Shown here piece by piece: positions 1-64,000 of a stretch of 64,000 bases of DNA (its first letter is position 1; each line of letters opens with the position of its first letter). The DNA is taken from positions 4,332,501 to 4,396,500 of the forward strand of contig NZ_CP077683.1 of NCBI RefSeq assembly GCF_019063845.1, in the 5' to 3' direction. The DNA is from Geomonas subterranea. Lineage in GTDB: Bacteria > Desulfobacterota > Desulfuromonadia > Geobacterales > Geobacteraceae. The notes beneath the pieces are model-generated. The model was not told the DNA's origin, ran no database searches, and saw nothing but the letters and a program-made list of their open reading frames with translations. The translations under genes and the position numbers were made by a program.

Positions 1-469
1 TCGAAGAGAGGACGATGAGGATGGGGGCATCGTTGCCGCCCACGTCCTTCCAGTTGGTGATCTTGCCGGTGAAGATCCCCTTCAGCTGATCCAGGGTGAG
101 GGCGGCGACCGGGTTGTCCTTGTGGGCAACCGTGTAGATCTTGCTGGCGCCGATCTCGGTGGCGACGTAGGCGGACGGGTCGGCGACCTCGATGTTCTCC
201 TTCTTCGCGGTCTTCAAGAGGTCCGCGTAGGCGAGGCCGGCTGTGGAGAGGTCGAGTTCGCCCGCAACGAGTTGCTTGAAGGCGATGGTGGCGCTGCTGA
301 AGTTGAGGTTTAACGTGATGCCGGTGCTCTTTTCGAACGCTTCCTGCACCGGTTTCAGATAGCCGTCGATGGGAGCGCCGCCCCCTCCCGCCTTGATCTC
401 TTCTCCCATGGCGGTGCCGCCGAAGACCATCGATGCAACAAGCGCCAGACAAATCATCCCTCTTTTCAT
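1..469 (-). CDS. Phosphate-type ABC transporter substrate-binding protein, 3' part missing
   Basis: Periplasmic solute-binding protein of the PstS-like/PBP superfamily, cut by the window edge so only about 156 N-terminal residues are visible. The start is ATG with a GGAGGG motif a few bases upstream. Residues 1-22 form a signal peptide ending in an AMG-type cleavage region. The mature part begins with a Gly-rich GAGGGGAP-like segment, as in the next gene upstream, and carries LKGIFTGKITNWKDVGG, a hallmark block of PstS-like proteins. It lies 67 bp downstream of a clear paralogue in the same orientation, so the two probably form one transcription unit. The ligand is unknown. Phosphate, molybdate or another anion are all possible, and no permease genes are visible here. 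Confidence 0.85.
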   Translation of the reverse strand, partial: MKRGMICLALVASMVFGGTAMGEEIKAGGGGAPIDGYLKPVQEAFEKSTGITLNLNFSSATIAFKQLVAGELDLSTAGLAYADLLKTAKKENIEVADPSAYVATEIGASKIYTVAHKDNPVAALTLDQLKGIFTGKITNWKDVGGNDAPILIVLSS

Positions 470-536
470 GGGTACGTACCCTCCTGGTTTGGTAGGTCTC
501 GGTCACGAGACGGTGGTAGCGTGTGCAGTAACAGTG

Positions 537-1301
537 CTACTGCTTGATGTACTTTTTCCCCTCGCCGCTGATGAAGTCGAGGAGCTTCTGGACCTTGGCC
601 GAGGGTTTTCCCTTGGTGATCAGGGTGATGTCCCGGGCCAGTTCGGGGGTCTCGACGGCCTTCACCGAGGCGTCGACCAGGGAAAGGGGGCCGAACCCGA
701 TGGCGGAGGGGTTCGAGGCGACGTTCAACCTCACGTCCTCGGCCGTAGTGGCATCGATCACGTCCTTGGCCACCGCCTTGTCTCCCAGAAACTTCTTGAA
801 GAACATGCTGTTGGTGCCGGGAGTGAGCTTGCCGATCACCACCAGTACCGGCGCATCCTCTCCGCCGACCTCTTTCCACGATGAGATCTCGCCGGAGAAG
901 ATCCCCTTCAACTGTTCGGCGCTCAGCTGGTTCACCTTGTTCTCCTTGTTCACCAGCACCTTGACCTTGTCCTTGCCGATGACGATGGGCGTGAAGGCCG
1001 CCGGTTGCCCCACCTCCGCTCCTTCCTTCTTCATCAGCGCCAGCCAGTCCTGGTAGGTGAGTCCCGCTGCGGCGGCGTCCACGTCCCCTTTTTGCAGGTC
1101 CACAAACGCGTTCTTCGGCCCGGAGGCGACGATGTAGAGCTTCAGCCCGCTTGCCATCTCGAACGCTGAACGGACCGGCTTCAAGATGTTCTCGGTGGGG
1201 GCGCCGCCAGCCCCGATCTTCAGCTCATCGGCCCCGGCGAGGGGGGTGAGACCTGACAGTAAAGACACAAGAACGGCTGCCACGATACGGATCACTCTCA
1301 T
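537..1301 (-). CDS. Phosphate-type ABC transporter substrate-binding protein
   Basis: Complete 254-residue periplasmic binding protein of the PstS-like family. I start it at the ATG preceded by GGAGGAGCAACT rather than the in-frame ATG 48 bases further upstream, because only the inner one has a ribosome-binding site and begins a signal peptide (about residues 1-24, ending LAGA). Family blocks are LKGIFSGEISSWKEVGG near residue 135 and the LTPGTNSMFFKKFLG loop near 160, which resembles the anion-binding Ser-Gly-Thr loop of PstS. It is shorter than classical PstS (about 340 residues), like many orphan PBPs in Geobacter-type genomes. The next gene downstream is a paralogue. Substrate specificity is not readable from the sequence. 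Confidence 0.88.
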   Translation of the reverse strand: MRVIRIVAAVLVSLLSGLTPLAGADELKIGAGGAPTENILKPVRSAFEMASGLKLYIVASGPKNAFVDLQKGDVDAAAAGLTYQDWLALMKKEGAEVGQPAAFTPIVIGKDKVKVLVNKENKVNQLSAEQLKGIFSGEISSWKEVGGEDAPVLVVIGKLTPGTNSMFFKKFLGDKAVAKDVIDATTAEDVRLNVASNPSAIGFGPLSLVDASVKAVETPELARDITLITKGKPSAKVQKLLDFISGEGKKYIKQ

Positions 1302-1475
1302 AGTTGCTCCTCCTGCTTCTTGTTTAAGGCATAGAATCATCCACGCCATCTATACGGCGGTATGCTTTTTATTCGACAGGCGCTATGAAAACTTGAAGTT
1401 AAAAAGAAAGAGAAACAGAAATTACGCTGTGACAGGAAAATCTTTTGGAGATAGAGCGTGGCGGTGGTTAAACGG

Positions 1476-1515
1476 AAAAGAGGAGCCGGTGAATGTACCG
1501 GCCGGCTCCTCTTTT
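1476..1515 (-). terminator. Rho-independent terminator of the chemoreceptor gene
   Basis: A perfect 14-bp inverted repeat (AAAAGAGGAGCCGG with its complement) encloses a 12-nt loop and lies 6 bases past the stop of the chemoreceptor gene. Reading the minus strand, the stem ends in TTTT. Confidence 0.8.
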
Positions 1516-1520
1516 GACAA

Positions 1521-3143
1521 TTAAAGCCGGAACTGCCGCACCAGCTGCTGCAGTTCTTCCGAGTTCGTGTGCAGTTGTGCGGCCGCCATGGCCGATTCCT
1601 GTGCCCCCTGCGAGGTCTGCTGCACGACCTGGGTTATCTGGACGATGTTGCTGGAAATCTCGCTGGTGGTCGCGGTCTGTTCCTCGGCGGCGGTGGCCAC
1701 CTGGTGGACCTGCATGGCGACGTCGTTGATCTGCTCGAGGATCTCCTGCAACGCGCTTCCCGACTTGGCCGCTTCGGCGGTGCCGGCCTGGACCTGCCGC
1801 ACCCCCTCTTCCATGGCGACGACGGCACCCTTGGTTTCGCCCTGGATCGCCTTGATCATCTCGCCGATCTCCCTGGTCGCCCTGGTGGTCCGCTCGGCAA
1901 GTGCGCGCACCTCGTCGGCGACGACGGCGAAGCCTCGCCCCTGCTCGCCGGCCCGTGCCGCCTCGATGGCCGCGTTCAGGGCGAGGAGGTTGGTCTGGTC
2001 GGCTATGTCCTCGATGGTGCCGATGATGGCCCCGATCTGGTCGCTGCGCTCGCCGAGGCTCTCAACGGTCTGCGAGGTTTCCTGCACCTTCGCCGCGATC
2101 TGCCCCATCACCGTTACCGTGGCCTGGACCACTTCCGCACCGGCTTGAGCCGTCTGGGAGGCGCGCTTGGCCCCCTCGGAAGCCATCTGGCAGTTGCGGG
2201 CTATGTCCGAGGAGGTTGCCGACATCTGCTCACCCGCTGTGGCGACTGTGCCGGCCTGGGCCGCCACCTCCTCGGCGCCGGTGGCGATCTGCTCCGATGT
2301 CGAGTGGAGCTGGTTGGAAGCCGATGCAACCTGGGCGGAGGTGTCGGCCACCTTGCCGATGGTGCTCCGCAGGTTGTCCGCCATCGCCTTCAACGCGACC
2401 ATCAGTTGTCCCGTCTCGTCGCCCGAGCCACCTTCGATCCGCACCGAGAGGTCGCCGGCGCCGATCGCGCTTGCCACGGCCACGGCACCTTGCAGTGGCG
2501 CCGTGATCATCCTCGTTATCACCAGGCCGCAGACGATGGCGACCACCACTCCGGCGATCACCAGGACCATCATCACCATCGTGGCGGCGTTGGCGACCTT
2601 CATGTTGTCGTCCGAGGCCGCCTTCCCCTGGCCTTCCATCAGTTCCATCAGCTTGTTGAGCTGTTCCTGTTCGTGCAGGGCGGCCTTCTTGGCCTCCCCG
2701 TGCATGAGGCCCATCGCCTCCTCGATTTTGCCTCCCTGCACCAACCCGATCACCCGGTCGATGTAGCTCCCGTAGACCTTGCGCGACTCTATGAACTCAT
2801 TGAAGCGTTTGCGTTCCTCGTCGGTATCGAGGGCCTTCTTGAAGGTCTCGGCGCGTTCCCCGACCTCCTTGCGCAGCTTTTGTATCGTCGCCAGCGCTTC
2901 CTGCCGCTCGCTCTCCTGCTTCGCCTCCACGAAATCGCGCAAGTTGATGCGGACGCGCTGGAAGGAGATGGACATCTGGGCGACATCACCCAGCGGCGCC
3001 GTTATCTGCCTGTAGAGATGGGTGTCGGCATCGACGATCTGGCGGATCTTCAGCACCCCTATGCCGCCGACCACGGCGCATATGACCGCGACCAGCAGAA
3101 AAGCCGACATCAACTTGGTGCCCACCCTGATGTTTGCCAACAT
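1521..3143 (-). CDS. Methyl-accepting chemotaxis protein
   Basis: Transmembrane chemoreceptor of 540 residues that would signal through CheA/CheW. Domains in order: TM1 about 10-31, a helical periplasmic region 32-187 of four-helix-bundle type, TM2 about 188-210, HAMP about 210-263, and a long cytoplasmic coiled-coil signalling domain 264-540. The hairpin tip is present and conserved ([20 protein letters not shown], about residues 388-407). The C-terminus ends VRQFRL, so there is no CheR/CheB tethering pentapeptide. The start is ATG behind GAGGAGGAAAT. No other chemotaxis gene is nearby, so it is an orphan receptor. The sensed ligand cannot be inferred. Confidence 0.95.
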
Positions 3144-3417
3144 ATTTCCTCCTCATGTCCAACGGATCGGTACTTGCCCCTTCTCATCGGGTATGTTTTT
3201 CGCAGCAATATAAGGCATTTCTCAGGGGAAGGTTCGATTTGTCCCGCTCGCGGCCGGCCTCGCACGGGGGCGTCACAGTTCGCGGGGGGGGACCCGGAGG
3301 GCGAAGGTGCTTTTGCATTGTTAACTTTTTATGGCAGGATTCTAATGTCTCGCCTGTCGCGAACATTCCAGGGAAGCAGGTACCGCAGCGACTGGCTGCC
3401 GAGAGGGAGGAGCAATC

Positions 3418-3816
3418 ATGGCCAGGTCCATTCTGAGCTACATTTACCCTCCGGGGTGCTTCGCACTGCCGGAGATCAAAGAGAACCGCTGTCCGCTGTG
3501 TGGCAACTTCCAGGTCGACTGCAGCTGCACCGAATGCCAACACCCGGTGCTGGTGGACGGCAAAGAACAGAGATGCGGCGTGCAAGGCTGCCTCGAGCAC
3601 CTGCTGGACCGCGAACTGGTGGCGCGCATTGAGATGCTGGAAAGCCAGCTTGAAGATCTCAGGGAGGAGGCGAGGGGCAGGGAAAAACCGACTTCTCCCT
3701 GCCCGGTGTGCGGCGAGGTGATGGTCGTGGACATCTACAACTGCGGGCCGTATTCCTGCCACGGGCATTTCTACGCGGGTGAGAAGTACGGCTGGATCAA
3801 GAAAGAGCAGTATTAG
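3418..3816 (+). CDS. Zinc-ribbon hypothetical protein
   Basis: Small cytoplasmic protein of 132 residues with no signal peptide. Cysteine pairs that look metal-binding are at the N-terminus (CPLCGNFQVDCSC, then C..C further on, about residues 25-60) and the C-terminus (CPVCGEV near residue 96, then CG and CHGH near 110-116). The two clusters are separated by a short acidic coiled segment. This suggests two zinc ribbons. The start has GGAGGAGCAATC just upstream. It is monocistronic, with its own terminator directly downstream. I do not recognise the family, and a role in nucleic-acid or protein binding would be a guess. Confidence 0.8.
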   Translation: MARSILSYIYPPGCFALPEIKENRCPLCGNFQVDCSCTECQHPVLVDGKEQRCGVQGCLEHLLDRELVARIEMLESQLEDLREEARGREKPTSPCPVCGEVMVVDIYNCGPYSCHGHFYAGEKYGWIKKEQY

Positions 3817-3837
3817 AGGGAAGGTGCCAGGTTTCAC

Positions 3838-3868
3838 AAAGGCCCGCAGGGACATCCTGCGGGCCTTT
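3838..3868 (+). terminator. Rho-independent terminator
   Basis: Perfect 13-bp stem (AAAGGCCCGCAGG and complement) around a 5-nt GACAT loop, ending in TTT. It lies 21 bases past the stop of the zinc-ribbon gene. Confidence 0.85.
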
Positions 3869-3957
3869 GCCATCAGGGGGCGGTTTCGCCGTTGCGCCGC
3901 TTCCCTCGATGTTGTATCTATCGTTGAACGTGACGCAGCACGGGGAGAAAGGGAGAA

Positions 3958-5223
3958 ATGATGGAGCCGCGTAAACTGCTGCAACAGATGTTTGAAGCCG
4001 CCGTTCAGTCGGCGCGTCCCGAGCAATGCCTGTCCCGCCACCTTCCGGTGCCTCCCAAAGGGAGGGTGATCGTTATTGGGGCGGGGAAGGCGGCGGCCGC
4101 CATGGCGCGCGCCTTCGAAGATGCCTGGCAGGGGGAAATCTCCGCCGGTCTGGTGGTGACGCGCTACGGTTACGAGGTTCCCTGCAGCCGGATCGAGGTG
4201 GTGAGCGCGGCGCACCCGGTGCCGGACCAGGCGGGATGCGCCGCTGCCGCGAGGATGCTGGAACTCGTGCGGGGGCTGACTCCCGACGACCTGGTGCTCT
4301 GCCTGATTTCGGGCGGCGGGTCCGCGCTGTTGCCCCTTCCTTTGCCGGGAGTGACCCTGGCGCAGAAGCAGGAGCTCAGCCGGGAACTGTTGAGGTGCGG
4401 CGCCGGCATCTCGGAAATCAACTGCGTGCGGCGCCATCTCTCCGCCATCAAGGGGGGAAGGCTTGCCGCCGCCTGCCATCCCGCCCGGGTCCTCACCCTG
4501 GCCATCTCCGACGTTCCCGGCGACAGTCCCACCGATATCGCGTCAGGCCCTACCGTCGCGGACGCCACCACTTGCGCCGATGCCCTGGCCATCGTGGATC
4601 GCTACCGCATCGCGTTGCCCGAACCGCTGCGGGAGTGTCTCTCATCCGGTCGTGGAGAATCGGTGAAGCCGCCGGATCCGCGCCTGGGGCGGGCGAAGTT
4701 CCGCCTGGTCGCGACGCCGCAGGCGGCTCTTGAAGCCGCGGCGCTGGTCGCGCACGCACAGGGGATCACGCCGCACATCCTGAGCGATCGGATGGAGGGG
4801 GAATCGAGGGAGGTAGGCAAGGTCCTGGCGGCGCTGGCGCTGCAGGTGGTACGGCACCGGCAACCCTTCACCGCGCCTTGCGTATTGCTGTCGGGAGGGG
4901 AGACCACGGTAACGGTGCGCGGCGGCGGACGCGGAGGGCGCAACGTCGAGTTGCTGCTGGCGCTGGCACTGGCGCTTCAGGGGGAAAAGGGAATTTACGC
5001 GATGGCGGGGGATACTGACGGGGTGGACGGTCAGGAAGAGATAGCCGGCGCGTTCGTGGTACCTGACCTGCTGCAGCGGGCCTGGGATATGGGTATCAAC
5101 CCGAGGCGGAGGCTCGACGACAACGATGGGCACGGGTTTTTCGAGGACCTGGGCGAAACGCTGGTGACCGGCCCGACGCTCACCAATGTGAACGACTTCA
5201 GGGCCATTCTCATCACCGGCTGA
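3958..5223 (+). CDS. Glycerate 2-kinase (GckA/TtuD type, MOFRL family)
   Basis: Cytosolic kinase of 421 residues, the usual length for the class, converting D-glycerate and ATP to 2-phosphoglycerate. An N-terminal DUF4147-type Rossmann domain carries IGAGKAAAAMA (about residues 37-47), SGGGSALLP (about 119-127) and ISDVPGDSPTDIASGPT (about 182-198). The C-terminal MOFRL domain carries LLSGGETTVTVRGGGRGGRN (about 307-326) and AGDTDGVDG (about 349-357). The start is one of two adjacent ATGs behind GGGAGAAA. It stops immediately next to the stop of the convergent small membrane protein. The context gives no pathway partner. Confidence 0.93.
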   Translation: MMEPRKLLQQMFEAAVQSARPEQCLSRHLPVPPKGRVIVIGAGKAAAAMARAFEDAWQGEISAGLVVTRYGYEVPCSRIEVVSAAHPVPDQAGCAAAARMLELVRGLTPDDLVLCLISGGGSALLPLPLPGVTLAQKQELSRELLRCGAGISEINCVRRHLSAIKGGRLAAACHPARVLTLAISDVPGDSPTDIASGPTVADATTCADALAIVDRYRIALPEPLRECLSSGRGESVKPPDPRLGRAKFRLVATPQAALEAAALVAHAQGITPHILSDRMEGESREVGKVLAALALQVVRHRQPFTAPCVLLSGGETTVTVRGGGRGGRNVELLLALALALQGEKGIYAMAGDTDGVDGQEEIAGAFVVPDLLQRAWDMGINPRRRLDDNDGHGFFEDLGETLVTGPTLTNVNDFRAILITG

Positions 5224-5553
5224 TCAGGCCCGGGTTTCCGTCATGAGCTTTTTCATCACCAGGACCAGGGAGGCGACCGCGATGATCAGTGCCGTGTCCT
5301 CGAGGGGCTGCCAGGGCTTGAAGGTAAGAGCGGAGTGACTGTAGTAATCGGAGACGTAGCGCGCCAGGCCGGACAGCAGCGAAACCAGGACTGCGCCGCG
5401 CCGTCCTCCGTGCCAGGCAACGAGGGACACCGGCGCAAGGTAAAAAAGGAGCAAAGAGTAGTCGCCGGTCAGGTAATCGACGTACCCCAGCATCACAACC
5501 AGCAGATATCCCGCCGTTACCCATCCGTATCCTTCGCTGAGGAACTTCCGCAT
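5224..5553 (-). CDS. Small integral membrane protein
   Basis: Protein of 109 residues made almost entirely of hydrophobic segments (about 12-30, 33-50, 53-66 and 86-104), so probably three to four transmembrane helices. The layout resembles the membrane-sensor domain found in front of some histidine kinases and diguanylate cyclases, but here it stands alone with no output domain. Its stop abuts the convergent glycerate kinase stop with no gap and no room for a terminator. The function is unknown. Confidence 0.65.
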   Translation of the reverse strand: MRKFLSEGYGWVTAGYLLVVMLGYVDYLTGDYSLLLFYLAPVSLVAWHGGRRGAVLVSLLSGLARYVSDYYSHSALTFKPWQPLEDTALIIAVASLVLVMKKLMTETRA

Positions 5554-5609
5554 GAGACACCCCTGAGGTTGCCCCGGCGTGGGGGCAATTCGCTACACGG
5601 CGAAACTAA

Positions 5610-5644
5610 AAAAGCCGCCCGTTGTCGAACAGCGGGCGGCTTTT
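5610..5644 (-). terminator. Rho-independent terminator, probably bidirectional
   Basis: Perfect 12-bp stem AAAAGCCGCCCG with its complement around an 11-nt loop. The A/T tracts flank both sides, so it could work on either strand. It lies just past the stop of the Ala/Lys-rich gene. Confidence 0.85.
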
Positions 5645-5666
5645 GATGCTACAGGTGAAACCTGAA

Positions 5667-5903
5667 TTACTTCGCAGCCGGAGCAGCTTCAGCAGCCGGA
5701 GCAGCTTCTTTCTTCTCGGCTTTCTTAGCAGCTTTCTTTGCTTTTTTCTTCTTAGCAGCTTTTTTCACCGGTGCTTTTTCTTCTTTCTTCACTTCAGCAG
5801 CCGGAGCAGCCGGAGCAGCCGGAGCAGCGTCAGCAGCGAAAACAACACCAGCGAAAGCAACAGCAACGAGAGCGGCAACTACGGAGGATACGATCTTTTT
5901 CAT
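5667..5903 (-). CDS. Secreted alanine/lysine-rich low-complexity protein
   Basis: A 78-residue protein. Residues 1-23 are a strong signal peptide ending VFAA. The mature part is almost only Ala, Pro, Lys and Glu: an AAPAAPAAPAAEVKKEEKAP segment, then repeated KKAAKK blocks, then EAAPAAEAAPAAK. The start has GGAGATTTCC upstream. It has no catalytic motif and is highly basic, which suggests a periplasmic or surface polymer- or nucleic-acid-binding peptide, though that is inference only. It is flanked by its own terminator. Confidence 0.75.
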   Translation of the reverse strand: MKKIVSSVVAALVAVAFAGVVFAADAAPAAPAAPAAEVKKEEKAPVKKAAKKKKAKKAAKKAEKKEAAPAAEAAPAAK

Positions 5904-6115
5904 TTGGAAATCTCCTAATGGGTGGTTTGAACTTCTTCCCTTCTAAAGCATCAGCCGTGCCAGCTTTTTTGCAATTTGTAAGTAGCTGTTTTTGTATGAA
6001 AAGCTCGTGAGGGCTTCCCCGTGTAGGCGGCCGTGTATGCCTTATTTGCTTCTACTGTTACCTCAAATGAGGTATCGAGGCTCCTTTTTTGCCGCTGACG
6101 GTTTTCACGCGCGCG

Positions 6116-6285
6116 TTCGAGAACGTCTCTTACGACCCGACGCGCGAGCGGTACCAGGATTTCAACAAGGCCTTCGCGCCCTGTCCGGGAATAAGCGTGG
6201 CCCCGTCGCGGATTTCATCGATGTCGTTGGCCTAGGTGACGGCGTCCGCGCTCAACCCGACGATCACCGCGCGCGCCTGCTTGTG
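6116..6285. pseudogene. Rearranged remnant of a periplasmic sulfate/thiosulfate-binding protein (sbp/cysP family)
   Basis: The plus strand at 6116-6178 reads FENVSYDPTRERYQDFNKAF, which fits the N-terminal NVSYDPTREL..FN block of sulfate-binding proteins. The minus strand at 6285-6181 reads KQARAVIVGLSADAVT, then a stop codon, then ANDIDEIRDGATLIP. This fits the block that normally follows (GKQARSVIDGL.ADVVTLALA.DIDAI). The two adjacent protein blocks are therefore on opposite strands, with about 20 codons lost between them and a stop inside the second. Both family assignments are by recognition of conserved blocks, not by a search. Confidence 0.7.
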
Positions 6286-6310
6286 CTAACGTCAACCCCT
6301 TTCCGCCAAT

Positions 6311-6338
6311 TTGACTTGTTCCGGTAAGATGCTATCAG
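6311..6338 (+). promoter_or_regulatory. Candidate sigma70 promoter
   Basis: TTGACT, a 16-bp spacer, then TATCAG, about 40 bases ahead of the start of the next gene. The -10 match is moderate. Confidence 0.4.
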
Positions 6339-6379
6339 TTTACCGTTTACGCAGTCACTACACTCGAGGAGGAAACAGG

Positions 6380-6667
6380 ATGAAAGTTATCACAGCTTTG
6401 ATGGGCATCACGTTGCTTGCCGCCACCACTGTCTATGCCGGTCCCAAGAGCTACCAGGTGACCGGTCCGGTCCTGGAAGTAAAGGATGACATGGTAGTAG
6501 TTCAGAAGGGGAGCGAGAAGTGGCAGATCGCCAAGGACAAGGACACCAAGATCACCGGTGATGTCAAGGTCGGCAGCAAGGTCACCATCATGTACACCAT
6601 GAAAGCCGCCAGCATCGATGCCAAGGACGGCGCTGCGAAGCCGGAGAAAAAGGAAAAGAAAAAGTAG
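6380..6667 (+). CDS. Secreted small protein, unknown function
   Basis: A 95-residue protein starting at an ATG preceded by GAGGAGGAAACAGG. An in-frame upstream ATG at 6329 overlaps the candidate promoter and is rejected. Signal peptide about 1-20 (cleavage after VYA). The mature part has alternating beta-type segments (YQVTGPVLEVKDDMVVVQKG, then VKVGSKVTIMYTMKAASI), reminiscent of a small OB-like fold such as DUF5666, and ends in a lysine-rich PEKKEKKK tail. A second small membrane-anchored protein follows 58 bp downstream, probably in the same transcript. Confidence 0.75.
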   Translation: MKVITALMGITLLAATTVYAGPKSYQVTGPVLEVKDDMVVVQKGSEKWQIAKDKDTKITGDVKVGSKVTIMYTMKAASIDAKDGAAKPEKKEKKK

Positions 6668-6725
6668 GCTGAACTATATGGACATGGCGGTGCGACAGGG
6701 AATCGGCCATTGGGGAGGAGCTGAC

Positions 6726-7004
6726 ATGAAAAAGAAAAGCGTCATCTACAGCTTGCGGGTCGCGGCGTTTGCCGTGGTCTTTGTGGCAGGGTATCTCTGC
6801 GGCTCCATCACCGAGCAGAGGGCGAACGCCCAGATGGGAGACTTGGGTAGCGAACTGCTGCAGAGGGCAGCCGGCAGCGGAGGCGTGATCGGCAGCGTGG
6901 CCCAGCTGGGCACCACCATTACCGAGATGGAGAAGAACGTGAGCGGTCTGCAGAAGAACATCGACACCCTGAAGAAGGTGAAGACCGCGCTGGGCGGCAA
7001 GTAG
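6726..7004 (+). CDS. Small membrane-anchored or secreted coiled-coil protein
   Basis: A 92-residue protein with a GGGGAGGAGCTGAC leader before the ATG. A hydrophobic N-terminal segment (about 9-28, ending GYLCG) acts as a signal anchor or uncleaved signal. The remainder is a short heptad-like helix (about 60-88, TEMEKNVSGLQKNIDTLKKV). No family is recognised. It shares the transcript with the secreted protein upstream and is followed by a strong terminator. Confidence 0.7.
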   Translation: MKKKSVIYSLRVAAFAVVFVAGYLCGSITEQRANAQMGDLGSELLQRAAGSGGVIGSVAQLGTTITEMEKNVSGLQKNIDTLKKVKTALGGK

Positions 7005-7026
7005 CGCCTTTACCGGGTCATCAGAC

Positions 7027-7062
7027 AAAAAGGGGGCATCCACACCGGGATGCCCCTTTTTT
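7027..7062 (+). terminator. Rho-independent terminator
   Basis: Stem GGGGCATC/GATGCCCC extended by an A tract and a run of seven T, 22 bases past the stop of the coiled-coil protein gene. The A tract on the other side means it may also serve the convergent glycosyltransferase gene. Confidence 0.85.
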
Positions 7063-7090
7063 TGTTGGCTGTTCGATGCGGTCAATACGT

Positions 7091-8371
7091 TCAAGCTGCA
7101 ACGGAATTGCTCCGTGAACCCCGCCATCTGCAGGTTATCAGTATTCCGATCAACAAGGGGATCCAGCAACTCGGAACGATATAGACATTGTACAGGTACA
7201 AGTTCCTGTCGATCAGTGACACCACATTCGAAGCCAACAGAAGTGAAAGGACGCCTAAAGCCGAATGCACCGGGAATTTCGGCTTGTTGTTAACCAGCCA
7301 GATGATCGGATTTAATAACATCAGATAGTAATGCCACCATACCAGTGGAGAGAGAGCGAGGGTCACCACGATCGCCATGGACACACTGGAGTCGGCGCCG
7401 GTGATTAAATCGCGAATGGAACGAGATGTAGAGCAAAGCAGCACGACAAGGAGCAGTGCGGTGAGTACACCGATGGAAATAAAAGGGGCGTTGTAAGGTT
7501 GCCCTGTAAGGAAAGAAATGAGTGCGATCGTCGACAAATTGCCGCTGAATAGCTCAAAATTGAGCTTGCCGGTGGCTGTTATGTAATTCAGCCATTGCTC
7601 CCAGATGGCAAACGATTTGAAGTAAATGCATGGTGCGATCATCAAAATTACAACCGAGCCGCAAAGAACGGCTGCAGACCTGACGTTTTCATCCCGTTTC
7701 CTGCCAAAGAGAAGTGAGCCCGTGAAGGCGATGGCGATCAACGCCAGGTTGGGTTTGAGCAGAGTGGCGAACACCAGGATGGCAAGGAACAACGACAGTT
7801 GAAAAGAACCCTCCCTCGTTGCGGACTTCAATTTCTCGGCATAGTAAAGTCCGATCGAGACTGCGCTGTATTGGAGCAGGTTCACGTTGCCAAGGTTGAG
7901 GTCCGAGCGGAAAGGCTCGAACAAGAAAACCGCGAACAATAAGATGAGAAAACTAAAAAGTGTACTTCGTCTATAAAAGAGAAGGATTGTAGAAAAGGCG
8001 AACAAGAAAAGGTCCAAAGCCAGGAATATTCCGTAGGACTGCGAATAGTCTTGTGGGAACAGGGCGAATACTGTGAAGAGGAGAGGTGAGGCGGTTGGCT
8101 CCAGGCCAAAGTCATAAAGCTGGTGATTCACCTTGTTGGCGGCCTGCAGCCGCTCGTCAGGGGTTGCATCGCATACCTTGTCCAGGGTTTTCCCGTACTT
8201 GTCCTTAGCGAGATATGGGCTGGTCAGAGAGCCGCCACTTGCCTTCATCGCATTGCCGATCCCCCACATCTGGTAAAAATCAATAGCAATGGACGTTTCG
8301 TACTTATCCCACGCGGAATAGATACCACCAAGGATCACCATGGCGACAAGTACCAGTTTCAATACCTTCAT
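7091..8371 (-). CDS. GT87-family polyprenol-phosphate-dependent glycosyltransferase (DUF2029)
   Basis: Integral membrane protein of 426 residues with about ten hydrophobic helices. GT87 enzymes are GT-C fold transferases, often mannosyltransferases, that use polyprenyl-linked sugars. The start is the ATG behind AGGAGTGGCA, which also begins the first membrane helix; a longer frame to 8473 lacks a ribosome-binding site. The early acidic loop (YETSIAIDFYQMWGIGNAM) fits the catalytic Asp region of GT-C enzymes. It stands alone, with no glycan cluster around it, and its codon use looks more AT-rich than its neighbours, which hints at acquisition by transfer. The acceptor is unknown. Confidence 0.8.
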   Translation of the reverse strand: MKVLKLVLVAMVILGGIYSAWDKYETSIAIDFYQMWGIGNAMKASGGSLTSPYLAKDKYGKTLDKVCDATPDERLQAANKVNHQLYDFGLEPTASPLLFTVFALFPQDYSQSYGIFLALDLFLFAFSTILLFYRRSTLFSFLILLFAVFLFEPFRSDLNLGNVNLLQYSAVSIGLYYAEKLKSATREGSFQLSLFLAILVFATLLKPNLALIAIAFTGSLLFGRKRDENVRSAAVLCGSVVILMIAPCIYFKSFAIWEQWLNYITATGKLNFELFSGNLSTIALISFLTGQPYNAPFISIGVLTALLLVVLLCSTSRSIRDLITGADSSVSMAIVVTLALSPLVWWHYYLMLLNPIIWLVNNKPKFPVHSALGVLSLLLASNVVSLIDRNLYLYNVYIVPSCWIPLLIGILITCRWRGSRSNSVAA

Positions 8372-8559
8372 TGCCACTCCTGTTATCTCATACATAGATC
8401 TTGCCAACCGATGGTCGCGCGGGATTTTTCCGGAAATCGTGTGGAAGCGAAGGGAATGGTTCCACGCAGTCACAGTCTCATTTGACAGCAGTGATGACGG
8501 CGCGAACTATAACTCCGAATCAGGATAGGGTCAACCTGAAGACAAAGAGACAGCCACTC

Positions 8560-9237
8560 TCACGGCAACTCCAGCTTGTATCCGAAACCGCGCACCGTTT
8601 TTATCAGGTCGCCTGCCTCCCCCATTTTTGTGCGCAATCGGGTTATGTGGGTGTCCACTGTTCTGCTGTCGTCAACGAAATGGTAGCCCCACACGTCGCG
8701 CAGCAGGGACTCCCGGCTCTGCACCCTGCCGGTCCGATGCGCGAGGGTCTGCAGGAGTTTGAACTCGGTCCCGGTGACGGAGACCTCCTGGCCGTTGACC
8801 CTTACCTGGTGACGTTCGGCATCGATGGTGACCGCTCCAAGCTCGATGGGTGAACGGGAAGATTCCGTGCGGTTGCCCCGGATCACCGCTTTAACGCGCA
8901 GCATCAGTTCCCTGGTCGAGAAGGGTTTGACGACGTAATCGTCCACTCCCACCTCGAAACCGACAACCTTGTCGATCTCCTCTCCCTTAGCGGTCAGCAT
9001 GATCACCGGAATCCGGGATGTTCTGTCCGATCTTTTCAGGTTTCTGCAAACCTTGGTGCCAGGCATGCCGGGGAGCATGAGATCCAAAAGGACGAGGTCG
9101 GGCTGACAGTGGAGGGCGCTTGAGAGGCCCTCAGCGCCGTCGTGACTTACCAGCGTCCTGTAACCCTCCCGTTCCAGGTTGAACGCCAGCAGTTCCGCGA
9201 GATCCCGCTCGTCTTCGATGATCAGTATCTTCTGCAT
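8560..9237 (-). CDS. phoB: PhoB-like response regulator (OmpR family)
   Basis: Two-domain response regulator of 225 residues. The receiver domain (1-118) has the acidic pocket E8/D9, phospho-acceptor D52 (LLDLMLPG), T82 and K104 (VVKPF). A winged-helix DNA-binding domain follows (about 130-225, ending TVRGFGYKLE). It lies 82 bp downstream of pstS in the same orientation, with a hairpin between them, so the pair is probably one operon controlled by phosphate. No histidine kinase gene is adjacent, so the cognate PhoR must be elsewhere. The PhoB name rests on similarity plus the pstS neighbour. Another OmpR-family regulator is the alternative. Confidence 0.85.
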   Translation of the reverse strand: MQKILIIEDERDLAELLAFNLEREGYRTLVSHDGAEGLSSALHCQPDLVLLDLMLPGMPGTKVCRNLKRSDRTSRIPVIMLTAKGEEIDKVVGFEVGVDDYVVKPFSTRELMLRVKAVIRGNRTESSRSPIELGAVTIDAERHQVRVNGQEVSVTGTEFKLLQTLAHRTGRVQSRESLLRDVWGYHFVDDSRTVDTHITRLRTKMGEAGDLIKTVRGFGYKLELP

Positions 9238-9262
9238 TAAGATATCCTCTGCTACCTGCCGA

Positions 9263-9294
9263 CGCGGCGCCCCACCTTGTGGCGGGGCGCCGCG
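9263..9294 (-). promoter_or_regulatory. Intercistronic hairpin between pstS and phoB
   Basis: Perfect 11-bp GC-only stem (CGCGGCGCCCC and complement) with a 10-nt loop. No T tract follows on the minus strand, so it looks like an mRNA-stabilising or partial-termination hairpin rather than a full terminator. Confidence 0.6.
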
Positions 9295-9319
9295 CTTATC
9301 ACTCGAGTGGTTGGCGAAG

Positions 9320-10372
9320 CTACTGCGATACCCTGATGCTCATGATTGTTTTTTCGACCCGGCTGGCCCAGGTATCCGGAAGCGGGGTGTAGTGCAGCGT
9401 GGAGGTCATCTTCTCGGCCTTTTTCAACTGCCAGGTGAGGAAATCGACCAGCTTCCTCCCCTTGACCGGGTCACTCTGGTCCCGGTACACCAAAAGCCAG
9501 GTGAGCCCGACAATAGGATAGGCATCTTTTCCGGGTTGGTTCACCAGCGACAGGCGGTAGTCCGGTTCGGCTTCATCCTTTACCTTGAGCCCTTTCATGC
9601 CTTGCACGGCTGCGGCCCTCGTAGACAGCATGGTCGGCTTTACGAACCTTCCCGCCTTGTTTTTCAGTGCGGCCGTGTCCAGCTCGTTCTCCAGCGCGTA
9701 GGCGATCTCCACGTAGCCGATGCTGTAGGGGACTTCCCTGATCTTCTTGACCATCGCGGTGCTCCCTTTTGCTCCGATTCCCGCGGGCCAGGATACAGCC
9801 GTTCCCCTGCCGACCGTGGTTGCCCAGGATGTGTCTGCCGAGCTCAGGTAGTCAGAGAAGATGCTGGTAGTCCCGCTCGCGTCGGAGCGATGCACGACAA
9901 CGATCTCATTGGCAGGCAGCCTGAGCTGCCGGTTCTCCCTGGCGATGAGCGGGTCGTTCCATCTGGTGATCTTGCCGAGGTAGATCCCGGCCAGTGCCTT
10001 GGGCGTGAGCTTAATGCCGGTCCCGACCCCGGGGATATAGTAGGTCACGGCGACGGCGCCCATGACGGTGGGAATATGCAGTAACGTGCCGGGAGCGTCC
10101 TTCAGTTCCTTGTCCGAGAGGAACTTGTCAGAGGCACCGAAGTCGACTTCGCGGGCGAGGATCTTTCTGATTCCCTCGCCGCTCCCCTGTGCCTCGTAGC
10201 TGAAGCTGACAGTTGGGTCTTCGGCCTGGTAGTCCCTGAACCACTTGCTGTAGAGCGGGTGCGGGAAGGTCGCGCCGGCACCGGTGAGCGCCGTTTCGGC
10301 GAGCGCGGAGCCGGTAAGCACCGGAAAGATCAGGGTAACGGCGAGGATGGCAGTGAACAGCTTCTTCAACAT
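9320..10372 (-). CDS. pstS: Phosphate ABC transporter substrate-binding protein PstS
   Basis: Periplasmic phosphate-binding protein of 350 residues, the normal PstS length. Signal peptide about 1-25 (ending ALAE). The mature N-terminus has LTGAGATFPHPLYSKWF, the PstS signature. It also has YEAQGSGEGIRKI (about 59-71), VDFGASD (about 76-82), and the phosphate-binding VHRSDASGTTSIFSDYL region (about 158-174). The ATG is preceded by GGAGACTGCAAATC. A small zinc-ribbon gene lies 38 bp upstream and phoB downstream. The permease and ATPase genes (pstC, pstA, pstB) are absent, so it must feed a transporter encoded elsewhere. Confidence 0.95.
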   Translation of the reverse strand: MLKKLFTAILAVTLIFPVLTGSALAETALTGAGATFPHPLYSKWFRDYQAEDPTVSFSYEAQGSGEGIRKILAREVDFGASDKFLSDKELKDAPGTLLHIPTVMGAVAVTYYIPGVGTGIKLTPKALAGIYLGKITRWNDPLIARENRQLRLPANEIVVVHRSDASGTTSIFSDYLSSADTSWATTVGRGTAVSWPAGIGAKGSTAMVKKIREVPYSIGYVEIAYALENELDTAALKNKAGRFVKPTMLSTRAAAVQGMKGLKVKDEAEPDYRLSLVNQPGKDAYPIVGLTWLLVYRDQSDPVKGRKLVDFLTWQLKKAEKMTSTLHYTPLPDTWASRVEKTIMSIRVSQ

Positions 10373-10410
10373 GATTTGCAGTCTCCTTTATTTCGTTTTT
10401 GCCTGGGGAT

Positions 10411-10611
10411 TTATACCTGCTGCAACAGCTGGTACTGCCATTGCTGCGCTGTCCCTCTTGACGGCCTCTCTTTTCCGTTGGCCGAGAAAGTTTTGTGACA
10501 CGCGGCACAGCAGACCTCCTTTTCCTTGGCTCTTGTCCAAGGTGTCACGTTCTTCGTATCGCACCAGTCGCAGTACCAGATATAACTGTCTCCCACTGCC
10601 ATAAGCTCCAT
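10411..10611 (-). CDS. Small zinc-ribbon protein in the pstS operon
   Basis: A 66-residue protein starting at the ATG behind GAGGAGACGATC. The in-frame ATG at 10650 overlaps the predicted -10 region and has no ribosome-binding site. Four to five cysteines in CDWC and CCAAC (about residues 14-17 and 33-37) form a compact zinc ribbon. It ends with a Gln-rich tail. It is the first gene after the candidate Pho box, so it is likely expressed under phosphate limitation together with pstS and phoB. The function is unknown. Confidence 0.7.
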   Translation of the reverse strand: MELMAVGDSYIWYCDWCDTKNVTPWTRAKEKEVCCAACHKTFSANGKERPSRGTAQQWQYQLLQQV

Positions 10612-10664
10612 GATCGTCTCCTCTTTCTTGTCATCTTTTTTTGCGCCCATGTTAACGCGCGGAT

Positions 10665-10682
10665 GTTGCAGTTGTGTTGCAA
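10665..10682 (-). promoter_or_regulatory. Candidate Pho box
   Basis: On the minus strand two 7-bp direct repeats, TTGCAAC and CTGCAAC, are separated by 4 bp, giving the 11-bp period typical of PhoB sites. Nine bases further on, TTAACA could serve as the -10 element. It sits about 55 bases upstream of the zinc-ribbon/pstS/phoB operon. The sequence differs from the E. coli CTGTCAT consensus, so the call rests on architecture and context. Confidence 0.5.
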
Positions 10683-10747
10683 TCAGGTGAAATGAAACCT
10701 AAGAACGGATAACGCAATGTGAACGGAACCCGTCCGGCGACTGTTGA

Positions 10748-10776
10748 TTGACAGGGGATTTCTCTTTGGAGATAAT
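10748..10776 (+). promoter_or_regulatory. Sigma70 promoter
   Basis: TTGACA, a 17-bp spacer and GATAAT. It reads towards the membrane protein that starts about 48 bases downstream. Confidence 0.7.
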
Positions 10777-10823
10777 TCGTAAACCGGGATCCCCGGGCCG
10801 TTGCCGAGCAGCAGGAGGGAGCC

Positions 10824-11219
10824 ATGCGCGAACGTGACTACTACCAGTACGATGAAGAAGATCCGTGGGAAGGGGTACGGCTGACCAAGGAAGCGATCCG
10901 GGCGCGGGCGACGCTTATCTTTTACACCGCGCTTGTGAGTGCCCCCTATGTCGCTCTGGTGGCGCTCGGTGGCCACCTGAGCGGGCTTATGTACCATGAG
11001 GTACTGGGCGTTGCCTGCTACAACGCCATGATTTCAGCCATCTTCTTTTTCGATACGCTCAGGAACGCGGCCCATGACTGTTTCGAGAGGGCGCAGGCCG
11101 AGGGGCTGGTGACCTGCAGGGAAGGGATACCGGTGATCGACCCGAGTTATCCGCACCGCCGCCTGGCCCGGCTCGCCTTCGCTATCCGGGGGCGGGTGGT
11201 GCGCGTCGTGCAAAAGTGA
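10824..11219 (+). CDS. Small inner-membrane protein, unknown function
   Basis: A 131-residue protein with an acidic, Tyr-rich N-terminus (DYYQYDEEDPW) and two hydrophobic segments (about 31-52 and 57-77), followed by a basic C-terminal domain. The ATG is behind GGAGGGAGCC. It has a near-consensus promoter upstream and its own terminator downstream, so it is a single-gene unit. It is divergent from the phosphate operon. No family is recognised. Confidence 0.7.
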   Translation: MRERDYYQYDEEDPWEGVRLTKEAIRARATLIFYTALVSAPYVALVALGGHLSGLMYHEVLGVACYNAMISAIFFFDTLRNAAHDCFERAQAEGLVTCREGIPVIDPSYPHRRLARLAFAIRGRVVRVVQK

Positions 11220-11246
11220 TCGCCCAGTAAAGATGTTGCGGAATGC

Positions 11247-11277
11247 AAAAAGGCCAGTCGCAGAGACTGGCCTTTTT
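11247..11277 (+). terminator. Rho-independent terminator, likely bidirectional
   Basis: Perfect 13-bp stem AAAAAGGCCAGTC and complement with a 5-nt loop, ending TTTTT. It lies between convergent genes. Confidence 0.9.
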
Positions 11278-11299
11278 GGTTCTGGAAGGCGTACGAGGA

Positions 11300-11440
11300 T
11301 TATCGCCCGGAGGACTTCTCGATTTCCCTCCCACCGCTTTGCATGTCTTCGCCGACTCCCTTGACGGTGTGGCAGCCAGCGAGAGCCAGGATGCAGGTCA
11401 GCGTTGTAAGGATGACTGCGGCAGCGATTTTACGTTTCAT
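11300..11440 (-). CDS. Entericidin-like small lipoprotein
   Basis: A 46-residue protein with GGAGGCCGAC before the ATG. Residues 1-22 form a lipoprotein signal with lipobox LALAGC (Cys at 23). The mature part reads CHTVKGVGEDMQSGGREIEK, matching the entericidin A/B family pattern T.[KR]G.G.D....G..I. Entericidins are tiny membrane lipoproteins linked in enterobacteria to programmed lysis or stress. In deltaproteobacteria they are widespread but uncharacterised. No second ecn copy is adjacent, so there is no obvious antidote partner. Confidence 0.85.
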   Translation of the reverse strand: MKRKIAAAVILTTLTCILALAGCHTVKGVGEDMQSGGREIEKSSGR

Positions 11441-12162
11441 GTCGGCCTCCTCTCCTGTTTTGTAAAACCTGGGTATTGTGTGAGTCGTCTAATGTTACCA
11501 CGCTGCCTGATGATCGCAAATTTCCACCATCGGATATAACTTCCTGTGAGTGCATTAAATTTCAACTGCATCCGGGTTAATCCGGAGGACCTTGAAGTTG
11601 AATTCTGCCCTTTTGCATTTGAAATAATGACGGTCCTGCCAAGGACGAAGTGACGTCGCCGAAAGTCGCAGCGGCCCAAGGTAAACCGAACGATACCGTG
11701 GTCAAAATAACTAAGACCACATATAAAATAAAGCGGGGCGTATTTAATTTGAATGTGGTTGCGTCTAATTTAAAGGGCGTCCCTCATTAGTAATGGGGCC
11801 ACTCCACGGGCCAAAATGGGGGGGCTTGGTACTTCATGATGACCCGAAAGGAGAAAAATGAAGGGCGAGTAAGGTCCGGAATGGGGGCTGTCGTTTCAAA
11901 AAAGGGGTAAGCCGCGTGAGTGACGTCCCGCCTCGGCGGAGCCAGTGCAAGCCATTCCATGGGTGCGTCCGGGTTTCGGCATTAGCGGACCGTGTTTATT
12001 TGAATCGTGCCCATATATTAGAAATAGCATACCTGCTTATTTTGAAAAACCCCTTACATTAGTAGAGCAGGCCATCGTTTATTTTGAGCATGGTTCGGAG
12101 AGAGCTGAGAGCTGAGAGCTGAGAGTGGGGGCTTTGCATTCGTGAGGCCGAACCATGAACGG
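11441..12162. other. Gene-free region
   Basis: About 720 bp with no supported gene on either strand. It is visibly more AT-rich than the flanks. It contains a GTGGTC/GACCAC hairpin (11698-11720), a CCGG-GTTAAT-CCGG palindrome near 11573, and a 7-bp tandem repeat GAGAGCT (three full units plus part, 12100-12125). Short frames present lack ribosome-binding sites and family features. Confidence 0.6.
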
Positions 12163-12193
12163 AAAAAACCCCGGCGGAGGGTCCGTCCGGGGT
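12163..12193 (-). terminator. Rho-independent terminator
   Basis: Minus-strand stem ACCCCGG/CCGGGGT with a 17-nt loop that could extend the pairing, followed by six T. It lies 66 bases beyond the stop of the hypothetical gene at 12260. Confidence 0.75.
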
Positions 12194-12259
12194 CTCGGGG
12201 CGAGGAAGGGGCTGTAGAGGTTGGTGGGGAAGAGGCGGCGAGCGCTACGGAGCCGGCCT

Positions 12260-12637
12260 TTACGGTTGAGCCTGCTTTGCAGTCCTGTGGGCTTTCTTCC
12301 TGGTCTTGTAGATAACGACGCCAGAATTGAGCAGGGCCTTCACATCGTTTTCGTCTGCCATCACCGTAGCGTAGCGCAAGATTTTCTGGATGCGCGCGCT
12401 GAGGTTCTCGCGGGCGGCCTTCCGGGCTGCGATGTGCAGCCGGTTTCCGGTGCGTCCGCCCTCGTACATTTGCCGGAACCAGTCCGCCTCGCTTAGCAGC
12501 ACGCTCTGTGAGCCGAACTTGTGTTCCGGCCATCCGTTCTTGAAGATTTCCAGGGTGAACAGGACGGGGAAGAAGATGTTGACGTTTGCCAAGTAGGTGG
12601 GATCGGGGCCGGTTGATTTGAATGTGTACTCGTCCAT
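12260..12637 (-). CDS. Hypothetical protein, possibly C-terminally shortened
   Basis: A 125-residue soluble protein with GGAGGTAAGCC before the ATG. It has no signal peptide, and the middle is helical and basic (RLHIAARKAARENLSARIQK, about 67-86). The end is a Lys/Arg-rich stretch (VIYKTRKKAHRTAKQAQP) that resembles a linker rather than a folded C-terminus. This makes me suspect that longer relatives continue with a second domain, although I cannot verify this here. Monocistronic with terminator. Confidence 0.65.
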   Translation of the reverse strand: MDEYTFKSTGPDPTYLANVNIFFPVLFTLEIFKNGWPEHKFGSQSVLLSEADWFRQMYEGGRTGNRLHIAARKAARENLSARIQKILRYATVMADENDVKALLNSGVVIYKTRKKAHRTAKQAQP

Positions 12638-13000
12638 GGCTTACCTCCGTGTCTTGGTTTGGTTGAACTCCTGTACGGGATGGTTCACCGAACGTGCCAA
12701 ATCGGCCATGGATTCAAAAAATTGTTAATTTGATGTTGTTAACGATTGTTATGGTCTTGGGGCACGCATCAACTGAAAGCCGCTTTCAAATTCGTCTGTA
12801 CCGCGCCCGCACACCATTTCGCTAAACCAACCGGTAACCGCTTGGTTTGATTGGTTGTTTCTAATATTGAACAGGCCGGTCAAAACTTGAACTTCGGAGA
12901 AGGATCCGGGAGGGGCGAGTGGGGACACAAGAGCTTTAAAAAGATCAAGGGGGTTCAGCGCTGAGCTGCAACCCCTTGTTTTGTTAGTTAATTAATCGCC
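12638..13000. other. Intergenic region
   Basis: About 360 bp, AT-rich. It probably holds the promoter of the hypothetical gene (minus strand) and, near its right end, the terminator of the glycine-zipper gene. No ORF or RNA gene was recognised. Confidence 0.5.
12949..12974 (-). terminator. Possible terminator of the glycine-zipper lipoprotein gene
   Basis: GGGGTT-CAGC pairs with GCTG-C-AACCCC with a one-base bulge. The minus strand then has a broken T-rich run. A weak candidate. Confidence 0.4.
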
Positions 13001-13246
13001 TCAACGACGTTGGTAATGGCGTCCGGCGCCGGGGTCTCCCAGTATATAGCCGGTCAGTGCGCCCGCCGCACCGCCAAGTATTGCACCTACTGCGGGGCTT
13101 CCGCCGGAAAGCCCACCGATCAGGGCCCCGCCGCCGGCGCCTATTGCGCCTCCGCTAAGGGTACTTTGTTGCTGGCGCGACATCCCCACACATCCAAAGC
13201 TAAGCGCTGCCAGCAGCACGACTGCCAGATATCTTAAAGCTCTCAT
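13001..13246 (-). CDS. Glycine-zipper lipoprotein
   Basis: An 81-residue protein. Lipobox LSFGC puts the lipidated Cys at 19. The mature part is a glycine-zipper hairpin (GGAIGAGGGALIGGLSGG, then GAILGGAAGALTGYILG), the pattern of the YMGG/Rick-17kDa and OmpA-like 2TM glycine-zipper families, which form membrane-embedded assemblies. The ATG is behind AAGGAGGCAGCGC. It follows the secreted protein upstream by 20 bp, so the two are co-transcribed. Confidence 0.8.
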   Translation of the reverse strand: MRALRYLAVVLLAALSFGCVGMSRQQQSTLSGGAIGAGGGALIGGLSGGSPAVGAILGGAAGALTGYILGDPGAGRHYQRR

Positions 13247-13266
13247 GCGCTGCCTCCTTGCCAGGC

Positions 13267-13725
13267 CTACGGTCCGTCCGGACCGGCGAATGGCCGGTCG
13301 GCGATGCCCACTTTCAACTTAGGTTTGACGATCTGTGTCCAGATTACCCGCATGACGGGGAGGTCAAGGTCGTCCGGATAGTTGCGATAGTAGCCGTCGA
13401 TGTCCTGAATGATTGCTTCCATCGGGACTCCCCGAAGTCCCTCGGCGAGCTTTGCTGCAAACCCCTGCCTTTTCAACTCGGGGTGGCGTTGTATCACGTT
13501 CTCCTCGATGGTCACCACGTGTCCGATCCCCCAGATGAAGGTGATCTTTGCATCAGGCTGGAGGGTTTGCCACGTTTCCCCCGTGAGCACCGGCATCTCT
13601 TTCAACTCCTTGGTGAGATCGCCCGTCGGGTTGTCGTCAGCCGCAAGTGCGGGTGTCATGTCTGAAAGCGTTGCGACCAGCGATAGGACACAGAGAAAGC
13701 GGAGTACTGTCTTAAATACGTTCAT
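13267..13725 (-). CDS. Secreted hypothetical protein
   Basis: A 152-residue protein. The start is the ATG with GGAGGTGGGAC upstream, 15 bases inside the longest frame. Signal peptide about 1-29 (ending PALAA). The mature region reads as a compact helical domain (TFIWGIGHVVTIEENVIQRH; DIDGYYRNYPDDLDLPVMRVIW). It resembles uncharacterised periplasmic proteins seen in aquatic anaerobes. First gene of a two-gene unit with the glycine-zipper lipoprotein. Confidence 0.7.
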   Translation of the reverse strand: MNVFKTVLRFLCVLSLVATLSDMTPALAADDNPTGDLTKELKEMPVLTGETWQTLQPDAKITFIWGIGHVVTIEENVIQRHPELKRQGFAAKLAEGLRGVPMEAIIQDIDGYYRNYPDDLDLPVMRVIWTQIVKPKLKVGIADRPFAGPDGP

Positions 13726-13890
13726 GTCCCACCTCCACACTATTCGTTGTGGTTCCAGATATCATTATATCAAAGCTGCACTTTGACGATCACGGAAATA
13801 AGCTCGGGCGATGGGAAATGAGAGAAGGTGGCAAAGGGATACATACAGGTTTGTGAGTGGAGGGCAGGCGATGAGAGGACAGGCGAAAAC

Positions 13891-13923
13891 AAGAAAGGCC
13901 GATCACAATGATCGGCCTTTCTT
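13891..13923 (-). terminator. Terminator downstream of tRNA-Ser
   Basis: Perfect 15-bp stem AAGAAAGGCCGATCA and complement with a 3-nt loop, four bases beyond the tRNA 3' end on the minus strand. Confidence 0.85.
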
Positions 13924-13927
13924 AAAA

Positions 13928-14015
13928 TGGCGGAGAGATAGGGATTCGAACCCTAGGTACCTTTCGGTACACCTGATTTCGAGTCAGGCACCATCGACCA
14001 CTCGGACATCTCTCC
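13928..14015 (-). tRNA. tRNA-Ser(CGA)
   Basis: An 88-nt class II tRNA including an encoded CCA end. The acceptor stem is GGAGAGA/TCTCTCC and the discriminator base is G. The anticodon loop CTCGAAA lies between CCTGA and TCAGG, so the anticodon is CGA (serine, UCG codons). A long variable arm (GTACCGAAAGGTAC) and a TTCGAAT T-loop are present. A strong terminator follows. Confidence 0.96.
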
Positions 14016-14109
14016 GGATATGCTGGCTTCGGAGGAACCGTGTTCCTCGGAGCAGAAAGATATACCTTATTCGAATGAGAAATTCAAGCCCGTTGTGGCT
14101 TCCCCGGCT

Positions 14110-14370
14110 CTAGTAGCTAAGGCCGGCGTAGAAATCCTGCAGAAACTGCCGCTGTGTCTTGGTCAGAACACCCCTGGTGTCTATCTCTGACAGTATGCGC
14201 CAGATGAGACCCAGTTCGCTGAAAACCCGGAGCACGGCCGTGAGCTTGTGACGCGAATGATCTTCGGATGCTATGGTCCCCTGCAGCAGCTCTTCGGTAT
14301 AGGCCGCCAGCCGGGTTATCTCATGGTGTGTCGCCATGATGGCGTTGGGGGTGATTTCTTCAATTTGCAT
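14110..14370 (-). CDS. Small helical hypothetical protein
   Basis: An 86-residue soluble, mostly helical protein (IMATHHEITRLAAYTEELLQ; LTAVLRVFSELGLIWRILSE) with no cysteines and no signal peptide. A GAGGGGCCC motif precedes the ATG. It lies between tRNA-Ser and tadA, both on the same strand. No family is recognised. Confidence 0.6.
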   Translation of the reverse strand: MQIEEITPNAIMATHHEITRLAAYTEELLQGTIASEDHSRHKLTAVLRVFSELGLIWRILSEIDTRGVLTKTQRQFLQDFYAGLSY

Positions 14371-14458
14371 GGGCCCCTCACAAGCCGAAAAAGAGATTGG
14401 ATGCCATAAATTTTCGGCTCCGAGGGGGAAAAGGTTTAGGGCTTTTTTCTATTTTTTT

Positions 14459-14947
14459 TCAGCTGTTGGAGGACAACCGCTCCTGCTTCTTCTGGGCGCG
14501 CAGCTTCAGGAAAAAGCCGGAGAGCATGGTGGAGGTCTCATCGCCGCGCACGCCGGGGGTGAGAACGACGCTGTGGTTCAGCCGTTTGTCGTCGGAGAAG
14601 TCGAAAAGAGATCCTGCCGCTCCGCCTTTGGGATCATAGCTTCCAAAGACCACGCGGTCCAGGCGCGAAAGGATTATGGCACCCATGCACATGGTGCAGG
14701 GCTCGAGGGTGACGTAGAGGGTGGCGCCGGTGAGGCGCCAACTCGCGAGCTTCTTTGCCGCTTTTCGTATGGCGATCATTTCGGCGTGCGCGGAAGGGTC
14801 CTGTTTGCTTTCGCGCAGGTTGTGCCCCCGCGCGATCACGGCGCCGTCTTTCACTATCACGGCACCGATCGGTACCTCGCCGACAGACTCGGCTTTCCTG
14901 GCCTGCTCGATGGCTTTTCCCATCCAGTAGTGGTCGTCTTTCTTCAT
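14459..14947 (-). CDS. tadA: tRNA-specific adenosine deaminase TadA
   Basis: Zinc enzyme that converts adenosine-34 to inosine in tRNA-Arg(ACG). 162 residues, a typical length. The cytidine/deoxycytidylate-deaminase fold is seen in HAE (H54, catalytic E56) and PCTMC (C84, C87), with GAVIVKDGAVIARGHN at the N-terminus. Its start lies about 80 bp from the end of nikR, and the gap is filled with a GC-rich repeat. Confidence 0.95.
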   Translation of the reverse strand: MKKDDHYWMGKAIEQARKAESVGEVPIGAVIVKDGAVIARGHNLRESKQDPSAHAEMIAIRKAAKKLASWRLTGATLYVTLEPCTMCMGAIILSRLDRVVFGSYDPKGGAAGSLFDFSDDKRLNHSVVLTPGVRGDETSTMLSGFFLKLRAQKKQERLSSNS

Positions 14948-15027
14948 GCTTCCTTCTTTTTCTTTTGTAGCAGGAGGGGAGCTCCCTCACCCCCAACCCC
15001 TCTCCCGGCGGGCGAGGGGAGACAATG

Positions 15028-15447
15028 TCAGTGCAGTCCTTCGCCTGTGGTGGTCATGACGAGTTTGCCGTGCTTGACGCCCTTCACGCCGATCAGTTCG
15101 TCGGCGATGCGGCGGACGTCACGGGCCTTGCCGCGTACCACCAGGACCTCCAGGCAGTTGTGGGCATCGAGATGGACGTGCAGCGCGGAGATGATCTGGT
15201 CGTGGTGGGCGTGCTGGTGCTCGGTGAGCTTGTCCGAGAGATCGCGCACGTGGTGGTTGTAGACCAGGGTGACCGTGCCGACCCCTTCTTTCTCGCCTTC
15301 TTCCCAATCGAGTTCGACCTGGGCGGCGCGGATCAGGTCGCGGATCGCCTCGGAGCGGTTGGCGTAACCTTTCTGTTCGATGAGCCGGTCGAAGCTCTCC
15401 AGCAACTGGTCGTCCATGGAAATGCCGAATCTTACTGTCTCGCCCAT
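15028..15447 (-). CDS. nikR: Nickel-responsive regulator NikR
   Basis: Ribbon-helix-helix repressor of 139 residues. The N-terminal RHH domain ([18 protein letters not shown]...) is followed by a C-terminal ACT-like metal-binding domain. The four high-affinity nickel ligands can be placed at H79, H90, H92 and C98, the same spacing as H76/H87/H89/C95 of the E. coli protein. No nickel transporter is adjacent, so its targets are elsewhere. GGAGAGCC precedes the ATG. Confidence 0.95.
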
Positions 15448-15511
15448 GCATGGCTCTCCTTGAGAAAAAGTGCCTTACTATACGTGAAAGACAAAGGAGA
15501 GTCAAAACCCG

Positions 15512-15616
15512 CCTCACGCAAAGCCGCCAAGGCGCAAAAAGGTAAGGCGCGAAGACGACACGTACACCTTTGGGTGACTTTGTCTTTCTTCGCGCCTTTG
15601 CGGCTTTACGTGAAAA
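15512..15616. repeat. Palindromic CGCAAAG-type intergenic repeat
   Basis: A left arm TCACGCAAAGCCGCCAAGGC is mirrored by a right arm GCGCCTTTGCGGCTTTACGTGA around a central segment. Related copies occur near 20965, 29107 and 33656. Confidence 0.75.
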
Positions 15617-15629
15617 AGCCTTTGTTTGA

Positions 15630-16514
15630 CTATTTAAGGTAGCTGCGGATGCCGGACTCGAAGTTGACCGGCTCGAAGTCGAAGGTCGTGCGCCAGCTTC
15701 CGTTGCAGGTGCTTCCCTGGACCAGCATGGCGATCTGATCGGAGGTGATGGGGAAAAAGGAAAAGCCCTCGAAGAAGGGAACGATCAGCCGCATGAGGGA
15801 CAGGGGATTCTTTATCTTGGTGACGTGGCTCTTGCCGATCACGCGGCCGATGATGTCAAGGAGCTCGTTATAGCTGTAACGGTCGGGCCCGCAGAGGTCA
15901 TACTCCTGCCCGATCGTTTCTGGCTTCTCCAGCGCGTCGGCAAAGCAGCGGGCCACGTCCTCGGCGGAAATGGGCTGCAACTGGTATTCTCCGTCACCGA
16001 TAACGGGCATGGCGGGGAAGCTGCGCATGTAGCCGGCCAGCGTGTTGATGAACTCATCCTTCGGACCGAAGATGATGGAGGGGCGGAAGATGGTGTAGTC
16101 CTGACCGGACCGGCGTACCAGGTCCTCCGCCTGGTATTTGCTCTTGAAGTAGCGGGCGGTGCTGCCGGCACTGGTGCCGAGGGCCGACATCTGCAGGTGG
16201 CGCCGCACTTCCCCTTTTTTCGCGGCGGCCAGGATGTTCGCGGTGGCCTCAACGTGCAGACGCTGGAAGGTCACTCCCCGGCCGGGGAACTCCCTGATGA
16301 TTCCCACCAGGTTGATGGTGGCGTCGCAGCCGTGCACGGCTTCCTCGAACGTCTCAGGTTTGGTCACGTCCCCTACGATTTCCTCGACGTCCGGTACGAT
16401 GCCCCCCAGGCTTCTGCGGTGCACCAGCAGCCTCAAGCTGTGCCCGCGCGCCAGAAGCGCCTCTCTTACATGTCCTCCCACGAAACCCGTGCCGCCCGCC
16501 AGAAATATCAGCAT
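15630..16514 (-). CDS. NAD(P)-binding epimerase/NmrA-like protein (complex I NDUFA9-type)
   Basis: A 294-residue atypical short-chain dehydrogenase. The start is the ATG behind GGAGGCGGGT; the longer frame upstream lacks one. The N-terminal dinucleotide motif GGTGFVGGHV is at residues 7-16. SALGTSAGSTARYFKSKYQAE (about 132-152) carries the YxxxK-like active-site pair. It belongs to the family that includes the plant/mitochondrial complex I 39-kDa subunit and bacterial sugar-nucleotide epimerase-like proteins. The substrate is not readable. Divergent from the ferritin-like gene. Confidence 0.8.
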   Translation of the reverse strand: MLIFLAGGTGFVGGHVREALLARGHSLRLLVHRRSLGGIVPDVEEIVGDVTKPETFEEAVHGCDATINLVGIIREFPGRGVTFQRLHVEATANILAAAKKGEVRRHLQMSALGTSAGSTARYFKSKYQAEDLVRRSGQDYTIFRPSIIFGPKDEFINTLAGYMRSFPAMPVIGDGEYQLQPISAEDVARCFADALEKPETIGQEYDLCGPDRYSYNELLDIIGRVIGKSHVTKIKNPLSLMRLIVPFFEGFSFFPITSDQIAMLVQGSTCNGSWRTTFDFEPVNFESGIRSYLK

Positions 16515-16695
16515 ACCCGCCTCCGCCGCGTCAGTTGACTGTCCAGAACACCCGTTTGGACTCATAACAACAGCCGATAGTGTAGCAGGTGTTATTTGAA
16601 TCTCCATTTACATGGCGAAGTGTATACAAAACCTTGTGCTCCGGGTTTTCTTGTGTTAAAAAGCCTTTCACAACAAAGACTAGAGGAGACCTGCC

Positions 16696-17172
16696 ATGGC
16701 TGAACAAGGTGATGTCTGTTACACATTTGAAGCAGCGATCGAAATGGCCGCCCAGATGGAAAACGAGGGCTTCCGCGCATATCTTGCCGCGCTCCGCATC
16801 GTTAAAGACAAGGCCGCCCGTCAGATCATCAAGGAAGCGGCTTTCGACGAACTGGAGCACAAGCACCAGTTGGAGAAGGCGCTGGTCGAAGGGGAGATGA
16901 AGGGGGGAGAGGGGCTGCACCAGCCGGTTCCCACCATGAACCTCGACTACGTCCTGCCGAAAAGGGAGCTCCGCCCCGATTCGACCGCACGTGATGCAAT
17001 GGCGTATGCCATCCACCTCGAGAAGGGATCCATCGACTTCTACGACCGGATGTCCCGCGGCTGCGAGGGCGCTCCCATGGCAGTCCTGTTCAAGAAGATG
17101 CTGGCGGACGAGTCCCGTCACCTCCAGGAACTGGAAGACCTTTACGAGCAGCACTTCATGACGGAGAACTAG
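16696..17172 (+). CDS. Ferritin-like diiron protein (rubrerythrin-related)
   Basis: A 158-residue four-helix-bundle protein with no C-terminal rubredoxin domain. Diiron ligands can be recognised as Glu in the first helix (MENEGFRAY), the ExxH in DELEHKH (about 52-58), Glu in HLEKGSIDFY (about 107-116) and the ExxH in DESRHLQ (about 139-145). Such proteins reduce peroxide or store iron in anaerobes. The gene is preceded by GAGGAGACCTGCC and followed by a strong terminator, as a single-gene unit. Confidence 0.85.
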   Translation: MAEQGDVCYTFEAAIEMAAQMENEGFRAYLAALRIVKDKAARQIIKEAAFDELEHKHQLEKALVEGEMKGGEGLHQPVPTMNLDYVLPKRELRPDSTARDAMAYAIHLEKGSIDFYDRMSRGCEGAPMAVLFKKMLADESRHLQELEDLYEQHFMTEN

Positions 17173-17200
17173 GCCGGCCTTTCCAAGGTCGCTGGGGATA

Positions 17201-17234
17201 AAAAAATCCCCTCCTTTCGGGGAGGGGATTTTTT
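17201..17234 (+). terminator. Rho-independent terminator, bidirectional
   Basis: Perfect 14-bp stem AAAAAATCCCCTCC and complement with a TTTCGG loop and T6. It lies between convergent genes. Confidence 0.92.
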
Positions 17235-17261
17235 GTTGTCCGCCTTTTTGTGCTTTCTGGC

Positions 17262-17714
17262 CTAGAGGATCTCGACCAGTTTGAGGTCGAAGTTGAGTGC
17301 CTGGCCTGCAAGCGGGTGGTTGGCGTCGATGGTGATGGTTTCGTCGGTCACCTCGGTAACCATCACGTTGAAGACCTGGCCGTCTTCCTGGGTCACTTCC
17401 AACTGCTGCCCCACTTCCGGCTTCATCTCAGCAGGAAGATCGCCGCGCGGCACCACCGCCACCATCTCTTCCATTCTTTCGCCATAGGCCTCGTCCACCG
17501 GGATGTGGATGGTCTTGGAATCGCCGACGGAAAGCCCCTTCACACCCGCGTCGAAACCAGGGATGACCTGGCCGGAACCGATGACGAATTCCAGCGGACC
17601 GTGGCCGCAGCCGCAATCGTCCTCGCCGCACTCGGAAGAGTCGAACACGGTGCCGTCGTCCAGTCGCCCTGTATAATGAACCTTTACGCGGTCCCCGTCT
17701 TTAGCTTGTGCCAT
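17262..17714 (-). CDS. FKBP-type peptidyl-prolyl isomerase, SlyD-like
   Basis: A 150-residue cytosolic PPIase/chaperone. The start is the ATG behind GAGGTGAATAAC; that GTG, in frame, is part of the ribosome-binding site. FKBP blocks are VHYTGRLDDGTVFDSSE, VIGSGQVIPGFDAGVKGL and VPVDEAYGE-like HIPVDEAYGE. The insert-in-flap region (about 70-120) is of SlyD type, and it ends with ANHPLAGQALNFDL, typical of SlyD. Unusually, a short Cys/His cluster (CGEDDCGCGHG, about 29-39) sits in the first loop instead of the usual C-terminal His-rich tail, suggesting metal binding there. Confidence 0.9.
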   Translation of the reverse strand: MAQAKDGDRVKVHYTGRLDDGTVFDSSECGEDDCGCGHGPLEFVIGSGQVIPGFDAGVKGLSVGDSKTIHIPVDEAYGERMEEMVAVVPRGDLPAEMKPEVGQQLEVTQEDGQVFNVMVTEVTDETITIDANHPLAGQALNFDLKLVEIL

Positions 17715-17900
17715 GTTATTCACCTCGCATTAGTTTTTGGGTATAAGCTCCAGAGGTTACCAGATGGGCAGAAGATAATCCACCGTAAATTGCGCATGTC
17801 TTCTGCGCCACTCCTCTCGTGCCGTCCTTTCGGGTCCCGGCCTAATTTATCTTTTGTCAAATCCATCACGGAAATGGTATGTATCTTCCCTGGGGGATTC

Positions 17901-18422
17901 ATGCAAACGAAGAACAGGGCTATGCTTTTCAACGGCCTCGTGGTCGGCATCGAGCAGATGGACGTGCTCATCGGCGATCAGGGGTGGTACACCTACCAGG
18001 TCGTCCGTCATCCCGGCGGTGCCGGCGTCCTCGCGCTGCACGATGACGGCTGCGTAACGCTGATCCGGCAACTGCGCCCCGCGGTGGACGATTTCCTGCT
18101 GGAAATTCCGGCGGGACGGCTCGCTCCCGGGGAGGACCCGCACCTGTGCGCTGCCCGCGAGTTGATGGAGGAGACCGGGCTGGTGGCGCGCAAGATCGTT
18201 TCCCTCGGAGTCGTTCATCCCTCACCCGGCGTCTTCGACGAGGTGGTGCATCTCTATCTCGCCACCGGTCTCTCTCAGGGAGAGGCCGCACCGGAGGCGT
18301 ACGAGGAGATTTCCTGTCAGAAACTACCGTTTGACCAGGCGCTGGCGATGGCGGCCGACGGCAGCATCACCGACGGCAAGACCATCGTCGCCCTTCTTCG
18401 CGCCCAGAGGCACCTGTCATGA
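17901..18422 (+). CDS. Nudix hydrolase, ADP-ribose pyrophosphatase-like
   Basis: A 173-residue protein. The Nudix box is intact: G(x5)E(x7)REUxEExGU as GRLAPGEDPHLCAARELMEE followed by TGLV (about residues 74-97). The N-terminal beta strands and length match ADP-ribose/sugar-nucleotide diphosphatases. I start it at the ATG behind GGGGG. The much longer open frame upstream is antisense to the PPIase. It overlaps the next gene by 4 bp (ATGA), so translation is coupled. Confidence 0.88.
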   Translation: MQTKNRAMLFNGLVVGIEQMDVLIGDQGWYTYQVVRHPGGAGVLALHDDGCVTLIRQLRPAVDDFLLEIPAGRLAPGEDPHLCAARELMEETGLVARKIVSLGVVHPSPGVFDEVVHLYLATGLSQGEAAPEAYEEISCQKLPFDQALAMAADGSITDGKTIVALLRAQRHLS

Positions 18423-19318
18423 TACTCACCGCACGGATAGACGCTGAACAGTCCGGATTGAGACTGGACGACGCAGCCAAGGCGCTGTTCCCCCAACTCT
18501 CCAAGGGGGAGATCCGCCGGGTGATCGATTGGGGCGGCTGCAACATCAACCAGGTGTTGGTCAGGGTGGCGTCGCGCCAGGTGAAGGAAGGTGATGAGGT
18601 CGCACTGGGGCTGATGGAGGCGGAGCGCTGCGTCGAGCTGGTGTACCAGAAGCACGAGCTCCTGTACGAGGACAAGGATTTCCTGGCCGTGTACAAGGCG
18701 GTCGGCGTCAACAGCCAGCGCACCCCGTACCAGTTGAAGGGGACCGTCGAGTACGCCGTGGAGTGTTACATGAAGAGCATCGGGCTGCGGGATCCCTCCC
18801 GCGTGGTGCATCGTCTGGACCGCGGCACCAGCGGCGTGATGTTCTTCCCCAAGCACAAGCAGGCGGCGACGCTGATCTCGAACCTCCTCAAGGAGGGGAA
18901 GGTGCAGAAGACCTACTGGGCGCTGGTGTCGGGTTCGCCGGACCAGCAGAGCTGGAAGGTGGATGCGCCGCTGGACCGGGTCAACAAGTTCCGTTATGGC
19001 GTGTCGCACCGGGGGAAACCTGCGCGCACCGTGTTCAACGTCCTTGGTGAAGGGCGCGGGGTGACCGCCATCGAGGCGAAGCCGCTCACCGGGCGCACTC
19101 ACCAGATCCGCGTGCACCTGGCCCACTCCGGCTTTCCCATCATAGGCGACGAGAGCTACGGCGGCATACCCGCCAGCAGGATGATGCTGCACTGCCGGGC
19201 CATGCGCTTTACCGGGCCGCGCGGCAAGGTGATCGAGGCGGTGGCGCCGCTCGACGCGGATTTCCTGGCGGCCGCGCCGGAAGGGGCGTTCGAGGAGCGG
19301 GAGCAGCCGGCGCAATAA
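18419..19318 (+). CDS. RluA-family pseudouridine synthase
   Basis: A 299-residue RNA-modifying enzyme. N-terminal S4 domain about 13-75, then the catalytic core with HRLDRGTSGVM (about 137-147), whose Asp is the nucleophile. KPLTGRTHQIRVHL (about 221-234) and a terminal GDESYGG are the other family motifs. It isomerises uridine in 23S rRNA or tRNA; the exact site cannot be read. Translationally coupled to the Nudix gene. Confidence 0.9.
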   Translation: MILTARIDAEQSGLRLDDAAKALFPQLSKGEIRRVIDWGGCNINQVLVRVASRQVKEGDEVALGLMEAERCVELVYQKHELLYEDKDFLAVYKAVGVNSQRTPYQLKGTVEYAVECYMKSIGLRDPSRVVHRLDRGTSGVMFFPKHKQAATLISNLLKEGKVQKTYWALVSGSPDQQSWKVDAPLDRVNKFRYGVSHRGKPARTVFNVLGEGRGVTAIEAKPLTGRTHQIRVHLAHSGFPIIGDESYGGIPASRMMLHCRAMRFTGPRGKVIEAVAPLDADFLAAAPEGAFEEREQPAQ

Positions 19319-19352
19319 CCTCTTGTTTTACAGTGCTGCCGGGGCTCAACGC

Positions 19353-19459
19353 TGTAGGGGCAAATAATATTTGCCCAGTCGTGGGTGCCCCGATCAACGT
19401 GAATGGCGAGAGAAGATAAGGTGTGATGCAGGCGGGCGAATGATTATTCGCCCCTACAG
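19353..19459. repeat. GTAGGGGCGAATAAT-type palindromic repeat pair (REP/MITE-like)
   Basis: A left arm TGTAGGGGCAAATAATATTT GCCC and a right arm GGGCGAATGATTATTCGCCC CTACA, each self-complementary, surround an unconserved centre. The outer ends form TGTAGGGGC/GCCCCTACA. Seven other loci in the window carry the same element. Confidence 0.85.
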
Positions 19460-19502
19460 AAGCGTTAAGGTTATGCGAAGGAATATATAAGGGAGGGTAT
19501 CT

Positions 19503-20027
19503 ATGAAGAAGACTTTGTTGTTGGCGCTGATTCCGGTGGTTTTGCTGGTGGCGGGAGCCCTGGCGGTCTGGGGTGACGAGCAGCAAGCGGTTAAACCGGG
19601 GTGCGGCAACTGCGCCAAGATGCAGCAGGTGCAGCAGCAGGCGCCTTGCGCCAACTGCCCCAAGGCGGCAGCCATCGAGCAGGGGGCCGCTCCGTGCGCC
19701 AACTGCCCGAAAAAGGATCCCGCCGCCCAGGCCAATTGCGAAAAATGCGTAAAGGGTGCTGCCGCGCCGTGTGACAACTGCCCGAAAGGGGCCGCTGCGC
19801 AGGCAGGGTGTGACAAGTGTGCCAAGGGGGCTGCCGCTAAGCCTGCCTGTGACAAGTGCGCCAAGGGAGCGGCCGTACAGCCTGCCTGCGACAAGTGCCA
19901 GAAGCTGAAAGGGGCAGAGGCTGCTCCGGCAGCCGGCTGCGCCAAGTGCGCCAAGCTGCAGCAGGACCAGCAGCCCGCGGACCAGCCGGTGCAGAAAGGG
20001 TGCTGCAACAAACAGAAGGCCCTGTAA
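19503..20027 (+). CDS. Secreted CxxCxK-repeat cysteine-rich protein
   Basis: A 174-residue protein. Residues 1-22 are a signal peptide or anchor. The mature part carries nine CxxCxK motifs (CGNCAK, CANCPK twice, CEKCVK, CDNCPK, CDKCAK twice, CDKCQK, CAKCAK) spaced by Ala/Gln/Pro-rich linkers, and ends with GCCNKQ. There are no CxxCH motifs, so it is not a cytochrome. Twenty Cys and many Lys in an exported protein suggest metal (zinc, copper, iron or mercury) binding or a disulfide-rich surface polymer. The repeats differ in their linkers, so this is not a simple recent tandem duplication. GGGAGGGTATCT precedes the ATG. A terminator follows. I do not recognise a named family. Confidence 0.85.
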   Translation: MKKTLLLALIPVVLLVAGALAVWGDEQQAVKPGCGNCAKMQQVQQQAPCANCPKAAAIEQGAAPCANCPKKDPAAQANCEKCVKGAAAPCDNCPKGAAAQAGCDKCAKGAAAKPACDKCAKGAAVQPACDKCQKLKGAEAAPAAGCAKCAKLQQDQQPADQPVQKGCCNKQKAL

Positions 20028-20066
20028 GTTCTTCGGCCCGGGCTTCAGCCTGCCGGCGCAAATGAA

Positions 20067-20097
20067 AAGGGGACTGGCTCCAGGAGCCAGTCCCCTT
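20067..20097 (+). terminator. Terminator of the CxxCxK gene
   Basis: Stem AAGGGGACTGGCTCC/GGAGCCAGTCCCCTT with a 2-nt loop, then TGTTT. The core GGGGACTGGCTCC/GGAGCCAGTCCCC matches one strand of the repeat at 51212-51317. Confidence 0.8.
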
Positions 20098-20220
20098 GTT
20101 TATGTTGCCCATCTTACCACGGTTCATCCCGGAATCCCGGTGAACCGTTCCACAACGGTCTTCCTCCCGCAAGGGGAGGGGAGGCCACGGCCGCCCTCCG
20201 CGGAATTCTCCGAAGAACCC

Positions 20221-20898
20221 TTATGAAAGAGGCCACCTGCTGGTGTGCGGATCGAAACCTTGTTCCGCAGCCCCGGGATTGTCGACCAGGAGCGCACGGA
20301 CTGGTGCCCCGTCTCCATCCTTCAGCTTCAACGGCAGGCAGATCAGCTGGTAGTCCCCCGCCGCGACCCCTGTTAGGTTCACCCCCTCGATCACCGGGAT
20401 CCCCCCGTTCAGAAGAATGCGGTGCACCTCGCCATCCCCGTCCATCGGCTCCACCGACAGGTAATCGACCGCCACCAGCTTCACCTTCAAGTGGTGCAGG
20501 TAGTGCGCCCCCTCCACCGTCAGCGCGGCGAAATCGGTGCGAAACTCCCGCTCGCTCCAGAACTCCGAGTTGCCGGTCTTGATCAGAAGCCTTTCCACTC
20601 CCTTCAGCTGCAGCGGCTCCAGTTCGTTCCGCCCGATATTCCTGGCGTGGGGGATCTCAACAACCCGTGCCTGGCCGATGAGGAGGTCGAGCGGAATCTC
20701 GTCAACCGTGATGCCGGCGTCGTTGAAATGGCGGGGGGGATCGATATGGGTACCGGAGTGGCTGCCGAGTGTGATGCGGGAAAGGTTGGCGGCGTCCCCC
20801 TTGGCGATACGGTGCCAGGGCTCGACGGTGACGGAAGGGTCCCCCGGGTAGGAGGGGAGATCGGGTGACAGCGCGACAGTGATGTCGTGGATTCTCAT
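20221..20898 (-). CDS. Cyclase-family metal hydrolase (kynurenine formamidase-like)
   Basis: A 225-residue protein of the cyclase/KynB superfamily. The zinc-binding motif HSGTHIDPPRHF (about 47-58) is intact, and the N-terminus MRIHDITVALSPDLPSYPGDP is typical. Family members hydrolyse N-formylkynurenine or other amides. No tryptophan-degradation genes are nearby, so the substrate is open. GGGAGGTGCCCC precedes the ATG. Confidence 0.85.
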   Translation of the reverse strand: MRIHDITVALSPDLPSYPGDPSVTVEPWHRIAKGDAANLSRITLGSHSGTHIDPPRHFNDAGITVDEIPLDLLIGQARVVEIPHARNIGRNELEPLQLKGVERLLIKTGNSEFWSEREFRTDFAALTVEGAHYLHHLKVKLVAVDYLSVEPMDGDGEVHRILLNGGIPVIEGVNLTGVAAGDYQLICLPLKLKDGDGAPVRALLVDNPGAAEQGFDPHTSRWPLS

Positions 20899-20964
20899 GG
20901 GGCACCTCCCGGAACGGCTTAATGTGAAACGTCACGGGGGAAGTATAACGCAAAACCGCAACAA

Positions 20965-21076
20965 CAGCCTCACGCAAAGCCGCAAAGACGCAAAGAAAAG
21001 CAAACAGGGATGAAACGGATGCAGGGGATACATCCTTTCACGATGTCATCCCGTTCATCCCCTTCATCCCTGTTCC
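20965..21076. repeat. CGCAAAG-type repeat with an adjoining ACAGGGATGAA inverted repeat
   Basis: CCTCACGCAAAGCCGCAAAG is followed by AACAGGGATGAAACGGATG, which is mirrored by CATCCC-GTTCATCCCC and TTCATCCCTGTT. A composite palindromic element without coding capacity. Confidence 0.65.
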
Positions 21077-21097
21077 TTTCGGGTGTGATCCGCCTTA

Positions 21098-21985
21098 TTA
21101 GGTCTTGGCGGAGTCTACTTCCGCGATCAGCCGCTCCAGGTCGGCTTCGCTGAAGCGGTAACGCTCGCCGCAGAATTCACAGGTGACCTCTGCGCCGTGC
21201 TGCTCCTTGAGCAGGGAGGTGAGTTCCTTCTTCCCCATCGAGATCAGCACCCGCTCAATACGCTCCCTGCTGCAACTGCAGGCGAAGGCGATGGTGCGCT
21301 TCTCCAACACGTCGTACTCCATTTCCGACAGGAGCATCGCCATGATCTCCTCCGGCGTCTTCCCCCCGCGCAGCAACTCGCTCAAAGGGGGGAGCTTCTC
21401 GATCCGGTCCATCAAACCCTCGACCACCAGGGGATCGATGGGAGGTACGGCCTGGATCAGGAAGCCGCCGCATGCGGTGACCTGGCCGTCCTGTTCGATG
21501 AACTCGGCAATCCCGACTGCCGACGGGATCTGCTCTGACTCCACCAGGTACAGGGCGAGATCCTCGGCGATGCCGCTGGTGTAAAGCTGAACGGTGCCAC
21601 GGTATGGCTCTTTGAGCCCCAGGTCCTTGGCGACGGTGAGAAAACCAGCGCGTCCCAGGGCATTGGGGACGTCGAGGGCACCATCGGAACGAAGCAGGTG
21701 CACCTGCGGGTCGCCCACGTAACCACGCACGCTGCCGTCGCTGTCGGCCTCGATCACGATCTTCTTCAGCGGGCCGTTCCCCTCGAAACGCAGCGCCACC
21801 CGCTGGCCGGTCTTCAGCATGGCTCCCATGAGTGCCCCGGCGGTTATCGAGCGTCCCAGCGCCGCGGTGGCTGTCGGGAGTGTGCCGTGGCGCCGGCAAA
21901 TCTCGCTGACGGTGCCTGTGGTGACGCAGGCAAGTGCCCTCACGCTCCCCGACTTGGCTATGGCGCGCACCAGATAATCTGTCAT
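21098..21985 (-). CDS. hslO: Redox-regulated chaperone Hsp33
   Basis: Cytosolic holdase of 295 residues, activated by oxidation. The C-terminal zinc switch is intact: C236-S-C238 and C269-E-F-C272. The N-terminal core is typical, with [21 protein letters not shown] (about 38-58) at its centre. It overlaps the upstream hypothetical gene by 4 bp, so the two are coupled. Confidence 0.95.
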
Positions 21986-22539
21986 AGAACCACCCCCACC
22001 CTTCCTCCTATTTCACCCTGCTTAAGCCAGAGTTCCTTCAGTGTAATGTAATCCCAGATGCTGATCCCCTTCACCCGGTGGGCGAAAAGTTCGGCCAGGC
22101 GCGGTACCTTGTTCAGGTCGCACACGAGCATCTCCCCCATCATGCTCAACGCCGGTATCCTTTGCACCACCTTCCCGGTCAGCCAGTCGAGATCGAGCGG
22201 CGACACCGGCCCGAGCTTGAGGAAAACGCACTTGCGCGCGGCGCTGAACTCGATCCCTTCGATGGCGAAACTGGCGGAAAAGGGGAGGGCGAACGGAACC
22301 AGGCGCTTCTTTAATCGACCGGAAACCTCGCAGTAGCCGTTGCCGATGACGAGCTTGAATTCCACCAGCTCATCGTCCAGGGTCTTGTCGAGGAACTCGC
22401 GCTGCAGGTACTCCTGCGTGATGCGGAACTCCCGTCGCAGCAGGAGATCCTTGAGGCTTTGCTCCTGCACCAGGCCCATGAAGGCGGGATCGTTGAGCCG
22501 GTCCTGAATGCGCCCCTTGATTTTGTCGATGATCCCCAT
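21982..22539 (-). CDS. Conserved hypothetical protein between hslO and a U32 peptidase
   Basis: A 185-residue soluble protein. The N-terminus is helical ([20 protein letters not shown]) and the rest alternates strands ([41 protein letters not shown]). No active-site signature is seen. It starts 3 bp after the U32 gene stop and its own stop overlaps the hslO start, so the three form an operon. The function is unknown. Confidence 0.75.
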
Positions 22540-22542
22540 GGC

Positions 22543-24921
22543 TTACACGAGCCCGGTACTGAAGTTGAACTCCGAGGCGCCCGGGACGGCTACTCCCTTG
22601 CGGTACGCCTCCAGCACCCGCTCGCGTTCCTGCTGCTGCAGCGCGGAAAGGTCGAGCAGGAACCTGCTGCAGCCGAGCCCGCGCAGGTCGCTTCGGTACT
22701 GGGTCAGGGCGAACGGCGTCTGCGCGCTCACCACGGTGAGGTGGTCCTTCACCTTGACCGAGTAGAGGTCGCCGCGGTCGGAGGCGAGCGGCGCGTCCCC
22801 CTTCATATCCTTGATGGCGATCTTCGAGGTGATTACCGGGACCGGCGCGAAGAGCAGCACGCCGCGGTCGATTTTCAGGTTGCTTGAGAGGAGCTGGGCA
22901 AGGTTGGCGCGGTCGTCCTCGATGTAGAGGGTGGCACGCGAGACCCCCAGTTCCTGCCAGGAGAGGAGCGCCTGGCTGTTCAGCGAGAAGAGCCGGTAGT
23001 CGGTGTTCAGCTCGGCGTCGGTTCCCTTGAAGAACTGGAAATGGGACAGGTTGGTGAGCTCGAAACGTTTGAAGCCGGCACGCATGATCCCCTGCACCGC
23101 CTCCTGGTAGAAGGGGAGGTCCGCCTCGAAGATGATGAATGGGAGCTGCCAGATCACCTTGTGCTCGCTCCCCTTGAGCTTGCGCGCGAAGGGGCCGAAC
23201 TGGTGCAGGTTCGCCTTGGAGACCGGCAGGACCACCGTGTCGACCAGGTCGCGGTGCAACTCGTGCCACTCCTTGACGTGCTCGAGCTTGACGGCGAGTT
23301 CTTCCTTGCCGCGAGAGGGCGACGGGCGTTTCCCCACCAGGGCGGCCAGCGCCCTTTCCCGGTTCTGCGCGCTCCTGTCTTTGAGCGCGCCCAGCGACTG
23401 CTCTGAGAGCCACGCGTAGAAGCGGCGCCGGATGTCCTTGAGGACGGGGGGGGGGATCATCAGCGCGGGAAAGTCCGGGGCCGACAGCGAGGCGAGGGTG
23501 AACTGGGTGTCGCCGCTCTTGGAGAACTGCGCGCGCAGAACCCCTTCCATGTCGCTGGTGCGCGAGGCCTCCAGTTCGCCCAGTTCGAATTCGGTGCTGA
23601 GGTCGCTGCCGAGCACCTTGGCGTCGATCTTCAGCTTCTGGTCCTGGTAGGAGAGGGTGAGCCGGCAGGGGATGCTCCCCCCCTTGACTCCTTCCAGCCG
23701 CCTGAGGCAGGCGTTCTCGCTCATGGTGAAGGCCGTTTCGGAGGAGACCTTGAACACCGAGTCGCCCAGCTTGAACGGGAAGGGCGACGGCGTCGAGACC
23801 AGGGTATTCTCCCTGGCGTTCATCACCTTCTTCCCCCCCAGGTACAGCTCCTTTATGGTGAAGGCGCGGCCGGCCATGTCGCTCTTGGGCTGCACGCGGA
23901 TCCGGTCGCCGACGTGCAGCGCGTCCCGGGTGTCGAAGCTGATCCGGTTGCCGCGGATCTCCCTGATGTCCCCCAGGTAGCGCCCGGTGGCTCCCTTGAT
24001 GGAGGGGGTGGCGATGTCGGTCGGGTTGTGCGAGGCGAGGAAGCCCTTGGTCGGCACCCGGCCGAAGGAAAGTTTGAGGAGTTCCTTGGCCTCGGCAACC
24101 TTGGCCGCGTGCTGACCCGGCGCCGCGTCCAGAACCATGCGGTAGGCGCCGATGACGCGGGCCACGTACTCCGCCGATTTCATCCTCCCTTCGATCTTCA
24201 GCGAATGGACGCCCGCCTCGATGAGCTGGGGGATCATCTCGATGCTGGAGAAGTCGTTGGTGGAGAGGTAGTACCCTTCTTTCCCTTTGTGCTTGTACTG
24301 GCGGCGGCAAGGTTGCGCGCAGCGTCCGCGGTTGCCGCTGTGCCCGCCGAGGAACGAGGAAAAGAAGCACTGCCCGGAGATGGAGAAGCAGAGGGCGCCG
24401 TGGATGAAGCACTCGATCTCGGCGCGGCTCGACGCCACGATGGTCTTGATCTCGTCGATGTGCAGTTCGCGGGCCAGCACCACGCGCTCGAAGCCGAGCT
24501 CCTCGAGCTGGCGCACCCCCAGCGAGTTGTGGATGGTCATCTGCGTGGAGGCGTGCAGCGGGATGCCCGGGAAGAACTCCCGCGCCAGGCGCGCCACGGC
24601 CATATCCTGCAGGATCACGCCGTCAACCCGCATCGCCTCCAGGGCGGCCAGGTTGTCGATGAGCAGCGGCAGTTCGTTTTCTTTTATGAGCGTGTTGAGG
24701 GTGACGTAGACCTTCTTGCCATGGGCATGGGCGTACGCGGTCATGCGCTCCATCTGGGAGAGGGTGAAGTTCTTCGCTTTCGCGCGGGCGGAGAAGTCCC
24801 GCAAGCCTGCGTAGACCGCGTCGGCGCCTTTCTCCATCGCGGCGAAAAAGGCCTCCAGGGAGCCTGCGGGTGAGAGCAATTCGGGTTTATTGGTGACGGT
24901 ATCGTTTTGTTTTAATGACAT
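22543..24921 (-). CDS. Peptidase U32 family protein (RlhA/YdcP-like, with C-terminal DUF3656-type region)
   Basis: A 792-residue protein. The N-terminal U32 barrel starts LLSPAGSLEAFFAAMEKGAD. The family signature is ECFIHGALCFSISGQCFFSS (about 174-193), followed by GNRGRCAQPCRRQY. U32 proteins such as RlhA, TrhP and UbiU/V are often RNA-hydroxylation or cofactor-hydroxylation enzymes with Fe-S ligating cysteines, despite the peptidase name. The inner ATG (MSLKQND) is chosen because the residues before it are Pro/His/Arg-rich and untypical. First gene of the operon with the hypothetical protein and hslO. Confidence 0.88.
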   Translation of the reverse strand: MSLKQNDTVTNKPELLSPAGSLEAFFAAMEKGADAVYAGLRDFSARAKAKNFTLSQMERMTAYAHAHGKKVYVTLNTLIKENELPLLIDNLAALEAMRVDGVILQDMAVARLAREFFPGIPLHASTQMTIHNSLGVRQLEELGFERVVLARELHIDEIKTIVASSRAEIECFIHGALCFSISGQCFFSSFLGGHSGNRGRCAQPCRRQYKHKGKEGYYLSTNDFSSIEMIPQLIEAGVHSLKIEGRMKSAEYVARVIGAYRMVLDAAPGQHAAKVAEAKELLKLSFGRVPTKGFLASHNPTDIATPSIKGATGRYLGDIREIRGNRISFDTRDALHVGDRIRVQPKSDMAGRAFTIKELYLGGKKVMNARENTLVSTPSPFPFKLGDSVFKVSSETAFTMSENACLRRLEGVKGGSIPCRLTLSYQDQKLKIDAKVLGSDLSTEFELGELEASRTSDMEGVLRAQFSKSGDTQFTLASLSAPDFPALMIPPPVLKDIRRRFYAWLSEQSLGALKDRSAQNRERALAALVGKRPSPSRGKEELAVKLEHVKEWHELHRDLVDTVVLPVSKANLHQFGPFARKLKGSEHKVIWQLPFIIFEADLPFYQEAVQGIMRAGFKRFELTNLSHFQFFKGTDAELNTDYRLFSLNSQALLSWQELGVSRATLYIEDDRANLAQLLSSNLKIDRGVLLFAPVPVITSKIAIKDMKGDAPLASDRGDLYSVKVKDHLTVVSAQTPFALTQYRSDLRGLGCSRFLLDLSALQQQERERVLEAYRKGVAVPGASEFNFSTGLV

Positions 24922-24981
24922 CCGCCTAGAGTACCGGAAGGGGTGGCACGGGTCAAGCGGCAAGGTCGCTCCCTTCTACCC

Positions 24982-25042
24982 TCACCCCCGCCAGAGGAGG
25001 TAATACTTCCCCCTCCCAACCTCCCCCCGGAGGGGGAAGGGG
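24982..25042. repeat. GC-rich CCCTCCCCCTCCGGGGGAGGG-type palindromic repeat
   Basis: Pyrimidine-rich CTACCCTCACCCCCGCCAG and ACCTCCCCCCGGAGGGGGAAG arms. One of about ten copies of this family in the window (also near 14974, 31421, 35762, 38239, 39476, 44049, 53332, 54106, 61366 and 62886). Confidence 0.65.
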
Positions 25043-25106
25043 CGTCGGCGGCAGCGTCGCTGTCTATTTATATAATAGAGCCTGATGTGGAGGGGGGGGC
25101 TTGCTG

Positions 25107-25601
25107 CTACTTCTTGGGCTGGATGGGGAGGTATTTGTACCTGCGCTTCTTGTTGGAGAGGTCGGCCAATGAGTAAAGCTCGGACTGCGAGATGCTCCAA
25201 CCCGCAGCTTCTTTCCTCAGATGAATGGACGTGGTGACGAATTCCGTGCCGGGCGTGCTGGACTCGAAGCCGAGGCGCGCCTGCACGATCGCGCTGCTGC
25301 CGCTTTTCAGCGAGACCTTGGGCTCCTGGATCTTCTCCCAGCAGCACGCAGGTTTGCGCGGGGCGGAGGAGAGCCGGCCGGCGAACTTCTCCTTGCCGTC
25401 CCTGCCGCCGCTGGTGTGCTGGTAGAGATCGTCGTATCTGCCGTCGCGCCAGAGGTCGAGGATGGTTTCGAAGTCCTTCAGCACATCCTGTTCGGTGGCG
25501 GATGAGGCGTGCGCGGGGGCGCCGCGCCGGGCACCCTCGGAGGGTGCGGCGGCGACGGCCACAAGAAGCATCAGGATCAGCAGGGGACGCAGGACGGGCA
25601 T
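25107..25601 (-). CDS. Secreted hypothetical protein
   Basis: A 164-residue protein. The start is the ATG behind GGAGGTGACCAC; the longer frame upstream runs through a tandem repeat and is rejected. Signal peptide about 1-22. The mature part has a helical start (EQDVLKDFETILDLWRDGRYDDLYQH) followed by strands typical of NTF2-like/DUF4019-type folds. One CCW motif is present. Probably periplasmic. The function is unknown. Confidence 0.7.
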   Translation of the reverse strand: MPVLRPLLILMLLVAVAAAPSEGARRGAPAHASSATEQDVLKDFETILDLWRDGRYDDLYQHTSGGRDGKEKFAGRLSSAPRKPACCWEKIQEPKVSLKSGSSAIVQARLGFESSTPGTEFVTTSIHLRKEAAGWSISQSELYSLADLSNKKRRYKYLPIQPKK

Positions 25602-25687
25602 GTGGTCACCTCCTCCGGTGCAAGTACCCGGAGAGCATACCGTAAAAAGCCTGCCGCGCCAGTAAGGGCGCCCTGCCCAATCGCCAT

Positions 25688-25737
25688 CCGTCCACCCGTC
25701 CAACCGTCCAACCGTCCAACCGTCCAACCGTCCAACC
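25688..25737. repeat. 8-bp tandem repeat
   Basis: Five perfect consecutive copies of CGTCCAAC preceded by degenerate ones, directly abutting the next palindromic repeat. Confidence 0.85.
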
Positions 25738-25836
25738 GTAGGGGCGAATAATCATTCTCCCTGATCCTTCATCTTGTATAGAGGTAGCGTGTCCTTCATG
25801 CAGCGGCGCTGGGCGAATAATTATTCGCCCCTACAG
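25738..25836. repeat. GTAGGGGCGAATAAT-type palindromic repeat pair
   Basis: Left arm GTAGGGGCGAATAATCATTC and right arm GGGCGAATAATTATTCGCCC CTACAG around a 50-bp centre. Same family as the element at 19353. Confidence 0.85.
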
Positions 25837-25910
25837 TTGGGGAGGAGGGGTGGCCGGGAGGGGAACGCTAAAACCTTCCCCCCCTGGCCACTGGTCCCCA
25901 GCCCCCGCCT

Positions 25911-26930
25911 TTACAGCGTCTTCTCCGCCGCTTCGGCGAAGAGCCGCAGCCGGTCCATCAGTGCCTGGAACTTCTTGGGCTTCAAGGACTGGGGGCCGTC
26001 CGAAGATGCCTTCTCCGGGTCGGGATGCACCTCGATGATCAGTCCGTCGGCGCCTGCGGCGACCGCCGCGTACGACATCGGCGCGATGTAGTGGTAGTTG
26101 CCGGTGCCGTGGGAAGGATCGATGACCACGGGAAGGTGGGTCTTGCTCTTGAGCACGGGGATGGCGGAGAGGTCGAGGGTGTTCCTGGTGGCGGTCTCGA
26201 AGGTCCTGATGCCGCGCTCGCACAGGATCACTGACTGGTTCCCCTCGCTCATGATGTACTCGGCGCTCATCAGGAACTCCTGGATGGTCATGGACATGCC
26301 GCGCTTCAACAGGATGGGCTTGTTGATCTGCCCCACTTTCTTCAACAGGGCGAAGTTCTGGGCGTTGCGGGCACCGATCTGGAGCATGTCGGAGTAGGAG
26401 GCGACCAGGTCGACGCTTTCGGGGTCGATGACCTCGGTGACGAAGGGGAGGCCGGTGAGATCGCGGGCCTTGGCGAGGAGTTTCAGTCCTTCTTCCTCAA
26501 GCCCCTGGAAGGAGTAGGGTGAGGTGCGGGGTTTGAAGGCGCCCCCCCTGAGCATCTGGGCGCCTGCCGCCTTGACGGCCTTGGCGGACTCGATGATCTG
26601 TTCCTCGTTTTCCACGGAACAGGGGCCGGCCATGACCACGAGTTCCTTCCCGCCGATGGAGAGGGTGTCGGAGATGCGCACGACACTCGGCTCTTTCTTC
26701 ACTTCCTTGGAAGCCAGCTTGTAGGGCTGCAGGATGGGAACCACGCTCTCCACTCCCTGCATCGACTCGAGCGTCTGCAACACGCTCTTGCCCCGCTCGT
26801 CCCCGACCGCGCCGATCACGTCCCGGGTGGTGCCGCGGATGATGTGCGGGGTGTAGCCCAGTTCCTTGATCCTCTTGGTGACGGCGTCCCTTTCCTTCTT
26901 CGGCGCTCCTGCCTTCATTACCACGATCAT
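25911..26930 (-). CDS. aroF: 3-deoxy-7-phosphoheptulonate synthase (DAHP synthase)
   Basis: First enzyme of the shikimate pathway, condensing PEP and erythrose 4-phosphate. 339 residues with an N-terminal ferredoxin-like (ACT-type) regulatory domain (about 1-70, [17 protein letters not shown]...), as in the Thermotoga/Bacillus-type enzymes. It is followed by the TIM barrel with [10 protein letters not shown] (about 98-107), [15 protein letters not shown] (about 128-142), GARNAQNF (about 188-195) and DPSHGTG (about 268-274). I choose the ATG with AAGGAG seven bases upstream; the GTG two codons earlier is too close to it. A structured leader lies upstream. Confidence 0.95.
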
Positions 26931-27295
26931 ACTCACGCTCCTTTTTGGTCCCCGAAAGCGAAAGGGCCGGAAGGATTGCTCCCCCGGCCCTTAGTATGAT
27001 GTTCTGGTGATCTGCTATCCGAACCGTAAGGGGGAGGAGAATCCTGCCACCCCGGCTTCGGTTCGGAATTTAGTACCTGCTACCTAAATTACACCTCTAC
27101 CCGGGGCGACGGCCTAAAATAAAAGCCGTACCAAAAGTAAAAGTTAGTAAAGGTAAAGTAGCCGGTGTTGATCATGACTGCGTTAATGCCACCCGAAGTC
27201 TCTAATGTCAACAAAAAAGTTGCACTCGCCCTCCCCGCGCTCTGTCACAGCCGCTCCCACGGCCCATTGTTTGCCCCGATTTAATTCAATGTTGT
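26931..27295. other. Intergenic region between aroF and the divergent DedA-like gene
   Basis: A stretch of about 365 bp with no gene. The aroF-proximal half holds stable inverted repeats (separate entry). The distal half is AT-rich (AAAAGTAAAAGTTAGTAAAGG) and may hold the aroF promoter. Confidence 0.5.
26962..27090 (-). promoter_or_regulatory. Structured 5' leader of aroF (candidate attenuator)
   Basis: Three inverted repeats in series on the aroF transcript: AATTTAG/CTAAATT (27067-27090), CCGAACCG/CGGTTCGG (27019-27066, enclosing a GGGGTGG/CCTCCCCC region), and AAGGGCCGG/CCGGCCCTT (26962-26992) shortly before the ribosome-binding site. There is no uninterrupted T tract, so transcription attenuation is not certain. 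Confidence 0.45.
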
Positions 27296-27324
27296 TTGAC
27301 AATCCGGACCCTTTCCGCTAATTT
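27296..27324 (+). promoter_or_regulatory. Sigma70 promoter of a probably leaderless gene
   Basis: TTGACA, a 17-bp spacer and TAATTT. The ATG of the DedA-like gene begins 8 bases after the -10 element, where transcription would start. Confidence 0.6.
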
Positions 27325-27331
27325 GACCGGA

Positions 27332-27781
27332 ATGCACGAGTGGCTGGTCAATTACGGGTTTTATTCCCTGTTTCTGCTGAGTTTCCTGGCCGCCACCCTG
27401 TTGCCGCTCGGCTCGGAGTGGCTGGTCGTGACACTGTTGATCGGGGGGCAGAATCCTGTCGCCGTGGTCATGGTCGCCACCGCCGGCAACTACCTGGGAG
27501 CGCTCAGCACCTACTGGATCGGCCTCTACGGCGGCGACTTTCTGAGGCGCCGCGTGCTGCGCATGGACGAGGCGACGACGCTGAAGGCGGAGCGGTTTTA
27601 TGAACGCTTCGGTTCGCTGTCGCTTCTGTTCAGCTTCCTGCCGGTGATCGGCGACCCGCTCTGCCTGGTGGGCGGCGTGCTGCAGGTCGGTTTCATCCGC
27701 TTTTCCCTCCTGGTCCTGACCGGCAAGCTGGCGCGTTACGCGGCGGTCGCCTGGCTCACCCTGGAGGGGGCGGCACTCTGA
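27332..27781 (+). CDS. DedA/SNARE-associated family membrane protein (YqaA-like)
   Basis: A 149-residue integral membrane protein with about four helices. It matches small YqaA-type proteins: FLAATLLPLGSEWLVV near the N-terminus, ATAGNYLGALSTYWIG in the middle, and FGSLSLLFSFLPVIGDPLCLVGG (about 92-114) as the conserved re-entrant motif. There is no ribosome-binding site before the ATG, and the promoter places transcription start at or next to it. The M16 peptidase gene follows after 14 bp. DedA proteins are lipid-carrier flippases or related. The exact role is unknown. Confidence 0.82.
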   Translation: MHEWLVNYGFYSLFLLSFLAATLLPLGSEWLVVTLLIGGQNPVAVVMVATAGNYLGALSTYWIGLYGGDFLRRRVLRMDEATTLKAERFYERFGSLSLLFSFLPVIGDPLCLVGGVLQVGFIRFSLLVLTGKLARYAAVAWLTLEGAAL

Positions 27782-27795
27782 AGTGCGGAGGTTTG

Positions 27796-29094
27796 ATGCT
27801 CAGTTGTACCAAGAAGGTTCTCCCCAACGGATTGCGCCTCGTTTCAGTCGAGATGCCGCATCTGCACAGTGCGGAGATCGCCATCTACATAAAAGCGGGA
27901 GGGCGCAACGACACCCCCGGCAAGGCCGGCATCTCCCACTTCCTGGAGCACATGCTCTTCCGCGGCTCCAGCGAATTTGCTTCCAACCTGGAACTTGAGA
28001 TCGCCTTCGAGGCCATCGGCGGCAGCGTCAACGCGGCCACCGACGAGGAGACCACCTGCTACTTCTCCCGCGTCCATCCCGAGCAGATAGCCGAGGGAGT
28101 ACGCCTTTTTTCCTCGATGCTTTTGACCCCGACCCTGGAAGGGCTGGAGATAGAGAAGCGCATCATCACCGAGGAGGCGCTGGAGGACATCAACGAGCGC
28201 GGCGAGGAGACCAACACCAGCAACCTCTGCAGCAGGCTGCTCTGGCCCGACCACCCGCTTGGCACCCCCACCATCGGGTTTCTCGAGAGCATCAAGGGGA
28301 TCACGGAAGAGGATCTGCGCCGCTATCTCGCCGATCACTACGTTCCCGGCAACGCGCTCGTCGTCGCTGCGGGAAGGCACGACCCGGCGCAGTTCTTCGA
28401 GGCCTGCGAGAGGTATTTCGCCGGCTGGAGCGGCGGTGCGGCGATACCGCCGGTCCCGGCCAACCAGGTGCAGCAGGAGCCCTGTTCGCTCTTCGTGAAG
28501 GATTCGGACAGCCAGGTGAACCTGCAGATCGCCTTCCGCGGTTTCGCCCGGCAGGACAAGCGCCTCATGGGGCTCCGGCTGATCAGGCGCATTCTCTCCG
28601 GAGGCGGCAGTTCCCGGCTGCACCTGTCGCTGCGGGAGAAGCTTGGCATCGTCTACTCCGTGGACGCCTCCTTGTCCGCCTACGAGGAAACCGGCGCCTT
28701 CGCCATCGAGCTCGCCACCGCTCCGGAGAACTTGGTGCTGGCCGTCTCCGAGGTGCTGCGCGAGGTGAAGAGCCTCGCCTTCGAGGAGGTCGGGGAGGCC
28801 GAGCTGGCGCGGGTCAAGGAAGGGTACTTCTACGATCTCGAGTACAGCGCTGATTCCACGTACGAGATGCAGGTCCGGTACGGCTGGGGCGAGTTGATGT
28901 CGCTGATCAGGAGCATCGACGAGGATCGCGCCGAGGCGGCCGCCGTCGGCGCGGAAGAGCTGAAGCACACGGCACATGCCCTGTTCGCCCCGAAGAACCT
29001 GGTTGTCGCCGCCGTCGGTCCCTGGAAAGCGCCCGCCAAACGCGCGGTGGAGAAGCTGATTCGCGAATACCGGAAAGCGTGGGCAAGTTTTTAA
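27796..29094 (+). CDS. M16 family zinc peptidase (processing-peptidase-like)
   Basis: A 432-residue protein with the inverted zinc motif HFLEH (H48, E51, H52) and the distal Glu region EKRIITEEALEDIN, so it is a catalytically complete M16B-type subunit. A C-terminal M16 domain follows (about 170-345). The start is the ATG with GGAGG three bases upstream. Family members cleave signal-sequence-like or misfolded peptides. It is the second gene after the DedA-like protein. Confidence 0.9.
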   Translation: MLSCTKKVLPNGLRLVSVEMPHLHSAEIAIYIKAGGRNDTPGKAGISHFLEHMLFRGSSEFASNLELEIAFEAIGGSVNAATDEETTCYFSRVHPEQIAEGVRLFSSMLLTPTLEGLEIEKRIITEEALEDINERGEETNTSNLCSRLLWPDHPLGTPTIGFLESIKGITEEDLRRYLADHYVPGNALVVAAGRHDPAQFFEACERYFAGWSGGAAIPPVPANQVQQEPCSLFVKDSDSQVNLQIAFRGFARQDKRLMGLRLIRRILSGGGSSRLHLSLREKLGIVYSVDASLSAYEETGAFAIELATAPENLVLAVSEVLREVKSLAFEEVGEAELARVKEGYFYDLEYSADSTYEMQVRYGWGELMSLIRSIDEDRAEAAAVGAEELKHTAHALFAPKNLVVAAVGPWKAPAKRAVEKLIREYRKAWASF

Positions 29095-29106
29095 ACAAGA
29101 GAGGCT

Positions 29107-29199
29107 TTAACGCAAAGACGCGAAGGCGCCAAGACGCAAAGGAAAACAGAAGCATACGTTCAACGATTTTCTTTGCGGCTCCGAGGCTTTGCGTTAAGG
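29107..29199. repeat. CGCAAAG-type palindromic repeat
   Basis: AACGCAAAGACGCGAAGG...GACGCAAAGG is mirrored by TTTGCGGCTCCGAGGCTTTG CGTTAAGG. Same family as at 15512. Confidence 0.75.
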
Positions 29200-29224
29200 C
29201 AGTTGATTTTTGAATGGAGCAGAC

Positions 29225-29608
29225 ATGAAGACGGCATTACTTTTGATGGCTCACGGCAGCAGGATCGCCGAGGCAAATAACGCGGTGCACGAGATCGCCA
29301 AACGGGTGCAGAAGATGACGCAGTTCGAGATCGTCGAGGTCTCTTTCCGCGAACAGCACCTTCCCAATATCCAGCAGGGGGTGGATGCCTGCGTGGCGCA
29401 GGGGGCGGAGCGCATACTCCTGGTCCCCTACTTCCTCTACATGGGCGCCCACGTCCTGGAGGACCTCCCCGAGGAGCTGGAGGAGGCCAGGAAACGCCAC
29501 CCGGGCGTGGAGATGGTCCTTGGCAAGCACCTGGGCGTGCACGACAAGCTGGCCGAGGTCGTGGTCGAGCGTGTCGCCGAGAGCCTTACCGAGCAGAGGT
29601 GGCACTGA
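29225..29608 (+). CDS. cbiX: Sirohydrochlorin cobaltochelatase, short form CbiX
   Basis: A 127-residue single-domain chelatase of the CbiXS type. It inserts cobalt into sirohydrochlorin, the committed step of the anaerobic B12 route. LLLMAHGSR with catalytic H10 and the VPYFLYMGAHVLEDLP block (about 66-81, second metal-binding His) are present. The start is the ATG with GGAGCAGAC upstream. Its stop overlaps the start of cbiC, and it leads the cobalamin cluster. Confidence 0.9.
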   Translation: MKTALLLMAHGSRIAEANNAVHEIAKRVQKMTQFEIVEVSFREQHLPNIQQGVDACVAQGAERILLVPYFLYMGAHVLEDLPEELEEARKRHPGVEMVLGKHLGVHDKLAEVVVERVAESLTEQRWH

Positions 29609-30249
29609 TGTCGGTGCACCTGCGCCCCGAGGAGATCGAGGCGGAGTCGTTCCGCATCATCGAGGATGAGCTGGGACCGCATAATTGGAACGCGCAGATG
29701 TGGCCGCTGGTCCGCCGGGCCATCCACACCAGCGCCGATTTCGATTACGCCCGAAGCATGGTGATCACGGAGCAGGCGGTCGCCTCGGGCATCGAGGCGC
29801 TCCGGGCGGGACTCGGCGTCGTGACCGACACCACCATGATCATCTCGGGGATGAACAAGGAGCGGCTCAACCGTTTCGGCGCGCAGCTCTCCTGTTTCGT
29901 CGCGGACCCGCAGGTGGCCCGGGAGGCCAAGGAGCAGGGGGTGACCCGCTCCATCCTCGCCATGCGTAAGGCGGCGAGCGACGCCGGCAACGGCATATTC
30001 GTCATCGGCAACGCTCCCACTGCCCTTTTCGAGTTGATCAGGCTCATCCGCGAGGAAGGGGTGCGACCCAGGCTGATCGTGGCCTTGCCGGTCGGCTTTG
30101 TCGGCGCCGCGGAGAGCAAGGAAGCCTTGCGGGAGCTGGCCCGGGAATACCCGGAGCTGCAGTTCGTCACCAACATCGGACGCAAGGGTGGCTCCAATGT
30201 CGCGGCGGCGGTCATGAACGCCATTTTGATCCAGGCCGTCGAAGCCTAG
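29608..30249 (+). CDS. cbiC: Cobalt-precorrin-8 methylmutase
   Basis: A 213-residue enzyme that moves the C11 methyl to C12, giving cobyrinate. The motif RRAIHTSADFDYA (about 36-48) carries the catalytic His. PVGFVGAAESKEAL (about 161-174) is the other family block. The start overlaps the cbiX stop (TGATG). Confidence 0.93.
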   Translation: MSVHLRPEEIEAESFRIIEDELGPHNWNAQMWPLVRRAIHTSADFDYARSMVITEQAVASGIEALRAGLGVVTDTTMIISGMNKERLNRFGAQLSCFVADPQVAREAKEQGVTRSILAMRKAASDAGNGIFVIGNAPTALFELIRLIREEGVRPRLIVALPVGFVGAAESKEALRELAREYPELQFVTNIGRKGGSNVAAAVMNAILIQAVEA

Positions 30250-30340
30250 CCTGCGAACCAGTTTTACTATGCCGGGACCCATTACCGGCCTGTATTTTCA
30301 TGCCTTACTTTCAATGTTCGGTCTTTACATGGGATGAAGT

Positions 30341-31411
30341 ATGAGCGGGAAAGAACTCAGATACGGCTTCACCACAGGTGCCTGTGCCGCTGCCGCTGTT
30401 AAAGGCGCCGCCCAGATGCTGCGTGACCAGGCCCTGGTCGACGAGGTGCAACTGACGCTGCCTTGCGGCAAGGGGGCGCGGTTCCGCATCGAGGGGGGCG
30501 TGCTGCGCGACAACACCGCTTCCTGCTATGTAGTCAAGGACGCCGGGGATGACCCCGATGTGACCAACGGCGCCGAGATCCACGTCACGGCGCGGGTCGA
30601 CATGTTCACGAAGAACCGCATCATCATCGAGGGGGGCGTCGGGATAGGCAAGGTCACCAAGCCGGGGCTGGCGGTCCCGGTGGGCGAATGGGCCATCAAC
30701 CCTGTCCCGCGCAGCATGATCCTCGAGGTGGTGAAGGAAGTCTTCGCCGTCCGCTGCGTACCGGCCACCCTCACCTTCACCATCAGCATCCCCAACGGCG
30801 AGGAACTGGCCAAGAAGACGCTGAACGAGCGGCTGGGGATCATCGGCGGGCTCTCCATCCTGGGAACGACGGGCGTCGTGAAGCCGATATCCACCAAGGC
30901 GTGGACCGACACCGTGGACACCGCCGTCGATGTTGCGCTCGCCTGCGGCTCCCGGACCGTGGTCCTCTCCACGGGACGCAGCTCGGAGCTGGCTCTGCAG
31001 CGGGTCCTCAAGCTGACCGACGAATCGTACGTGATGATGGGGGACCATTTCGGCTACTCGCTGCAAAGCTGCGCCAGGAAAGGGGTCCCCGAGGTGGTCG
31101 TGGCAGGGCAGTTCGCCAAGCTGGTGAAGATCGCCTGCGGCCACCAGCAGACCCACGTCACCTCCTCGGATCTGGACCTGATGGCGGTAACGGCCTGGCT
31201 GAAGGAGAACCCGCGCACCGCGCACCTGGAAAAGCTCGCGCGGGAGGCGAACACGGCGCGGCACCTGCTGGAGGCATCGGGTTACGACAAGGCGCTCATA
31301 AAGCTCGTCTGCGGCAAGGTCGCCGAGGCCTGCGCCGAACTGGCGCCCTGGCAGAAGGTGCGGGTGTTCCTGGCCGGGTACCAGGGCGAGACGCTGTACT
31401 TCGACAGGTAG
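30341..31411 (+). CDS. cbiD: Cobalt-precorrin-5B C1-methyltransferase
   Basis: A 356-residue protein. LRYGFTTGACAAAAVKGA at the N-terminus is diagnostic for CbiD. GFxTP-like ILGTTGVVKPISTKAWTDTV (about 171-190) is also conserved. It methylates C1 in the oxygen-independent route. It starts 92 bp after cbiC. The gap to cbiET is occupied by a GC-rich repeat. Confidence 0.95.
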   Translation: MSGKELRYGFTTGACAAAAVKGAAQMLRDQALVDEVQLTLPCGKGARFRIEGGVLRDNTASCYVVKDAGDDPDVTNGAEIHVTARVDMFTKNRIIIEGGVGIGKVTKPGLAVPVGEWAINPVPRSMILEVVKEVFAVRCVPATLTFTISIPNGEELAKKTLNERLGIIGGLSILGTTGVVKPISTKAWTDTVDTAVDVALACGSRTVVLSTGRSSELALQRVLKLTDESYVMMGDHFGYSLQSCARKGVPEVVVAGQFAKLVKIACGHQQTHVTSSDLDLMAVTAWLKENPRTAHLEKLAREANTARHLLEASGYDKALIKLVCGKVAEACAELAPWQKVRVFLAGYQGETLYFDR

Positions 31412-31420
31412 CATTACGTC

Positions 31421-31527
31421 CCCGCCCCCGGAGGGGGAGGGACAGGGAGGGGGCTGCGGCTTTGGCGGAAAATGCCTGCGCTTTCCCCCCTCCGGACCTT
31501 CCCTCGGGGAGGGAGATTATCTGATTA
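31421..31527. repeat. GC-rich palindromic repeat
   Basis: CCCCGCCCCCGGAGGGGGAG and CCCCCCTCCGGACCTTCCCT arms separated by a GCGGCTTTGGCGGAAAATGC spacer. Same family as at 24982. Confidence 0.65.
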
Positions 31528-31550
31528 TGTTCTGATGGAAAGGAGGGGGT

Positions 31551-32768
31551 ATGGCGGAACAAAAGATTTTCCTCGTCGGCGCCGGCATCGAGGGGTGGGA
31601 GGGGTTCGGCAAACAGGCACTCGAGGTGATCTACAGCGCCGACGTCCTGATCGGACACAAGCGTCTGCTGGACATCTTTCCCGACTTCAAGGGGGAGAAG
31701 CGTCCCCTGGAAGACCTCTCCATCATGCTGGAATACCTGAAGAACACGGAGCGCAAAACCGTGGTTCTCGGCTCCGGCGATCCCAACTTCTTCGGCGTCG
31801 CCCGTTTCCTGCTCAGAAACCTCCCCAAGGAGCGGGTTGAGATCTATCCCAACGTGACCAGCGTCCAGTACGCCTTCGCCCGCATCAAGGAGCCGTGGGA
31901 CGACGCCACCTTTGTCTCCGTCCACGGCAGGGGGATCAAGCCGGCCCTCGACCGCATCATCGCCTCCGAAAAGATCGCCATCCTCACCGACAGCGTCAAC
32001 ACCCCCGCCGTTCTGGCCAGGGAGTTGATCGGGCGCGGCGCCGAGGGGTACGAGGCCTGGGTCTGCGAGGATCTCGGGCTTGCCACGGAGAAATTCACCA
32101 AGACCGATATCCGCGGCCTGGTCGACTTCAAGTGCTCACCGCTCAACATCCTGATCCTCATCAAGACCTGGGAGCCCAACCTCGAGAACTACCCGGTCAT
32201 CGGCATCCGCGACGAGGAGTTCGCCACGGTCAAGAAGCTGATCACCAAGGAGGAGGTGCGCGCCATCACCCTGGGCAAGCTGCAACTGCAGGATGACCTG
32301 GTGATGTGGGACATCGGCGCCGGCAGCGGTTCCGTCTCCATCGAGGCGGGGAACCTGATGCCCAACGGCCGCATCTTCGCCCTGGAGAAGAATCCCCAGT
32401 ACCTCACCTACCTCAAGGAGAACCTGAAGAAGTTCGTGGCCCGCAACGTCACCGTGGCCGAGACCTTCGCTCCCGAAGGGCTGGAGGATCTGCCCGATCC
32501 GGACCGCGTCTTCATCGGCGGCTCCGGCGGGATGCTGGAGGAGATCATCGAGGCGGTGGACAAGCGCCTCAAGCCGGACGGCTTCATCGTCCTCAACGCC
32601 GTGACCCTCGACACCCTGACCAAGTCCGTGGAGTTCCTGGAAGATCACGGGTACACCGTCGAGGTCACCTGCGTCAACATCTCCAAGACCCGCAGCCTCA
32701 CCGACTACAAGATGTTCGCTGCCCACAACCCGGTGTACGTGATCGCCGCCTGGAAAGGGGAGGAGTAG
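31551..32768 (+). CDS. cbiET: Fused cobalt-precorrin-7 C5-methyltransferase and precorrin-6B C15-methyltransferase (decarboxylating), CbiET/CobL
   Basis: A 405-residue bifunctional protein. CbiE tetrapyrrole-methylase domain about 1-200 (FLVGAGIEGWEGFG; VLGSGDPNFFGVARFL). CbiT class I methyltransferase domain about 205-405, with DIGAGSGSVSIEAG starting at D254 as the SAM-binding loop. It methylates C5 and C15 and decarboxylates the C12 acetate. Such a fusion is well known (CobL). GGAGGGGGT precedes the ATG. Its stop overlaps the GTG start of cbiL by one base. Confidence 0.94.
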   Translation: MAEQKIFLVGAGIEGWEGFGKQALEVIYSADVLIGHKRLLDIFPDFKGEKRPLEDLSIMLEYLKNTERKTVVLGSGDPNFFGVARFLLRNLPKERVEIYPNVTSVQYAFARIKEPWDDATFVSVHGRGIKPALDRIIASEKIAILTDSVNTPAVLARELIGRGAEGYEAWVCEDLGLATEKFTKTDIRGLVDFKCSPLNILILIKTWEPNLENYPVIGIRDEEFATVKKLITKEEVRAITLGKLQLQDDLVMWDIGAGSGSVSIEAGNLMPNGRIFALEKNPQYLTYLKENLKKFVARNVTVAETFAPEGLEDLPDPDRVFIGGSGGMLEEIIEAVDKRLKPDGFIVLNAVTLDTLTKSVEFLEDHGYTVEVTCVNISKTRSLTDYKMFAAHNPVYVIAAWKGEE

Positions 32769-33478
32769 TGGCGGTTGTCTACGCGGTAGGTGTGGGGCCG
32801 GGCGATCCGGAACTGTTGACCAGGAAGGCGGAGCGTATCTTGCGGAGCGTGGATGTCATCTGTGCCCCGACCGGTGCGGCCGAGGGGGGAAGCTACGCCC
32901 TTTCCATCGTAGAGGAGTTCATCGACCGCAGCCGCCAGGAGGTGCTGGTCCAACTGTTCCCCATGGTGAAAGACCAGCAGGGGCTGGACCCGTTCTGGGA
33001 GGAGGCCGCGGACCAGGTCGCGCAGCGGATAGCCGCCGGCAAGGATGTCGCCTTCGTAACCATCGGCGACCCGTTTCTGTATTCCACCTACCTGTACATC
33101 CACAGGATCTTCCTCGCCAAGTACCCGGAGATAAAGATAGAAGTGGTGCCGGGCATCTCCAGTATCCTCGCCTCCTCCGCCGTCTCCGGTCTGCCGCTCG
33201 GGCTTGGGGCCGAGCGCATCGCCATTCTCCCCGCCACCTACGAAAAGGACGAGCTGAAGCGCACCCTGGAGGAGTTCGATACCGTGGTGCTCATGAAGGT
33301 GAACCGCGTGTTTGACTCGGTCTACGCGGCGCTCAAGGAGTTGGGGCGCGACAAAGGGGGCGTCTTCGTGCGCCGGGTCGGTTCCGCCGAGGAAGAGGTG
33401 CATCACGACCTGGAGGCGCTGGTGGGCCAGAAGCTCGATTACCTCTCCATGCTGATCGTGAGGAAGAACCCGCTGTAA
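32768..33478 (+). CDS. cbiL: Cobalt-precorrin-2 C20-methyltransferase
   Basis: A 236-residue tetrapyrrole methylase. The start is GTG overlapping the cbiET stop, with GGGGAGGAGTA as ribosome-binding site. AVGVGPGDPELLTRKAERIL (residues 6-25) and TIGDPFLYSTYLY (about 98-110) are typical of CbiL/CobI. VVPGISSILASSA is also conserved. Confidence 0.93.
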   Translation: MAVVYAVGVGPGDPELLTRKAERILRSVDVICAPTGAAEGGSYALSIVEEFIDRSRQEVLVQLFPMVKDQQGLDPFWEEAADQVAQRIAAGKDVAFVTIGDPFLYSTYLYIHRIFLAKYPEIKIEVVPGISSILASSAVSGLPLGLGAERIAILPATYEKDELKRTLEEFDTVVLMKVNRVFDSVYAALKELGRDKGGVFVRRVGSAEEEVHHDLEALVGQKLDYLSMLIVRKNPL

Positions 33479-33498
33479 CCCAAATTGCTTTCGGCTGT

Positions 33499-33610
33499 TG
33501 TAGGGGCAAATAATTATTTGCCCAGCTGGCGGCGCCTCAGTCAGCGCCGACGGCGAGAGAGACCGGGGTGGCAGATGCGGCGACGGGCGAATGATTATTC
33601 GCCCCTACAG
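33499..33610. repeat. GTAGGGGCGAATAAT-type palindromic repeat pair
   Basis: Left arm TGTAGGGGCAAATAATTATT TGCCC, right arm GGGCGAATGATTATTCGCCC CTACAG. A half copy of the CGCAAAG family follows at 33656-33692. Confidence 0.85.
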
Positions 33611-33713
33611 TTGCTTCCCTTTGTGCCTGTGCGGCCTTTCCCCGTTTCAGTTTTTTCTTTGCGTTTCCGCGGCTTGGCCTCTTTGCGTTAATGCTTTTTT
33701 GAAAGGTGTTTCC

Positions 33714-34499
33714 ATGTCCCATGAGAACATAGTCCATTTTGTCGGCGCCGGTCCCGGCGACGTCGAGCTCATCACGGTAAAGGGGGCGCGCCTTTTGGGC
33801 GAGGCGGATGTCGTCGTCTATGCCGGCAGCCTCGTCGATCGCGAACTGGTGCTCACCTATGCGCCGGATGCCCGCGTCTACGATTCCGCGGGGATGGACC
33901 TGGAGCAGACCACCAAGGTCCTGGCCGAGGGCGTACTGGCTGGGGAGCGGGTGGTGCGCCTGCACACCGGTGATCCCTCCATCTATGGCGCCATCCAGGA
34001 GCAGATGGAGGAACTGGACCGGCTCGGTATCGGCTACGAGGTCGTACCCGGTGTCACCAGCGCCTTCGCCGCCGCAGCCACCCTCAGGCAGGAGCTGACC
34101 CTTCCCGAGGTGTCGCAGACGGTGGTGATCACGCGACTGGCCGGGAGGACGCCCGTGCCCGAGCGGGAGCAGTTGCGGAACATCGCGCAGGTCGGCGCCA
34201 CATTAGTGATCTACCTTTCCATCTCCATGATCGAAAAGGTGGTGCAGGAGCTTCTTTCCGGCGCCTATCAGGAGGACACCCCTGTCGCCGTGGTGGCCAA
34301 GGCTTCCTGGGCTGACGAGCAGGTACTGACCGGGACGCTGGCGGATATTGCGGCCAAGGTGAGGGATGCCGGCATCGGCAAGCAGGCGCTCATCGTGGTG
34401 GGGGACGTGCTGCGGGCCCGCAGCGAAGGGATGAAGGCGAAGTCCCTCCTCTACGACAAGGGGTTCAGCCATGGGTGCAGGGAAGGGATTGTGGTTTAG
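33714..34499 (+). CDS. cbiF: Cobalt-precorrin-4 C11-methyltransferase
   Basis: A 261-residue tetrapyrrole methylase. VHFVGAGPGDVELITVKGAR (about 7-26) and LHTGDPSIYGAIQEQM (about 83-98) with VVPGVTSAFAAAA (about 109-121) are diagnostic of CbiF/CobM. The start is the ATG behind AAAGGTGTTTCC. The longer frame upstream reads through repeats. Confidence 0.94.
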   Translation: MSHENIVHFVGAGPGDVELITVKGARLLGEADVVVYAGSLVDRELVLTYAPDARVYDSAGMDLEQTTKVLAEGVLAGERVVRLHTGDPSIYGAIQEQMEELDRLGIGYEVVPGVTSAFAAAATLRQELTLPEVSQTVVITRLAGRTPVPEREQLRNIAQVGATLVIYLSISMIEKVVQELLSGAYQEDTPVAVVAKASWADEQVLTGTLADIAAKVRDAGIGKQALIVVGDVLRARSEGMKAKSLLYDKGFSHGCREGIVV

Positions 34500-34549
34500 A
34501 ACCGGTTCTAGGTTCTAAGTTCTAGGTTCTACAAACCATGAAGTGCATC

Positions 34550-34663
34550 TGTAGGGGCGAATAATCATTCGCCCTGCACAGGTGCCCTCAGGTTAAATGA
34601 GGCTTCGCGCAGCGGCGTCGCTGACGTCGACCGCGGCTGGGCGAATAATTATTCGCCCCTACA
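34550..34663. repeat. GTAGGGGCGAATAAT-type palindromic repeat pair
   Basis: Left arm TGTAGGGGCGAATAATCATT CGCCC and right arm GGGCGAATAATTATTCGCCC CTACAG. It is preceded by a short GGTTCTA tandem stretch (34504-34531). Confidence 0.85.
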
Positions 34664-34701
34664 GGAAACAATCTCCCCTCCATGGGGACGACAATATCTT
34701 T

Positions 34702-35754
34702 ATGCGTGTTGCCATTATCGCCATAACCGCCAACGGCGCCAAGTTGGGGGCGGCGCTCAAGCGCGGACTGCCGCAGGGCACACTCTTTGTCCTGGAGAAG
34801 CACGCGACGACCGACGCGGTGCCGTTCTCGGAACGGGTGCCGGCACTCATGGCACGACTATGGCCTGACTACGACGGCTTGGTCTGCATCATGGCCACCG
34901 GCATCGTGGTCCGCTCCATCGCCTCGTTGCTGAAGGGGAAAGACCGGGACCCGGCCGTCGTGGTGATGGACGATGCCGGACGCTTCGCCATCTCTCTCCT
35001 CTCCGGCCACCTCGGGGGCGCCAACGCGCTTGCCGCCCAATGCGCTGACGTTACCGGCGCCACGGCCGTGATAACCACGGCGACCGACGTGAACGACCTC
35101 CCTTCCTTCGACATGCTCGCCCACGAGAACGGCTGGCGCATCGAGGACCTCTCCCGGGTCAAGGTGCTGAACGCGCGGCTTCTGGAGGGCCGGGAGATCG
35201 CGGTCGTGGACCCGACCGGCAAGGTGGCGGATTACTGCGGGGGGAGGGGCAAGCTTCTGTTCCTTAGCGATCTGGACCAGGCCGCCCCAAGCGGTGCCAG
35301 CGGCAGGGTCGTGGTGACCAACAGGGTGCTTCCGTCAGGGCTCGACTTGGAACGGACTCTGGTGTTGCGCCCCGTCGACCTCTGCCTCGGCATCGGCTGC
35401 AACCGCGGGACGACGGCCGAGGAGATCGAAGCGGTCGTTTCCCGGCACCTGGGGCAGATCTCCCTCTCCGAGCGGAGCATCAACTGCCTGGCGAGCGCCC
35501 AGGCCAAGGGTGATGAGGTCGGGCTGCTCGCCTACGCGGAGAAGAAGGGGATCCCGCTGGTGCTATTCAGCAGCGATGAGCTGAACGGGGTCGAGGTTCC
35601 GTCGCCTCCCTCAGAGCATGCCTTCAACGCGATCGGCGCGCGGGGCGTTGCCGAACCGGCGGCGCTGCTGGCATCGAGCGGCGGTCGGCTCCTCCTCAAC
35701 AAGGTCAGGGACGGCAACGTCACCCTCGCTGTCGCGCAGCTTGCTGTCGTATAA
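34702..35754 (+). CDS. cbiG: Cobalt-precorrin-5A hydrolase
   Basis: A 350-residue enzyme that opens the ring-A lactone and releases acetaldehyde. N-terminal domain VAIIAITANGAKLG, the central region with CIMATGIVVRSIASLLKGKDRDPAVVV split across about 64-90 and LSGHLGGANALA (about 105-116), and the C-terminal CbiG domain GIGCNRGTTAEEIEAVV (about 231-247) are all present. The ribosome-binding site is weak (GGGGACGACAATATCTTT). Upstream in-frame codons lie in a repeat and are rejected. Confidence 0.92.
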   Translation: MRVAIIAITANGAKLGAALKRGLPQGTLFVLEKHATTDAVPFSERVPALMARLWPDYDGLVCIMATGIVVRSIASLLKGKDRDPAVVVMDDAGRFAISLLSGHLGGANALAAQCADVTGATAVITTATDVNDLPSFDMLAHENGWRIEDLSRVKVLNARLLEGREIAVVDPTGKVADYCGGRGKLLFLSDLDQAAPSGASGRVVVTNRVLPSGLDLERTLVLRPVDLCLGIGCNRGTTAEEIEAVVSRHLGQISLSERSINCLASAQAKGDEVGLLAYAEKKGIPLVLFSSDELNGVEVPSPPSEHAFNAIGARGVAEPAALLASSGGRLLLNKVRDGNVTLAVAQLAVV

Positions 35755-35761
35755 AATGCTC

Positions 35762-35852
35762 CATCGCACTCCTCTCCCGGAAGGGGGGAGGGTGACTTGA
35801 CCGGTTGCCACGCTCCCCCTCCCCGCCCCTCCCCCTCCGGGGGAGGGAGAAG
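35762..35852. repeat. GC-rich palindromic repeat
   Basis: CTCTCCCGGAAGGGGGGAGG and CCCCTCCCCCTCCGGGGGAG arms between cbiG and the cbiH-cobQ fusion. Same family as at 24982. Confidence 0.65.
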
Positions 35853-35907
35853 AGGCCGCGGCAGTCGATGTACAAAACGGTAATCAACAGATAGAGGTTC
35901 CAGTTTA

Positions 35908-38352
35908 ATGTCCAAGCTTTATGTAGTAGGGATCGGCCCCGGCGGGCTGAACCATATGACCTTTGAGGCGCGCCAGGCGATCGAGGATGCCGATGTCATC
36001 GTCGGATACCAGGCCTACCTGGACTTCATCGAGCCGCTCCTGGCCGGGAAGGTCCTCTACTCCTCCGGTATGATGCGCGAGGTGGAGCGCTGCTCGCAGG
36101 CCCTCACCATCGCCGCCTCGGGCAAGACGGTGGCACTGGTCTCCAGCGGCGACGCGGGCATATACGGCATGGCGGGCCTCGCACTTGAACTGGCGGACGA
36201 GCCTGACGCGCCCTACGGGGACGTTGAGGTCGTGGTCGTTCCCGGGGTCTCGGCGGTGCAGGCCGCAGCCTCCGTCCTTGGTGCGCCGCTCATGCACGAC
36301 TTCGCCGTCATCTCCCTCTCCGACCTGCTGACCCCGCTGGAGAAGATCCGCAAGCGGCTTAAAGCTGCCGCGGAGGCGGATTTCGTGGTGGCACTGTACA
36401 ACCCGCGCAGCAAGGGACGCACCACGCAGATCGAGGAGGCCGCTGCCATTCTGACCGCGGCGCGCGGCCCGCAGGTCCCGGTGGGCATCGTCCGTAACGC
36501 CTGCCGGGATGGGGAGGAGCGCATCATCACCACGCTGGGCGAGATGCTGAACCACCCCATCGACATGTTTTCCCTGGTCATCGTCGGCAACGCCTCGACC
36601 CGCCTCTGCAAGGACGGCAGGATCGTGACCCCGCGCGGCTACGCCACACGCGGAGACAGCCAGAACCCCAACCGCAGGAAGCGCGGCGCCGTTGCGGCTA
36701 GCGACGCTCCCGTCCCCGACCCGCATGCGCTCATGTTCTGCGGCACCGGGTCGGACGTGGGTAAATCGGTGCTGGCGGCCGGCTTCTGCCGTATCCTGAA
36801 GCGCCACGGCCTCTCGGTCGCTCCTTTCAAGTCCCAGAACATGGCGCTCAACTCCGTGGTCACCCCCGAGGGGGGCGAGATCGGGCGCGCACAGGGAGTG
36901 CAGGCGGAGGCATGCGGCATAGCGCCCCATACCGACATGAACCCGATCCTTTTGAAACCCAACTCGGATACCGGCAGCCAGGTGATCGTGCAGGGCAAGG
37001 TGGTGCGGAACATGGGGGTGAAGGAGTACAACGCCTTCAAGCCCGAAGCCTTCATGAAGGTGGAGGAGAGCTTCCAGCGGCTGCGCGAACGCTATTCCTT
37101 CATCGTCATGGAAGGGGCGGGGAGCATCGCGGAGATCAACCTGCGCGAACACGACATCGCCAACCTGAAGGTGGCGGCCATGGCGGGTGCTCCCGTCATC
37201 CTGATAGCGGACATCGACCGCGGCGGCGTCTTCGCCCAGATCGTGGGAACCATCGAACTGCTCACGCCGGAAGAGAAGGCGCTGGTGAAGGGGGTCATCA
37301 TCAACAAGTTCCGCGGCGATGCCTCCCTGCTTGCCTCGGGGATCGAGTACGTGGAGCAGCGGACCGGCGTCCCGGTCCTGGGGGTGCTCCCCTGGTTCAA
37401 GGGGCTCGCCCTCCCCGAAGAGGACAGCGTCGCCCTGCAGAGGAAGCCGGCCGCGCCCAAAGAGGTGCAATCCGGAGAGAAGCTGCGCGTGGGCGTGGTG
37501 CGTCTGCCGCGCATCTCCAACTACACCGATTTCTCCGCGCTGGAGGCGGAGCCGGATGTCGAGTTGTACTACATCCATTCCCCGTGGCTGGTGGAGACCA
37601 TGGACCTCGTGATCGTTCCCGGGACCAAGTCCACTATCGCCGATCTGGTCGCCATCAGGGAACAGGGTATCGCCGATGCCATTAGCAGCTACCGGGGACC
37701 GGTGGTCGGCATCTGCGGCGGCTACCAGATGCTGGGCGTCACCGTGAACGATCCGGACCGGGTGGAGTCCAGCCTGGAAAGCACGGACGGGCTGGGACTT
37801 CTGGACGTGGTGACCACCATGCTGAAGGAGAAGCAGACCCACCAGGTCGAGGGGAAATTGCTGCCGGCGGGGCAGGAAGTGGCGCCTGGATGTGGCCCGT
37901 CCGTCGCTGGGTATGAGATCCACATGGGCGAAAGTGTGCTCGGCCGCGACGCGAGCCCCTTCGCGCGCATCAGCAGCCGCTCCGGGACGGTCACGGAACT
38001 GGAGGAGGGGGCGGTTTCCGCCGACGGCAGGGTTTTCGGTACCTACCTGCACGGGATCTTCGACAACCACGGCTTCCGCACCGCGTTCCTGAACCGCATC
38101 AGGCGGCAGAAGGGGATGCCGGAGCAGGCCGAAGCGGCGCTTGCCCCCGATCCGTTCGACCAACTTGCGGCGCACATGGAAAAGCACCTCGACCTGGAGC
38201 GGATCTTCCAGATATGCGGCATCTCGCCCCTGCGGGTTCCCCCCTCCAACCCTCCCCCTCCCGGGGAGTCCATGCAGCGTTGCCCGCTCAAGAGAATGGC
38301 CAGAAGCCTATCCTCCTCCCCCCGGAGGGGGAGGCCGGGAGGGGGGCTCTGA
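35908..38352 (+). CDS. Fusion of cobalt-precorrin-3 C17-methyltransferase (CbiH) and cobyric acid synthase (CobQ/CbiP)
   Basis: An 814-residue continuous frame. Residues 1-246 are a tetrapyrrole methylase of CbiH/CobJ type (VVGIGPGGLNHMTFEARQAI; SSGDAGIYGMAGLALEL; ALYNPRSKGR), the ring-contraction enzyme. A basic linker of about 25 residues follows. Residues 273 to about 775 are CobQ: P-loop FCGTGSDVGKSVLAAGFCRI, FKSQNMALNS, and the glutaminase-like domain with C603 (GICGGYQMLG) and H715 (GTYLHGIFDN), which amidates b, d, e and g side chains. The last 37 residues (PPSNPPPP...GRPGGGL) are coded by a GC-rich repeat and are not part of the normal enzyme. I see no frameshift or internal stop. Confidence 0.9.
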   Translation: MSKLYVVGIGPGGLNHMTFEARQAIEDADVIVGYQAYLDFIEPLLAGKVLYSSGMMREVERCSQALTIAASGKTVALVSSGDAGIYGMAGLALELADEPDAPYGDVEVVVVPGVSAVQAAASVLGAPLMHDFAVISLSDLLTPLEKIRKRLKAAAEADFVVALYNPRSKGRTTQIEEAAAILTAARGPQVPVGIVRNACRDGEERIITTLGEMLNHPIDMFSLVIVGNASTRLCKDGRIVTPRGYATRGDSQNPNRRKRGAVAASDAPVPDPHALMFCGTGSDVGKSVLAAGFCRILKRHGLSVAPFKSQNMALNSVVTPEGGEIGRAQGVQAEACGIAPHTDMNPILLKPNSDTGSQVIVQGKVVRNMGVKEYNAFKPEAFMKVEESFQRLRERYSFIVMEGAGSIAEINLREHDIANLKVAAMAGAPVILIADIDRGGVFAQIVGTIELLTPEEKALVKGVIINKFRGDASLLASGIEYVEQRTGVPVLGVLPWFKGLALPEEDSVALQRKPAAPKEVQSGEKLRVGVVRLPRISNYTDFSALEAEPDVELYYIHSPWLVETMDLVIVPGTKSTIADLVAIREQGIADAISSYRGPVVGICGGYQMLGVTVNDPDRVESSLESTDGLGLLDVVTTMLKEKQTHQVEGKLLPAGQEVAPGCGPSVAGYEIHMGESVLGRDASPFARISSRSGTVTELEEGAVSADGRVFGTYLHGIFDNHGFRTAFLNRIRRQKGMPEQAEAALAPDPFDQLAAHMEKHLDLERIFQICGISPLRVPPSNPPPPGESMQRCPLKRMARSLSSSPRRGRPGGGL
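38239..38346. repeat. GC-rich palindromic repeat inside the 3' end of the cbiH-cobQ gene
   Basis: Left arm CCCCCCTCCAACCCTCCCCC and a complementary right arm CCCCCGGAGGGGGAGGCCGG. It encodes the Pro/Gly/Arg-rich tail of the fusion protein. Confidence 0.75.
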
Positions 38353-38367
38353 AAGCACCGTCGCCTG

Positions 38368-39321
38368 ATGATGGCCGTGAACGCCCATATCGCCATCGTG
38401 ATCTGCGCGGTACTGCTGGACCTGGTCCTGGGCGACCCGCGCGCTTTACCCCATCCGGTGGTCGGTATCGGTGAGCTCATTTCCGCGCTGGAAGGACCGC
38501 TGCGCCGTAGGATCCCGAACCTGCGGGTCGCAGGTGTCGTGCTACTGATCGTCACCGTCGGGGTCTGCTACGCGCTGGCCGCGTCGCTCATCTATGCGGC
38601 GTATCTTCTCGCCCCGGCTGCGGGCTTTATCGCGTCCCTCTACCTCGCCTGGGTCTCGCTGGCAGCACGCTCGCTGCACGAGGAGTCCGCCAAGGTTGCG
38701 CGGGCGCTGCGAAACGGCGATCTCCCCGCCGCCCGGCTGGCGCTGTCGTACATCGTGGGGCGCGAGACTGCGGAACTGGACGAGCCGGAGATCATCCGGG
38801 GAGCGGTGGAGACGGTGGCTGAGAATACCGGCGACGGTGTCATCGCTCCGCTTTTCTACCTGGTGCTGGGCGGCCCCGCGCTGGCAATCGCCTACAAGGC
38901 GGTCAACACGCTGGATTCGATGGTCGGGTACAAGAACGAGCGTTACCTGGAGTTCGGCTGGGCCTCGGCCCGCTTCGACGATCTCGCCAACTACCTTCCG
39001 GCCCGGTTGACCGGGCTCCTCATGGTGCTGGCGGCCCCGATGTGCGGGTTGAACGGCGGCGGGGCCTGGCGGATCTTGCGCAGGGACGGCAGGAACCATT
39101 CCTCGCCCAACAGCGGCTTCCCCGAAGCGGCGGCCGCGGGAGCGCTCGGCGTCAGGCTCGGCGGGGCGAACCGCTACTTCGGCAAGGTCGTTGAGAAGCC
39201 CACCATCGGCGATCCGCTGCTTCCGCTCTCCCAGGCGAGTTATGAAGGAGTGGTGCGGCTCATGTACGGCAGCGAGGCGCTGCTGGTGGCGGCATGGGTG
39301 GTGCTGCTCGCGCTGTTGTAG
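38368..39321 (+). CDS. cbiB: Adenosylcobinamide-phosphate synthase
   Basis: A 317-residue integral membrane protein that joins adenosylcobyric acid to aminopropanol (phosphate). LDLVLGDPRALPHPVVGIG (about 17-35), ETVAENTGDGVIAPLFYLVL (about 148-167) and NTLDSMVGYKNERY (about 179-192) are diagnostic. Four to five membrane segments. It starts at one of two adjacent ATGs, 15 bp after the fusion gene. No clear ribosome-binding site is seen. Confidence 0.94.
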   Translation: MMAVNAHIAIVICAVLLDLVLGDPRALPHPVVGIGELISALEGPLRRRIPNLRVAGVVLLIVTVGVCYALAASLIYAAYLLAPAAGFIASLYLAWVSLAARSLHEESAKVARALRNGDLPAARLALSYIVGRETAELDEPEIIRGAVETVAENTGDGVIAPLFYLVLGGPALAIAYKAVNTLDSMVGYKNERYLEFGWASARFDDLANYLPARLTGLLMVLAAPMCGLNGGGAWRILRRDGRNHSSPNSGFPEAAAAGALGVRLGGANRYFGKVVEKPTIGDPLLPLSQASYEGVVRLMYGSEALLVAAWVVLLALL

Positions 39322-39333
39322 GCATTAATCATC

Positions 39334-39438
39334 TGTTGGGGCGAATAATGATTCGCCCGGTTTTCGCACGGCAGCGCAGTCGGCCGCAGCATCGCTTGGG
39401 GCACGCGCGGCTGGGCGAATGATTATTCGCCCCTACAG
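39334..39438. repeat. GTAGGGGCGAATAAT-type palindromic repeat pair
   Basis: Left arm TGTTGGGGCGAATAATGATT CGCCC, right arm GGGCGAATGATTATTCGCCC CTACAG. Followed by a GC-rich repeat copy. Confidence 0.8.
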
Positions 39439-39475
39439 TTGTGACGCCGCTCCTCCCGGACTCTATGCCTTCCCC

Positions 39476-39557
39476 CCGGAGGGGTGGTTGGAGGGGGGGA
39501 TTCAACCTGCGAACATGAAAATCCCTCTCCCTGACCCTCCCCCTCCGGGGGAGGGGA
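39476..39557. repeat. GC-rich palindromic repeat
   Basis: CCCGGAGGGGTGGTTGGAGG and ACCCTCCCCCTCCGGGGGAG arms, immediately upstream of cobD. Same family as at 24982. Confidence 0.65.
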
Positions 39558-39606
39558 ACGACTATCGGGGGCAACAAGACCGTGGACGGTCGAAGAAGGC
39601 AACCCT

Positions 39607-40686
39607 ATGGCAATCGCACATGAACATGGCGGCAACGTCTTCGCCGTGGCCAGAAACCTCGGCCTGGCGCCGGAGCGGATCATCGACTTCTCCGCCAGCA
39701 TCAACCCGCTGGGGATGGCGCCCGGGGTGCGCGAGGCGCTGACGGCAAGCCTGGACCGCCTGCTCCATTACCCGGACAAGGGGGCCGCCGAGCTCAAGCA
39801 GGCGCTGGCGGCCTACCACGGCGTCGACTCCTCCTCAATAGCCGTGGCCAACGGTTCCACCGAACTGATACACCTGCTGCCGCGCACCTTTCCGGGGCGG
39901 AAGGCCCTCGTCGTGGCGCCCGCTTTCGCCGAGTACGCCCTGGCCCTGGAGCGGGCGGGGTGGCAGGTCGATTACTTCCTCCTCGCTCCGGACGACGATT
40001 TCGTGCTTCGGTTGCCGGAACTCGCGCAAGCGCTCGGTGCCGGGTATGACATGCTCTTTCTTTGCAACCCCGGCAATCCGGCGGGGAACCTGCTGCCGCA
40101 GCGGGAGGTGGCCGGTGTCATCGACCTTTGCCGGGAGAGCGGCACCTTTCTCGTGCTGGACGAGGCGTTCATCGATTTCTGCGAGGAGGAGTCGGCGAAA
40201 CACCTGGTTTTGGGTAACCCCCGGGCCGTCCTGCTCCGCTCCATGACCAAGTTTTTCGGGATTCCCGGGTTGCGCCTGGGGTACGCCATCGCCGCGGCGG
40301 AGACGGTCGCGCAAATCGTCGCGCAGCAGGATCCCTGGAGCGTGAATACGGCGGCCCAGGTGGCGGGCATCGCCTCGCTGGCTGACGCGGAGTACTGCCG
40401 CCGCACCAGGAGTTACGTCGACGGTGAGCGGGTGCGGCTTGCCGCCGCCCTCGCGGATATCCCCGGCCTCCGGGTCTTCCCGGGGCGGGCCAATTACCTG
40501 CTGGTCCGGATACTGCGTGAGGGGGTGACTGCGGGAGTGCTGCGCAAGGCGCTGCTTGCGAAGGGGATGCTGATCAGGGACTGCAGCAACTTTCAGGGGC
40601 TGGACCAGAGCTTTTTCAGGGTCGCGGTACGGCTCAAGGAGGAAAACGACCTGCTGCTGCGAGCCCTGGCGGCGGAGTTGGCATAA
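39607..40686 (+). CDS. cobD: L-threonine-O-3-phosphate decarboxylase (CobD/CobC)
   Basis: A 359-residue PLP enzyme of the class I aminotransferase fold that makes aminopropanol phosphate for the B12 nucleotide loop. EHGGNVFAVARNLG and DFSASINPLGMAPGV at the N-terminus are typical. The PLP lysine is K215 in SMTKFFGIPGLRLGY, and FLCNPGNPAGNLL and LDEAFIDF are present. It works with CbiB, encoded just upstream. Last gene of the cluster; a terminator follows. Confidence 0.92.
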   Translation: MAIAHEHGGNVFAVARNLGLAPERIIDFSASINPLGMAPGVREALTASLDRLLHYPDKGAAELKQALAAYHGVDSSSIAVANGSTELIHLLPRTFPGRKALVVAPAFAEYALALERAGWQVDYFLLAPDDDFVLRLPELAQALGAGYDMLFLCNPGNPAGNLLPQREVAGVIDLCRESGTFLVLDEAFIDFCEEESAKHLVLGNPRAVLLRSMTKFFGIPGLRLGYAIAAAETVAQIVAQQDPWSVNTAAQVAGIASLADAEYCRRTRSYVDGERVRLAAALADIPGLRVFPGRANYLLVRILREGVTAGVLRKALLAKGMLIRDCSNFQGLDQSFFRVAVRLKEENDLLLRALAAELA

Positions 40687-40837
40687 GTCGGGGTGGGCGG
40701 GAGGACGTGCGGGCGCGCAGCGCTCCGTGGAGAAACTCAGCGTCAGCGGCAAATTCGGGGAACCAGGGCTCAACTTCAACCGGGCATGGGCGAATCGAAA
40801 ACTCATCGTTCGCCGTAACTTTGGAGAGAACAAAAAG

Positions 40838-40863
40838 AGGCCAACCGGATGCCCGGTTGGCCT
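40838..40863 (+). terminator. Terminator between convergent cobD and PilZ genes
   Basis: Perfect 11-bp stem AGGCCAACCGG/CCGGTTGGCCT with an ATGC loop, preceded by AAAAAG and followed by TTGTCT. Confidence 0.75.
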
Positions 40864-40913
40864 TGTCTGATATTGCATTGCAGTCTTGGCGGCCGGCCTC
40901 GCGGCGGCCGCTT

Positions 40914-41645
40914 TTAGCTGTTGGGGAGGGAGTAGAAGTCCTTGCGGCACAGTCTGATGCGCTTGATCTCCTCGTTGCAGACGTAACGGACGATGGCGTC
41001 GCGGTCCCTCTCGTTGATGTGCATGAAGCGCAGCCCCGCGCTGTGGAGCACGCCGTCGCCGCTGGTGATCTTCTCGCAGTGCATCACCTGGGCGACCACC
41101 GGCACTACTTTCGGTTCGGGCAGCGGCAGATGGAAGGTGGCGTACACGATGTCGTCCCGGGTCATCTCCATCTCGGTCTCGGTGCGCAACCCGCCACCGC
41201 TTATGTTGACGATTCTCGGGAGGCTGCTCTGGGTTGCCACCCGCAGCCCGGCGGTGCCGCTTTCCTCGGCGGTGCCTGCGGTCACGTTGAACAGGATCAC
41301 CGGGATGTCAGTGTCGAGGCGGAAGTATTCTCTCTGGTCCTCGGGTGTCACCCGGTCGGTGAAGGCGACACGCAGGTCCTCCTCGGCATGATCGTCCAGC
41401 ACCACCCCTTTGCAGCGATAGCTGTTGCCGCCTACGCCGACCCGGACCACCAGTGGCGCTTCGCGCCGCAGCAGTACCCCGTCGGGCAGCTTCTCGCGGG
41501 ACAGCCTGAGGCGGACCTCGGCGTCGTTTATCTCGGTGACTACCGCGCCGTCATTGAAAACCGTGTTCCCTGATAACGCCACTTCGACCCGCGCTTTCTG
41601 GCCGGGCTGGAAGTAGTCCTTATAGTTGTAGGTTCCGTTTTGCAT
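40914..41645 (-). CDS. PilZ-domain c-di-GMP-binding protein (YcgR-like)
   Basis: A 243-residue protein. N-terminal PilZN/flagellar-brake-like barrel about 1-105. The C-terminal PilZ domain has both c-di-GMP motifs: RxxxR as REYFR (about 111-115) and NxSxxG as NISGGGL (about 153-159). It is probably a c-di-GMP effector for motility or surface behaviour. I prefer the ATG start to the TTG 11 codons upstream, although its ribosome-binding site is weak. A diguanylate cyclase lies 3.6 kb away. Confidence 0.88.
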   Translation of the reverse strand: MQNGTYNYKDYFQPGQKARVEVALSGNTVFNDGAVVTEINDAEVRLRLSREKLPDGVLLRREAPLVVRVGVGGNSYRCKGVVLDDHAEEDLRVAFTDRVTPEDQREYFRLDTDIPVILFNVTAGTAEESGTAGLRVATQSSLPRIVNISGGGLRTETEMEMTRDDIVYATFHLPLPEPKVVPVVAQVMHCEKITSGDGVLHSAGLRFMHINERDRDAIVRYVCNEEIKRIRLCRKDFYSLPNS

Positions 41646-41876
41646 GAGGCGCCGTCCACTCAAATTAAATAACAGCAAAGCTACAGCTGCCTACGGGATG
41701 CAATACAAACGCCAACGGGGACCTCAGTGCCGGCGGGTCAGGCAAGTGTTTGATCTAACTGGTGTGACTCATTCAGTGTTTTTAATTGTCATCCGGTCCT
41801 ATCCGCCAAAGACCCGAAAAACTGGGCCATATCACCGGATACACACGCGAAGTTTCCTTTAATTACAATATTTTTC

Positions 41877-41920
41877 TTGACATCGAAGCCTCGCTGGCTA
41901 TTCTAAAACGAAATCATTTC
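41877..41920 (+). promoter_or_regulatory. Promoter and candidate Zur operator of the zur-znu operon
   Basis: TTGACA (41877-41882), a 16-bp spacer and TATTCT (41899-41904) form a strong sigma70 promoter. Immediately after it, at the expected transcription start, GAAATCATTTC (41910-41920) is a perfect inverted repeat within AAACGAAAT-C-ATTTCTGTTT. A Zur repressor bound there would block initiation. Confidence 0.65.
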
Positions 41921-41936
41921 TGTTTAGAGGCGGGGT

Positions 41937-42371
41937 ATGAACCAGTGTCACGCAACGGCCTTGAAGGCCGCCGGTATGAAGGCGACGCCCAAGAGGCTGG
42001 CCATCCTCGAGATGCTCGAGGCCGAGCCGGGATACGCGAGCCCCGAGGAATTGTGGAAGAGGTTGAAGGATCGTTTCGACCGGCTGGGCCTTCCCACGGT
42101 GTACCGCAACCTGGAGGAACTCTCCGCCAGCGGTGTCCTTTCCAAGGTGATCCACCCTAACCGCCAGCTTTACTACTACTTCTGCAGCAACCGTGAGCAC
42201 CATCACCACTTCGTCTGCCTCTCCTGCCGCAAGGTCGAGGATATCCCCGCGTGCGGCATCGAGGCGTTGGAGCAGGAGGTGTCCAGGCGCAACGGCGGGA
42301 AGGTGCTTTCACACATCCTGCAGTTGAATGGACTGTGCGGCGGCTGTGCTGACAACGGAGATAAACGATGA
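41937..42371 (+). CDS. zur: Fur-family zinc uptake regulator (Zur-like)
   Basis: A 144-residue Fur-superfamily protein. Winged-helix DNA-binding domain about 1-80 (TPKRLAILEMLEA; LPTVYRNLEELSASGVL). Metal domain with HHHHFVCLSCRKVEDI (C94, C97) and C134/C137, the structural zinc CxxC pair. The Zur assignment rests on its place as the first gene of a znuACB operon. PerR or Fur specificity is the alternative. GGCGGGGT precedes the ATG. It overlaps znuA by 4 bp. Confidence 0.85.
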   Translation: MNQCHATALKAAGMKATPKRLAILEMLEAEPGYASPEELWKRLKDRFDRLGLPTVYRNLEELSASGVLSKVIHPNRQLYYYFCSNREHHHHFVCLSCRKVEDIPACGIEALEQEVSRRNGGKVLSHILQLNGLCGGCADNGDKR

Positions 42372-43297
42372 AATGGCTTCTGGCGTTGCTTCTGGCGCTC
42401 CTTCTGGTGGTGCCTGGATGCAGCAGTGAAAAACGGCAGACCAACGGCAAACTGCAGGTGGTGACCACCCTGTTCCCGCTCTACGACTTCGCACGGACCA
42501 TAGGCGGCGACCGCGCCGATGTCACCCTGCTGCTCCCCCCCGGGGTCGAGCCGCACTCCTTCGAGCCGCGCCCTGAGGACGTGGTGCGCGTGAACCGGGC
42601 CGATCTCTTCGTCTATACCAATGCCGCGATGGAACCGTGGGCCGCCAACATCATCTCCGGCATCGACCAGGGCAAGGTCGAGGTAGTAGAAGGGGGGAAG
42701 GGGATCGCCCTGAGGCAGGGGCCGGTATCGGAGCAGCACCGCGGGGAGCGTGCCAACGCCCACGAAGGGAAGGGGAGCGATCCCCATATCTGGCTGGATT
42801 TCGACAACGCCCGCGCCATCGCCAGGAACATCCTCGCCGCCTACGTCGCCCGCGATCCCCGGAACAAGACGTTCTACCAGCAGAACGCGGCCAAGCTCGA
42901 CGGCCAGTTGGCCGCCCTGGATCAGCGTTTCAAGGACACCCTGGCCCGCTGCCCGAAGAAGGTTCTGTTGCATGGCGGGCACTACGCGTTCGGGTATCTC
43001 GCCAGGCGCTATGGGCTGCAATACATTTCCGCCTCGGCGGTGAACGCCGACGCCGAACCCACACCGGCCAAGCTGGCCGAACTGGTGCAGGTGATGCGCC
43101 GTGAGCACCTGAACTACGTCTACACCGAGGAGCTGCTGAGCCCGAGGCTCGCCGAGACCATCGCCCGCGAGACCGGGGCCAAGGTGCTCATGCTGCGGGC
43201 CGGGCATAACGTCACCAGGGACGACCTCCAGCGCGGCGTCACCTTCATCTCCCTCATGGAAGAAAATCTCCAGAACCTGAAGACGGGACTGCAATGA
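42368..43297 (+). CDS. znuA: Zinc ABC transporter substrate-binding lipoprotein ZnuA
   Basis: A 309-residue cluster A-I metal-binding protein. Lipobox VVPGC makes Cys18 the likely anchor. Metal ligands are recognisable in GVEPHSFEP (about 58-66), DPHIWLD (about 138-144) and LLHGGHYAFGYLARRYGL (about 199-216), with a Glu/Asp at the C-terminal domain. The loop between the first two ligands holds only a few His (SEQHRGERANAH), shorter than the His-rich loop of E. coli ZnuA. Coupled by overlapping stops and starts to zur and znuC. Confidence 0.92.
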   Translation: MKWLLALLLALLLVVPGCSSEKRQTNGKLQVVTTLFPLYDFARTIGGDRADVTLLLPPGVEPHSFEPRPEDVVRVNRADLFVYTNAAMEPWAANIISGIDQGKVEVVEGGKGIALRQGPVSEQHRGERANAHEGKGSDPHIWLDFDNARAIARNILAAYVARDPRNKTFYQQNAAKLDGQLAALDQRFKDTLARCPKKVLLHGGHYAFGYLARRYGLQYISASAVNADAEPTPAKLAELVQVMRREHLNYVYTEELLSPRLAETIARETGAKVLMLRAGHNVTRDDLQRGVTFISLMEENLQNLKTGLQ

Positions 43298-44046
43298 AAG
43301 ACAAGGCTCTCAGCGTGCGCAACCTCTGCGCCGGCTACCACGGCACCGAGGTGCTGCAGGACATCAGCTTCAGCGTGAACGCCGGCGACTACGTCGGGAT
43401 CTGCGGCCCCAACGGGTCGGGCAAGAGCACCATGATCAAGATCCTCCTGTCGCTCCTCGCGCCCACCTCGGGGGAGGTGTCCCTGTTGGGGACCCCGCAG
43501 TGCTCATTTGACCAATGGCACAGGATCGGCTACCTGCCGCAGGGGCTGCAGTTTTTCAACCCGCACTTCCCGGCGACGGTGGACGAGGTGGTCCGCCTGG
43601 GGCGGCTCTCCGCGAAAAAGTTTCCGCGGCGTTTCAACCGGGAGGACGCCCTGGCGGTGGAACGGACCATGGAGTGGATGGGCATCTCCCACATCAAGGG
43701 GGCGATGATCGGTGAGCTTTCGGGGGGGCTGCGGCAGCGGGTGCTCCTGGCCCGGGCGCTGGTGAACGACCCCTCGCTGCTGATCATGGACGAACCGACC
43801 ACGGCGCTCGATCCCGAGACCAGGGAAAGCTTTTACAAGCTCATCTTCGAAATGAACCAGGAGAAGAAGTGCACCGTGCTCCTGGTCACCCACGACACCG
43901 CCACCATCGGAAAGTACGCATCGCACCTTTTGTACCTGGACAAGAAGGTGATCTTCTACGGCAGTTTCGATGATTTCTGCAACTCCCCAGAAATGACGGG
44001 GTTCTTCGGGGAGCATGGGCAGCACCTGGTCTGCCATAGGCATTAA
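43294..44046 (+). CDS. znuC: Zinc ABC transporter ATPase ZnuC
   Basis: A 250-residue ABC ATPase with Walker A GPNGSGKST (about 38-46), Q-loop region IGYLPQGLQFF, signature LSGGLRQRV (about 143-151), Walker B LLIMDEPTTALD and H-loop VTHD. It overlaps znuA by 4 bp. Confidence 0.93.
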   Translation: MKDKALSVRNLCAGYHGTEVLQDISFSVNAGDYVGICGPNGSGKSTMIKILLSLLAPTSGEVSLLGTPQCSFDQWHRIGYLPQGLQFFNPHFPATVDEVVRLGRLSAKKFPRRFNREDALAVERTMEWMGISHIKGAMIGELSGGLRQRVLLARALVNDPSLLIMDEPTTALDPETRESFYKLIFEMNQEKKCTVLLVTHDTATIGKYASHLLYLDKKVIFYGSFDDFCNSPEMTGFFGEHGQHLVCHRH

Positions 44047-44091
44047 AGTCCTGCGTCCTCCCCCTCCCGTCAAGGGAAGGGGGCTGGTACA

Positions 44092-44118
44092 CGTAGGGGC
44101 GAATAAATATTCGCCCTG
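44092..44118. repeat. Single-arm GTAGGGGCGAATAAT repeat between znuC and znuB
   Basis: CGTAGGGGCGAATAAATATT CGCCC, one palindromic arm only, with the opposite arm missing. A short GC-rich repeat fragment precedes it (44049-44082). Confidence 0.75.
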
Positions 44119-44133
44119 TCTTTGAGGTTTGAA

Positions 44134-44958
44134 ATGAATCTGAACGAGATGCTCAGCTACGGCTTCATGCAGAGGGCGCTTGTCGGCGGGTCGCTGATCG
44201 CGATCCTCTGCTCGGTGCTCGGGGTGTTCCTCGTGCTGCGCAGGCTCTCGCTGATCGGCGACGGCCTCGCCCACGTCACCTTCGGCAGCGTCGCCCTGGC
44301 GCTCTTTTTCCGGCTGCACTCGGTCTACATGACCCTCTCCATCATCCCGGTGGTGCTCGCCTCGGCCCTGGGGATCCTGAAGCTGGCCCAGAAGGCCAGG
44401 ATCTATGGCGACGCGGCCATCGGCATGGTCTCCGCCATCGGCATCGCAACCGGCGTGCTGCTTGCCAGTATCGCCGGCGGGTTCAACGTCGATCTTTTCA
44501 GCTACCTCTTCGGCAACATCCTCTCTATCAGCTCGAGCGAACTGGCCATCGCGGCGGTGCTCTTCTTCATCGTCATCGCCGGTGTTTTCATGTTCTACAA
44601 CGAGCTCTTCGCAAGCACCTTCGACGAGGAACTGGCCAAGAGTTCCGGGCTGAACACGGACCGCATCAACTCGGTCCTGGTACTGCTCACCGCCCTGACC
44701 GTGGTGCTCGCCATGAAGGTGGTGGGGATCATGCTGATCTCTGCGCTCCTCATCCTGCCGGCCGTTTCCGCCCTTCAGATCGCCAAGGGATTCAAGACCG
44801 CCATCGTGTCGGCAGCCGGGATCGGCGTCGCTACGGTCATCTGCGGCATCTCGGTCTCCTTCGTCATGAACCTCCCGACCGGCGCCACCATCGTGCTGAT
44901 CAACTTCGCCGTCTTTCTCTGTGCCTTCGCCGCCCGTCCGCTGCTGCGCCACTCCTGA
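44134..44958 (+). CDS. znuB: Zinc ABC transporter permease ZnuB
   Basis: A 274-residue ABC-3 type permease with about eight hydrophobic helices. LVGGSLIAILCSVLGVFLVLRR near the N-terminus and SLIGDGLAHVTFGSVAL (about 39-55) are the family hallmarks. The start is the ATG behind TGAGGTTTGAA. It is separated from znuC by 87 bp containing a repeat arm. Confidence 0.92.
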   Translation: MNLNEMLSYGFMQRALVGGSLIAILCSVLGVFLVLRRLSLIGDGLAHVTFGSVALALFFRLHSVYMTLSIIPVVLASALGILKLAQKARIYGDAAIGMVSAIGIATGVLLASIAGGFNVDLFSYLFGNILSISSSELAIAAVLFFIVIAGVFMFYNELFASTFDEELAKSSGLNTDRINSVLVLLTALTVVLAMKVVGIMLISALLILPAVSALQIAKGFKTAIVSAAGIGVATVICGISVSFVMNLPTGATIVLINFAVFLCAFAARPLLRHS

Positions 44959-46276
44959 TACGGCACGTTCCTGATCGATCCGGGAATTCCGATACAGCCA
45001 CCGGTTTCCCCTGCCCGTGCCGGATGAGGTCTGGGTGCGGAGGAAGGTGCCATCCTTCCGGCACGTTGCGGCTTCACCCACCCCCCGGCCGCCTCCCGTT
45101 ATCGTGGCAACATCCTGCGACCGTTTTTTTAATCCCCCGATCAACTTTCCGGAAGCGCCGCCGATAAGGACAATGGGCGGATTTTTGCGCCACTACTGAC
45201 GAGGCGGCGGGATGATCGAGGCAAAGGGATGGGTGACTGCGCAGGTCGGCGAGAGGTTCGCCGGCCACAACCGGGTGCTGGGGGTGATCGCCTCGCTCCT
45301 GGTCGGGCTGGTGCTGCTCGACATCTACCTGGTTCCTCCACCGCCCCCCTGGGCGCTGTACGCGGTGCTCTCCTCGCTGGTTGTGGCCGGCGCGTTCCTG
45401 CTGACGCGGCGGCTGCTCCCCGACGGCCAACTCAAGGCGTCACTGGAGCTGGTGCTGCTCCTTGCCTACCTCGTTTTCGTCTGCTGGTGCACCGGCAGGA
45501 CCGACAGCCCATTCATTCCCGCCATCTACCTCGTCCTCATGGCGACATCTCTCACCTTGGGCAGGCGCATCACCTATCTCATGGCCGGACTCGCCGTCGC
45601 CTCCTACTCGTTGCTGGCGGCAGGTGAATACCCACCGCTGTGGAGCCAGATCCCCGGCTACCTGATCCGCGTCATCCCCTTCATCCTGATCGCGCACGTC
45701 GGCGCCATCCTCGCCGGGGAGACCGAGGCCGCCCGCTGCGAGGTGGAACGCCTCTCGCTCACCGACGACCTCACCGAGCTGAACAACATGCGCAGCTTCG
45801 AGGCCCTTGCCCTGCAGCAGGAGAAGGTTGCGCGCCGTTACCAGGCCCCCTTCGCGATCTGCATGCTGGACGCCGACAACCTGAAGCAGATCAACGACCG
45901 CTACGGTCACCTGGCGGGGACGGAGCTGATCAAGTGGACCGCCAGGGTGATCCGCTCGAACATCCGTGAGAGCGACATCGCGGCGCGCTTCGGCGGGGAC
46001 GAATTCATCATCATGTACACCGACCACGACAAGGAGCAGATCCGCCCGGCTGTGGAGCGGATCGTGCGCGCCATGAACTCCTGCCCCTTCAGCTACGATG
46101 GTAACCTGATCGAATGCACCCTGTCCGCCGGCATCGCCTCATTCCCCTGGGATGGGGACGACCTCAAGAGCGTGGTGAAGCAGGCGGACCAGGCCATGTA
46201 CCGCAGCAAGCGGCTGGGGAAGAACCGGGTTTCTTTGGCGGAGTCGGAGCGTGAGCCGGCGGTGGAGTTGGAGAAG

Positions 46277-47707
<1,431 letters not shown>

Positions 47708-47760
47708 AAGGATGAGCCTGTCGTCAGTGAAGCATCTGGCGCGGAGCCGTCATAACAACC

Positions 47761-47789
47761 AAAAAGAGGGCGGCATGGCTGCCGCCCTC
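47761..47789 (-). terminator. Rho-independent terminator
   Basis: Stem GAGGGCGGCA/TGCCGCCCTC with a 4-nt loop, followed by T5 on the minus strand. It lies past the stop of the thioredoxin-like gene, between it and cls. Confidence 0.85.
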
Positions 47790-47823
47790 CGGTGGAAATA
47801 GGCAACTGCGTGACGTGCCTGGA

Positions 47824-48384
47824 TCAAAGCAGCGTGAAGGGGTGGGCCCGCCTGGTCCACTCGCTTTCCGGGTACTGTGTGGAGAGCTGCTGGTAGATCT
47901 CCTTGAGCGCCGCGGGATCGTGGCTGGAGCTGAAACGGGCCACGCCGCGCAGGTACACCGCCTCGGGAGCCGCCGCGCATTCCGGGCAGCCGTTCAGCAG
48001 GGTGCTCAGCTGGATCACGGCCTCGTTGAACTGGCCGTCCCCCACGTGCACCTTGCCAATCCCCAGTAGCACCGCCCCCACCATGTCCTCGGGGGGGATG
48101 AACCCGACGGTCCGCTGGTGCTCGCGCCCGTAGAGGTCGAGGGTGATCAGGGTCGGGGTCCACGACACCCGGTAATCACCTGTCTGGGTTGTGTTCGCCA
48201 CCGGGATCCGGACCGGCACCACGCGGTCGGAAATGAAGTTCATCACGTCGGGGTCGGCGAAGGTGACCTCTTCCATCTGCTTGCAGCCGATACATTCCGG
48301 GCTGAAGAATTCCAGCAGAACGGTCTTCTGTTCGGCTTTGGCCCGAGCCAGCGCTTTGCCCATGTCCGTTTCCCAAGGTATCAT
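47824..48384 (-). CDS. Thioredoxin-fold protein with helical (TPR-like) tail
   Basis: A 186-residue protein. Thioredoxin-like domain about 1-105 with redox motif CIGC (FFSPECIGCKQME, about 31-34) and the cis-Pro region VSWTPTLITLD. The C-terminal 70 residues are helical (IQLSTLLNGCPECAAAPEAVYLRGVARF) and resemble a TPR pair. No signal peptide, so cytosolic, probably a thiol-disulfide or sensor function. GGAGGAGGGTTTACC precedes the ATG. Confidence 0.8.
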   Translation of the reverse strand: MIPWETDMGKALARAKAEQKTVLLEFFSPECIGCKQMEEVTFADPDVMNFISDRVVPVRIPVANTTQTGDYRVSWTPTLITLDLYGREHQRTVGFIPPEDMVGAVLLGIGKVHVGDGQFNEAVIQLSTLLNGCPECAAAPEAVYLRGVARFSSSHDPAALKEIYQQLSTQYPESEWTRRAHPFTLL

Positions 48385-48464
48385 GGTAAACCCTCCTCCC
48401 GGTTATCATTAAACCCACGCTAAAGGGTAGCCTTTGGATTTCCCGTGTCAAGTCCCCTAACCGC

Positions 48465-48492
48465 TTGCAGTTTTGGGCGAAATGCATATAAT
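48465..48492 (+). promoter_or_regulatory. Sigma70 promoter of rsmB
   Basis: TTGCAG, a 16-bp spacer and a perfect TATAAT. The -10 hexamer overlaps an in-frame ATG (48491), which therefore cannot be the start codon because transcription begins later. Confidence 0.65.
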
Positions 48493-48535
48493 GAATCCGG
48501 CCCAGCCCAGACACTCACGCCTGAAAGGAAGTATT

Positions 48536-49885
48536 TTGTCCAGCAAAAACCCGCGCCGCGCCGCCTTCGACATCCTGCTTCGCATTGAAAAAGAGAAGTC
48601 CTTCGCAGACATCCTGATTGACCACGAACTGTCCAAGGACATGATCAAGGGGGCCGACCGCGGCCTTCTCACCGAACTGGTGTACGGCGTGCTGCGCCGG
48701 CAGGGGACCCTGGACCACATCATCGGGCAGTTTTCCAAGCAGAGGACCGACAAACTCGAGCTCTACGTGCTGCTGTTGTTGCGCCTGGGGCTGTACCAGA
48801 GTTTCTTCCTCGACCGCGTCCCGGTCTCGGCCGCGGTGAACGAGACGGTGAAGCTCGCCAAGGAACTCGCGCCGCGCGCCTCGGGCTTCATCAACGCCAT
48901 CCTGAGGAACGCCGACCGAAACCGCGACAACATAAGCTACCCCGACCGCGCCGAAAACCCGGTCGGGTACCTGGCGGTCCGCTACTCCCATCCCGCCTGG
49001 CTCACCAAACAGTGGTGCGACCAGTTGGGGGTGGACGGGGCCGAGGAACTCGCCGCCGCCATGTCCGAGCCGCCTCCTTTCACCATCCGGGTCAACACCC
49101 TGCGCACCTCCCGGGAGGCGCTCATGGCGCGCCTGGCCGAGGAGGGGATCAACTGTGGCGAGACCCGCTGGTCCCCCGACGGCATCCGGTTGAACCAGTC
49201 CGGGCTCATCTCGCGGCTTCCGTCCTTCCGTGACGGGCTCTTCACCGTGCAGGACGAGTCCTCGCAGCTCGCGCCCCTGTTTCTCGCGCCGGAAAAGGGA
49301 GACCGGGTGCTGGACGCCTGCGCGGCCCCGGGAGGTAAGACCACCCAGATCGCCCAGCTCATGGGGGACTCCGGCGAGATCTACGCCTGCGACGTGAACC
49401 ACAAGAAGCTCAGGCTGATCAAGGAGACCTGCGACCGGCTCGGGATCAACTCGGTGCGCACCTTCACCATGGACGCCACGGCACCTTCCCCCGCGATCAA
49501 GGAGGTCACCTTCCAGAGGATCCTGGTGGACGCGCCCTGCTCGGGGCTCGGGGTGATCCGGCGCAACCCGGAGGGGAAGTGGAGCAAGTCCCCGGAAGAC
49601 CTGCTGCCGCAGGCGCGCACCCAGGTCACCATCCTGGAGAACCTCTGCAAGTACCTGGAGAAGGATGGCACGCTCCTCTACGCCACCTGCTCCACCAGCG
49701 TGCAGGAGAACGAGTACGTCATCGACACCTTCCTGCGCGAGCACCCCGAGTTCGTCGCCGAGGACCTGCGCACGCTCTTCCCCGGGTTCGCGCCGCTCTT
49801 CACCGAGCGCGGCTTCTTCAGAAGCTGGCCGCACCGCGACGGCATGGACGGCTTCTTCGCCGCCCGCCTCAAGAAAACGAAGTAG
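48536..49885 (+). CDS. rsmB: 16S rRNA (cytosine-967-C5) methyltransferase RsmB
   Basis: A 449-residue RNA m5C methyltransferase. N-terminal NusB-like domain about 1-140, then a Rossmann methyltransferase with [16 protein letters not shown] (about 260-275). The two cysteines typical of the family are in VDAPCSGLG and [12 protein letters not shown] place the start at TTG with GGAAG four bases upstream. The ATGs further upstream lie within or before the promoter -10 element. Followed by rpe after 8 bp. Confidence 0.93.
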
Positions 49886-49893
49886 GAGACCCC

Positions 49894-50559
49894 ATGAAAA
49901 AGATCGCACCTTCCATACTTTCCGCCGATTTCGCACGCCTGGGCGAGGAGATCAAGGCCATCGAGACGGCAGGCGCCGACTACGTCCACATCGACGTGAT
50001 GGACGGCCAGTTCGTCCCCAACATCACCATCGGGCCGCTCATCGTCGAGGCCGCGCGCCGGGTGACCACGCTGCCGCTCGACGTGCACCTGATGATCGTC
50101 GACCCGGACCGCTACATCCCGGACTTCGCCAAGGCGGGGAGCGATATCATCGTGGTGCACGCCGAGGCGACCAACCACCTGCACCGCACCATCCAGCTGA
50201 TCAAGTCCCTGGGCAAGAAGGCGGGGGTGTCGCTCAACCCCGCGACGCCGCTGAGCGTGCTCGACTACGTCATGGAGGAGCTGGACCTGATCCTCCTGAT
50301 GACGGTGAACCCGGGCTTTGGAGGGCAGTCCTTCATCGAGGCCTGCATCCCCAAGATCCAGGCACTGCGCGCGACCATGGACCGCAGGGGGATCGAGGCG
50401 GAGCTCGAGGTGGACGGCGGAGTCAAGACCGACAACATCGCCCGCATCGCCCATGCCGGCGCCGACGTCTTCGTGGCCGGCAGCGCCGTCTTTAACTCCC
50501 CCGATTACGCAGCCACCATCGCCGAGTTGAAGCGGCGGGCCAAGGAGCCGGTGCTCTGA
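49894..50559 (+). CDS. rpe: Ribulose-phosphate 3-epimerase
   Basis: A 221-residue TIM-barrel enzyme of the pentose phosphate pathway. [17 protein letters not shown] at the N-terminus, [17 protein letters not shown] (metal-binding His and Asp), [27 protein letters not shown] and [11 protein letters not shown] are all conserved. GTAGGAGACCCC precedes the ATG. It sits in an operon with rsmB and the downstream Nudix gene. Confidence 0.96.
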
Positions 50560-50648
50560 TAGCGGAGCAGGGACAGGAACGGCCGGGGTCTCCGGCCGCG
50601 ATCAGGGAGAGGCTGAAGGCCTCTCTCGCCGCGCGCCGCCGCGTTCCC

Positions 50649-51188
50649 ATGGAGGCCGGGCCGGTCCCCGCCGCCGTCCTGCTCCCCCTGTTCCTGAAGA
50701 ACGGGGAATACCACATCCTCTTCACCAAGAGGACCACTCACCTCACCCACCACAGCGGCGAAATCTCCTTTCCCGGCGGGCGCTGCGAGGAAAGCGACCG
50801 GGACAGCGCGGATACCGCCACCCGGGAGGCCTGGGAGGAGGTCGGCATCGACCCCGCCGATGTCGAGATCCTGGGCGAGCTGGACGACTGCCACTCCATC
50901 CACAACTACCTGGTCACCCCCGTGGTCGGGATCTTCCCGGAAAACTACCTCCTCACCGTGAACGACGCCGAGATCGAACGCCTCATCGAGGTGCCGCTGG
51001 CGCACTTCTCCAAACCCGGCGTCTACCGTGTCGAGTACTGGGACCACAAGGGCTTCAAGAACTACCCCATGTACTTCTACCTTTACGGGGATGACGAGAT
51101 CTGGGGGCTTACCGCCCGCATACTGAAGAACTTCCTGGACGTGTTCTGGGGGGTGGAACAGGCGGGCGAGGAGTCGGAGCAGTTTTAG
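50649..51188 (+). CDS. Nudix hydrolase, CoA pyrophosphatase-like (NudL)
   Basis: A 179-residue form is given from the first ATG. The CoA-type motif and Nudix box run together: GEISFPGGRCEESDRD then TREAWEEVGI (about 38-64). The ATG has no ribosome-binding site, and the frame stays open upstream with plausible NudL N-terminal sequence (IRERLKASLAARRRVP). The true start may therefore be further 5', possibly a CTG at 50556 overlapping the rpe stop. It probably cleaves CoA or acyl-CoA to phosphopantetheine and ADP. Confidence 0.85.
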   Translation: MEAGPVPAAVLLPLFLKNGEYHILFTKRTTHLTHHSGEISFPGGRCEESDRDSADTATREAWEEVGIDPADVEILGELDDCHSIHNYLVTPVVGIFPENYLLTVNDAEIERLIEVPLAHFSKPGVYRVEYWDHKGFKNYPMYFYLYGDDEIWGLTARILKNFLDVFWGVEQAGEESEQF

Positions 51189-51211
51189 CGTGCCCCGGCG
51201 AGTAGGCTCCG

Positions 51212-51317
51212 AAGGGGGACAGACACTCTGCGGAGCCAGTCCCCCCTTCAGCGGTCGGGCCAGCAGCATCCTGTGAAAGGGGGACAGGCACCTTGCGGAG
51301 CCAGTCCCCTTTCAGTT
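51212..51317. repeat. Two copies of a GGGGACAG...GGAGCCAGTCCCC stem-loop repeat
   Basis: Copies at 51212-51250 and 51276-51317 share AGGGGGACAG(A/G)CAC...TGCGGAGCCAGTCCCC. Each forms a GGGGAC/GTCCCC hairpin. The right halves match the terminator at 20067. They lie between convergent genes and may terminate both. Confidence 0.75.
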
Positions 51318-51318
51318 T

Positions 51319-52527
51319 CTAGCGCGGTCCGGGCAGCAGCATCCTCTTCAGGTCGATGGCGAGACGCTTCTGCTCCTTTTGCAGCACGAAGCCCCGCTCG
51401 AGCACCCCTTCCTCGATTCCCTTCATGTGCAGCGCCCCCCATGGAACCACCACGGTGTCATAGCGCTCCAGCGCCCGGTCCAGGTTGCCGAGCAGCACCT
51501 GGTTGCGGCGGGTCAGGATGTCGTCCATGATCACCTCCTGCATCTGCGGGGTGACGTTTCGCTCCGCCCACCGGTTCAGGTTGAGCGCCGCCTCCGCGAA
51601 GGACGGGGTTTTTTGCAGCTCCTTGCCCACCTGGTCGAGAAAGCGGAGGGTTTCGGGGCGGAAGGTGCTCAGGTCGGTGTCGGCCACCAGGATGTCCGGC
51701 TGGTTTCCCGCCGCCTTGTCCGGCTCCTGAAGCTCCTCCTGGTCGATCATCCTCCCTGGAATCACGACCTTTTCCTGCGAGGCGAGCCCCAGAAAGCCCG
51801 CCACCTCCCGGTAATCGAAATGGTGCCGCAGCACCTGCTTTTGGTCGGTCACCCCTTCCGCCAGCACCACGGTCCGGCCGCTGGCGGGAACCCGTGCCAC
51901 GTCCTGGTAATACCCCTTCTCCCCGATATGGACCATTCCGGTCAGCCGCACCGTCTGGTTGCCCCGCCGGTACACCCGCTCGGCCAGATAGAGCCCGCGT
52001 GGCGTCACCCTGATGAAACCAGACGTGTTGGTGAGGGCCAGCGCGTCGGCCGCGAACAGGGACAGCGTCGCCAGTACGACGGGGAGGAGCACGACGTTGA
52101 CGGCTATGAAGAGCATGGTGTTCTTCGCGCCGAAGAACGGCCCCTCGAAGCGCCAGGGGGGGAGGGTGAGCCCCGGGTCCTTGCCGTCGCGATAGCGCGC
52201 GATCATGAGGGGCGGGACGCCGAGCTGCAGTGCTGACATCAAGATCGCGTAAAGCTTGGAGCTTCCGAGGGCGGGGAGGAGCCAGGCCGCCAGCGGGCAG
52301 ATGAACAGGAATGCTATCAACGGGACGAAGAGCTTCTTGGGGAGGCGCCGGTCGATTCCCAGGCAGAGGTAGAGGATGACGGCGAGGAGCAAGACCGTGT
52401 TGGCCACCTGCATCCTGAACATGGTGAGTTGGACCACCGGGGCGACCAGCGAGGAGAGTTCGTCCAGGACGGAAAGAAAGCCGTCGGCGAAGAAAAGGAT
52501 CAGGAAGATGTTGGCGAGGGATCTCAT
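51319..52527 (-). CDS. Membrane protein with TraB/TIKI-like C-terminal domain
   Basis: A 402-residue protein. The N-terminus has four to five membrane helices (about 1-110), a further one at about 137-160, and a soluble domain of about 230 residues. The soluble part begins VRLTGMVHIGEKGYYQDVA and VVLAEGVTD, a pattern like the GT.H and EGV motifs of the TraB/PrgY/TIKI superfamily, and ends with VVVPWGALHMKGIEEGVLERGF, again with a conserved His. This is a putative metal-dependent protease or related enzyme; the call is by motif memory. GGAGCACC precedes the ATG, which overlaps the stop of the upstream glycosylase gene. Confidence 0.7.
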   Translation of the reverse strand: MRSLANIFLILFFADGFLSVLDELSSLVAPVVQLTMFRMQVANTVLLLAVILYLCLGIDRRLPKKLFVPLIAFLFICPLAAWLLPALGSSKLYAILMSALQLGVPPLMIARYRDGKDPGLTLPPWRFEGPFFGAKNTMLFIAVNVVLLPVVLATLSLFAADALALTNTSGFIRVTPRGLYLAERVYRRGNQTVRLTGMVHIGEKGYYQDVARVPASGRTVVLAEGVTDQKQVLRHHFDYREVAGFLGLASQEKVVIPGRMIDQEELQEPDKAAGNQPDILVADTDLSTFRPETLRFLDQVGKELQKTPSFAEAALNLNRWAERNVTPQMQEVIMDDILTRRNQVLLGNLDRALERYDTVVVPWGALHMKGIEEGVLERGFVLQKEQKRLAIDLKRMLLPGPR

Positions 52528-53204
52528 GGTGCTCCGGGGGTAAGGGTGGCGTGGCTGCAGGCGTCGCGCAGCGGGCAGCCGTCGCAGCTGGGCCTTTTGC
52601 GGCAATGGCGCTTGCACTGTTCCACGATCAGTGCGTGGTACTCGTTGAACAGCGGGACCTCGTGCGGCAGGTGGTTCATGAAAAGTGAGCGCACGTGGTG
52701 ATAGTCGTCCTTCTCGTCGACGAGGCCGAGCCTGGAAAAGAGGCGCCGGGTATAGGCGTCCACCACGAAGGATGGTTTTTCGCCTGCGTAGAGCAGGATC
52801 GAGTCGCAGGTCTCGGGGCCGATGCCGCGCACCGCGATCAGTTCACCGCGCAGCGTCTCCCAACTTGCGGCAAACATCGCTTCCAGGGTGCCGTGGCGCT
52901 GCAACAGCCACTCCACGAATCCTTTCAGCCGGACGCTCTTCACGTTGAAAAAGCCGGAGGGACGGATCTGCTCGGCGAGGACGTCGTGGCTGGCGGCGCT
53001 GACCGCCTCGATGGAGAGGAGTCCCTCCCGTTTCATGTTGGCTATCGCCTTCTCGACGTTGTTCCAGTTGGTGTTTTGGGTCAGGATGGCGCCGACACAG
53101 ACCTCGAAGGGGGAGTCGGCGGGCCACCAGTTGAGGGCGCCGTAGCGCCGGTACAAGGAATCGTAGATTTCGAGCAGGCGGGTTTGTGGTTGCTTTGCTG
53201 CCAA
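52524..53204 (-). CDS. HhH-GPD DNA glycosylase, endonuclease III/MagIII-like
   Basis: A 226-residue base-excision repair protein. HhH motif AVRGIGPETCDSIL (about 124-137), catalytic Asp D149 in SFVVDAYTRRLF, and a C-terminal [4Fe-4S] cysteine cluster (C201, C207, C210, C216, with an extra C197). The Lys that gives endonuclease III its lyase activity (GxGxKT) is Glu131 here, so it is likely a monofunctional glycosylase such as the 3-methyladenine enzyme MagIII. Overlaps the membrane-protein gene downstream. Confidence 0.88.
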   Translation of the reverse strand: MAAKQPQTRLLEIYDSLYRRYGALNWWPADSPFEVCVGAILTQNTNWNNVEKAIANMKREGLLSIEAVSAASHDVLAEQIRPSGFFNVKSVRLKGFVEWLLQRHGTLEAMFAASWETLRGELIAVRGIGPETCDSILLYAGEKPSFVVDAYTRRLFSRLGLVDEKDDYHHVRSLFMNHLPHEVPLFNEYHALIVEQCKRHCRKRPSCDGCPLRDACSHATLTPGAP

Positions 53205-53412
53205 CTGCTTCTCTCCGGGCCGGGGGATGTGCCGATGGCGGGGGGATTCCCGCGCCGGCGGCCGACCTGGCTACGGTAGCAGCATTGCGCCCTTCGTGTC
53301 CAGAGGTTCGTCGTCCGTCGCCGTAGGATGGCGACTCCCACCCCCGCGAGGGGAGGGGGCTGGGGGATGGGACCACGGGGCCTGCTCAGGATTTCCCTGA
53401 GACGTCCAAAAC

Positions 53413-53443
53413 GAAAGGGCCGGCTGGTAGAGCCGGCCCTTCC
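53413..53443 (-). terminator. Terminator of the gamma carbonic anhydrase gene
   Basis: Stem GAAAGGGCCGGCT pairing with AGCCGGCCCTTCC around GGTAG. The minus strand ends in TTTCGTTTT, 27 bases past the stop. Confidence 0.75.
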
Positions 53444-53469
53444 TGGCGTTGTTTATTGCTGAGGCGAAG

Positions 53470-54033
53470 CTAGGGGGTGTTGTTGAGGTTCTGCGCTTCG
53501 GTGGCGGCGTCCTCGAGATACTCCCTGGAATACCTGACGTAATTGCCGGCGGAGCGTCCCAGCCAGGCGATCTCGTTCTCGGTGAGGTCCCGCTTGTACT
53601 TGGCGGGTGAGCCGACCCAGAGGGTGCCGGGGGGGATGACGGTCCCTTCGGTGACCAGGGCGCGGGCGCCGACGAGCGCACCCTTGCCGACCACGGCCTT
53701 GTCCATGATCATGGCCTGCATGCCGATGAAGGCGCCGTCCTCGATGGTGCAGCCGTGCAGGGTGACGCTGTGCCCCACGGTGACGTCGTTGCCGATGACC
53801 AGCGGAGCGCCCGGGTCCTCGGCGTGCTTTTTATGGGTGACGTGCAGCATGGAGAGATCCTGGATGTTGGTCCGGTCCCCGATGCTGATCGAGTTCACGT
53901 CGCCACGCACCACGCAGTTGTACCAGATGCTCGCTTCCTTGCCGATAGTCACGTCGCCGATGACGACGGCCCCCTCCGCGATGAAGGCGGACGGGTCGAT
54001 CTTGGGGCGCATGCCTTTGAAGGGGCGGATCAT
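53470..54033 (-). CDS. Gamma-class carbonic anhydrase family protein
   Basis: A 187-residue left-handed beta-helix protein with hexapeptide repeats. Zinc ligands H67, H88 and H93 have the family spacing (HVTHKKH; TVGHSVTLHG). The start is the ATG behind AGGAGAAGGCAT; the longer frame upstream runs through a pyrimidine-rich repeat. YrdA/PaaY-type relatives are carbonic anhydrases or acyltransferase-like. The last 20 residues are helical. Downstream of nadA on the same strand. Confidence 0.88.
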   Translation of the reverse strand: MIRPFKGMRPKIDPSAFIAEGAVVIGDVTIGKEASIWYNCVVRGDVNSISIGDRTNIQDLSMLHVTHKKHAEDPGAPLVIGNDVTVGHSVTLHGCTIEDGAFIGMQAMIMDKAVVGKGALVGARALVTEGTVIPPGTLWVGSPAKYKRDLTENEIAWLGRSAGNYVRYSREYLEDAATEAQNLNNTP

Positions 54034-54199
54034 ATGCCTTCTCCTGTGTTTCGTGCACTCCCTTTCCCTCTGGTGGGGAGTGTTTGTTCTACTCTCCCCT
54101 AGGGGGAGTGCTTCGTCTAATCTCTCTCTCCCTCTGAGGGAGCTTCGTCTACTCTCCCTCTCCCTCTGGGAGAGGGGAGCCTCGGGCCAGAGGGGCAAG

Positions 54200-55114
54200 C
54201 TAGTCCCTCGGGATGGCGAGCATCCGGTCCAGGGCGCGCTTGGCCGGGATACGGACCTCTTCGGGGACCTTGACCACGGGGCTCATGCTCACCAGCGCCT
54301 CGTGCACGTCCTCGAGCGAGGTGAGTTTCATGTTAGGACAGATGAGGGCCGGGGAGGCGAGGATGAACTCCTTGTCCGGGTTCTCACGCTTGAGCCGCCA
54401 CAGGATGCCCGCCTCGGTGCCGATGATAAAGCGCTTGGCGTCGCTCTTCTTGCAGTAATCGTACATGCCGGTGGTCGAGCAGACGTGGTCGGCGAGCGCC
54501 ACCACGGCCGGATTGCACTCGGGGTGGCAGACAAACGGCGCCCCGGGGTTCTGCGCCTTCAATTCCTTGACCACCTCCGGACGCAGCCGCTCGTGAGTCG
54601 GACAGTAACCCTCCCACAGGTGGAACTTCTTGTCCGTGAAGCGGGCCACGTAGCTCCCGAGATTCTTGTCCGGGGCGAAGATGATCTCCTTCTCGGTCAT
54701 GGATTGCACGACCTTGAGGGCATTGGCGGAGGTGCAGCAGATGTCGCTCTCGGCCTTGACCGCGGCAGAGGAGTTCACGTAGGTGACCACCGGCACGCCG
54801 GGAAGCTGGGCCTTCAGTTTCTTCAGCTCGTCGGCCGAAACCATGTCGGCCATGGGGCAACCCGCATCGAGGCGGGGGAGAAGTACGGTCTTGTCCGGTG
54901 CCAGTATCGAGGCTGATTCGGCCATGAAGTGCACGCCGCAGAAGACGATCACCTCGGCATCAGTCTTGGCGGCCTCCATGGAAAGGGCCAGCGAGTCTCC
55001 GGTTATGTCAGCGATCTCCTGCACTTCGTCACGCATGTAGTTGTGTGCCAGGAGCACGGCTTTGCGCTCTTTGAGCAGCGCTTTAATATCCGCCTTTAAA
55101 GATTCCTGCGTCAT
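54200..55114 (-). CDS. nadA: Quinolinate synthase A
   Basis: A 304-residue [4Fe-4S] enzyme of NAD biosynthesis that condenses iminoaspartate with dihydroxyacetone phosphate. Cluster ligands are C86 (DAGCPMADM), C171 (WEGYCPTHE) and C259 (PALICPN), spaced as in characterised NadA proteins. [13 protein letters not shown] is also conserved. I start at the ATG; a TTG five codons upstream is the alternative. No nadB or nadC is nearby. Confidence 0.94.
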
Positions 55115-55226
55115 GTTTGTCACCACCAAAATCTGTCTTTCTCATTTGAAATATATGGTAAACAGGACCGATAGTAGACAATGTTCGGGATCATGTCAAA
55201 CCAATTAAGGTCCTACCTTTGCAAGC

Positions 55227-55255
55227 TTGACACCCGTCGGTAAAACCTCTATTAT
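55227..55255 (+). promoter_or_regulatory. Sigma70 promoter of the tatA/B-type gene
   Basis: TTGACA, a 17-bp spacer and TATTAT, near consensus, about 60 bases upstream of the ATG. Confidence 0.75.
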
Positions 55256-55315
55256 TTTTTACAATTTTTGTATGACAAACGCGTGTTTGAACGCACACCA
55301 AGCGAGGTAGATAGT

Positions 55316-55645
55316 ATGTTCGGAATCGGGATGCCTGAACTGGTCATAATTTTGGTCATAGCGCTCATCGTCATCGGACCGCAGAAGCTGCCGGACCTGG
55401 CGAAGTCGCTGGGGAAGGGGTTGGCGGAGTTCAAGAAGGCGACCGACGACTTCAAGCAGACCATAGAGGCCGACAGCAGGACCGAAGAGGAAAAGGAGCA
55501 CCTGGCGAAGCTCGCCGAGGCCAAGAAGAAGGCTGAGGAGGAGAAGGTGCGCGAGGCCGAGGAACTGAAGGCCAAGGTCGAGGGTACCGCTGCCGCCGAG
55601 CCGGCGGCTGCCGCAGCCGCCGTGGAAGCGGAGAAGAAAGCCTAG
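55316..55645 (+). CDS. tatA: Twin-arginine translocase TatA/TatB-family protein
   Basis: A 109-residue protein. A single N-terminal membrane helix (about 5-21, [17 protein letters not shown]), then an amphipathic helix ([18 protein letters not shown]), then a long charged coiled tail ending in Ala-rich sequence. The MFGIGMPEL start and conserved FxKGLxEFKKA-type segment support TatA, while the long acidic tail is more TatB-like. GAGGTAGATAGT precedes the ATG. tatC is not adjacent. The gene has its own promoter and terminator. Confidence 0.88.
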
Positions 55646-55667
55646 TCTCTCCTCAATATCTGCACGT

Positions 55668-55696
55668 GAAAAAGGCGGGGTAACCCCGCCTTTTTC
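55668..55696 (+). terminator. Rho-independent terminator
   Basis: Perfect 13-bp stem GAAAAAGGCGGGG with complement around a TAA loop, ending TTTTTC. Confidence 0.9.
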
Positions 55697-55747
55697 TTAT
55701 TGAGCTGATAACCCAGCACCCGCCGCGGGGCGGGCACAGGTGACGCC

Positions 55748-56167
55748 ATGTTCAACTGGTTTCGGAGCAAGAAAGAGGAAATCCGGTTCGCCGATAGCGC
55801 CGCCGCCTTCGCGCACGCCTGCTCCATCGGCTATACCCCACTCATCGGCGGTCTGGTTCCGGCGCTGGTGGAGGAGTCCGGCGGCTTGAACCGCGACGGC
55901 GAACGGTCCTTCCTGATCAGCCTGGCCGCCCCGGCCGGGGAGGTGAAACTCTGGAGCTGCACCCTCAAGGGGGCGCCAGGCTACCCGGAAGAGGGGGAGT
56001 TCGTCGGCTTCCGGATCGTCACCATCGCCTCGGACCTTCCCGATCCCGTCAACCTGATCGGTTACATCGCCTGCCGGCTCGAGCCGAGGCTGGTGCCGGG
56101 CAAGGGATGGGCCGTGGCGCAGAACTACACCCCCGAAAACATCAAGCCCGACTTCCGCCCCATGTAG
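55748..56167 (+). CDS. Conserved hypothetical protein
   Basis: A 139-residue soluble protein. A short basic N-terminus (FNWFRSKKEEIRF) is followed by mixed strands (LVPALVEESGG; SFLISLAAPAGEVKLWSC; FVGFRIVTIASDLPDP). No motif is recognised. AGGTGACGCC precedes the ATG. It is 51 bp downstream of the terminator of the tat gene, so it needs its own promoter. Confidence 0.7.
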   Translation: MFNWFRSKKEEIRFADSAAAFAHACSIGYTPLIGGLVPALVEESGGLNRDGERSFLISLAAPAGEVKLWSCTLKGAPGYPEEGEFVGFRIVTIASDLPDPVNLIGYIACRLEPRLVPGKGWAVAQNYTPENIKPDFRPM

Positions 56168-56175
56168 GTAAAGGC

Positions 56176-56200
56176 GGGCGAATGATTATTCGCCCCTACA
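56176..56200. repeat. Single-arm GTAGGGGCGAATAAT repeat
   Basis: GGGCGAATGATTATTCGCCC CTACA, right arm only, no partner arm nearby. Confidence 0.8.
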
Positions 56201-56239
56201 CCCCGACAACATCAACCCCCGATTCCCGGCCCATATAGC

Positions 56240-56428
56240 CTATTTCTGCGCCAAAACCAGCTCGGCCGGGACCGGCTCGCTCTCCCAGGTGATTTCCGGG
56301 TAGAGGGACTTGTCCAGCTTCAAGTAGGTGCCATCCACCCCCGTTTCCGCCCACCAGCATTCGTTCCCTTTCACCGGGAGCTTGTCGAAAAGGTACAGGT
56401 CGTTGTTCTTGTCTCTGGCGAGGAACAT
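56240..56428 (-). CDS. Small conserved hypothetical protein
   Basis: A 62-residue acidic protein with AAAAGGAGAAGCACC before the ATG. It begins MFLARDKNNDLYLFDKLP, then a Trp-rich middle (ECWWAETGVDGTY). The pattern resembles small single-domain beta proteins seen in many genomes as uncharacterised, some phage-associated. The function is unknown. Confidence 0.7.
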   Translation of the reverse strand: MFLARDKNNDLYLFDKLPVKGNECWWAETGVDGTYLKLDKSLYPEITWESEPVPAELVLAQK

Positions 56429-56470
56429 GGTGCTTCTCCTTTTTCCGTGGCGGCCGCTGCCGCAAACGGG

Positions 56471-56500
56471 AAGGCCCCCCCGCTCTGGCAGGAGGGCCTT
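56471..56500 (-). terminator. Possible terminator after cpoB
   Basis: AAGGCCC/GGGCCTT outer stem with a mismatched C-rich inner part, 25 bases past the cpoB stop. There is no T tract on the minus strand, so it is weak. Confidence 0.4.
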
Positions 56501-56524
56501 TCGGTAATCCGTCCTTGGCTTTCG

Positions 56525-57376
56525 CTACTTGATCTTGAACTTGTCTCTGGCGATCTTAGCCTCTTCCGATTTCGGATGCTCATCCACCAGCTTCTTCAGG
56601 ATGTAGGCGGCGCTCTTGCTGTCCCCCAACTCCCTGAAGGCCATCCCCTGTTTCAGCATGGCGGCGGGAGCCTTCTCCTTGTCCGGGTAGTTCTTGATGA
56701 CCTCCTGGAACTCCAGCACCGCCTGCTCGTAGTTCTTCTCCTGGTAATAGCTCTCGCCGATCCAGTACTGGGCGTTGGCGGCCAGGTTGTGCTTGGGGTA
56801 CTGCACCAGGAAGCTGGCGAAGAACTCGCGGGCTTTGGCGCCCTGTCCGGCCTTGAGGGCGTCCTGTCCCTGCTGGTACAGCTGCTCGGGGGACTTGAGC
56901 GCAGCGGCCGCCTTCGCCTGCTGCTCCTCGATCCCTTTCTCCAGCTTGGCCATGCGCGCCTCGAGCGCGCCCAGCCTCTTGTTCAGGTCTTCCTTCAAAA
57001 GGGCGATGTCGTCGGCCGGCTTCTGGGCCAGGATGCGGACGTCATCGACCTTGCCGGTCAGAAGTTGCATGTCCACCCTGGCGCTCTCCAGGGTCGCCTG
57101 CAGGTCCGCTCCACCCTTGCGAATGGAGGCCATATCCTTTTGGTACCCCGCCATGTCCGCCTGCAGCGCCTCCAGGCTCTGCCGGTAGCCGGCCAGGGAC
57201 TTTTCCACCCCTTCCTTCACCTCGCCGCGAACCTCGTTCAACCCACGGTCCAGCGTGAAAAGACGGTTTTTGATCTCGTCGTTGTCGCGGCGCACCGATT
57301 CCAGATCGCTTTGGCTGGCGCAGCCGAAAATGGTGAGAATAGCCAGCGCTCCCAGCGCCCCCCTCGTAAACGTCAT
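56525..57376 (-). CDS. cpoB: Tol-Pal system protein CpoB (YbgF)
   Basis: A 283-residue periplasmic protein. Lipobox LTIFGC puts Cys19 as the anchor, unlike the soluble E. coli CpoB. A long coiled coil (about 25-155) is followed by three TPR-like repeats (about 164-280; LYQQGQDALKAGQGAKARE, NAQYWIGESYYQEKNYEQAV, AMLKQGMAFRELGD). It coordinates outer-membrane constriction with peptidoglycan synthesis. A terminator separates it from pal. Confidence 0.92.
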   Translation of the reverse strand: MTFTRGALGALAILTIFGCASQSDLESVRRDNDEIKNRLFTLDRGLNEVRGEVKEGVEKSLAGYRQSLEALQADMAGYQKDMASIRKGGADLQATLESARVDMQLLTGKVDDVRILAQKPADDIALLKEDLNKRLGALEARMAKLEKGIEEQQAKAAAALKSPEQLYQQGQDALKAGQGAKAREFFASFLVQYPKHNLAANAQYWIGESYYQEKNYEQAVLEFQEVIKNYPDKEKAPAAMLKQGMAFRELGDSKSAAYILKKLVDEHPKSEEAKIARDKFKIK

Positions 57377-57403
57377 GTCAAACCTCCTCCCGGGACGGTC
57401 GAT

Positions 57404-57429
57404 AAAAAAAGGAGCCCGAAGGCTCCTTT
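57404..57429 (-). terminator. Rho-independent terminator between pal and cpoB
   Basis: AAAGGAGCC-TTCG-GGCTCCTTT followed by further T on the minus strand, just past the pal stop. Confidence 0.85.
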
Positions 57430-57446
57430 GAGCTGCGTGGCAAACG

Positions 57447-58040
57447 TCACTTCACTACGACGAACTCGTCCCTTCTGTTCTTGCTCCAGGCAGCCTCGTC
57501 GTGGCCGGAATCGACCGGCTTCTCTTCGCCGTAGCTGATGGTGGCGATGCGCTCGGAGGAGATGCCCAGGTTCACCAGGTAGTCCTTGGCTGCCTTGGCC
57601 CTTCTTTCGCCCAGCGCCATGTTGTAGTCGTCGGAGCCGCGCTCGTCACAGTTCCCCTCGATACGGATCTTGACCGACGACTGACGGCTCAGGTACTCCG
57701 CGTTCTTGGTGAGGGTGTTGCGGGAGTCCTCGGAGAGGTCGGAAGAATCGAAGTTGAAGTAGATCTTCTGCAACTGGCCCTGCAGGTCTCCCGCCGGCGC
57801 CTTCTGGGTCTCACGGACGGGTTCCTGCGCCACCACCGGTTCACGTACCGGGGTCTGTTCGGTGACCGGTGCTTTCTGCGTTTCCGGCCGCTCCTGGGCC
57901 GGTTTAGCTGTTTCGGAGGCGGGGGCCGTGACTGACGGAGCGGGCTCCTCGGTTTTGACCAGATCCTTTTTGGCGCAGCCTCCAGCTACCAAAGCTCCCA
58001 TGCAAAGAACAACGAGGCATCCGGCGATATTCTTGCGCAT
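57447..58040 (-). CDS. pal: Peptidoglycan-associated lipoprotein Pal
   Basis: A 197-residue outer-membrane lipoprotein. Lipobox LVAGGC with Cys22. A Pro/Glu/Thr-rich linker (about 23-85) is unusually long. The C-terminal OmpA-like peptidoglycan-binding domain (about 88-197) has YFNFDSSDLSED and GNCDERGSDDYNMALGERRA. The start is the ATG behind GGAGTGGGGA. Confidence 0.95.
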   Translation of the reverse strand: MRKNIAGCLVVLCMGALVAGGCAKKDLVKTEEPAPSVTAPASETAKPAQERPETQKAPVTEQTPVREPVVAQEPVRETQKAPAGDLQGQLQKIYFNFDSSDLSEDSRNTLTKNAEYLSRQSSVKIRIEGNCDERGSDDYNMALGERRAKAAKDYLVNLGISSERIATISYGEEKPVDSGHDEAAWSKNRRDEFVVVK

Positions 58041-58152
58041 TCCCCACTCCTTTTGATTATGGAATATGAGCATCGCTGCTCCCGATGCCCTTGAAAAAAA
58101 CGAATGAAGTATACCCACGTTTTCCTGGTTAATCAACGATCACTATCAGACC

Positions 58153-59373
58153 TTACCAGTTCACCGACCATGTCGGGTGCGTGTTCAGTGCCCGGTCCGG
58201 AGAGATTCTGGTCTGCCCGCTGCCGTCGGCGCGCATCAGGTACAGCCCCTCGCCGCCGTCGCGGGTGGAACTGAAGACGATGAAGCGGCCGTCCGGAGAA
58301 TAGCGCGGATGCTCGTTGCTACCCGCGCTGGTCAGCTGGGTGTCCCCTGAGCCATCCGGGTTTATGGCGTAGATCTGGAAGCCGCCTTCCTTGCGCGCGT
58401 ACACGATACGGTCCCCCTTTGGCGACCAGCGCGGCGTCACGTTGTAGGCGCCGTTGGTGGTGAGGCGCCTGAGGTTCCCGCCGTTGGCGTCCATCACGAA
58501 GATCTGCGGTTTGCCCATCCGGTCGGAGACGAAGGCGACCCGGGAGCCGTCGGGAGACCATGCGGGGGAGACGTCGATGGCGTGGTTGTTGGTGAGCCGC
58601 ACCGCTTCCTTGCCGTCCCGGCCGATCTGGTAGATCTCGGAGTTGCCGTCCTTGGAAAGGACCAGGGCGATCTTGTTGCCATCCGGTGAGAACACACCCA
58701 TCGCGTTCAAGCCGCTGCGGGACGAAACCCGCGCCTCCTGCCCGGTGAAAAGCTCGCGCCGGTACAGGTCGGGGTTCCCCTTCTTGTACGAGGTGTAGAT
58801 GAGCTCCTTGCCGGAAGGGGCGAAATCGGGATAGAGGTTGATCGAGCCGTTGTTGGTGAGCCGCTGCGGGTTGTGCCCGTCGTAGTCCATGATGAAGATC
58901 TCCTTGTTGCCGGAGACCTTCGAGACGTAGGCTATCTTGCCGGTGAAGGGGCCCTTGGCGCCGGTCAGCACGCGCAGCACCTCGTCGGAGAAGGCGTGCC
59001 CCATGCGGCGCAGGTCCTTCACTCTGCCGCTGTAGCGCTTGGCGATCACCTCCCGGTGCAGCACCTGGTCGACCAGGCGGCACTCGATGATGGCCGTGTC
59101 ACCCTGTACCCCGTAGGCGCTCTTCAGAAGAAGGGCACCCGCTGCCTCGCTGGGCGCGATCTCGAAGGGGCCGGCGATGCCGAGGTCGAAGCCGAACAGT
59201 TCGGGGAGCTCACGCGCCACCTCGGCGGGGAGGGAGCCGGAGAGCGCCGTGGTCGGGGCGATGGCGAGCTTCAACTTCCCGGTGGTCGGGGCGGTGACGT
59301 CGAGGTAACTCTCCGCCGCGAAGCTCTGAGGTCCCAGAAGCAGTAACAGCAGTAGTAAGATGATTTTCATCAT
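58153..59373 (-). CDS. tolB: Tol-Pal system beta-propeller protein TolB
   Basis: A 406-residue periplasmic protein. Signal peptide about 1-19. N-terminal domain about 20-150, then a six-bladed WD40-like propeller with repeated SPDGxxIAF/YxxxxxGxxxIY motifs (SPAWSPDGSRVAFVSDRMGK is the clearest). It starts 2 bp after tolA's stop and has two possible ATGs. Confidence 0.96.
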   Translation of the reverse strand: MMKIILLLLLLLLGPQSFAAESYLDVTAPTTGKLKLAIAPTTALSGSLPAEVARELPELFGFDLGIAGPFEIAPSEAAGALLLKSAYGVQGDTAIIECRLVDQVLHREVIAKRYSGRVKDLRRMGHAFSDEVLRVLTGAKGPFTGKIAYVSKVSGNKEIFIMDYDGHNPQRLTNNGSINLYPDFAPSGKELIYTSYKKGNPDLYRRELFTGQEARVSSRSGLNAMGVFSPDGNKIALVLSKDGNSEIYQIGRDGKEAVRLTNNHAIDVSPAWSPDGSRVAFVSDRMGKPQIFVMDANGGNLRRLTTNGAYNVTPRWSPKGDRIVYARKEGGFQIYAINPDGSGDTQLTSAGSNEHPRYSPDGRFIVFSSTRDGGEGLYLMRADGSGQTRISPDRALNTHPTWSVNW

Positions 59374-59375
59374 AT

Positions 59376-60131
59376 CTATTTCACCCCTTCAGGCATGAAG
59401 CGGAACACGCGTTTGTACTGCGAATGGTTGGGCGGCGGCTCCAGCGTCTTGCCGGCGAGGACGACGGCCCGTTGCACGGCGTCGTCGAAGAAGGGATCCC
59501 CTGACCCCTTTTCCACGCGGCACTCGATGCGGCCGTCGGGAGACACCGTGATGGTAGCGATTACCTGCGGCGCCCTGGTCTGGGTGGCGATGACCTGCTT
59601 GAGGGCGTCCCTGAGCCGGGACTGCAGGTACGAGGAATAGTCGCTCCCCGCCTGGGTCCCTGTCGCACCGGGCATGCCGGTGCGGGTGCTCCCCTTCTTC
59701 TTGAGTGCATCCAGCGCGACGGCCTGGCGCCGGTCCTCGGCCTTTTGCTGCAGCTTGGCCATCCGCTCGTTGAACGCCTTGTCCTCGGCCTCTTTTTGCT
59801 GCTGTTCGGTTTTGGCCTGGGATTTGGCTGGCGGACTCTTCGTTGCGGGCTTGGCCGGCAGCGCCATGGCCGGCTTAGCCGGCGGGGGGGCAGGAGCCGG
59901 CGCGGCAGGGGCCTTGCTTTCGGCCGGTGCCGGCGCTGCGGGCATGCCGCTTTGTGGCGAAGCGACCGGTAGCGTGACCATGTCGACGTAGGTGACCGGG
60001 GTTTCGTCCCGATGGAACTCAGGGAGGAAGTGCCAGTTGGCGATGATCAGGAACACGGCCAGGTGGCAGACAAGGGAGAGCGCCAGCATCCCCCCCGGCC
60101 CCGGGTAGTTGCGTGTGAACCCGGTTTTCAT
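59376..60131 (-). CDS. tolA: TolA-like inner-membrane protein with TonB C-terminal domain
   Basis: A 251-residue protein. TM helix about 15-34, then a Pro/Ala/Lys-rich linker (about 64-110) and a short Glu/Lys helix (about 108-135), much shorter than the E. coli TolA stalk. C-terminal TonB_C-type domain about 160-250 (VIATITVSPDGRIECRVEKGSGDPFFDDA). Overlaps tolR by 4 bp. Confidence 0.92.
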   Translation of the reverse strand: MKTGFTRNYPGPGGMLALSLVCHLAVFLIIANWHFLPEFHRDETPVTYVDMVTLPVASPQSGMPAAPAPAESKAPAAPAPAPPPAKPAMALPAKPATKSPPAKSQAKTEQQQKEAEDKAFNERMAKLQQKAEDRRQAVALDALKKKGSTRTGMPGATGTQAGSDYSSYLQSRLRDALKQVIATQTRAPQVIATITVSPDGRIECRVEKGSGDPFFDDAVQRAVVLAGKTLEPPPNHSQYKRVFRFMPEGVK

Positions 60132-60547
60132 CGGCGTTGAGGGGACTCCGTCACCATGCCCAGGCGCTCCACCCCGGCTCCCTTGATCTGGGCCATGACC
60201 CGGACCACCTCGCCGTACGGTACCGCCTGGTCAGCCTTGAGGAACACCTCGCGCTTTTCCCGCCCCGCCAGCATGGTGGTTAGCTTGTCCTTCAACTGGT
60301 CGCCCGGGACTTCAGTGGAGTTGATGAAGGTCTTGCCGGACTGCTCCACGGAGACCACCAGGGTGTCCTCCTTGGGCGCCAGCGACTTGGTGTCCGCCTT
60401 GGGGAGGTTGACCTGGACCCCCTGCTGCATCATCGGCGCGGTGACCATGAAGATGATCAAGAGCACCAGCATGACGTCGACCAGAGGTGTGACGTTTATC
60501 TGCGACATGGTGCCGCGATCGCCGTTATCCCTGTTGCCGAACTCCAT
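60128..60547 (-). CDS. tolR: Tol-Pal system protein TolR (ExbD family)
   Basis: A 139-residue protein with one TM helix (about 20-38) bearing the proton-path Asp in VTPLVDVMLVLLIIFMVTAP. The periplasmic domain ends with GVERLGMVTESP, as expected. It starts 3 bp after tolQ. Confidence 0.95.
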   Translation of the reverse strand: MEFGNRDNGDRGTMSQINVTPLVDVMLVLLIIFMVTAPMMQQGVQVNLPKADTKSLAPKEDTLVVSVEQSGKTFINSTEVPGDQLKDKLTTMLAGREKREVFLKADQAVPYGEVVRVMAQIKGAGVERLGMVTESPQRR

Positions 60548-60550
60548 GGT

Positions 60551-61225
<675 letters not shown>

Positions 61226-61365
61226 GTAGCAACCTCCGCGGTTAGATGGAAACAAGCTGAAAAAATATGCTGAACCCTTTGGGAAGTCAACAGGAAACAC
61301 GTGCCGCAGGATGCCCCGGAGGCGGATTGGTGATCGCGGCTTATACCTTTTTCGCCAGTTCCCCC

Positions 61366-61484
61366 TCGCCCCCCGGGAGAGGGAAGGGGTGAGGGCGCCT
61401 GTTGTCTCTACCGCAGTCGCAGTATCGCCCATGGCACCGCCCTCACCCGGCCTTCGGCCACCCTCTCCCATGGGGCGAGGGGGA
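61366..61484. repeat. GC-rich palindromic repeat
   Basis: CCCTCGCCCCCCGGGAGAGG and CCCTCTCCCATGGGGCGAGG arms with a mirrored CCCTCACCCGG/GAGGGCGCC region. Same broad family as at 24982. Confidence 0.6.
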
Positions 61485-61527
61485 TGGACTGGTCATTCGT
61501 CGAGGGGAGAGCTGTCGTCACCGAAGT

Positions 61528-62307
61528 CTAGTAGCATTCCGGCCGCCGGTCCTGGAAGCAGTTGATGCTTGCGCGCCAGGAGGTGATCTCGGCGGGGTCG
61601 AGGAGCGCGGTGGGCTCGCAGTTGTCGTAGCCACCTTCGGCCAGCAGCTCCCCTTTCGGGTTGACGATGAGGGAGGAGCCAAAGAAATCAAGCTTGCCTA
61701 TCAAGCCGCACGTGTTGGTGGCGACCACGAAAAGCTGGTTCTCTATGGCGCGGGCGCGGATCAGGGTGCGCCAGTGCTCTTCGCGCGGCTTGGGCCACTC
61801 GCCGCTGATAACGATGATCGCGGCGCCGTCGACGGCGAGCCTGCGCGCGAGCTCTGGGAAGCGGATGTCGTAGCAGATCATGACCCCCAGCTTTCCGACG
61901 CTGGTGTCGACCAGGCAGACGGCATCGCCGCGGTCCAGGTGCCGGTCCTCGTTCATCAGGCCGAAGAGGTGCATCTTGCGGTAGCTCCCCGCCAGCCTGC
62001 CGCGGTCAGCAATGTAGGCGGTGTTGTAGACCTTGTCGCCGTGCGGCTCAGGCAGGCTCCCCACGACGGTCAAGGCGAGCTCCGCGGAGAGTTCCAGCAT
62101 CCGCTCCACCAAGGCAGGGGTCCGCAGGGCCAGCTGGTTCAGCTGACGGTAGTCGAAGCCGCAGCTCCACATTTCCGGCAGCACCACGAGCTCGACCCCG
62201 TCCCTGGCGAGCTGGCGCAGCTTGTCGGTTACGTACGCGAGGTTCTTGTCGATGTCGCCCAGCGCTATGTTGAATTGCAGTGCCGTGGCCTTAATGCTCT
62301 TCTGCAT
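61528..62307 (-). CDS. Carbon-nitrogen hydrolase (nitrilase superfamily, omega-amidase-like)
   Basis: A 259-residue protein with the complete Glu-Lys-Cys triad: Glu in VVLPEMWSCGF (about 41-51), Lys in YRKMHLF (about 109-115) and Cys in GVMICYDIRFPE (about 140-151). The length and motif details fit branch 10-type/YafV omega-amidases. The start is the ATG behind GGAGGGGAC. The substrate is probably a dicarboxylic monoamide. Confidence 0.9.
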   Translation of the reverse strand: MQKSIKATALQFNIALGDIDKNLAYVTDKLRQLARDGVELVVLPEMWSCGFDYRQLNQLALRTPALVERMLELSAELALTVVGSLPEPHGDKVYNTAYIADRGRLAGSYRKMHLFGLMNEDRHLDRGDAVCLVDTSVGKLGVMICYDIRFPELARRLAVDGAAIIVISGEWPKPREEHWRTLIRARAIENQLFVVATNTCGLIGKLDFFGSSLIVNPKGELLAEGGYDNCEPTALLDPAEITSWRASINCFQDRRPECY

Positions 62308-63042
62308 GTCCCCTCCTGTTTGAGCCCGGTGCCCTCTCCATACGGAGCGCACAAGAATTTGTAGGGGCGAATAATCATTCGCTCTTCTTTGGCATCTCCG
62401 CCCTTTTTGCCATGGTCAGCGGCGAGGCACCGGCCGCTGGGCAAATGTTTATTTGCCCCTACAGGGGGGCCGCCATGTTGTGTAGGGGCGAATAATCATT
62501 CGCCCTCTTTGGCCTCTTCGACCCTTTTGCCATCGTCAGCGGCAAGGCACCGTCCGCTGGGCAAATATTTATTTGCCCCTACAGGGGCCCCGCCATGTCC
62601 TGTAGGGGCGAATAATCATTCGCCCTCTTTGGCCTCTTCGACCCTTTTGCCATGGTCAGCGGCGAGGCACCGTCCGCTGGGCAAATATTTATTTGCCCCT
62701 ACAGAGGCCCCGCCATGTTGTGTAGGGGCGAATAATCATTCGCCCTCTTTGGCCTCTCCGACCCTTTTGCCATTATCAGCGGCGAGGCACCGACCGCTGG
62801 GCAAATATTTATTTGCCCCTACGGTGGCCGGCCATGTCCTGTAGGGGCGAATAATAATTCGCCCTGTCCTTCGCAGCGTTGCTGGCACCCCGCCGCAAGG
62901 GGGAGGGGAGCTGGCGGAGTTGGAGTGTAATATTCCTAACCGGGGATTTCAAGCATCTTCATGCAGTTGCGGCGCTTTTGCGTGACAAGAGGAGAGCCGT
63001 TCTGCTAGAACGATAGCTGGTGTGTAAAGGAGCACGAGAGCC
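62308..63042. other. Intergenic region with repeat array
   Basis: About 735 bp without a supported gene. The larger part is a tandem palindromic array; the last 170 bp hold a GC-rich repeat fragment (62886-62913) and presumably the hemW promoter. An open frame through the array is repeat-derived and rejected. Confidence 0.75.
62360..62866. repeat. Tandem array of about 120-bp palindromic units
   Basis: Four consecutive units, each with a left arm GTAGGGGCGAATAATCATTC GCCC, a centre (CTTTGGC...CCTTTTGCCAT.GTCAGCGG..AGGCACCG) and a right arm GGGCAAATATTTATTTGCCC CTACAG. Left arms start near 62361, 62481, 62601 and 62721, a 120-bp period. A fifth left arm alone ends the array (62840-62866). The units differ at few positions, so amplification is recent. 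Confidence 0.9.
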
Positions 63043-64000
63043 ATGCGAGCTGGTTTATATATTCATTTCCCCTTCTGCCTCAAAAAATGCCTGTACTGCG
63101 ACTTCAACTCCACCGCCTGGTCCGGCGACCAGTTGGACGGCTACGTGGAGCTGTTGCTGCGTGAGATGGAACTGCGCCAGGAACTCCTGCCCGAGGCGGT
63201 GCAGGCGCCTACCCTGTATTTTGGCGGGGGGACACCGTCACTCATGACCCCTGAGCTGGTGGGCCGCCTGATCGAGCAGGCCTCGCTGCGCTTCGGGGTG
63301 GAGCAGGGGGCTGAGATCACCCTGGAGGCGAACCCGGGGACGCTCACCCCCGAGCGGCTCGCCGGTTACCGCGCCGCCGGCGTGAACCGCCTGTCGCTGG
63401 GGATCCAGTCCTTCGACGATCGCCTGCTGCAGAGGCTCGGGCGGGTGCATACGGCAGCCGAGGCGCTGGCGGCCTTCGGGCAGGCACGCCGGGCCGGCTT
63501 TGACAACATCAGCATCGACCTGATGCACTCCCTGCCCGGGCAGTCCCTGGACGAGTGGCGCGCCGCGCTCGGCCAGGGGATCGCGCTTGCTCCCGAACAC
63601 GTTTCCGCCTACGCGCTCTCCATCGAGGAGGGAACCCCGTTCGAAGGGCTCCACCAGCGGGGGGAACTCCAGTTGCCGGGGGAGGAGGAGGGAGCCCGGA
63701 TGTTCGAGACGACCGGCGAACTTCTCACCGGCGCCGGCTATCTCCACTACGAGATCTCCAACTTCGCCAGACCCGGCCGCCTTTCCCGCCACAACCAATC
63801 CTACTGGAGCCGGCAGAGCTACCTTGGCTTCGGCTCCGGCGCCCATTCCTTCTGGAATCCCGACGGTCTTGGGCGCCGCTGGAACAACGCCGCCGACCTC
63901 GACGGCTACCGGGCCGCCATCGACGCCCGCCACCTCCCCGAGCGGGACGAGGTGTTGCTTTCCCTGGAGGACGCTGTGGCCGAGAGCTTCTTCCTCGGGC
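63043..64000 (+). CDS. hemW: Radical SAM heme chaperone HemW (coproporphyrinogen III oxidase-like), 3' part missing
   Basis: A 319-residue visible part, running off the window. The radical SAM CxxxCxxC motif FCLKKCLYCDF lies at residues 11-21. YFGGGTPSLM, EANPGTLTPERL, GVNRLSLGIQSFDD and SIDLMHSLPGQ are typical of HemW/HemN-like proteins. It lacks the N-terminal extension and extra Cys of true HemN, so a heme chaperone is more likely than an oxidase. The ATG has AAAGGAGCACGAGAG upstream. Confidence 0.92.
   Translation, partial: MRAGLYIHFPFCLKKCLYCDFNSTAWSGDQLDGYVELLLREMELRQELLPEAVQAPTLYFGGGTPSLMTPELVGRLIEQASLRFGVEQGAEITLEANPGTLTPERLAGYRAAGVNRLSLGIQSFDDRLLQRLGRVHTAAEALAAFGQARRAGFDNISIDLMHSLPGQSLDEWRAALGQGIALAPEHVSAYALSIEEGTPFEGLHQRGELQLPGEEEGARMFETTGELLTGAGYLHYEISNFARPGRLSRHNQSYWSRQSYLGFGSGAHSFWNPDGLGRRWNNAADLDGYRAAIDARHLPERDEVLLSLEDAVAESFFLG

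Follow-up and report, generated by a model that had tools for sequence, protein, structure and literature searches.

A predicted exported, cysteine- and lysine-rich protein of Geomonas with probable metallothionein-like function

In a 64,000-nucleotide window of the Geomonas subterranea genome (4.99 Mb, one contig), the gene at positions 19503–20027 encodes a 174-residue, apparently exported Cys/Lys-rich protein. We predict, with somewhat better than even confidence, that it acts as an exported metallothionein-like metal-thiolate buffer that is unfolded without metal, a reading drawn from its composition, its conservation and the drift of its Cys pattern among relatives. The lineage-restricted, predicted exported family appears to be new; the metallothionein-like kind of thiol chain is known.

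The gene, its signal-like start and its cysteine pairs

The coding sequence (19503–20027, + strand) is an open frame with an ATG start, and it is supported by dN/dS and by a genus-wide profile match. It is preceded by a Shine-Dalgarno-like GGGAGG (19491–19496, +), and GGAGG-type sites were also found 5' of the orthologs inspected. Residues 1–24 (19503–19574, +) form a putative Sec signal peptide, with MKK at the NH2-terminus, a hydrophobic core, and VWG, after which cleavage is predicted, before an acidic/amide stretch (DEQ). Judged by eye, the cleavage context VWG of the window protein is VWA in divergent orthologs, and neither V22 nor W23 varies among the 15 rows of the ortholog alignment A1. 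The start of the protein contains no twin-arginine, and there is no lipobox because no Cys precedes residue 34. These features suggest Sec export followed by removal of the signal.

The mature part (residues 25–174, 150 amino acids) contains 20 Cys, 21 Lys, 0 His and 0 aromatic residues. All 20 Cys are paired, the ten pairs consisting of nine CxxC and one CC. The CxxC pairs belong to nine CxxCxK motifs, all on the + strand: CGNCAK (19602–19619), CANCPK (19647–19664), CANCPK (19695–19712), CEKCVK (19737–19754), CDNCPK (19770–19787), CDKCAK (19809–19826), CDKCAK (19848–19865), CDKCQK (19887–19904) and CAKCAK (19938–19955). Both Cys and the final Lys of the ninth motif are invariant in alignment A1, as are C167, C168 and K170 of the COOH-terminal CCNK (20001–20012, +), in 15 of 15 rows. 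An earlier note on this DNA had described nine CxxCxK repeats and no CxxCH, and both counts were confirmed; in 20,000 shuffles of the mature residues, CxxCxK occurred 0.35 times on average and never more than five times, and the window protein has 0 CxxCH.

A symmetrical hairpin resembling an intrinsic terminator, with a 14-pair stem, is located at 20067–20097 and scores on both strands; by chance, the scan yields 1.3 such sites per shuffled kilobase. Its symmetry means that this element, placed 3' of the gene, could also serve the convergent cyclase gene. A scan for sigma-70-like promoters of the gene returned 0 sites, and no conserved operator was readable because the upstream intergenic repeats differ between species.

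The window also contains a hairpin repeat, TGTAGGGGCGAATNATNATTCGCCC, with 19 matches at three or fewer mismatches versus 0 expected, located at 19352–19459, 25737–25835, 33499–33609, 34550–34663, 39334–39437, 44092–44116, 56176–56200 and 62360–62864. The copies often occur as inverted pairs with starts about 75 to 90 bases apart, a REPIN-like arrangement, and those at 62360–62864 form a near-tandem array with units of about 120 bases. One pair lies immediately 5' of the Cys-rich gene, where some other species carry a different repeat. A 185-residue antisense frame (19454–20011, −) over the gene is probably a by-product of codon composition.

Conservation, distribution and the rluA–cyclase locus

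Estimates of dN/dS (NG86) were 0.08 to 0.14 in all nine ortholog pairs computed, the pairs having been chosen among close relatives. The earlier note had left room for a frame that is not translated, and these values argue against it. As judged from such sequence comparisons, 19503–20027 is a real, translated and conserved gene. Five named relatives, Geomonas anaerohicana, paludis, azotofigens, propionica and diazotrophica, match most of the window protein. With this single protein as the query, relatives were found in 17 of 58 genomes, its own included. A profile of 15 orthologs taken from 17 genus members (A1) had matches in 21 of the 48 family genomes, namely all 19 examined genomes of the genus (own included), one of genus g7 and one of genus g10; when 141 genomes of the order were scanned, these 21 were again the ones matched. 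Profile A3, widened to 12 rows that include L052 to L055, matched 23 of 277 genomes of the class, with the two additional to those of A1 belonging to g10. It also matched five of 395 genomes drawn evenly from the phylum, but two of these matches (L073 and L074; E 1.9e-6 and 4.4e-6) were ordinary CxxCH cytochromes and were dropped; the profile thus reacts to such composition.

Among the 17 genus members, CxxCxK motifs number three to nine per protein, Lys occupies the second place after the second Cys in 111 of 118 CxxC pairs, and CxxC and this Lys are separated by Ala or Pro in 106 of the 118. Alignment A1, which is imperfect in the repeats, has 21 invariant mature columns, 11 of them Cys and 6 Lys. 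In a comparison of 21 proteins, including that of the window, CxxCH, the heme-attachment motif of multiheme c-type cytochromes, was absent from all 21, and mature aromatic residues numbered 0 to 1. Mature Cys counts were odd in five of the 21: 15 in L013, L016 and L055, 17 in L014, and 27 in L052.

The window protein gave 0 matches at E ≤ 1 in Pfam, NCBIfam and PHROGs. A PDB sequence search returned nothing at E ≤ 0.1, the best hits being two cytochrome c7 sequences at chance level (E 0.13 and 0.32), which we attribute to composition. A tblastn search of plasmids gave no match. In the open-licence literature searched, neither the motif string CXXCXK nor Geomonas together with cysteine-rich is mentioned. 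Within these databases and this literature, the proposal of an undescribed family is supported. The profile for bacterial metallothionein, PF02069, matched 0 of 48 family genomes and detected the positive control, Synechococcus elongatus, so that no standard metallothionein was seen to cover the role. Of nine loci from the genome scan, four in Selenomonas/Veillonellaceae (29 to 33% identity over 43 to 58 residues) were dropped; in the two that were translated (L032 and L033), no frame for an exported Cys-rich protein was listed where the match lies. A second match in the window's own genome (E 0.13, 31% over 84 residues in a 345-residue frame) was dropped as weak.

The g10 proteins L065, L066 (the same gene as L054) and L068 are short, signal-bearing and Cys-rich, with CANCP and CDCANC. 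Against A1, L054, L065 and L068 each scored higher than all 200 shuffled versions of their mature parts, but for full-length L068 the margin was slim: 17.7 bits, compared with 17.4 for the best-scoring combination of its signal with a shuffled mature part. The rluA and cyclase genes are not adjacent to the g10 genes; at L075 (3381–8115) the neighbour is a Cys/Met-metabolism PLP enzyme. A pyridine nucleotide-disulphide oxidoreductase gene, followed by one for a VTT-domain protein, also lies near the Cys-rich gene of L075. The g10 proteins are possibly distant relatives or convergent, and we kept them apart from the family defined by locus.

The upstream neighbour in the window encodes an RluA-type pseudouridine synthase (18419–19318, +; PF00849, E 7.2e-27) and the convergent downstream neighbour a member of the Cyclase family (20221–20898, −; PF04199, E 8.5e-22). 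Within 3 kb of the Cys-rich gene are also genes for a rubrerythrin/ferritin-like protein (16696–17172), an FKBP-type isomerase (17262–17723) and Hsp33 (21098–21985), other redox- or metal-linked proteins that are perhaps nearby by chance. Across the genus and g7, 20 loci were compared. The Cys-rich gene lies next to the cyclase gene in every one of them and next to an RluA-like gene in 19; the contig of the lone exception (L014) begins 46 bases upstream of the gene. The cyclase protein was then used as a query for further loci and found a match in 47 of 48 family genomes. Of the family genomes, 28 belong neither to the genus nor to g7, and the site beside the cyclase gene was read in 26 of these; the exceptions were G030, in which the cyclase had no match, and G069, in which it lies at the end of a contig.

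Three of these genomes carried Cys-rich proteins that the profiles had missed. Between rluA and the cyclase gene, G023 (g6) encodes a signal-bearing protein with 13 mature Cys, 14 Lys and 0 aromatics, its Cys arranged as CICESC and CTCGC, and G062 (g11) a signal-bearing protein with 12 Cys, 22 Lys, 0 aromatics and mixed CxC/CxxC; G033 (g11) has a smaller Cys-rich protein with 6 Cys at the site. No further low-aromatic, Cys-rich, signal-bearing candidate was found at the cyclase site in the other 23 of the 26, frames at L110 (19 aromatics) and L101 (antisense) having been set aside. G064 and G028 (g11) have no gene between rluA and the cyclase gene, the two matches being 29 and 77 bases apart; in G063 the gap is filled by the rest of rluA, and in G059 the matches lie 2457 bases apart with no such Cys-rich frame. 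In 19 of the 26 genomes no rluA match occurred in the stretch read beside the cyclase gene, and the locus is therefore arranged differently there. Within g11, the Cys-rich gene between rluA and the cyclase gene is present in L116 and L111 and absent from L112 and L117, a gain or a loss.

The family at the rluA–cyclase locus spans four genera (g1, g7, g6 and g11), and the window protein belongs to it by its position, its signal-like start and its clustered Cys with Lys. For the g6 and g11 proteins, homology to the window protein is suggested by position and composition, without a sequence match. Two g11 genomes lack the gene at an intact site and, within the reach of the profile, it was missed in most genomes of the order (matches in 21 of 141), so it appears dispensable over evolution. 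At the same locus, further Cys variants include CCxK in L017, L018, L053 and L055 and CDC/CxxC in L052. What is constant there is Cys, Lys, a signal-like start and a near absence of aromatics; what varies is the Cys spacing. Since same-site relatives rearrange their Cys, CxxCxK is a local form, one state among several, and its regular spacing is not what the wider family at this locus has conserved.

A predicted metal-thiolate buffer and its alternatives

Metallothioneins are characterized by paired Cys, Lys next to Cys, the absence of aromatics or a hydrophobic core, and a loosely arranged Cys spacing. The earlier judgement that the window protein is not of a familiar metallothionein design was thus too strong, given its paired Cys, its Lys beside Cys, its lack of aromatics and the rearranged spacing among its relatives. 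In the proposed mechanism, the mature chain, after Sec export and signal removal, would remain unfolded until metal arrives. Its Cys pairs would then wrap soft or borderline ions such as Cu(I), Zn, Cd, Hg and similar. A four-thiolate site would need two CxxC or CC pairs, so that the ten pairs might hold about five ions; alternatively, they might form a larger Cu(I)-thiolate cluster. Negative charge on the thiolate clusters would be offset by the Lys that lies two places past each pair. By taking up metal, the protein would act as a buffer or sink for it, either in the periplasm or extracellularly. Export, the free state of the thiols, the binding of metal, how many sites there are, which metal fills them and what the protein does are all predictions.

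Metal clusters fit better than a motif-specific cofactor with the retention of Cys and Lys content while their arrangement drifts. An AlphaFold model of the window protein, obtained with a 6-row alignment, had a mean pLDDT of 38.4 and a pTM of 0.16, with no confident fold; such an outcome would be expected for an unfolded thiol chain, although the 6-row alignment alone could also cause it. The Lys-rich, aromatic-poor composition is suggestive, not diagnostic. Against a metal buffer, no metal gene adjoins, the neighbours being genes for an RNA pseudouridine synthase and a cyclase, and no operator links the gene to metals; its apparent dispensability over evolution also counts against this reading. 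The argument from a reducing periplasm failed: VKOR had no match in the window's genome, yet a DsbB-like protein is present. This genome gave one DsbB-like match (E 1.8e-22), two DsbA-like matches (E 1.8e-7) and three DsbD_TM matches, and with the DsbB-like and DsbA-like proteins the exported CxxC pairs may be oxidised. EXAFS analysis is reported to have shown thiols in the G. sulfurreducens periplasm and a possible Hg-disulfide (PMC12915048), which makes free and oxidised states both plausible.

The Dsb matches bear on a different use of the same Cys, that of a disulfide/thiol redox protein, either cycling between dithiol and disulfide as an exported buffer of electrons or oxidants or forming intermolecular cross-links in a polymer of the envelope or matrix. 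We consider this unlikely, though the strongest of the rivals: every Cys of the window protein is paired and the differing motif number between species would be tolerable in a structural polymer, but rearranged CxC/CC patterns, and an odd number of mature Cys in five of the 21 proteins compared, are unsuited to a fixed redox dithiol, the strict Lys at +2 is left unexplained, and the window protein has neither a lipobox nor a Pfam domain. It is quite improbable that the protein is instead a specific metal carrier, passing metal to an exported enzyme or efflux system with no storage. The chemistry would be the same as for a metallothionein-like protein, and small residues after CxxC, here usually Ala or Pro, are typical of thiolate knuckle turns; a number of sites varying from three to nine within the genus is, however, unusual for a protein with a partner interface, and 19 of 20 loci share the same two non-metal neighbours.

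It is very improbable that the protein is a substrate for covalent modification, whether by non-canonical attachment of heme to CxxCxK or by a maturase that introduces Cys/Lys cross-links. NrfA has CxxCK heme sites, which offers a precedent, and the sole PDB matches, at chance level, were cytochromes c7. The motif here is CxxCxK and not CxxCK, however, relatives at the same locus lose it, CxxCH is missing throughout the 21 proteins, no maturase adjoins the gene, and the window protein lacks any His that could act as an axial ligand; heme attachment to it is unlikely. The low-complexity composition and the open antisense frame could be taken to indicate a chance or degenerate open frame with no functional protein, but the chance of this is minimal in view of the dN/dS values, the presence of the gene in every genus genome examined and the conserved locus.

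Returning to the metallothionein-like buffer, we put forward more tentatively, and at less than even probability, the broader idea that Geobacteraceae possess lineage-specific, Sec-exported metallothioneins, fast-evolving and expanding by repeats, which would provide a dedicated extracytoplasmic metal-thiolate pool and so help to set how much Hg(II), Cu or Cd is available at the envelope of these metal-respiring bacteria, some species of which methylate mercury.

Significance and relation to known systems

Thiols of the Geobacter envelope and periplasm have been quantified for their bearing on Hg(II) uptake, with the periplasm accounting for 27% of whole-cell thiols (PMC12915048). The part of that source considered here names no carrier protein of such kind, and its main text contains 0 occurrences of "cysteine-rich" and "metallothionein". 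In genera related to Geobacter, a dedicated exported thiol protein carrying 20 Cys would offer a specific candidate for the source of envelope thiols, one that could be removed by gene deletion. Confirmation would also make it a clear case of a bacterial protein of the metallothionein type that is exported and gains or loses sites along with its repeats.

Cytochrome c7 and multiheme cytochromes share with the window protein repeated CxxC with Lys nearby and export, the latter predicted in our case; they differ in that the window protein lacks CxxCH and His. The exported copper storage protein Csp1 has a Tat signal and a pre-folded four-helix bundle (PMC7558416). Many Cys would be common to both proteins, as would multi-metal storage and export, which are predictions for the window protein; this protein, in contrast, has no twin-arginine, and no confident fold was obtained for it with the 6-row AlphaFold alignment.

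By broad metallothionein criteria (Cys-rich, few aromatics, clustered Cys), the window protein qualifies, with 20 Cys in 150 mature residues and 0 aromatics. Eukaryotic metallothioneins have Lys beside Cys and no aromatics. They usually contain 20 Cys, and metallothionein folding is reported to follow the binding of Cu (PMC7558416). The window protein likewise has 20 Cys and differs from them in its signal-like start, its regular CxxCxK spacing and the lack of a Pfam or PDB match at E ≤ 0.1. With the bacterial metallothioneins (SmtA/BmtA, PF02069; MymT) it has in common many thiolate ligands, a small size, richness in Cys and a proposed metal-induced folding; it is larger than these proteins, however, and has a signal-like start, no His, a repeat architecture and no PF02069 match. 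Metallothioneins are described as cytosolic (PMC8790569), and PmtA of P. aeruginosa has no signal peptide yet was detected at the surface (PMC11237414). If exported, as suggested by a start that is signal-like by eye and conserved in A1, the window protein departs from the usual cytosolic type. It appears to lie outside every described family searched, yet it resembles a metallothionein in its predicted action.
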